Source: a virus. Taken from it: a stretch of 24,114 nucleotides of DNA. The position numbers were made by a program, and so were the translations under genes. Location: positions 1-24,114 of IMG/VR virus record IMGVR_UViG_3300031776_000002; one strand, written 5' to 3'. The notes under the pieces are model-generated. The model was given only the letters and a program-made list of their open reading frames with translations, did no database searches and was not told the DNA's origin. Positions 1 to 24,114 of this stretch are shown one piece after another. Positions within the stretch are counted from its first letter, which is position 1, and each line of letters begins with the position of its first letter.

Positions 1-1
1 T

Positions 2-733
2 ATGGACAAAATCGACTCTGAGCAAGATGTCAGGCGGATCGAGGCCATCGACTGGGTTGAGTGGAGCTCGGTGGTCGCAGGCGCAAACCCTCTGACGGGC
101 CTACTAGACGTAAAGGAGGTCCGGAAGCGGCAGCAGGTCGTAAAGCGACTGGAGGAACTCGCCGAGCGTGTGGGGGAGGAAAAGGCGCTCGAGGTCGTCG
201 AGCGGGTGTTGCGGATCGTGAAGACCGCCGGCGCGGAGGCGGCCCAGGAAGTGTGCGACCTGATGGACAGGCGACAACTGCGACCTTATGTCGAGGCGCT
301 GTTGTCGGTCATCACGCTGCCGTCCCAAGAGCCGAAACGCTGTGAGGCGATCAAGCCACACGACACGCCGGTAACCGACCGGGGAGACTGGGACGGGCCG
401 GAGATGGTGCGTCGCTGCCCAAGCGAGGAGGCGGCGCTCGTGAAGCTGCATGCGTGGCGTGACCCAGAAGGGAACCCCAATGCTAAGTCGAGCTACAAGC
501 TGCCCCACCACGTGGTCGACACGGACGGGACGGTCGGCCCGGCCCACATCCGGGGTGTCAGGGCGGCGCTTGCCGTGCTTGCGGGGGCACGAGGCGGCGT
601 GAACATCCCGGACTCGGACCGAGCCGCTGTCGCCGAGCACCTGCAGCGCCACGTCGAGGCCTGGGAAAGAATGACGCTGAGTCGTGCGGAGAGAAAGAAC
701 AGAATGCTTCAGCGGCTGCAGGGTTTGTGCTAA
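2..733 (+). CDS. HK97-type prohead protease, C-terminal part (5' truncated by window)
   Basis: Head maturation protease that would cleave the capsid scaffold domain during prohead assembly. Only its C-terminal portion is visible. The first residues (RRIEAIDWVEWSSVVAGANP, about 12-30) resemble the end of the HK97 prohead protease core, where 'RRI..vDl.EvSlV..pAnp' closes the catalytic domain. The ATG at 2 is therefore probably internal, and the real start and catalytic His/Ser lie left of the window. A charged helical linker (about 35-100) follows. The tail domain (about 120-225) has AWRDPEGNPNAKSSYKLPHH and GARGGVNIPDSDR, a pattern I recall as a C-terminal appendage of many phage protease or portal-region proteins. 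The capsid gene follows after 29 bases, the expected order. The family call is from pattern memory; the truncation is inference. Confidence 0.68.
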   Translation: MDKIDSEQDVRRIEAIDWVEWSSVVAGANPLTGLLDVKEVRKRQQVVKRLEELAERVGEEKALEVVERVLRIVKTAGAEAAQEVCDLMDRRQLRPYVEALLSVITLPSQEPKRCEAIKPHDTPVTDRGDWDGPEMVRRCPSEEAALVKLHAWRDPEGNPNAKSSYKLPHHVVDTDGTVGPAHIRGVRAALAVLAGARGGVNIPDSDRAAVAEHLQRHVEAWERMTLSRAERKNRMLQRLQGLC

Positions 734-762
734 GCTGGTAGTGACGTGTAGGGAGGTGGGGA

Positions 763-1860
763 ATGCGCAGCATAGAAGAAATCAAGGCCGACATTGAGTC
801 TCTCGACCCAGAGTCCGAGGATTTTGACGAAAGAGTCGGGGAGCTTGAGGTTGAGTTGGTCCGCGCCGAGCGGCGGGCACGATACGAGCGCCTCAAGAAC
901 TCCGTGCTGCCGTCGCCGGAGAAGGCAGAGGAGACCGACGAGCCGGACATGGTGACGGCTCTGTGGTCGGACGGCAAGCTTGCGGAGTTCGCCCGGACTG
1001 GCGGATCGGTGCAGTGGTCGGCACAGTACTCGACGAAAACCCTCCTCACAAACCCGGGTGACATCCGGCGCCAGATACCCGACGTCATGTTCCCCGAGCC
1101 GGCAGCCCGGAGGCTTCGGGACGTCATGGGTCCCGTGACGCTCGGGCCGAACGAGAGGGCTGTTAGCTTCGTCCGTGAAACCGGCTACACGATCAGCGCC
1201 GACGTCGTGCCGGAAGGCGGGACGAAGCCCGAGTCGGCGATCACGCTCGAGGCGGTCACCAAGAGCGTGGATACGATCGCCCATTCGATCCCCGTGACCA
1301 GACAGGCGTTGGCGAGCCGGCAGACCATGCAGCGCTACATCGAGCGGCGCCTCGTGCAGGGCCTGTTGTCGAAGGTAGACGCCAAGCTAATCAACGACTA
1401 CGTGAACGACCCCGCGATCCCTGAGGTTACCCAGGCATCGGGAGAAAACAAGGTCGACACGTTGGTCAGGGCGGGGACGCAGATACTTGAAGCGACCGAA
1501 GAGGGCGTAGTCATCACTGCAGCAGTGATGAACTATCAGGACTATCTATCGGTTGTCTCGTTGAAGGACGCGAACGGCAACTACCTGTTCCCGCAGCTGG
1601 TGCAGAACGCATTCGGGGCGGCCAACTTGCCGGTCAACGGGCTCGTGTTGGTACGTACGAGCCAAATCCCAGCAGGCAAGGCGCTCATCGGGGCGTTCGG
1701 CGGGGCCTCGGCCTTGTATGAGACGTCTAGCGGGACGATCCGGGCGACGGACTCGCACGCCGACGAGTTCGTCAAGAACATAGTCCGCATCCTGGCGGAG
1801 ATCGAGATCGTCCACGCAATCGAGCTGCCCGCCGGCTTCCGGGAAGTGACGTTTGCGTAG
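763..1860 (+). CDS. Major capsid protein, HK97 fold
   Basis: Structural subunit of the icosahedral head, 365 aa. ATG 763 has a GGAGGT site a few bases upstream. Residues 1 to about 50 are highly charged and helical (IEEIKADIESL...ELEVELVRAERR), the expected coiled-coil scaffolding/delta domain that the upstream protease would remove. The rest carries HK97-family hallmarks: 'VPEGGTKPES' near the E-loop/P-domain junction, 'SIPVTRQALASRQTMQRYIE' for the spine helix, and 'LVRTSQIPAGKALIGAFGGA' in the A-domain. The C-terminus has the usual 'EIEIVHAIELPAGFREVTF'. Length is typical for the family. No covalent crosslinking chemistry can be assigned by eye. A GC-rich stem-loop follows the stop, and no head-tail connector genes follow, which is unusual. 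Confidence 0.93.
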   Translation: MRSIEEIKADIESLDPESEDFDERVGELEVELVRAERRARYERLKNSVLPSPEKAEETDEPDMVTALWSDGKLAEFARTGGSVQWSAQYSTKTLLTNPGDIRRQIPDVMFPEPAARRLRDVMGPVTLGPNERAVSFVRETGYTISADVVPEGGTKPESAITLEAVTKSVDTIAHSIPVTRQALASRQTMQRYIERRLVQGLLSKVDAKLINDYVNDPAIPEVTQASGENKVDTLVRAGTQILEATEEGVVITAAVMNYQDYLSVVSLKDANGNYLFPQLVQNAFGAANLPVNGLVLVRTSQIPAGKALIGAFGGASALYETSSGTIRATDSHADEFVKNIVRILAEIEIVHAIELPAGFREVTFA

Positions 1861-1910
1861 GTGTGACGGCCCTCGCGCGCCTCTGCGACGCTGACCGTGG
1901 ACGCGAGCAA

Positions 1911-1936
1911 GGAGGGGCGGCTTAGCCCGCCCCTCC
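1911..1936 (+). terminator. GC-rich stem-loop after the capsid gene
   Basis: A perfect 10-bp inverted repeat (GGAGGGGCGG at 1911-1920 and CCGCCCCTCC at 1927-1936) with a 6-base loop sits in the 96-base gap between the capsid and tail tube genes. No U-run follows on the + strand, so it is not a textbook intrinsic terminator. It may be an attenuator or mRNA-stabilising/processing hairpin that sets capsid transcript levels apart from tail transcripts. The stem is certain from sequence; the role is inferred. Confidence 0.45.
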
Positions 1937-1956
1937 CATAAAACAAGGGAGGAGCA

Positions 1957-2526
1957 GTGGCGGTCAGGCAGAACACGGAGCTATTCGGGTTACGTGATGT
2001 AAAAATCCGCAGGCTGATAAGCGACTCGCCTAACGTATCCGCGCCGACTTGGGGGCCTGCGATTGATGTCCCAGGGGCGGCGTCGCTGGAGATCAGGCCA
2101 ATAATCGAGACGCAGGAGCTCCGCGGTGACGATGCGCTGATTGCCCAGCACTCCCAGGTTCTCGGCGCTGATGTCCGTGTGACCTTCGTTAGGACGGACC
2201 TTCAGGTGTGGGCTGCCGTGCTTGGCTCGAGTGTTGAGACGCCAGATGACGACACTGCCAGCGTCACGTTCGGGGCGGGAGACGAACTGCCCTATTTCCG
2301 TTTGGACGGACTAATTGAGGGGACTGCGGAGGGCCTCGAGTCGGTGAGATATACGATCTTCAAGATGAGGGTCACCGAGAGCGAGCTGGTCAACACGGAC
2401 CAGCAGGAGTTTGCGACGCTTCGCATCGAGGGCCGTGCTGTCGTGCTAGAGGCCACCAGCCCCGAGTACAACGGTAAGTGGGGAAGACAGACGCACTCGA
2501 CCCAGCACCAGGACCTGGGTGACTAA
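1957..2526 (+). CDS. Major tail tube protein
   Basis: Predicted to polymerise into the tail tube around the tape measure, 189 aa. The GTG start at 1957 is preceded by GGGAGGAG at 1948-1954. The sequence is beta-rich with few helices, and 'WGPAIDVPGAASLEIRPIIE' and 'QVLGADVRVTFVRTDLQVWA' look like the sandwich strands of tube subunits. The C-terminus ('EFATLRIEGRAVVLEATSPE') matches the strand that packs between rings in this fold. Placement supports it: the next two reading frames are a frameshifted tail chaperone pair and then the tape measure, and the tube gene normally precedes those. The assignment rests on context plus fold-like pattern, not on a signature motif. Confidence 0.78.
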   Translation: MAVRQNTELFGLRDVKIRRLISDSPNVSAPTWGPAIDVPGAASLEIRPIIETQELRGDDALIAQHSQVLGADVRVTFVRTDLQVWAAVLGSSVETPDDDTASVTFGAGDELPYFRLDGLIEGTAEGLESVRYTIFKMRVTESELVNTDQQEFATLRIEGRAVVLEATSPEYNGKWGRQTHSTQHQDLGD

Positions 2527-2537
2527 GGGGGGACACG

Positions 2538-2885
2538 ATGGAGGTCCCCAAGGTAAGGGTGCCGCTGGCGGAGATCGACAACGAGGGGGAACCGACCGGC
2601 GAGGTCGAGTATGTCGAAATCCCTATGACGATCGCCACGGTCGTCAAGATGGAGAACATCCTCGGCGACCACCGTCAGTGGGCCGAGCGCATCCAGGCGA
2701 AGCCAGTCACCTCCTGTGTGCAACTGCTATCAAAACTGCTGCGGATGCCCGAACCCGAGGTACAGGCCCGTCTCGTGCCTGGGACCCCTGCGAAGATCCT
2801 GTCCGACGTCATCACCACCTACGCCAAGTCTGTCGGCACCCCGGAACAAATCGAGGCGCAGTCGGCGGGAAAGGAGGGGCTTTAG
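2538..2885 (+). CDS. Tail assembly chaperone, short form (gpG-like)
   Basis: Product of normal decoding, 115 aa, starting at ATG 2538 twelve bases after the tail tube stop with a G-rich site between. In siphophages the gpG-like protein coats the tape measure before tube polymerisation and is absent from the virion. The protein has a strand-rich N-terminus with 'VEYVEIPMTIATVVKMENIL', then helices ('VTSCVQLLSKLLRMPEPEVQ', 'KILSDVITTYAKSVG'). It ends at TAG 2883-2885, just after a lambda-type slippery heptamer, so a fraction of ribosomes should continue in the -1 frame to give the gpGT form. Position between tube and tape measure is canonical. Confidence 0.85.
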   Translation: MEVPKVRVPLAEIDNEGEPTGEVEYVEIPMTIATVVKMENILGDHRQWAERIQAKPVTSCVQLLSKLLRMPEPEVQARLVPGTPAKILSDVITTYAKSVGTPEQIEAQSAGKEGL

Positions 2886-3070
2886 TTTCGCGGCGCCTCC
2901 GTGAGTGGCGTCGCGCCTGGCTGGTAGCGACGAACTTCAGCCGCCCTTACTGGGAGTTCGACCAGATGTCGCTAGCGCAAGTTCGTGAGGTCGTCGAGGC
3001 GGCGCAATGGGCGGCCAAACAGACGAGGCGCGGTAAGCCGATAATCCGAGGAGGCCGCAGAGTTGGCTGA
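2538..3070 (+). CDS. Tail assembly chaperone, frameshifted long form (gpGT-like)
   Basis: Predicted -1 frameshift fusion of about 177 aa: 112 residues in the first frame to Lys at 2871-2873, then 65 residues read from 2873 to TGA 3068-3070. The downstream part has no good start of its own yet is clearly protein-like ('RRLREWRRAWLVATNFSRPY', then 'YWEFDQMSLAQVREVVEAAQ'). It resembles gpT-type extensions, where a W/F-rich stretch precedes an 'M(S/T)..ei...' helix. The extension is thought to link tape measure-bound chaperone to tube subunits. It ends 8 bases inside the tape measure gene. Slippery site, frame relation (-1) and protein quality all agree; frameshift efficiency cannot be judged. 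Confidence 0.82.
2867..2873 (+). promoter_or_regulatory. Programmed -1 frameshift slippery heptamer G_GGA_AAG
   Basis: GGGAAAG lies in exact register: the zero-frame codons are GGA (2868-2870) and AAG (2871-2873), and slipping back one base gives GGG AAA. The heptamer is the one used by phage lambda G/G-T. The zero-frame stop follows 10 bases later at 2883-2885. A purine-rich AAGGAGGGG overlaps the site and could act as an internal Shine-Dalgarno-like stimulator of slippage; that last point is inference. Confidence 0.85.
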
Positions 3071-5090
3071 CCTGCCCGTCATAGTCCAGCAGATCACAGC
3101 CGATATCTCTGAGCTTGAGGCCGGGTTACGTACCGCACAAGACCAACTGCGGCAGACGGGTCAGGTCGCCGAGGAGGCGCAAAACACGATCATCAGCTCG
3201 TTGCGTGCGGTAGGGGAGGCGGCGCAACAACTGGGGAACGAGCTTGCCGACGTCGGTAAGTCGATGAGCCTGGCGCTCTCGGCACCCGCTGCGGCCCTGG
3301 CGGCGACTGGTGTGGGCGCATGGAAGGAGCAGGAGCTTGCGAGCGCAAAACTCCGTGCGGTGCTGCAGGCGACGGGCGACGAGATCGGGATCACGGCGGA
3401 TCGTTTGGAGCAGTTGGCCAGCGAGCTCCAGCGCACGACCACGTTCGGTGACGAGGCGATCATCGCTGCGGAAGCCCTGCTTGCCACGTTCAACCGCATT
3501 CAGGGCGTGAACTTCGAGCGGGCGGTGCGTGGAGTTGTCCAACTAGCCGCCGTCACCGGGCGGGACCTCACGAGCGCCGCCATGCAGTTAGGTAAGGCGT
3601 TGCAGGACCCAGCCGAGGGACTCGCGGGGCTGGCACGGTTCGGCCTCCGGTTCACGGAAGGTCAACGCCAAATGCTGCAGCAGATGGTCGAAACGGGCCG
3701 CGTGGCGGAGGCGCAGGCCTTCATCTTGTCGCAGCTTGAAAGTCGGTTCGGGTCCGCAGCCCAGGCAATGGCCCAAACCTCGACCGGCGCTATGCTGCAG
3801 GTCAAGAACGCCATCGGCGACACGCTCGAGGTCGTCGGTAAGTCGATAATGACGGGGATTGAACCTGCCCTCCGTGCGCTGACGAGTGCGCTGCTGTCCC
3901 TCGCCCAAAGCCCGGGCTTCCAGGCGTTGCTATCGTTTGGCGGGCCTGTGCTGCTGGCGTTGGCAGCGGCGGGCCCGCTGATCTGGGGTCTGGGCAAGGC
4001 TCTGGCGTTTCTGGGCACGGTCATGAAGGGACTTGCGAGCGTGGTGGGCGTACTCACAGGGGGACTCGCTGCGCTGTCGAACCCGATCACGGCCATCGCC
4101 TGGACGATCGGCCTGGTCGTGGCAGGACTAATGGCGGCTATCGCTGCGGTAGTCGGCTTCATGCGTGCAGTCATCCAGACAAGCGAGCCGGCACGGCAGG
4201 CGTGGGAGAGGATCGCCGGAGCACTGCGCGGTATCTGGGAGGCGATCAAAGCGATCATCGGCGCTCTTGTGCAGGCGCTCGCCCCCGTGTGGCAGCAGGT
4301 CGCCGACTGGGTGGCGAAGCAACTGGAGAAGATCGCCAGTTGGATCGAGCGCAACATCGACACGATTGCCCGCTGGGTCGCCGCTGCGGTGACGGCAGGG
4401 AAGATTTTGGGCCGAGTGTTCCTCGCCGTCGGCAAGGTCATCTGGAACACGCTGCAGATATTTGTCCTGAAGCCGCTGGGTGCCGTGTTGACAGCCGTGA
4501 CGGCACTCGGCGAAGCTCTAGTGGCGCAGATAAGAGCGGTGACGGCGGCGGCGAAGCTCGACTTTGCGGAGGCTGGTCGTCAGCAGCAGGAGGCGATGAA
4601 GGCCGCAGGACGGGCCGCTGCCGCTGTGACGGTTGACCTCGCTGCGGGCATCGCAGACAGTGCGCGGGCAATAGGCGACGCACTGCAGGACGCTGTCGAG
4701 GGAGTGAGGCGGGACATTGAGGCGGTGCCAGACCTCGCCAACCAGATCGCCGAGTCGATACGTCGTGGCATGGAGAAGGCAACGCCGCCAGGCGGCGAGG
4801 GCGAGGCTCCGGTAATGCCAGAGATGGAGCCACCGCCCGCACCCGAAGTGCCACCACCACCGCCACCGCCCGAGGTGCCGAAGCTACGTGAGGCGGCAGA
4901 CAAGCAGGCCCTGGCGGCAGAGAGGTTGTCGCGGGCTGCAGAGGTCCAGCAGCAGACCGCCGAGGAAATGCAGCGGGTGCTGCTGTCGCGGGAAGGCATC
5001 GCCCGGATCATCGGCGGCCTTGTCCAGCGGGAGGCCGAGGCCAGCGTGGTGACGGCGCTGCATGAGATCGAGGGGGCGGTGAGGCGATGA
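3063..5090 (+). CDS. Tape measure protein
   Basis: Sets tail length and is ejected ahead of DNA; 675 aa. The start is TTG 3063 with GGAGG at 3051-3055; this start keeps the usual TMP N-terminus ('ITADISELEAGLRTAQDQLR', coiled). Residues about 75-270 match the conserved TMP N-terminal domain ('LASELQRTTTFGDEAIIAAE', 'LGKALQDPAEGLAGLARFGL'). Two hydrophobic stretches (about 294-330 and 340-371) could insert in the host membrane. Then come amphipathic Trp-containing helices, Ala-rich coils, a Pro-rich linker with seven consecutive prolines (about 583-606) and a final coiled coil. By the usual rule of about 0.15 nm per residue the tail would be near 100 nm. The start overlaps gpGT by 8 bases and the stop overlaps the next gene by ATGA. 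Confidence 0.93.
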   Translation: MADLPVIVQQITADISELEAGLRTAQDQLRQTGQVAEEAQNTIISSLRAVGEAAQQLGNELADVGKSMSLALSAPAAALAATGVGAWKEQELASAKLRAVLQATGDEIGITADRLEQLASELQRTTTFGDEAIIAAEALLATFNRIQGVNFERAVRGVVQLAAVTGRDLTSAAMQLGKALQDPAEGLAGLARFGLRFTEGQRQMLQQMVETGRVAEAQAFILSQLESRFGSAAQAMAQTSTGAMLQVKNAIGDTLEVVGKSIMTGIEPALRALTSALLSLAQSPGFQALLSFGGPVLLALAAAGPLIWGLGKALAFLGTVMKGLASVVGVLTGGLAALSNPITAIAWTIGLVVAGLMAAIAAVVGFMRAVIQTSEPARQAWERIAGALRGIWEAIKAIIGALVQALAPVWQQVADWVAKQLEKIASWIERNIDTIARWVAAAVTAGKILGRVFLAVGKVIWNTLQIFVLKPLGAVLTAVTALGEALVAQIRAVTAAAKLDFAEAGRQQQEAMKAAGRAAAAVTVDLAAGIADSARAIGDALQDAVEGVRRDIEAVPDLANQIAESIRRGMEKATPPGGEGEAPVMPEMEPPPAPEVPPPPPPPEVPKLREAADKQALAAERLSRAAEVQQQTAEEMQRVLLSREGIARIIGGLVQREAEASVVTALHEIEGAVRR

Positions 5091-7546
5091 AGCCCTGGGA
5101 GTATCGGCCACTACGGGACGGGGCTTTGCAGCTGTCGTCCATGGCCGAGGTCTTGGTGGAGAAGATCGAGGTCCCGGTAGCGACGACGATCGCCTCGGTC
5201 GGTATCACGGTCGAGGGCAAAAGAGGAGAGCCCACCTATTCGCTGCGGATCGTGCCGTATAACAAGGTCGTCCCGCAGGGCAGGCAAATCGACATCCGGA
5301 GGCCTCAGGCGGCACACACGGTCCACACGCAAGACCCGGGCATGTGGGTCGACCTCAACCTGTTGGGCGACCAGACCGACACGGTCGGCGCGCACACGAA
5401 CGAAGCCGGAGAGGAGACGAGGCTCGTCGTCAAACTGCGGGACCCGATCCTTGAATGGCTGTCCCTTCCGAGCGCCCTGCAACGGTACCCGTCCTCGCTG
5501 CGGATCCACATTCGAGCACGTGCAAACCTGCTGTCTGGAGCGTACATACGGCCCCTTCTGGTGGTGAATGGGCAGGAGTTCCGCCTTGGTACGACCTACC
5601 TTGGCCCTGAGTGGCAGGAAGTCGGCGGAAAAGACGGGATAGGTGTCAGCTACAACCCATATTCGCCCTCGCGGTGGTCTGTCGGCGACTGGTACAGGCT
5701 GCTCGGTGACGACAACGCCACGAGCTACGGCCTCGGGTTCGCAGCGTCCCCGAAAGTCGAAATCGCCGAATTCTGGGTCGAGGCGGTCCACTGGCGCAAC
5801 GACACGATCGGATCACGTGTCTACTACTGGCGGCCCGAGATCGGCCTGAACGAGGTCCCGTATGATGCACAACTGACGCCGGGAACCTATGCCGTCATCA
5901 TTGAGCCGGTCGTGGTCGATGGACTGAACCACATCACGCTCGTCCAGACCGAAGACGCTGCGGTCAGGACGACAGAGATCTGGAGGAGAGACACGAACGG
6001 CCTGCCGTCGGAGAGGCTGCGGAGCATTGGGCACGCCGGCGGCATTGTGCTAATGGGCAATCCCGCCTGCCACGGGGTGCCATATGTCGCATCCCGCTTC
6101 GCTGACGAAGGAGATGCCGTCTACAGTGCGACGTCGCCAGTAAACGCCCTCGCTGTGTACGGAAAACAATTCGGAACGGCTCCAAGTTTTCGGCTGGTGT
6201 CAGGTAGCAACACCAGGACGGGGAGCCTCCGCCGGTCGGGGAGGGACCCGGCCATCTACACGGCTGCGTTTTCGTCGGTGCCGGCGGGAGGAGGGAGCAT
6301 CGACTTCACCGGCCTTGCACCTGCCGTGCTGCGCGGTGAGTTCCACTGGCAGCAACGCTTTGAGGCTGCTGTTCCGACGACGACGGTCCAAAGCACGAAC
6401 TGGACGGGAGCCTCGCCAGCCCACACGGCAGTCGACGATCCGGTAGGGGACGATGACGAGGACTATTCGGCCCTGATGTCCGTTGTCGACGGGGCGGACC
6501 TGCTTATGCGGGTTGGGTCGTCCGTATTCTCGGCGACACTCCCGACCCCGCTTGCTGTGGCAGTAGTCGCCCGGGCAGGGTCGGCATCCAAGGGCCGCAT
6601 CCGGGGACTGCTGCAGACGGGGTCGACGAAGTATGCGCACCCGGCCCAGATCGAAGCAAAAACCGGGTACGACCTGTACCAGTGGATATGGCCGGTCCGT
6701 CCCGAGGATGGGAACGACTGGACGCTTGCGGACGTCCGTGCGTTTCGTCAGGGAGGAACGAGGGCTTTCGGACTGCGGAAGGTCGGCAACGAGGCAGTCA
6801 TGGTGACGCAGTGCTACCTGCGAGTGTACTACTCGGCAGACGACCTATTCCTGGCAGTGCTCGGCGCCGACGAGTACGTGGACAACATCAACGCCCCATA
6901 TGACGACTATGTCGTGCAGGTTGGGGCGGTCGGGACGATCTCAGGACTCTCGGCGAACGTGGACCGGGCACTGGGCAGGGTGACGCTGTCATGGACGACT
7001 TCCGGCACCGTGGAAGGCGCAGCCATCTTCCGAGGCGGTGTGGAAATAGGCAGAACGACCTCGACATCGTTTGTCGACTATGAGCCGCCTATCGGAGCGG
7101 CTAACTACGCCGTCCGTCCGTATGCGGGTATGCTGGAGGGACAGGACGCCACGACGTCAGTCGACCTCCGTCCGTGCCGCCATGCGATCATCGGGAGCAA
7201 TGAAGCCGCTGCCGGTGTCCCGCTGGTGTTGTGGCCGAACATGACGACCTGGGAAGTCGCACCGGAGGCACGATTCGGCGATCCGTGGGCCGTGTCCCAG
7301 ATAGGACCATCGGCGCGCAAGATACGGATTGAGGCCTCGGTACACACGGAGCACATGGACCGCCAGACTGCCCAGGCGCAGCTACGTGCGATGCACAAAG
7401 CCCTGTGCAGGCTGCGGATCCCGGGCGGATATGGAGCCTATGTGCGGCTGGGCGACCTCGAATTGGAGTGGTCCGCTAGTCGAAAGGAACTGAAGCTCAG
7501 AGCCGACGCCTGGGAGGTCGACGGCCCGGTGAGTGTGAGGCGATGA
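5087..7546 (+). CDS. Minor tail / distal tail protein with FN3-like domain
   Basis: 819 aa, ATG 5087 overlapping the tape measure stop (ATGA). The position directly after the tape measure is where distal-tail or tip proteins are encoded. The N-terminal about 120 residues are strand-rich ('LVEKIEVPVATTIASVGITV'). The long middle contains repeated W/Y/G-rich beta segments resembling sugar- or receptor-binding sandwiches, but no family was recognised. Residues about 618-695 look like one fibronectin type III domain ('RVTLSWTTSGTVEGAAIFRG' then 'ANYAVRPYAGMLEG'). The last about 120 residues form a mixed domain with 'RQTAQAQLRAMHKALCRLRI' that resembles the closing domain of Dit-like proteins. It probably contributes to tail tip architecture and host contact; exact role unassigned. 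Confidence 0.6.
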   Translation: MKPWEYRPLRDGALQLSSMAEVLVEKIEVPVATTIASVGITVEGKRGEPTYSLRIVPYNKVVPQGRQIDIRRPQAAHTVHTQDPGMWVDLNLLGDQTDTVGAHTNEAGEETRLVVKLRDPILEWLSLPSALQRYPSSLRIHIRARANLLSGAYIRPLLVVNGQEFRLGTTYLGPEWQEVGGKDGIGVSYNPYSPSRWSVGDWYRLLGDDNATSYGLGFAASPKVEIAEFWVEAVHWRNDTIGSRVYYWRPEIGLNEVPYDAQLTPGTYAVIIEPVVVDGLNHITLVQTEDAAVRTTEIWRRDTNGLPSERLRSIGHAGGIVLMGNPACHGVPYVASRFADEGDAVYSATSPVNALAVYGKQFGTAPSFRLVSGSNTRTGSLRRSGRDPAIYTAAFSSVPAGGGSIDFTGLAPAVLRGEFHWQQRFEAAVPTTTVQSTNWTGASPAHTAVDDPVGDDDEDYSALMSVVDGADLLMRVGSSVFSATLPTPLAVAVVARAGSASKGRIRGLLQTGSTKYAHPAQIEAKTGYDLYQWIWPVRPEDGNDWTLADVRAFRQGGTRAFGLRKVGNEAVMVTQCYLRVYYSADDLFLAVLGADEYVDNINAPYDDYVVQVGAVGTISGLSANVDRALGRVTLSWTTSGTVEGAAIFRGGVEIGRTTSTSFVDYEPPIGAANYAVRPYAGMLEGQDATTSVDLRPCRHAIIGSNEAAAGVPLVLWPNMTTWEVAPEARFGDPWAVSQIGPSARKIRIEASVHTEHMDRQTAQAQLRAMHKALCRLRIPGGYGAYVRLGDLELEWSASRKELKLRADAWEVDGPVSVRR

Positions 7547-8529
7547 GGTACGGTGTCGCCGTTGTCCGAGAGGGTGTAGAGACGCCGATCGAAGAGCTCG
7601 GGGTCGAGATCGGGCCGATAGACATTTCGGTCGGGGAGCGGTCGTCGTTCCGGTGTGAGCTCAGGAAGGGCAAAATAGAACTCGGCGACTGGGTGCAGGT
7701 GTACGCACCGACGGGGGAGCCGATAGGGCGCTACTGGTACTGGGGTGCAGCGCAGCACTGGAAGGGCGAAGCGATCTCTGCTCTGGACCTCGGATCGTCA
7801 GACCGCTTGCTGGAGTTAGCGCAGGTGTGGTCGCCCGGGCCGATCCGAGGCAAGGGAGGGGATACGATCTTGGCGGGTCAGCCGATACTTGCGGCGGTGG
7901 CAGACATCTGCGGGGACCTCGGCATTGAGCTTGTGGCGCCGGCACTCGACAGGGTCGCAGTGTCGGACTACGTGTGGCAGCCGGGGACGCCGCTGGCCCA
8001 GGTCGTGACGGACCTGCTGGCAAGCTGCGGCCTCCGCTGGACACCTGGGAGGCGAGGCGAGGTGGTGGCGTATGCGGAGGCAGGGGACGCCACCGGTAGG
8101 GTGGAAAAGGAGGAGATCATCGAGCTGGAAATCCGGCCTGCCTGGGACCGTGTCGCCAACGTGGTCATAGTAGAGAGGAGAGGCGGAATACAGCCGGCGG
8201 TGGGCGTTACTGCTGTATGGGACGACACGACATCAGAGACCTCGCTTGAGCGGTGGGTGCCGCGGGTGGAGTATGTCGACGCAGTGCCGACGGAGACGGA
8301 AGCCCTGGAGGCGCTCGCCCAGCGTATCCTCGACGAGCGCAAGGTGGTGGGTGCCGAGGCAACGGTGGTAATGGCAGTGAGGCACGACATCTGGCCTGGT
8401 GACCGGCTGCTGTTCGCAGGGTGGAGGGACAACCCGCACCTGCTGGTGCGGTCCGTAGAATGGAGAGAGGGGTCATCGACGATGCGAATTGAGGGGATGT
8501 GGAGTAAGCTGTGGGACGCCGCGACGTAA
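7543..8529 (+). CDS. Tail hub / baseplate protein (gp27/gpD-like fold suspected)
   Basis: 328 aa, starting at ATG 7543 by ATGA overlap. The N-terminus ('SFRCELRKGKIELGDWVQVY') and middle ('AQVVTDLLASCGLRWTPGRR', then 'EEIIELEIRPAWDRVANVVI') match the pattern of baseplate hub proteins of the late-control-D/gp27 type. In these, an initial beta barrel is followed by a helical 'Laevl..l...lG....' segment and a 'd.v.NvV.V' strand. The C-terminal part ('DIWPGDRLLFAGWRDNPHLL', 'RSVEWREGSSTMRIEGM') fits the closing barrel. It would cap the tail tube and hold the tip proteins encoded on either side. No enzymatic motif is visible. The family call is by fold-like pattern and context. Confidence 0.55.
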   Translation: MRYGVAVVREGVETPIEELGVEIGPIDISVGERSSFRCELRKGKIELGDWVQVYAPTGEPIGRYWYWGAAQHWKGEAISALDLGSSDRLLELAQVWSPGPIRGKGGDTILAGQPILAAVADICGDLGIELVAPALDRVAVSDYVWQPGTPLAQVVTDLLASCGLRWTPGRRGEVVAYAEAGDATGRVEKEEIIELEIRPAWDRVANVVIVERRGGIQPAVGVTAVWDDTTSETSLERWVPRVEYVDAVPTETEALEALAQRILDERKVVGAEATVVMAVRHDIWPGDRLLFAGWRDNPHLLVRSVEWREGSSTMRIEGMWSKLWDAAT

Positions 8530-9725
8530 TCCGGGCTGCCAGAGCCGCCGCAGGTCGTATAGGCAAAGAACCGCCCGGGCGAGAGGCCGTCGTAGTGGCG
8601 ACGGACTCGGGGCTGGCCCGCATCCAATACCCGTCCCAGACGGAACCGCAGCCCGGGTGGTACAAGACCACCGGTACGGTCGTCGTCGGCCAGCGTGTCC
8701 AGGTTGTCGGCGATCTGGTCGTGCCCATCAGCGACGACCCTGGGACGATCAGCGAATCGCGGGGTGTCGAACTGCCGCCAGTGTCAAGCGCCCCTCTGGC
8801 CATCTTGGCCATCCCGGTGTGGGAAGACGTCTACGCCGAGACGATCAGTCTAAACGAGGGACGGGACTTTGATGTGTTGGAGAACAAAATACACCTGCTG
8901 ACGCGTACCCCGACCCAGGTCTTTCGGGTGTATGATCTCATTACCACAACTGAGTACGTTAGTGCGTGGATAGCGACGAAGGGGGGAGCGGCAGCCGAAT
9001 CCGTCTGGGCCGTGGTCCCTGGCGGCGTGGTGTGGCCGCCAGTAATGCATTCGGGCCCGACCTTAGTTTTTGCGGCTGGGCCGATGGCTGCAGTGCCGTT
9101 CGTGAACGTCGGCTCGGCATTTTACCCGTCGTTGATGGGGAGGCCCATCCAGCGTCCCGAGAAAGTGTACTGGGTCGTAGGATGGGCCGGGCCGCCAAAG
9201 AGACGGGAGCACTTTTACTTCCGTACCTGGATCACGCCTACAATTGTCCGCCGCGTGATGAACGCAGCGGAGCTGGGGGCAGGTTGCTGGAAGGTGTGGT
9301 TGTGGGTCGACCTGGAGCTGCCAGAGGAGACCGCGGGCTCGCCCCCGTTCTTGCCGGAGTGGTTAGGTGTCCGCTACCGGCTCGTGCTACGGTGGCCAGA
9401 TGAGCCAGGACGGGCAGAAGGAGAGTGGGTAATACGGCGGCTAGTGGCGGGACCGACGGCATTCCAGATTTCGGCCGAGCCGGACCCGTTCCACGGCCCG
9501 CCATGGATCGATCTGGGCAGCCCAACGTTGTGGTATGCGCAGGCGATCAACACATCTAGTCCAGACGTCTGGGTCGACTTCGAGATGGAGTTGGTGGACC
9601 TGATGACGGGTGACCATATAACAGGAGAGGAGCCAGAGATGGGCGAGTGGCTAGTACCGGTGAGCGTGCGGTGTTGGTCGGAACCAAGTCCGATGCTTGG
9701 CGTCGAGATCGTGACGGTGCGGTAG
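8511..9725 (+). CDS. Putative tail-tip protein of unknown family
   Basis: 404 aa. GTG 8511 follows GGAG at 8501-8504, and the first 19 bases overlap the hub gene. Residues about 22-72 read like a small OB-type beta barrel ('EAVVVATDSGLARIQYPSQT ... GQRVQVVGDLVVPI'), as at the start of many tail spike/hub-attached proteins. The remainder is rich in Trp, Pro and beta strands ('GWAGPPKRREHFYFRTWITP', 'WYAQAINTSSPDVWVDFEME') and resembles no family I recognise. Location between the hub and a glycosyltransferase suggests a receptor-binding or tip component. It ends with TAG directly abutting the next ATG. Confidence 0.5.
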   Translation: MGRRDVIRAARAAAGRIGKEPPGREAVVVATDSGLARIQYPSQTEPQPGWYKTTGTVVVGQRVQVVGDLVVPISDDPGTISESRGVELPPVSSAPLAILAIPVWEDVYAETISLNEGRDFDVLENKIHLLTRTPTQVFRVYDLITTTEYVSAWIATKGGAAAESVWAVVPGGVVWPPVMHSGPTLVFAAGPMAAVPFVNVGSAFYPSLMGRPIQRPEKVYWVVGWAGPPKRREHFYFRTWITPTIVRRVMNAAELGAGCWKVWLWVDLELPEETAGSPPFLPEWLGVRYRLVLRWPDEPGRAEGEWVIRRLVAGPTAFQISAEPDPFHGPPWIDLGSPTLWYAQAINTSSPDVWVDFEMELVDLMTGDHITGEEPEMGEWLVPVSVRCWSEPSPMLGVEIVTVR

Positions 9726-10784
9726 ATGACCGAAGGGAGCCAGGGCCTCTACGATGCACGCGTGGGCGTCGTAACAGGCGACGCCAGAGGCGGACGCATC
9801 GGCGGGTGTAGTTGGTACCGAGCAATCCTGCCGCTGCAGGCGTCAGGCAAGAAGCGGGGCGAGGATTGGGTGGCGGGGATAGACGGGCTTACCTCGCCAG
9901 TCGGGGTGGCCGTTAGGGATGCGGAAACCGGAACGGTCATGAAGCCAGACGTCCTGGTGCTGGTGCGATGCGGGACCGCCGACCAGATTGAGTGGGTGCG
10001 CTGCGCACTTCGGGCCGGACAGCGCATTGTCGTAGACATTGACGAGGCCCTGTGGCTGGTGCCACCGACGAACGAGGCGCACGGGGCGTCCAGGATGGAC
10101 CCCACAGCCGACGACTCAGCGTACTGGCTGCTGCAGTTAGTGACCCTGTGCGATCGAGTGACGACGACGACGGAAAAACTCGCCGACGAGATCGACAGGT
10201 GGTACAGGAAGAACACGAGAGGGAGGACGCCACCGATCCGAGTCGTCCCGAACATGGTGGACGTGGTGCAGTGGCAGAAGGCAGGGGAGCCACCTGAGCG
10301 GGTGTTTGCGTGGACAGGGAGCACGAGACATCGGGACTACGAGCTCCGTGCGATCGAGGCCCTCGGCGACGTCGTCCGGGCTGTCGGGTGGGAGCCTCTG
10401 CACATCGGGCCTGGGGAGCTCTCGGGGTGGCGAAATGTGCCCGGGCGGCCAGTCGAGGAATGGCACACGACAGCGAGGCTCTACCGGGTCGCACTTGCCG
10501 CAACAGTAGCCTCGACATTTTCAGACTGTAAGTCGCATATCAAGGCTCTGGAGGCTGCGGCGGCGGGACGGGTGCCAGTGGTGACCAAGACGAAACCATA
10601 CCGCGATTGGTGGGACGTTGTGCCGACAATCGACGACCTCGGGCCGCACGCGGTGTCGGTGTTGGTCGCACTGCTGGGGGACGAGGCGGCGTTAAAGGAT
10701 GCGGCGGAGCGTGCGAAGAGAAAGGCGGAGCAATACGACATCCGCCGCCGATGGCCCGAGTTCCTGCGGGCGTGGATGGACTGA
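9726..10784 (+). CDS. GT-B fold glycosyltransferase (GT4-like)
   Basis: 352 aa, ATG 9726 abutting the previous stop. The N-terminal half has 'GGCSWYRAILPLQ' (about 26-38), typical of GTs acting on a donor near the first Rossmann domain, and 'IVVDIDEALW' (about 101-110). The C-terminal half has 'PNMVDVVQW', 'FAWTGSTRHRDYE' and 'HIKALEAAAAGRVPVVTKTK' with Glu276. The last fits the GT4 'K...E..A.G.PVV' nucleotide-sugar binding site. It should transfer a sugar from an activated donor; the acceptor is unknown. Lying inside the tail/lysis block rather than with nucleotide-modification genes, it may glycosylate virion proteins or modify the host cell surface. Class confident, substrate unknown. Confidence 0.75.
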   Translation: MTEGSQGLYDARVGVVTGDARGGRIGGCSWYRAILPLQASGKKRGEDWVAGIDGLTSPVGVAVRDAETGTVMKPDVLVLVRCGTADQIEWVRCALRAGQRIVVDIDEALWLVPPTNEAHGASRMDPTADDSAYWLLQLVTLCDRVTTTTEKLADEIDRWYRKNTRGRTPPIRVVPNMVDVVQWQKAGEPPERVFAWTGSTRHRDYELRAIEALGDVVRAVGWEPLHIGPGELSGWRNVPGRPVEEWHTTARLYRVALAATVASTFSDCKSHIKALEAAAAGRVPVVTKTKPYRDWWDVVPTIDDLGPHAVSVLVALLGDEAALKDAAERAKRKAEQYDIRRRWPEFLRAWMD

Positions 10785-10805
10785 GCGTAAAATGGAGGCA
10801 GGACG

Positions 10806-11060
10806 ATGCCTGAGCTGACGTGTGAGGTCTGTGGGCGGCCCGGAGCCGTAGGCGGAAGGGACCACATCGCGAAGTGTCTAGGCCACCAGCGGGCGCCCTG
10901 GGAGCAACTGTACTGGTGCCACGACGGGGGACGGCTGCTGGTCTGGACGGCTTCCGGCCCCGTGTGCGAGCAGTGTTTGTCTAGGTCAAACCAGGAGAAG
11001 AAGGAGGAACGAGACGGTGGCAAGCAGCGCCGATATAAGTCCAGCAGTCGACGCAAATAA
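10806..11060 (+). CDS. Small Cys-rich (zinc-ribbon-like) protein
   Basis: 84 aa, ATG 10806 behind a GGAGG site (about 10794). Paired cysteines 'CEVCGRPG' near the N-terminus and 'CEQC' near residue 57, with extra Cys and His between ('AKCLGHQ', 'YWCHDGG'), suggest one zinc-binding ribbon. The tail is strongly basic and Ser/Lys/Arg-rich ('KKEERDGGKQRRYKSSSRRK'). The last 44 bases overlap the next gene, so the basic tail could partly be a by-product of that overlap. No named family recognised; it could be a small DNA/RNA-binding or assembly factor. Confidence 0.55.
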   Translation: MPELTCEVCGRPGAVGGRDHIAKCLGHQRAPWEQLYWCHDGGRLLVWTASGPVCEQCLSRSNQEKKEERDGGKQRRYKSSSRRK

Positions 11061-11265
11061 CGGATGGGAGCGCTGGTCGGCGTACGTCCGAGCCGAGCTA
11101 CAAAGGCAATCCAAAGAAGTCGAGCTGTTGCGGGGGGAGATCGTCGAACTGAGGCTGCACCTCGAGGCCTTGCGGGTCCGCGTGACAGTGATTTTCGGCG
11201 TGGTAGGGCCGATGATCGGCTTGATCGGCGCTATGATCGGGTACATTGCGCGAGGTGCGTTATGA
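11017..11265 (+). CDS. XhlA-like lysis accessory protein (coiled coil plus C-terminal TM)
   Basis: 82 aa from GTG 11017, with AAGGAGG about ten bases upstream. Residues about 20-52 form a charged heptad coiled coil ('ELQRQSKEVELLRGEIVELR'). Residues about 54-78 are a single hydrophobic segment ('VIFGVVGPMIGLIGAMIGYI'). This layout is that of XhlA/hemolysin-type proteins, which sit in the membrane and work with holin and amidase in Gram-positive phages. The true holin and amidase follow after one inserted gene. The stop overlaps the next ATG (ATGA). The assignment is by architecture and context. Confidence 0.65.
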   Translation: MASSADISPAVDANNGWERWSAYVRAELQRQSKEVELLRGEIVELRLHLEALRVRVTVIFGVVGPMIGLIGAMIGYIARGAL

Positions 11266-12359
11266 CGGCACGGGATGCCGCACCCACGATGGTTGACCTG
11301 TTTGCGGGCTGCGGCGGGTTGACAACTGGCTTCAAAGCCGCAGGTTTCAGGGTGGTTGCGGCTGTGGAAGTCGATCCCGTTGCTGCGCAGACATACCGGC
11401 TAAATCACCCGGAAGTCGTCCTGTATCAAGAAGACATCCGAAACCTATTGCCGGCGAGGATCGCACGGGACTGCGATGTACACACAGGCCGGCTTACGGT
11501 ACTTAGCGCGTGCGCGCCGTGCCAGCCTTTCAGCCGCATTGGCAGGCGTGACCGGAACGATGAACGGGCCCCTTTGGCGTTGGAGCCAGTCCGATTCGCT
11601 GCGGAGCTACGCCCGCTGTTCGTGTGCATAGAGAACGTCCCAGGTCTCGGAAGAAGAAGAGACATCCTAGGCCGGCTCGTGGGAGGGTTGGAACGGCTAG
11701 GTTACCGGGCGTACTACGGCATTGTAGACGCTGCCGACTACGGGGTGCCGCAGTTCCGGAAGCGATTGGTCCTTTTGGCAACCGCCGCCGATGTGGAGCT
11801 CCGAATGCCGGAGCCCACGCACGCCTCGCCGCGAGACGCAGTACGACTGGGGAAAAAGAAGTGGGTTACGGTACGGGAAGCCTTTGAGGGTCTAGGAAGC
11901 CTAAGGTCGGGAGAGGCGAGCAATATCGATCCCCTGCACAGGTCAAGGAAGCACACGCCCCTGAGTCTGGAGCGACTCCGCCACATTCGCCGTAACGGAG
12001 GCAGCAGGGACAGCCTACCGCCCGAATTGCGGGTAGCGTGCCATGAAGGCAGGAGAAACGTCGGATATCATGACGCCTATGGAAGGATGAGCTTTGACAG
12101 GCCGTCAAACACGCTGACGAGCGGATGTACCAACTTCACCAAAGGGAGGTTTGGTCATCCTACAGAGGATCGGTCAATCACGCTCAGGGAGGCAGCCCGT
12201 CTGCAGACTTTCCCCGATTCTTACCGGTTCCACGGCACGTATGAACAGATCTCGACTCAGATAGGCAATGCCGTGCCGGTGAAACTGGCGGAGGCGCTTG
12301 CAACCTACTTGAGGCAAGTTGCAAGTTTAGGTGGCGAGACAAGGCGAGGTGCAGCATGA
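11262..12359 (+). CDS. C5-cytosine DNA methyltransferase (orphan)
   Basis: 365 aa from ATG 11262 (ATGA overlap). The frame is open further upstream to 11064, but that part lies inside the XhlA-like gene and has no motif. Motif I DLFAGCGG is at 12-19, motif IV PCQ has catalytic Cys87, motif VI is ENV at 124-126, motif VIII QFRKR at 164-168, and motif X GNAVP at 335-339; order and spacing are those of Dcm/HhaI-type enzymes. A variable target-recognition region lies at about 205-300; the target cannot be read by eye. No restriction endonuclease is adjacent, so it likely protects phage DNA from host restriction. Third codon positions look less GC-biased than in neighbours, suggesting later acquisition (inference). 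Confidence 0.93.
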   Translation: MTARDAAPTMVDLFAGCGGLTTGFKAAGFRVVAAVEVDPVAAQTYRLNHPEVVLYQEDIRNLLPARIARDCDVHTGRLTVLSACAPCQPFSRIGRRDRNDERAPLALEPVRFAAELRPLFVCIENVPGLGRRRDILGRLVGGLERLGYRAYYGIVDAADYGVPQFRKRLVLLATAADVELRMPEPTHASPRDAVRLGKKKWVTVREAFEGLGSLRSGEASNIDPLHRSRKHTPLSLERLRHIRRNGGSRDSLPPELRVACHEGRRNVGYHDAYGRMSFDRPSNTLTSGCTNFTKGRFGHPTEDRSITLREAARLQTFPDSYRFHGTYEQISTQIGNAVPVKLAEALATYLRQVASLGGETRRGAA

Positions 12360-12619
12360 CTAGGAAGTACGACAGAGTGTGGAGAACGGCGCTACAGGCT
12401 GTGGCAGCGGCTGTAACGCTGAGCGCCGCTGTTATCGGCAGTGCGCTGTCCAACGGGAGAGGACCGACGAAGCAAGAACTTGTCCTGCTGGGCTGGGCGA
12501 TTGTCCAGGCTGCGCTGACGGTGGTCGCCAGTGCGATCCATCTGGCGATCCGCCCGCCCGAGGAGTATCCGCCTGCAGGGCCATTCGATCCTGGTGAGGT
12601 GGGGCGGTGGAGATCATAG
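12356..12619 (+). CDS. Holin (two transmembrane segments)
   Basis: 87 aa, ATG 12356 overlapping the methyltransferase stop. A short basic N-terminus (MTRKYDRVWR) precedes hydrophobic segment 1 (about 12-32, 'ALQAVAAAVTLSAAVIGSAL'). A polar turn and segment 2 (about 43-65, 'LVLLGWAIVQAALTVVASAI') follow, with a Pro-rich charged tail. Size, two-TM topology and direct overlap with the amidase gene are typical of small phage holins that time lysis by permeabilising the membrane. The specific holin family is not clear. Confidence 0.75.
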   Translation: MTRKYDRVWRTALQAVAAAVTLSAAVIGSALSNGRGPTKQELVLLGWAIVQAALTVVASAIHLAIRPPEEYPPAGPFDPGEVGRWRS

Positions 12620-13455
12620 GAAGGGAACACTGGGGAGCACTGCCGCCTCGTGGCCCGTGGATGAGGAGGACTCGGACCGACTACATCGTGTTGCATCACA
12701 CGGCAGGCCCGAACCGTTACCTGGCGCCCGAGGAGGAGCGGGCGTATCAACAGCAAATGCAGGCCTTCCATATGCGTGGTCGCGGATGGGTCGACATCGG
12801 GCAACACTACACCGTCATGCGGTCTGGGAGGATATACGAGGGACGGCCCCGGTGGACGGTTGGTGCGCACTGCGCAGGCCTGAACGACAGGTCGATAGGT
12901 ATTGAGACACAAGGGACATTCTTGGGCGGGGCGATGCCGTCGTCAGAGCAGGAAGCGGCACTCGCTGAGCTCATCGGGATGCTGTGTAGGGCGTACAACC
13001 TCGACCCGAGGCAGGTGGTGACGTATCACCGGCGGTGGAACCCGACGAGCTGCCCGGGCGACCTGGTTGCGAGGATCCCCGCCATTGTTGAGCGGGCAGT
13101 AAGCGGAGGGACGCAGAAGCGAAGGACCAGGAGGAGTGAGACGATGATCGTGAGGCAGGCATCGGGGCAGGTCATGTTCTACGTGGGTCCGATAAAGCCC
13201 AAACCGGACTCGCCTGAGTCTGTCTGGCAGGGTGGATGGATCAACTTCCATTCGCCTGCCGGAGCGTCTGTGACCGTCGAGTGGTATGACGCAGACGGGA
13301 ACCCGACTGGGGCCAAAGCGAGTGTCGTGGTGCCGCCAGGAGGGAAACGAGGCCTCGACCTGTACAAGTTGGCAAGCCGACCTCTCGATGGGTTTGTGGT
13401 CTGGCGCTCGACGGCATCCGACCTGGTAGTCGAGATCAGTAAAAACCTGTTGTGA
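12607..13455 (+). CDS. Endolysin: N-acetylmuramoyl-L-alanine amidase (Amidase_2/PGRP) with C-terminal binding domain
   Basis: 282 aa from GTG 12607, overlapping the holin by 13 bases. The catalytic domain (about 1-165) has 'YIVLHHTAGP' with zinc ligand His30, 'RSIGIETQG', and 'YHRRWNPTSCPGD' with His141 and Cys149. The eight-residue spacing of the last two ligands equals that in T7 lysozyme (His122/Cys130). It would cut the amide bond between MurNAc and the stem peptide. There is no signal peptide, so release depends on the holin. A basic linker ('GGTQKRRTRRSET') leads to a C-terminal beta-rich domain (about 180-282) of no recognised family, likely for wall binding. An internal start sits exactly at that boundary. 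Confidence 0.92.
   Translation: MEIIGREHWGALPPRGPWMRRTRTDYIVLHHTAGPNRYLAPEEERAYQQQMQAFHMRGRGWVDIGQHYTVMRSGRIYEGRPRWTVGAHCAGLNDRSIGIETQGTFLGGAMPSSEQEAALAELIGMLCRAYNLDPRQVVTYHRRWNPTSCPGDLVARIPAIVERAVSGGTQKRRTRRSETMIVRQASGQVMFYVGPIKPKPDSPESVWQGGWINFHSPAGASVTVEWYDADGNPTGAKASVVVPPGGKRGLDLYKLASRPLDGFVVWRSTASDLVVEISKNLL
13144..13455 (+). CDS. Possible separately translated C-terminal domain of the endolysin (internal start)
   Basis: In-frame ATG at 13144 (Met180 of the endolysin) is preceded by AGGAGG at 13129-13134 with a 9-base spacing, as good as the sites of independent genes in this window. It would yield a 103-aa protein consisting only of the C-terminal wall-binding-like domain. Several Gram-positive phage endolysins make such extra binding-domain subunits from an internal start and assemble as hetero-oligomers. 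Production here is inferred from the site alone. Confidence 0.45.
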   Translation: MIVRQASGQVMFYVGPIKPKPDSPESVWQGGWINFHSPAGASVTVEWYDADGNPTGAKASVVVPPGGKRGLDLYKLASRPLDGFVVWRSTASDLVVEISKNLL

Positions 13456-13504
13456 GCAAAGACGAACAACGATCCTCAGCTTGGTCCGTGAGTGAGGTGT
13501 GACA

Positions 13505-14041
13505 ATGGCAGCCCCGACAAGACCGGCTGCGGAAGACGTAGCGTTGTTGGTAAATGCGAAAGACGACGCCAGCACCTACGAACGCATCGAGACGGCTATT
13601 GACGTCGCGGAAACGACGCTGCAGGCCTTGTTAGGTCGCCCGTTGTCGGAGAAGACCATCACCGAGCGGAGGCACGTCAAGCCCGGCCAGATGGTCGTTG
13701 AGCTGGGGGCCGCACCCCTGTCGAACGCCACGGTCAGTGTGGACGGGCGGGAGATCGAGACTGGCGCTGCCATCAACAGTCCCGTGTACGAACTGCCGAG
13801 CGCATCGCCGGACTGGCGGGAGGTGGTCATAACAGGAACAACGGCATGGCCAGGGGACAATTCGGACGTTAGTTTAGCCTGGAAACTGCTCGCCGCCACG
13901 GTTGTGCGCAGGTTTATCGAAGACGCCGTCGGTGTAAACCAGATAACGAGGGAGGGCGAGCTGGTAATCCCTGCGACGGAGATCCCACCAGAGGTGTTGC
14001 GGATTGTTGGTCGGGTCCAAAAGCGGCTGTGGGTCGGATAA
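13505..14041 (+). CDS. Head-tail adaptor/connector (gp6-like)
   Basis: About 178 aa. ATG 13505 is preferred over GTG 13499 because the AGGTG element (13495-13499) is then about 5 bases upstream instead of overlapping the start. The N-terminus ('EDVALLVNAKDDASTYERIE', 'AIDVAETTLQALLGRPL') and C-terminal helix ('VAKLLAATVVRR'-like 'LAWKLLAATVVRRFIED') follow the pattern of HK97 gp6/SPP1 gp15-type adaptors: early helices, a beta insertion, then a helix. These proteins form the ring below the portal. Three other connector-type genes follow, which strengthens the call. The unusual point is location: normally this gene follows the capsid gene. Confidence 0.7.
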   Translation: MAAPTRPAAEDVALLVNAKDDASTYERIETAIDVAETTLQALLGRPLSEKTITERRHVKPGQMVVELGAAPLSNATVSVDGREIETGAAINSPVYELPSASPDWREVVITGTTAWPGDNSDVSLAWKLLAATVVRRFIEDAVGVNQITREGELVIPATEIPPEVLRIVGRVQKRLWVG

Positions 14042-14053
14042 ATGGGAGGAACG

Positions 14054-14374
14054 ATGGCGGGCTTTGATGCGGTCATCGAGGTGCGTCGCAAAAGAGCAGA
14101 GACCGAGCCGGACTCGGAGGGCCGGCCTGTTACGAGGACGGAGACGGAGCGGGTCAGAGGGTGGCTGAGACCGGCTGCGATACGCACGCAAGAGGTCGCA
14201 GGACTCGCCGGCATGGTCGTCGAGGCAGTGGCAATGGTCGGGACGACAGACCTGCGCCCTGGCGACACCGTCGTAGATGAGGCAGGGCGAAGATGGGAGA
14301 TAGTGCAGGCGGTCGAGAGGGAGAGGCTGCAGACGACGCGGTTGCTGCTGCGGAGGGAGGAGCCGTCGTCGTGA
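14054..14374 (+). CDS. Head closure / head-tail joining protein
   Basis: About 106 aa. ATG 14054 has GGAGGA at 14045-14050; an in-frame ATG at 14042 overlaps the previous stop region and lacks a site. The sequence is a small beta barrel pattern: 'FDAVIEVRRKRAETEPDSEG', 'RVRGWLRPAA', 'LRPGDTVVDEAGRRWEIVQA', closing with 'TTRLLLRREE'. This is the usual layout of head-closure (stopper) proteins of the SPP1 gp16/HK97 gp7 type, which plug the connector after packaging. Context between adaptor and gp10-like genes supports it. Confidence 0.65.
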   Translation: MAGFDAVIEVRRKRAETEPDSEGRPVTRTETERVRGWLRPAAIRTQEVAGLAGMVVEAVAMVGTTDLRPGDTVVDEAGRRWEIVQAVERERLQTTRLLLRREEPSS

Positions 14375-14592
14375 GCGAAGGCAAAGGACGACCCTGCCGG
14401 ATGTGCGGTCAAGCAGAGGGGCAGTGTCGGGCCGTGTGCTATGAATGCGGAGGCCGATATGAGCACTGGGAGCAGTGGGCAGAACGCCCCGGCTGGCTGA
14501 AGTGCCCACGATGCTGGCACTACGTGAAGGACAACGACCCAGCGCTCAGTTACCGGGGAACCAGGCGGACCTCGCCGAGACGCAGGTGGTGA
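14371..14592 (+). CDS. Small zinc-ribbon-like protein inside the connector cluster
   Basis: 73 aa from GTG 14371, coupled to the previous stop (GTGA). Three Cys pairs: 'CRMCG' (about 9-13), 'CYECGG' (about 23-28) and 'CPRC' (about 45-48), with a W-rich stretch between ('YEHWEQWAERPGWLK') and a basic end ('TRRTSPRRRW'). This looks like one or two zinc ribbons. It is not a usual member of head-tail connector clusters. No family recognised. Coding is supported by coupling, the Cys pattern and the snug fit between neighbours. Confidence 0.6.
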   Translation: MSEGKGRPCRMCGQAEGQCRAVCYECGGRYEHWEQWAERPGWLKCPRCWHYVKDNDPALSYRGTRRTSPRRRW

Positions 14593-14595
14593 GCA

Positions 14596-15018
14596 GTGGC
14601 AACATACGACGAAGCGGCGGCGGCGCTCGGTAGGCTCGGCGAGCAGATCACCGACGCCGTGAAGGACGCCGTACACGCAGCGGGATACGACTACCGTAAC
14701 AAGGTCCGCCTCGCCATGGTGAACTCGCCACGATCGGGACGCATCTACCGCCGGCGGCGCGTTGTCCACCGGGCGAGTGCGCCAGGAGAGCCGCCAGCCC
14801 CGGACACGGGCATGTTGCTCGGTAGTATCCAGATAACCAGGCAGGAAGACCGGCCCCCGTTCATCGAGATTGGGTCAACGGTCGTCTACGCGAGGAGCCT
14901 CGAATTCGGCGGCCGGCACGTTGCCCCGAGGCCGGCATGGACGCCGGTGGCGGAGGAGACCCGGGCCGGGCTGCCCCGGCTGATCGTTGAGTTTGTGCGA
15001 AGGGCGATAGGGCGATAA
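14596..15018 (+). CDS. HK97 gp10-like neck/tail completion protein
   Basis: 140 aa from GTG 14596, with AGGTGG at 14584-14589. Family pattern is clear: N-terminal helix ('LGRLGEQITDAVKDAVHAAG'), then 'NSPRSGRIYRRRRVVHRAS', 'PGEPPAPDTGMLLGSI' and 'VVYARSLEFGG...RPAWTPV'. In gp10-like proteins the segment 'SG.Y......hrAS.PGe.Pa.dtG.L..Si' and 'YA.ylEfGt....RPfl.pa' are diagnostic. It helps connect the tail to the head. The stop and the next ATG share one base (TAATG). Confidence 0.85.
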   Translation: MATYDEAAAALGRLGEQITDAVKDAVHAAGYDYRNKVRLAMVNSPRSGRIYRRRRVVHRASAPGEPPAPDTGMLLGSIQITRQEDRPPFIEIGSTVVYARSLEFGGRHVAPRPAWTPVAEETRAGLPRLIVEFVRRAIGR

Positions 15019-15332
15019 TGGCATTTGAGCTGGTCCGTCAGGCAATAACCCCGATAGCCTGCTGGCGCGACAGTGTGCCGCCCGAAGCACGACCTCCGTA
15101 TGCCGTTGTGAGGCTGGAAGAGGCGGAGCCGTTGGTCGGGGACGATCAGGCCATCCGGACCTTGGAGCGCTGGTCGGTCTGGCTAGTCGTGGCCCGGGAC
15201 GACGAGAAGAAGCTTCGGACGATGGAGCGCTCGGTGCTGTCTGTGGTGCCGGCCGTACGCACCGAGAGCGGAGCCAACGCCGAGCTTCAGTGGGTGAAGT
15301 ACGTCGTGAAGATACCAGGCGACGCTACGTAG
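15018..15332 (+). CDS. Tail terminator protein
   Basis: 104 aa from ATG 15018, overlapping the previous stop by one base. The pattern 'ARPPYAVVRLEEAEP', 'ERWSVWLVVARDDEKKLRTM' and 'VLSVVPAVRTESG' matches the alpha/beta layout of tail terminators (gpU/gp17-like), which stop tube polymerisation and dock to the connector. It is the last gene of the displaced connector block and the last late gene before the early promoter. Assignment by pattern plus context. Confidence 0.68.
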   Translation: MAFELVRQAITPIACWRDSVPPEARPPYAVVRLEEAEPLVGDDQAIRTLERWSVWLVVARDDEKKLRTMERSVLSVVPAVRTESGANAELQWVKYVVKIPGDAT

Positions 15333-15381
15333 ACGCCAGAAGGCCGATTTTTCGGGTTTCTCTAGTCGCACGCTGCGAACA

Positions 15382-15402
15382 GAAAAAATCTGGAAAAATC
15401 TG
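15382..15402 (+). promoter_or_regulatory. Two phased A-tracts upstream of the early promoter (UP-element-like)
   Basis: The direct repeat GAAAAAATCTG / GAAAAATCTG runs at 15382-15392 and 15393-15402. The A-tracts are one helical turn apart (11 bp) and fall about 45-65 bases upstream of the predicted transcription start, where the RNA polymerase alpha subunit binds. In an otherwise GC-rich genome this is conspicuous. It could also be a repressor operator. Confidence 0.45.
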
Positions 15403-15412
15403 TCCACATGGC

Positions 15413-15441
15413 TTGACATTCTCGGCACTGTGGGTTATACT
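15413..15441 (+). promoter_or_regulatory. Strong sigma70-type promoter of the early region
   Basis: A perfect -35 (TTGACA, 15413-15418) and near-perfect -10 (TATACT, 15436-15441) are separated by exactly 17 bases, giving a predicted start near 15448 and a leader of about 20 bases before the SD/ATG at 15469. It lies in the only sizeable + strand gap (15333-15468) between late and early genes. It should drive the run of overlapping genes from 15469 rightwards. A weak hairpin plus T-run just upstream (about 15342-15353) might end late transcripts but is not convincing. Confidence 0.82.
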
Positions 15442-15468
15442 GCAAGTAGACAGAGCAAAGGAGGGAAA

Positions 15469-15633
15469 ATGAACATCGGTAAAGAGTTCGAGGAGCCAGT
15501 CTATATCCCAGACGAAGAGCCCATCGTTATCCCAGACGATCTACCAGTGGAGCCCGAGCAGGCGCCGGAGCCAGCACCAGAGTCGGAGCCGGCACCCGAA
15601 CCAGAGGCTGAGCCCGAACCGGTGCCGGCCTGA
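15469..15633 (+). CDS. Tiny acidic Pro/Glu/Ala-rich protein, first early gene
   Basis: 54 aa from ATG 15469 with AAAGGAGGG just upstream; an in-frame ATG at 15430 precedes the transcription start and is discarded. The N-terminus 'MNIGKEFEEPVYIPDEEPIV' is followed by a low-complexity run of Pro-Glu-Pro-Ala units. It is strongly acidic and probably unstructured. No family recognised. As the first product of the strongest promoter it may be abundant; DNA mimicry or a protein-binding decoy is possible but speculative. Confidence 0.6.
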   Translation: MNIGKEFEEPVYIPDEEPIVIPDDLPVEPEQAPEPAPESEPAPEPEAEPEPVPA

Positions 15634-15661
15634 GCCGGTAAAGCGAAGGAAAGGAGGGAAG

Positions 15662-16492
15662 ATGAACGATCGGTTGCCTGTAAGGCGCGCCTACAAAGGG
15701 TTCGTAGTCTGGCTGGCGGCAGACGAGATATACCTTGTCTCGCCGACGGTCCCGGCGGTCTGGTACCCGCAGGCCGACGGAACCTGGCGTCTACGCGCAA
15801 AATGCGGCGGGCCGCACGACGCGGTGCCAGACCAGCTGTGCTCGTGCGGGATCCACGCCACATACGACCTTACCGAGGCGCTCCGCTTCGGAGGGTTCGT
15901 CGGGCTGGTGAGGCCAGTCGGGAGGACAATCCCGGCTGAGGAGGGGTGGCGAGCCGAGGCGGCGGTTGTGGAACTGTTGGCGGCCCCGTCGGAGATGATG
16001 CCCGACCTCCCGGAGGACCTGCGCTCGCGGGTCTGCACGTACGACCTGCTGGAGAGAGAAGCTTCGGTACCCCTGCGAGTGCAGGCTGGCCCTGGACAAG
16101 CCGGCAGAGTGGCGGTACTGTCAGAAGACCGACAAGACCCGCCAAATCGAGAAATGGCCCTGAGTGCGATGGTAGAACGACACGGCTCGTTTCTCAAGGT
16201 CACCTGGGCCAACAGTAGGGTGGCGCGCCGATATCGGGATGGGGAGCCACGAGCCGAGTGGTGGTACACCTTGTCCACAGAGGCGGTCTGGGTCCTGGGG
16301 CGCCGGGAAGGCCCGGCCGTGATAGAATACGGCCCGGACGGCTCGCCCAGTAAAGAGGTGTGGTACTGGCGCGGGCGGCCACACCGGGAAGACGGCCCCG
16401 CCTTCGTGGCGCGCGTGGGCGGAGGAACAACCCGGGCCTGGTACCGGGACGGCCGCTGCCTGTGGGACGAGTGGCGGGTGGAAAGGAGGTAA
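15662..16492 (+). CDS. Early protein, CxCG domain plus MORN-like HREDGPA repeats (paralogue 1)
   Basis: 276 aa, ATG 15662 behind AAAGGAGGG. The N-terminal domain (about 8-105) has 'YLVSPTVPAVWYPQADGTW', 'CSCGIHATYDL' and 'GWRAEAAVVELLAAP'. This resembles a widespread uncharacterised domain with C-x-CG-I-(Y/H) followed by a G-V...G-x-(V/I) strand and GWRAE. The C-terminal half has beta-hairpin repeats of the type 'W-Y-x-x-G-x-x-H-R-E-D-G-P-A' ('GPAVIEYGPDGSPSKEVWY', 'GRPHREDGPAF', 'AWYRDGRCLW'), similar to MORN-variant repeats seen in phage, giant-virus and bacterial proteins. The next gene is a full-length paralogue. No enzyme motif; function unknown. Being early and adjacent to recombination genes, a host-takeover or counter-defence role is possible. 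Confidence 0.8.
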   Translation: MNDRLPVRRAYKGFVVWLAADEIYLVSPTVPAVWYPQADGTWRLRAKCGGPHDAVPDQLCSCGIHATYDLTEALRFGGFVGLVRPVGRTIPAEEGWRAEAAVVELLAAPSEMMPDLPEDLRSRVCTYDLLEREASVPLRVQAGPGQAGRVAVLSEDRQDPPNREMALSAMVERHGSFLKVTWANSRVARRYRDGEPRAEWWYTLSTEAVWVLGRREGPAVIEYGPDGSPSKEVWYWRGRPHREDGPAFVARVGGGTTRAWYRDGRCLWDEWRVERR

Positions 16493-16495
16493 AGG

Positions 16496-17341
16496 ATGGA
16501 AACGACGACCGCACTGCAGGTTGGTCGGGCCTTCAAGGCTTTTAGAGTCGGCCTAGCGGACGACGCGGTGTATCTGGTGTCCGCCACCACCTGGGCGATC
16601 TGGTGGCCGCAACCGGACGGGACCTGGCGCTTGCGGGCACGGTGCCTGCGAGGCTGCACGGATATCCCTGACAAATGGTGCGCGTGCGGAATCTATGGCG
16701 CCTATGACCTCAACGACGCCCTAGAGTTTGGCGGCTTCGTCGGAGTTGTCCGCCCCGTGGGAAAGACGCTCCCGGCGAAGTACGGGTGGCGAGCCGAGGC
16801 GGCGGTGGTTGAGCTGCTGAGTGCACCGCCCGAGATCATCCCCGACCTGCCGCCCCAGCTGCGTGAGAGGCTCTGCCCACATGAGCTGCTGCAGGCAGAA
16901 GTTCAGGTCCCCGTAAGAGCAACGAGGCGAGCTGCGCCTAGGGAGGCACCGCCGTCACAAAACGAGCGACGACCGGAGCCTAGGCTATTGCCAGTTCTGC
17001 AGGTGAGGGTCGAGGAGGAAGAAACCATGCTCAGCGTTCGCTGGGGTTCGACCTTCGTCGTCAGGCGCTACCGGTACGGGAATCCTTGTGCCGACTGGTG
17101 GTACAGTCGAGAGGCCAACCGCATAGTCATGCATAGGGACGACGGGCCTGCTGTCATCGAGTACGAGCCAAACGGGAGGCCCTGCCGTGAAGAGTGGTAT
17201 CGAAAGGGTCGAGTACATCGGGAGGATGGGCCAGCAGTAGTGGTACGATACCATGGTCACTGGGAATACCGGGCCTGGTATCGTGACGGGCGCCCGCTGT
17301 GGACTGAGGGCGGGTACGTGAACAGAAAGGAGGAACAATGA
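16496..17341 (+). CDS. Early protein, CxCG domain plus MORN-like HREDGPA repeats (paralogue 2)
   Basis: 281 aa from ATG 16496, three bases after the stop of its paralogue, with AAAGGAGG upstream. Same architecture: 'YLVSATTWAIWWPQPDGTW', 'CACGIYGAYDL', 'GWRAEAAVVELLSAPPE', then a Pro/Arg-rich linker and the repeats 'HRDDGPAVIEYEPNG', 'WYRKGRVHREDGPAVVV' and 'RAWYRDGRPLW'. The two copies share short identical DNA blocks around GWRAEAAVVELL but diverge elsewhere, especially in the linker, so duplication is not recent. Surface differences with conserved Cys/His/Asp positions suggest two related binding specificities. It ends by ATGA coupling to the ERF gene. Confidence 0.8.
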   Translation: METTTALQVGRAFKAFRVGLADDAVYLVSATTWAIWWPQPDGTWRLRARCLRGCTDIPDKWCACGIYGAYDLNDALEFGGFVGVVRPVGKTLPAKYGWRAEAAVVELLSAPPEIIPDLPPQLRERLCPHELLQAEVQVPVRATRRAAPREAPPSQNERRPEPRLLPVLQVRVEEEETMLSVRWGSTFVVRRYRYGNPCADWWYSREANRIVMHRDDGPAVIEYEPNGRPCREEWYRKGRVHREDGPAVVVRYHGHWEYRAWYRDGRPLWTEGGYVNRKEEQ

Positions 17342-18015
17342 GTCAGCCCAAGCACGACGATCAGCCTGGTCAGCCACAGTCCGCCGAGAAACAATCTCTA
17401 CACGCCCGCTGGTTGCGGGTTATGCGGGACCTCAGGCCGCCGAAGAAGAGGGAGCCGGGCGACCAGTTCTACCCGTACATCGCCTGGGACGACCTCGCCG
17501 AACGCCTGCGGCCTGTCCTCGCAGAGCACGGGGTGTACCTGCTGGTCAGCCTGCGGGACATCGAAACCGAGCGGGTCGATGAGGTGTCAGAGGGCCGCAA
17601 AAGGACGGGCAAGATCGCCCGGGTCACGGTAGAGATACAGCGTATGACCGAAGACGGCGAAAGCGACACCGCGCTTTACGTTGCCGAGGCGTTCGACTCG
17701 GGTCGGGGAGACAAGGCAATCCAAAAGGCGGTGACCTCGGCGGTGAAATACTGGCTGCTGAAGTGTCTCTGCGTTGGCGACCCGCTGGTCGACCCGGATG
17801 CCGACCAAGAGCCACGAGCCGAGGCAGTGGAGTCCGAGGACCTCCGCAAGCGGAGGCAGAAGCTGTTGTCACAGGCGATGCACCTGCCGCAATGGCCGCA
17901 GTTGCGGCGGCAGTGGAAAGAGGAGGGCTACGACCTCTCGTCGCTCAGTTCCGAGGAACTCGACGAGCTCGAGCGGCGGGTGGCGGCCCTGGTCAGTGCA
18001 AAGGAGGGCCAATGA
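17338..18015 (+). CDS. ERF-family single-strand annealing protein
   Basis: 225 aa from ATG 17338, with AAAGGAGGA upstream and ATGA coupling. The core matches the ERF superfamily: 'YPYIAWDDLAERLRPVLAEH', 'GVYLLVSLRD', 'VTVEIQRM', and the signature 'GDKAIQKAVTSAVKYWL' starting at Gly124, followed by 'LCVGDPLVDPDAD'. ERF proteins anneal complementary single strands in RecA-independent phage recombination. The last about 60 residues form charged helices, as usual for the variable ERF tail. The partner nuclease is the next gene, an arrangement like lambda Red. Confidence 0.9.
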   Translation: MSQPKHDDQPGQPQSAEKQSLHARWLRVMRDLRPPKKREPGDQFYPYIAWDDLAERLRPVLAEHGVYLLVSLRDIETERVDEVSEGRKRTGKIARVTVEIQRMTEDGESDTALYVAEAFDSGRGDKAIQKAVTSAVKYWLLKCLCVGDPLVDPDADQEPRAEAVESEDLRKRRQKLLSQAMHLPQWPQLRRQWKEEGYDLSSLSSEELDELERRVAALVSAKEGQ

Positions 18016-18917
18016 ACGACGACAGAGCAAGACCGTCGATTGTCAAGACGGCCGAGGGCTACGAAATCCGTGCATCTGCGCTGAATCTGTGCCCCCGGGC
18101 GCTCGCCCTAGAGTACGTCACAGGGGAGGCGCCCGAACCCGGGCCCTGGCTGCGGCGGGCGATGCAGTACGGTGTCGATGCGCAGGACCGGTTGCTGCTC
18201 GACTACTTCGAGCCGTCGCGCCTTGAGGTTGAGGTAAGAACCGAACTGCAGCTTGGGCGTTGGAGGGTGGTAGGTCATGCCGACGCCATGCACTACAGCG
18301 AGATTGACTATGACCGCCGCGTCGTTGAGGTCAAGACCACAAATAGCGATATAACCGAAGAGCAGGCCCGCGCGAAGTGGGGCCGCCAGATCGCCGCATA
18401 CGTCCACGGAGCAGGGGCCGCAGGCGCCCTACTTGTAGTAGAGAACCGCGTGACAAAACACACGAAGCTCTTCGCGCTCGCCGTTGTCGACCTACCGACA
18501 CCCGAGCAGCTGGAAGAGTGGCTGCACGACGAGGTCGAGCCAGCCATCGAAAAGGAGGACCCCGCTCTGGCCCGCTGCACGTGCAAGCGGTGCGGGAGGC
18601 GGAAAGTCGCTGAGGAGGACGCCGAGGACCTCAGGGAGGCGCTCGAGGTGTGGGCCGAGCTGACCCGTGAGATTGAGGAGCTGGAGGCCCGGCGGCAATC
18701 AGTCCGTGAGTGGTTGGAGTCGGTCCGTGAATGGACCCCAGACGAGAAGATAGAATTGGCTGGGGTCAGGGTGATGTGGATGCCACCGACGGAGGCTCGG
18801 GTGTTCGACTCGAAGCGACACCAGGCGGAGCACCCGCAGTGTCACGAGCAGTACATGACGACGCAACTGCGCAAGGGAGGGCTTCGGCTGACGTTGGTCA
18901 GAAAGGAGGAGGCATGA
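18012..18917 (+). CDS. PD-(D/E)XK exonuclease, Cas4/AddB-like with Fe-S cysteines
   Basis: 301 aa from ATG 18012 (AAGGAGGGCC upstream, overlapping the ERF stop); the frame is open further left but inside ERF. Catalytic signature: 'GHADAM' (Asp91), 'VVEVKTT' (Glu106, Lys108) and 'QIAAY' (Gln126-Tyr130), the RecB-type motifs. 'SALNLCPRALALEY' places Cys27 just ahead of the nuclease core, and 'CTCKRCG' supplies Cys189, Cys191 and Cys194 after it. One early plus three late cysteines is the layout of the 4Fe-4S cluster in Cas4 and AddB. A coiled coil (about 200-245) and a basic tail follow. It likely resects DNA ends to feed ERF. The cluster is inferred. Confidence 0.85.
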   Translation: MNDDRARPSIVKTAEGYEIRASALNLCPRALALEYVTGEAPEPGPWLRRAMQYGVDAQDRLLLDYFEPSRLEVEVRTELQLGRWRVVGHADAMHYSEIDYDRRVVEVKTTNSDITEEQARAKWGRQIAAYVHGAGAAGALLVVENRVTKHTKLFALAVVDLPTPEQLEEWLHDEVEPAIEKEDPALARCTCKRCGRRKVAEEDAEDLREALEVWAELTREIEELEARRQSVREWLESVREWTPDEKIELAGVRVMWMPPTEARVFDSKRHQAEHPQCHEQYMTTQLRKGGLRLTLVRKEEA

Positions 18918-19315
18918 AAGAGGAACTGGACCTCAGTAGCACGCTGTTGTACACGGCGTATCTGTGGAGCAGCGACGGGAGACGGATTGCCGTGAGCGCT
19001 GACCCGTTGTTGGTGGCCCGGACGATCGACGAGGAAATAGGCCGGCGGAAAGTGCGGGCCCGACACGGGAGAGAGCGCTTTGAGATTGACGTGGTGGACG
19101 TCCGCCTGCAACACCTGCCCGATCCTGCGCTTGACCGGTTAGGCAAGTTGTTAGCCGAGGGAAAGACGCCTATAGTCCCGCCTGTCGTGGTCCAGGCGTT
19201 GCGTGCGCAGGGATACCATCAGATAGCGAAGAAGTGCGTCATCACCTGGGAGCTGCAGCACGATGCAAGGGGCCGTGTAACGGGCTGCACGGCGCTGGCG
19301 AGGGTAGTCGAATGA
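18914..19315 (+). CDS. Early protein of unknown function
   Basis: 133 aa from ATG 18914 with AAAGGAGGAGG upstream and ATGA coupling to the nuclease. Mixed alpha/beta: strand pair 'TLLYTAYLWSSDGRRIAVSA', helix 'DPLLVARTIDEEIGRR', strand 'ERFEIDVVDVRLQHL', and an end strand 'CVITWELQHDARGRVTGCT'. No signal peptide, membrane segment or catalytic motif visible and no family recognised. Tight coupling to the recombination pair upstream and to a secreted enzyme downstream gives little guidance. Confidence 0.7.
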   Translation: MKEELDLSSTLLYTAYLWSSDGRRIAVSADPLLVARTIDEEIGRRKVRARHGRERFEIDVVDVRLQHLPDPALDRLGKLLAEGKTPIVPPVVVQALRAQGYHQIAKKCVITWELQHDARGRVTGCTALARVVE

Positions 19316-20040
19316 GGCTAGTGCGATATCTCGCCGCTGCCGGCGCCCTAATCTTGCTGCTGGTGTGGGCCACCGACACGGCCGGTGCAGAAGAGAGCAC
19401 CGAGCAGACCATCCGTAGGGTGTCGCAGGAGGAAGGGATCGACGGCAACCTTGCGGTTTCTGTTGCCAGGTGTGAGTCGAGCCTGCGGCACGACGCCAGG
19501 AACGGGAAGTACCGGGGCGTGTTCCAGATGGGGCCCGGCTGGGCCTCGCACAGCGGGTCGGTGGAAGACCAGACCCGGGAATTCGCCAGTGCGGTCAAGG
19601 CAGGGAGCGCTGCGAGGCACTGGGCGTGTTGGCCGAGGGGTAAGGCGGGCCGAGGGAGCGCGAGCAGGAGAACGCTGCAAGCCCGGCCCCCAACCGGTAC
19701 CGACCGCTGCGACAGGGCGACTGGGGAGTGGCGCTGTCATCCGAGCTGGACCAAACCCGACGCTCTCACTGTGTCGCCCACGATAGAGACCGACCCAGGC
19801 CCCGAGATTGAGTCTTGTGCCTGGGAAGGAACCGACTGGACCTGCGTTCGCAAAAGCGTCGAAGTGCCAGTCCAGGAGGAGCCGCCCGAGATTATCACCA
19901 GTACGGTGCCCAGCAAAGACCCGATGGGCTTCTGGGGGTGGCTGGACGTCATAATCCTAGCAACGATTGCGGTTATGGCGGTCCTGGGCAGGAGCATGAA
20001 AGAAAAGGGGACGGCCCGAGGACCGTCCCCCGATCCCTAG
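19312..20040 (+). CDS. Secreted or membrane-anchored lytic transglycosylase-like protein
   Basis: 242 aa from ATG 19312 (ATGA coupling). Residues 1-26 form a signal peptide or anchor (MRLVRYLAAAG, hydrophobic core, possible cleavage after AGA). Then 'VSQEEGIDGNLAVSVARCES' with catalytic-type Glu55, followed by 'YRGVFQMG', is the lysozyme-like SLT/resuscitation-factor pattern. A middle section has two short Cys repeats of the form C-x(5-6)-W-x-C ('CDRATGEWRC', 'CAWEGTDWTC'). Near the end, 'GWLDVIILATIAVMAVLG' is a second membrane segment with a cytoplasmic tail. The enzyme would act on peptidoglycan outside the membrane. An early-region, membrane-tethered cell-wall enzyme is unusual: virion entry enzymes are normally in the tail module. 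Its 3' end contains a stem-loop. Confidence 0.72.
   Translation: MRLVRYLAAAGALILLLVWATDTAGAEESTEQTIRRVSQEEGIDGNLAVSVARCESSLRHDARNGKYRGVFQMGPGWASHSGSVEDQTREFASAVKAGSAARHWACWPRGKAGRGSASRRTLQARPPTGTDRCDRATGEWRCHPSWTKPDALTVSPTIETDPGPEIESCAWEGTDWTCVRKSVEVPVQEEPPEIITSTVPSKDPMGFWGWLDVIILATIAVMAVLGRSMKEKGTARGPSPDP
20007..20030 (+). promoter_or_regulatory. Stem-loop A of a duplicated pair
   Basis: Eight-bp perfect stem (GGGGACGG / CCGTCCCC) with loop CCCGAGGA, inside the 3' end of the transglycosylase gene and 27 bases before the GTG of the next gene. Read on the minus strand, CCGTCCCC is followed by TTTTCTTTC, so it has intrinsic-terminator form for leftward transcription. The near copy at 20189-20210 has the same distance to the next start, which favours an RNA operator or insulating element. 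Confidence 0.6.
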
Positions 20041-20057
20041 CCCAAAGGAGGCGAGCT

Positions 20058-20246
20058 GTGATGGAGAACTTTTCAGAGCTGAGTAGCAGTTTACACCAAG
20101 CCCGCAGCGAGTGCAAGCACTGGCCGGGGGAGATGCTCGACGGGCCCGGGGATAGTGTGCTAGAATTTGGAGCGTACAGAAAAGAGAAGGGACGGCCCGC
20201 AGACCGTCCCGAACCCCAAGCACGAACAAGGAGGGGTAATTGGTAG
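20058..20246 (+). CDS. Small ORF of unknown function between the paired stem-loops
   Basis: 62 aa. GTG 20058 is chosen because AAAGGAGG (20043-20050) is 7 bases away; ATG 20061 directly follows and is the alternative. Sequence: 'MENFSELSSSLHQARSECKH', 'WPGEMLDGPGDSVLEFGAYR', then a basic end 'KEKGRPADRPEPQARTRRGN'. The basic end is partly encoded by stem-loop B and its surroundings. It overlaps the next gene by 7 bases. No family recognised; a regulator of the downstream replication genes is conceivable but untested. Confidence 0.5.
   Translation: MMENFSELSSSLHQARSECKHWPGEMLDGPGDSVLEFGAYRKEKGRPADRPEPQARTRRGNW
20137..20166 (+). promoter_or_regulatory. Possible internal promoter for the replication genes
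   Basis: An extended -10 (TGC then TAGAAT, 20158-20166) with a partial -35 (TCGACG, 20137-20142, spacing 18) lies just before stem-loop B and the replisome organizer gene. The predicted start is near 20173, so stem-loop B would be at the beginning of the transcript. The -35 is poor and the site lies inside a small ORF, so confidence is limited. Confidence 0.3.
20189..20210 (+). promoter_or_regulatory. Stem-loop B of a duplicated pair
   Basis: Seven-bp stem (GGGACGG / CCGTCCC) with loop CCCGCAGA, 29 bases before the TTG of the replisome organizer gene. It matches stem-loop A (20007-20030) in stem, loop start and A-rich 5' flank, but the surrounding codons are in another register, so the similarity is not from protein conservation. 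On the minus strand it is followed by TTCTCTTTTC. Confidence 0.6.
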
Positions 20247-21625
20247 TAACAGCCTACAACAAAGCACACCGGATGTCAAGCACAGCATACCGCCTCTTGC
20301 GCCTACTTTCCGAGTCCGCCGACGAAGCCGGGATCATCGAGATGACACAAGAGGAGATGGCTTCACGGCTGGGTGCCTGTCGGCGAGCTGTAGCCAACGC
20401 CATGAAGAGCCTGACGGCGCTTGGTCTGGTGAGTCGGCCGGGGAACGGCATCTACCTACTCGGTGCACAAATGGCGCATAACAACCGCACAACCGATGCA
20501 TATTCGGTGCATATTCCGTCCATAGAGGATGCACAGACAGGTTGTGGGATGCACGAAGGCAGCACAGGGGATGCACCTTCGGTGCACATTACGTGCATAG
20601 ATGAGCCTAACTCTACTAGGGACTATATATTGTCTAGACTACAGCAAGGTAAACCAGTGAAGGAGCAAGAGAAACTAGAGCAAGAGTTAGAGCAACTACA
20701 GCAAGAAAAAGCAAAACTGCAGCAAGAGCTGGTAAAACTACAACAAGAGGTCGAGAGGCTTCGAAGCGAAGTCAAAAAGCTGCAGTCAAAGCGAGCCGCC
20801 ACCCCACCCGTCAGCGAGGAGCCCGAGGCGCCAGAGCCGGAGGCCGAGGCGCTGCCACCTGGTCAGCTCAAGGTCTCGGATTCAGCACCCGAGCCACCCG
20901 ACCAGTTTCCCCAGAACGAAACCGATGCCTGGCTTTCCGTGTCCGACGCGGTGGCGATCTGGAACGAGACCTGCTCGCCGCCGCTACCGTCAGTCCGCAC
21001 GATAACCCCGAAGCGCCGCCAGCAACTGCGTGCCCGTCAGCGGGAGCACCCGCAGCTACGCACTGCGGACGGCTTCCGGGAGTTCTGCCAGTCAGTGGCC
21101 GCCAGCCCGTTCTTACGGGGTGAGACGGGCCGGGACACATGGCGAGGGGCTACCTTCGACTGGTGCCTGACGCCGACCTACTGCGTGCGCATCATCGAGG
21201 GCCACTACGCCCCGCCAGAGCAGCGGTCGGCGCAGCAAATCCAGAGCGCTTTCGCGTGGCTGGAACGTGCGCGGGAGGAACGGGAAAGGCAGCGGAAGCG
21301 GTCAGTGGAGGAGATCGAGGAGGTGAGGCGAAATGAGCAACGATCCGCAGAACGACGCAGGGATGAGTTACACCGAGTTCGTGGAGGCGATCAAGCTACT
21401 CTGCTTGTGCTTCCGTCAGCCGCCACTGAGCGAGGAGGAGCTACAGGCGTGGTACACGGTGGGGAAGATGAGCAAGCGGAACCCCCAGGACATGGCGGCG
21501 GCAGTGGAGAGCCTAGCCCTGAGCCTGGACCGGTTCCCCTCGTTGTCGCAGCTTGTCGAGGCGATCCAGGAGGCCAAGTGGGAGCGGAAGCGGAGCCAGG
21601 CAGCAACGGAGGTGGTAGGCGATGA
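20240..21625 (+). CDS. Phage replisome organizer / replication initiator (O-like), 3' end uncertain
   Basis: TTG 20240 with AAGGAGGGG upstream; open to TGA 21623-21625 (461 aa). Winged-helix domain at about 12-75 ('MTQEEMASRLGACRRAVANA', 'GLVSRPGNGIYLL'). A linker (about 76-135) is encoded by the iteron DNA, then a heptad coiled coil (about 140-182, repeating KLQQE) and an acidic Pro-rich linker follow. The C-terminal domain (about 230-330) has 'AVAIWNETCSPPLPSV', 'FREFCQSVAASPFLRG', 'TFDWCLTP' (Thr305) and 'RIIEGHY', matching the conserved C-terminus of phage replication proteins that recruit the helicase loader. Residues after about 364 look non-coding: they cover the next gene in another frame, lose third-position GC bias and are Gly/Pro/Arg-rich. 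The authentic protein may end near 21332. Confidence 0.85.
   Translation: MVVTAYNKAHRMSSTAYRLLRLLSESADEAGIIEMTQEEMASRLGACRRAVANAMKSLTALGLVSRPGNGIYLLGAQMAHNNRTTDAYSVHIPSIEDAQTGCGMHEGSTGDAPSVHITCIDEPNSTRDYILSRLQQGKPVKEQEKLEQELEQLQQEKAKLQQELVKLQQEVERLRSEVKKLQSKRAATPPVSEEPEAPEPEAEALPPGQLKVSDSAPEPPDQFPQNETDAWLSVSDAVAIWNETCSPPLPSVRTITPKRRQQLRARQREHPQLRTADGFREFCQSVAASPFLRGETGRDTWRGATFDWCLTPTYCVRIIEGHYAPPEQRSAQQIQSAFAWLERAREERERQRKRSVEEIEEVRRNEQRSAERRRDELHRVRGGDQATLLVLPSAATERGGATGVVHGGEDEQAEPPGHGGGSGEPSPEPGPVPLVVAACRGDPGGQVGAEAEPGSNGGGRR
20464..20604 (+). repeat. Array of 11-bp iterons (consensus TGCAYA + 5), putative replication origin
   Basis: Units begin at 20464, 20475, 20486, 20497, 20508, 20519, 20530, then 20550, 20561, 20572, 20583 and 20594. 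Spacing is exactly 11 except for one 20-bp step after 20530. Eight units start with TGCA, two with CGCA, one each with AGCA and TCCA; the next bases are CA or TA in ten of twelve. Two 32-bp stretches (20495-20526, 20570-20601) match at 27 of 32 positions. An 11-bp period is not a multiple of three, so it reflects DNA-level constraint. Location between the initiator's DNA-binding and C-terminal coding parts mirrors lambda ori within O. Confidence 0.82.
20605..20760 (+). other. A/T-rich segment beside the iterons, candidate DNA unwinding element
   Basis: Immediately right of the iterons the base composition shifts: ACTATATATTGTCTAGAC (about 20621-20639) and then a long A-rich, purine-biased + strand (repeated GCAAGA, CAAGAG, AAAACT) inside an otherwise GC-rich genome. 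In iteron origins the helix opens in such an adjacent segment. Part of the bias comes from coding a Lys/Gln/Glu coiled coil, so the role is inferred from position. Confidence 0.55.
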
Positions 21626-21629
21626 GTGA
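21333..21629 (+). CDS. Helicase loader-like protein (G39P/loader-and-inhibitor type)
   Basis: 98 aa from ATG 21333, with GAGGTGAGGCG just upstream. A small all-helical domain: 'YTEFVEAIKLLCLCFRQPPL', 'SEEELQAWYTVGKMSK', 'MAAAVESLALSLDRFPSLSQ', 'LVEAIQEAKWERKR'. The pattern 'W...l......d...A...l......FPs...l' is that of the SPP1 G39P-type loader/inhibitor, which brings the hexameric helicase to the initiator. Placement between initiator and helicase is exactly right. Codon third positions are strongly GC-rich, so this frame is the real one even though the upstream gene's frame also stays open here. The stop overlaps the helicase start by 8 bases. Confidence 0.75.
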   Translation: MSNDPQNDAGMSYTEFVEAIKLLCLCFRQPPLSEEELQAWYTVGKMSKRNPQDMAAAVESLALSLDRFPSLSQLVEAIQEAKWERKRSQAATEVVGDE

Positions 21630-22863
21630 GAGGCCAGCGGCTGAGCAGGCAGCGCAAGACGGAATCGAGCCTGTCCACGATTACGTCGCAGAGGCTGCGG
21701 TGGTCGGGGCGGCAATGCTGCATGACGGACTAGCACGCGAGCTGACGTTTCTGGAGCCGGAGGACTTCTCGTCCTGGTTGTGGTCAGTGTGCTGGTCGGA
21801 AATACAAAACCTCGCCCGGCGCGGTCTGACGCCGGACCTGACCGCCGTCACAAGTGAGCTGCGTCGGAAGAGGAACCTGGCGCCCGAGCTGCTGCGGCAG
21901 GTCGCCGACGCTGTTGACGTGGCGCCGACGGAGATGTATGCCGCCCAGTTGGCGAGGCGGGTAAAGACCATAGCCAGGCTTCGAAGGCTGCAACTAACGT
22001 GCTATGAGATCGCCAAGGCGGCGAGTGAGCCTATGGCAGACGAGGACGCCGAGCGGCTGCTGTCCCGGGCGCCCGAGTCGGTGAGGCAGGCGACGGGAGG
22101 GACGATAGCGACAACGCCCATGCGGGCTGCGGTCGATGTGGTGGCCGAGGCGCTTTGGGCTGGCGATGACGGCGTCGGCCCGGTCGAGTGGTGCGGGATA
22201 ACGACGATCGAGCGCTTGGTGGGAAGGATGAGGCCAGGGCTGTCCATCATCGGCGCCAGAACGGGACTCGGCAAGTCAACCTTCCTGTTGCAGTGTGCGG
22301 TCAGATGGGCATCGGCAGGCTACCGGGTGCTGTTGTGCGACATGGAGATGAGCGAACGGGAAGTCGGGCGGCGGTTGCACCGGCAATGCGAGACGCTGCA
22401 CCTTGAGGTGCCGCAGACGCTGTGGATCACAGGCCCGGACATCCGAGACATCGGCACCATCTGTTCGCTGGCGGAGGAGTTGCTGCGGGATGAACGCCCG
22501 GGCTTGGTCTGTGTGGACTACGTGCAGTTGGTCACGGGAGCGAAGGCGGAACGGAGGGACCAAGAGCTCGCGATCGTGTCGCGGGCACTGCACGAGTTGG
22601 GGCTGCGGCTGGAGTCGCCAGTGTTGGCGGCGGCCCAGTTGCGTCGGACTCGGGGAGTGAGGCCGACCCTGGAAGACTTGCGCGAGTCAGGAGCGCTTGA
22701 ACAGGACGCCGGCGTCGTGTTATTGTTAGTCGAGGGAGATGACGACCTCGAACTGCGTGTCGCGAAGAACCGCTACGGGCCGACGGGCTGGACGGCGGTT
22801 GAACTGGAGCCGGCCTCGGTGCGGATAAAGGAGGTGGTCCATGCCGCAGAGGAAAGGCAGTAG
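21622..22863 (+). CDS. Replicative DNA helicase, DnaB family
   Basis: 413 aa from ATG 21622 with GGAGGTGGTAGGCG upstream. N-terminal domain (about 18-120): 'EAAVVGAAMLHDGLARELTF', 'LEPEDFSS', helices of the DnaB collar. RecA-like ATPase domain: Walker A 'GARTGLGKST' (211-220, Lys218), 'VLLCDMEMSEREVGRRLHRQ', Walker B 'GLVCVDYVQLV', 'ESPVLAAAQLRR', 'DLRESGALEQDAGVVLLL', and arginine finger/C-terminal motif 'AKNRYGPTG'. A hexameric 5'-3' helicase that would unwind the fork after loading at the phage origin. Slightly short compared with bacterial DnaB (about 450 aa), mostly in the N-terminal part and linker. It overlaps the next gene by 23 bases. Confidence 0.93.
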   Translation: MSERPAAEQAAQDGIEPVHDYVAEAAVVGAAMLHDGLARELTFLEPEDFSSWLWSVCWSEIQNLARRGLTPDLTAVTSELRRKRNLAPELLRQVADAVDVAPTEMYAAQLARRVKTIARLRRLQLTCYEIAKAASEPMADEDAERLLSRAPESVRQATGGTIATTPMRAAVDVVAEALWAGDDGVGPVEWCGITTIERLVGRMRPGLSIIGARTGLGKSTFLLQCAVRWASAGYRVLLCDMEMSEREVGRRLHRQCETLHLEVPQTLWITGPDIRDIGTICSLAEELLRDERPGLVCVDYVQLVTGAKAERRDQELAIVSRALHELGLRLESPVLAAAQLRRTRGVRPTLEDLRESGALEQDAGVVLLLVEGDDDLELRVAKNRYGPTGWTAVELEPASVRIKEVVHAAEERQ

Positions 22864-23578
22864 GAACCCCGAGCGGGACGAGATCATGCGCCGGCTGCGT
22901 GCCGAGGGATACACGGTCCGCCAGCTAGGGCAGGCTTTCGGAGTGTCGTTTCAGCGTGTCCACCAGATCACGAGGGGCATCAAGCCTGCGGCAAAGTGGT
23001 CAGATCGGCCACTCGGAGCCGCCCCGGGCCTCCGTGTCCGAGAGCTGCAGAAAGACCGAGACTTCGTGTTGGATGCGGCGTCAGGGAAGCCTATCGAAGA
23101 GATGAGGCGCAAGTGGGGCGAGGCGGTCGAAAAGAAAGACCTCCCGCCCATCTGGAGGGTCGTCCGGCAACATCGGGACGCTCTGCGCTGGCGTCGCAAG
23201 TACCCGCCCGAGCAGGTGTTGGAGGCGCTGCGGGAGGCCGCCCGGGCAGTAGGCGAGCCGCTGACCACCAAGAAGTATGATGTGTGGAGGCGAAAGACGG
23301 GGAAGCCATCGGCAATCGTGCCAGTGTGGCAGTTTGGGTCGTGGCGGGCGGCCTGCGAGGCGGCTGGCGTGCGGTGTGGGGAAAGAAACCGGCCCAGGAA
23401 AGACTACACCGAGGCGCTGCGGGCTGCGCTCAGTCGGGCGGTCAAGGCGAGGCCCGGGGAGGACGTCCGCCTTCCGTGTCACGTGAGATGGCGACTACGA
23501 CACCTGTACGGTAGTCTGGAGGAGGCGGTAAAGGAGGTGATCGATGAGGAAGAGGAGCGAAGCGCTAGTGTTGCTTGA
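22841..23578 (+). CDS. DNA-binding protein with HTH and homing-endonuclease-associated repeat
   Basis: 245 aa from ATG 22841 (AAAGGAGGTGGTCC upstream). The N-terminus (about 10-48) is a sigma region 4-like helix-turn-helix: 'ERDEIMRRLRAEGYTVRQLG', 'AFGVSFQRVHQITRG'. Residues about 127-172 fit the repeat often attached to HNH homing endonucleases: 'LREAARAVGEPLTTKKYDVW' (Tyr146-Trp149), 'GKPSA', 'FGSWRAACEAAG' (Phe165-Trp168). A further related helical segment (about 188-235) ends 'YGSLEEAVKEVI'. No nuclease residues are seen in it. An HNH gene begins inside its last 35 bases, so the two may act together as a split site-specific endonuclease. Confidence 0.7.
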   Translation: MPQRKGSRNPERDEIMRRLRAEGYTVRQLGQAFGVSFQRVHQITRGIKPAAKWSDRPLGAAPGLRVRELQKDRDFVLDAASGKPIEEMRRKWGEAVEKKDLPPIWRVVRQHRDALRWRRKYPPEQVLEALREAARAVGEPLTTKKYDVWRRKTGKPSAIVPVWQFGSWRAACEAAGVRCGERNRPRKDYTEALRAALSRAVKARPGEDVRLPCHVRWRLRHLYGSLEEAVKEVIDEEEERSASVA

Positions 23579-23867
23579 GGCGCCGGCGTGCGAGCGGTGT
23601 GAACGCAGGCAACCGGGCGCTTTCCACCACTTGGTGCCACGTAGCAGAGGCGGCAAAACGATTCCCGGAAATCTGGTGTGGCTCTGCGTTGAGTGTCACC
23701 GATGGGTACACGACCACCCGAAAAAGGCGACGGAGCACGGCTGGTTGCGGCGGGAGATCGGCCAGGAGCTCGGCTGCTGGCGGTGCGGGCATCGACCTGA
23801 GGGCTGCTATGTGTGCCAGTTTGTGGCCAAGGCGCTGGAGGCCGAGGCCTCTGCGAGCGTCAGGTAG
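23544..23867 (+). CDS. HNH endonuclease
   Basis: 107 aa from ATG 23544 behind AAAGGAGGTGATCG, overlapping the previous gene. ββα-metal HNH motif: 'HHLVPRSRGG' (His28-His29), 'GNLVWLC' (Asn43), 'CVECHRWVHDHP' (His52, His56), with structural zinc cysteines Cys16, Cys19, Cys48 and Cys51. After the nuclease domain comes a second Cys set, 'CWRCGHRPEGCYVC', which could bind another zinc; such an extra knuckle is not typical of the short HNH proteins found beside phage terminases. Role could be packaging-associated nicking or a homing-type activity with the upstream DNA-binding protein. Confidence 0.88.
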   Translation: MRKRSEALVLLEAPACERCERRQPGAFHHLVPRSRGGKTIPGNLVWLCVECHRWVHDHPKKATEHGWLRREIGQELGCWRCGHRPEGCYVCQFVAKALEAEASASVR

Positions 23868-23891
23868 AGGCGAGGATCGGGGCCGGCTGCC

Positions 23892-24114
23892 GTGGACAAA
23901 CTGTGGAAACGACTGGAGCGCGAAACTGCCGCAGCACTCGGTGGCCGCCGTCACCCGTCCCAGGGCAGACCGGCCCCAGACATTACCGCCAGTGAGTGGC
24001 AGATTGAGCACAAAGCGCGGGCTTCGGTGCCTGGGTGGATACGGGAGGCACTGGAGCAGGTGGAACGCCTGGAGCGACCTCGAGCCGCTGTCGTCACAGT
24101 GCACGAGGGGAAGG
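23892..24114 (+). CDS. PD-(D/E)XK resolvase-like nuclease, 3' truncated by window
   Basis: The first 74 codons of a gene running off the window; GTG 23892 is the first start after the in-frame stop at 23865-23867. 'LWKRLERETAAALGGRRHPS' leads to 'GRPAPDI' (Asp30) and 'WQIEHKARA' (Glu39, Lys41), then 'PGWIREALEQVERL' and 'AVVTVHE'. This order (basic helix, 'GGRR.p..Gr...pDv', E-x-K, W..dA..Qa, 'p.vvlHe') is one I recall from small phage nucleases annotated as putative Holliday junction resolvases. Not complete, so the rest of the active site cannot be checked. Confidence 0.65.
   Translation, partial: MDKLWKRLERETAAALGGRRHPSQGRPAPDITASEWQIEHKARASVPGWIREALEQVERLERPRAAVVTVHEGK

Follow-up and report, generated by a model that had tools for sequence, protein, structure and literature searches.

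An 11-bp iteron array within an O-like initiator gene is the probable replication origin of an uncultivated virus

An array of twelve short direct repeats at 11-bp steps, located inside a gene for an O-like replication initiator, is most likely the initiator-binding part of the replication origin of the virus analysed here (an IMG/VR virus record; the window, i.e., the whole stretch of DNA that was analysed, is 24,114 bp long and has 63% G+C). The initiator would bind the array, open the flanking DNA and recruit the helicase, a reading to which we assign a probability of about 0.86. It rests on a periodicity that withstands codon shuffling, a winged-helix coding region that ends at 20461, 2 bp ahead of the array, a melting minimum after the array, the recurrence of the arrangement in homologues and the precedent of phage Tuc2009. 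The original prediction of a phage origin at this position is thus well supported and is by far the best reading of the region, origin activity being deduced from these features. The elements of the region are as follows.

20240..21335, plus strand: replication initiator gene, TTG start with AAGGAGG just upstream (O-like, phrog_345, E=3.2e-20)
20291..20461, plus strand: winged-helix or Crp-like HTH domain, aa 18-74, the putative reader of the iterons (PF13545 HTH_Crp_2, 33.3 bits, cutoff 27)
20464..20604, plus strand: iteron array, 12 units (T)GCAY(A)NNNNN with an 11-bp period, in the linker coding region
20464..20540, plus strand: first block of the array, 7 units in strict 11-bp register
20541..20549, plus strand: spacer of 9 bp, GTTGTGGGA, which creates the sole 20-bp step (20530 to 20550)
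20550..20604, plus strand: second block of the array, 5 units in strict 11-bp register
20598..20760, plus strand: A-rich stretch and candidate DNA unwinding element; from 20598 on lie the window's least stable 100 bp
20630..20797, plus strand: coiled coil, a putative self-association element, encoded by a heptad (21-bp) repeat and overlapping the A-rich DNA
20939..21211, plus strand: conserved C-terminal domain of the O-like initiator, aa ~234-324 (tblastn E=5e-11)
21333..21629, plus strand: 98-aa ORF between initiator and helicase, with a coding signature (GC3 0.86)
21622..22863, plus strand: DnaB-like replicative helicase (PF03796, 5e-32; phrog_19, 2e-59)

The units of the array start at positions 20464, 20475, 20486, 20497, 20508, 20519, 20530, 20550, 20561, 20572, 20583, and 20594, and all of these positions, as well as the 11-bp steps with one step of 20 bp, had been given correctly in the original prediction. 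Over the 12 units the first six columns hold T in 9, G in 11, C in 12, A in 12, C or T in 12, and A in 10, and the bases after column 6 are only weakly conserved. Four units differ in bases 1-2 (CGCATA, CGCACA, TCCATA, and AGCACA) and two deviate in column 6 (TGCACG at 20550 and TGCACC at 20572), so that (T)GCAY(A) stands for a consensus and not an exact word. The autocorrelation that had been proposed as a check for an 11-bp peak reached 0.519 at lag 11, 0.48 at lag 22, and 0.43 at lag 33 in the array, where the lag-11 maximum of the window is located (window mean 0.263, sd 0.040). A two-unit scan of the window gave 17 matches against a chance expectation of 3.25, all but three of them within or touching the array, and no second array was found elsewhere in the 24,114 bp. 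The boxes had also been suggested to lie roughly on one face of the helix. This holds only approximately, as they drift by ~1/3 to 1/2 of a turn across the array: the distance from the first to the last unit is 130 bp, or ~12.4 turns at 10.5 bp per turn, and with a unit step of 11 instead of 10.5 bp the sites must spiral slowly along the helix, while the 20-bp step moves the register slightly back.

The array had been placed between the winged-helix and C-terminal coding regions of an O-like initiator, and the matches to PF13545 and phrog_345 are in agreement with this. The initiator gene also matches phrog_10469, phrog_19658, and phrog_22470, and its C-terminal domain aligns with a Pseudomonas phage 'DNA replication protein O' at 42%. 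The coiled coil is indicated by a 21-bp repeat detected by TRF at 20694-20748 and by weak matches to coiled-coil Pfam families. An AlphaFold model of the whole initiator had a mean pLDDT of 49 with a single helix above 90 around residues 150-180, and the model was not used for a fold search as the coiled coil is its sole confident part. The open frame of the initiator continues to 21625 (461 aa), and its codon-position G+C is that of coding DNA only to ~21330, where the signal shifts to the frame of the 98-aa ORF. Since it has no stop before 21625, the initiator frame overlaps nearly the whole of this ORF, which is read in another frame, from 21333 to 21625; the overrun is explained by a long overlap or else by an assembly indel close to where the initiator gene ends. 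The product of the 98-aa ORF is a suspected helicase loader by virtue of its position. It has no match in Pfam, in PHROG, among PDB sequences or by fold (Foldseek), and the Pfam, PDB sequence, and Foldseek searches gave no support to an identity as a gp39-like loader. The short stretch upstream of the initiator gene has two near-identical hairpins, at 20006-20031 and 20189-20210, with the sequence GGACGGCCCG(AG/CA)GACCGTCC and with T-runs after them on the minus strand only.

A/T-rich DNA had been said to follow the array, and the stability minimum of the window indeed starts at 20598, directly past the last unit. In a nearest-neighbour scan the stretch from 20598 has a value of -125.8 kcal/mol relative to a window mean of -156.7 (sd 6.1), i.e., it lies five sd off the mean. 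GC3 is 0.35-0.50 across array and flank as opposed to mostly 0.65-0.95 in the rest of the initiator gene, and the A-richness of the flank must therefore partly reflect codon choice and not amino acids alone; another part of its composition is owed to the coiled-coil residues. The second least stable stretch of the window, at 15377-15402, contains a tandem AAAAATCTGG repeat; immediately after this repeat come a TTGACA-like sequence and a small gene in which a 24-bp repeat of the PEPEAE type occurs. The G+C skew shows no change at the array site within the 24-kb piece and is uninformative as origin evidence here.

The array repeats are clearly under selection at the DNA level, since neither recoding nor codon permutation ever reproduced the phased boxes or the lag-11 value. 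When the array peptide was recoded synonymously, 0 of 20,000 sequences reached the observed lag-11 value or the observed number of phased boxes, and when the initiator gene's own synonymous codons were permuted the signal at lag 11 had a z of 5.1, with none of 1000 shuffles reaching the observed value. The units moreover cycle through all three codon frames. It could be argued that a linker of repetitive or low-complexity protein sequence gives rise to the periodicity, as a true protein heptad repeat adjoins the linker (21-bp period, 20694-20748), but steps of 11 bp do not keep the codon frame, the array peptide, GAQMAHNNRTTDAYSVHIPSIEDAQTGCGMHEGSTGDAPSVHITCIDE, is no simple repeat and a lag-11 value of 0.52 was never obtained by synonymous shuffling. 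We regard this explanation as having practically no probability, the codon shuffles having ruled it out, and the shuffles together with the three-frame rotation confirm the initial claim that protein repetition alone cannot account for the 11-bp period.

Selection on the DNA could in principle serve other functions. It is conceivable, albeit rather improbable, that the units are initiator sites used mainly for autoregulation of the gene, or sites for another regulator, and that the origin is located elsewhere. Operators can be multi-copy, binding sites within a gene could block transcription and the winged helix is of the Crp regulator type; however, the array is found within the coding region and not at a promoter, it has 12 copies, it abuts the melting minimum and it is the only array in the window. 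The same layout is furthermore present in the initiator genes of many phages, and the in-gene repeats of Tuc2009 are an origin. Still less credible, and very improbable indeed, is an array of sites for a host factor, e.g., DnaA boxes, instead of sites for the phage initiator. TGCACA does resemble the 3' half of the DnaA box and in some viral contigs (L102, L013, and L082) TTATCCACA and TGCATAA are interleaved at 11 bp, but DnaA-box-like 9-mers (TTWTNCACA) occur 11 times in the window against 10.8 expected, and even with one mismatch allowed the array has none, and the units of other phages are unrelated in sequence, which is a poor fit to one conserved host protein. A bacterial oriC-type cluster of DnaA boxes is ruled out by the lack of box excess in the window. 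Among viral contigs, non-coding arrays in which DnaA boxes (TTATCCACA) alternate with TGCATAA at 11-bp steps were observed in L102, L013, L034, L082, L112, and L028, and this family of viral contigs possibly has a mixed origin with sites for both DnaA and the initiator.

With the array taken as the initiator-binding part of the origin, a sequence of events can be proposed. Each helical turn would take up one initiator molecule, bound by its N-terminal winged helix to an 11-bp unit in head-to-tail order, and the molecules would form two blocks of 7 and 5, split by the 9-bp spacer. Judging from lambda O and SPP1 gp38, the resulting nucleoprotein filament may strain and open the A-rich, least stable DNA downstream, and the coiled coil could join neighbouring initiators, which would probably help the filament. 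The C-terminal domain of the initiator would then recruit the DnaB-type helicase of the phage, whose gene is the second ORF downstream, perhaps with the 98-aa protein as intermediary.

A search for close relatives by means of the initiator or the helicase returned one distant initiator match and no helicase match, and thus no close relative of the virus in which the boxes themselves could be compared. The design, on the other hand, recurs widely. A DNA pattern scan for three phased TGCA-type units detected at least 120 viral contigs and, among the contigs listed, 39 had the units in an ORF, some of them on the opposite strand. All of 10 initiator-looking ORFs from among these 39, picked for this appearance, matched initiator, primosomal or helicase-loader PHROGs of several families. 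A TGCA-type unit at 13-bp spacing was present in 23 contigs, and in none of these were the repeats in an initiator-like ORF. Non-coding 11-bp TGCACA arrays were also seen in six viral contigs (L079, L069, L116, L300, L302, and L304) and may be origins that lie outside the initiator gene but in its vicinity.

A periodicity of 10-12 bp at z>=3 was found in 26 of 78 dereplicated initiators chosen solely by their C-terminal protein profile, compared to 2 of 66 neighbouring genes from the same loci that served as controls; when 21-23 bp was included the numbers were 34 of 78 and 3 of 66, and the mean z was highest at lags 11 and 22. For 43 prophage initiators selected by PHROG profiles from 291 genomes of the class Clostridia, the mean z was 1.91 at lag 11 and 1.62 at lag 22, with <=0.83 at other lags, and 10-12-bp periodicity was found in 20 of the 43 relative to 2 of 36 controls. 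About half of the tested initiators had no significant short-period array by this measure. The linker units vary among phages (NNNNTAACCAA, GGCAAACCAAG, GTGAACAACAA, CCTGTATCCAA, TGACAACCATT, and others). Alphaproteobacterial initiators mostly have two-turn (21-23 bp), often palindromic units, e.g., GGTGAACCCAGTTCACC, and Pseudomonas phage initiators have two-turn units such as GGCACCAGATGCC. In the initiator of one alphaproteobacterial prophage (L403) a very regular 22-23-bp palindromic repeat, GGTGGTGAACCCAGTTCACCA, is found in the linker (z 8.2) and is a strong candidate for a two-turn origin. A linker kept without the 11-bp phasing had been named as a refuting outcome of the comparison of homologues; in the homologues available, which include no close relative, a phasing of roughly one or two turns recurs while the unit sequence changes. 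The original view of the 11-bp design as unfamiliar among described phage origins is not supported, since initiators of many phages and prophages share it, including that of Tuc2009.

Within the Clostridia set the similarity of units tracked that of the winged helices (rho 0.34, Mantel p 0.003), and between unit similarity and C-terminal similarity there was no correlation (rho 0.03). Such a pattern would arise if the units are read by the winged helix, and it is suggestive only. The correlation was not replicated in the C-terminal-homologue set (rho 0.00), where many array assignments are weak, and in the pooled data it is the Clostridia set that gives rise to the signal. Co-inheritance alone could also yield such a correlation because the winged helix and the array are adjacent on the DNA. 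We lean slightly toward the view that such phage origins belong to a broad class with a modular build, in which a winged helix and its adjacent array would be inherited as a unit, with the array placed in linker codons as one-turn direct monomer sites or two-turn palindromic dimer sites, and would be swapped independently of the C-terminal helicase-recruiting domain. If this is true, the origin can be read directly in many phages from different bacterial phyla, and the sequence by itself suffices to predict its unit.

The window itself allows the origin of an uncultivated virus to be predicted precisely; with a tested precedent for its architecture it is only moderately surprising, and more interest attaches to how widely the one-turn/two-turn pattern extends. 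A simple test, namely whether periodicity at the helical turn withstands codon shuffling in the initiator linker, can serve to locate origins in many phages and prophages. One-turn direct sites alternate with two-turn palindromic ones, and together with the changing units they are a natural data set for the co-evolution of winged-helix initiators and their sites. Our search, which covered open papers, found no description of an 11-bp class of phage iterons, an absence that weighs little given this coverage, and in the same papers it found no statement of the breadth of the one-turn/two-turn pattern.

Iteron origins within genes are known from lambda, SPP1, 80alpha (where the origin is inferred), and the P335 phages (PMC7466680, PMC6316719, PMC5499656, PMC8965321). 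The array of the window lies in the coding region of a phrog_345 initiator, is selected at the DNA level and adjoins a candidate unwinding element, and it is best read as an in-gene iteron origin in the style of lambda and Tuc2009, with a long one-turn tandem array and a unit of its own, for which origin activity is predicted. As in the window, the iterons of lambda ori are located in the initiator gene between the DNA-binding and C-terminal domains, with A-rich DNA after them, but they are four palindromes of 18 bp at 20-24-bp steps, i.e., two turns and dimer sites, whereas the units of the window are direct and one turn apart. When lambda O was used as a control, the annotated iterons gave a signal at lag 23-24 (lag 23, z 3.4). 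Lambda ori proper was rejected as the class for the array, which has 11-bp direct units and lacks palindromic iterons of 18-19 bp at about two turns. The phrog_345 O-like initiators of Pseudomonas phages and alphaproteobacteria share a homologous C-terminal domain with the window and have iterons in the same linker; they differ in that these are mostly two-turn (21-23 bp) palindromic units, GGCACCAGATGCC or GGTGAACCCAGTTCACC. In SPP1, oriL consists of direct repeats in gene 38 beside an AT-rich unwinding element, and the phage has genes for a loader and a DnaB helicase (PMC6316719). By description the gp38-gp39-gp40 arrangement resembles the window in its repeats inside the initiator gene, its AT-rich element and its phage-encoded DnaB helicase. 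The 98-aa ORF of the window lies in the place where a gp39-like loader gene would be expected and has no detectable similarity to gp39. The in-gene origins of 80alpha and TP901-1 gave no clear 11-bp signal by the same measure, and the one-turn tandem is therefore one design among several. The closest parallel to the one-turn arrangement is found in the lactococcal phage Tuc2009 of the P335 group, where direct repeats inside the gene are the experimentally determined origin and are bound by Rep (PMC8965321). The record of Tuc2009 Rep carries the annotation 'contains origin of replication', and in the rep gene CAACCA occurs at gene positions 341, 352, 363, and 374, i.e., 11 bp apart and in three codon frames, with a z of 4.1 at lag 11. 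Both systems have direct repeats at 11-bp steps, in three frames, in the initiator gene just past the winged-helix part, and in the window the units run head to tail directly past the winged-helix coding region. The unit sequence is not shared (CAACCA as opposed to TGCAYA), Tuc2009 has four adjacent units where the window has twelve, and its host is a low-G+C Gram-positive bacterium and its protein is shorter, without the long coiled coil. The window adds a one-turn direct design like that of Tuc2009, with a different unit and with an array longer than most of the examples compared.
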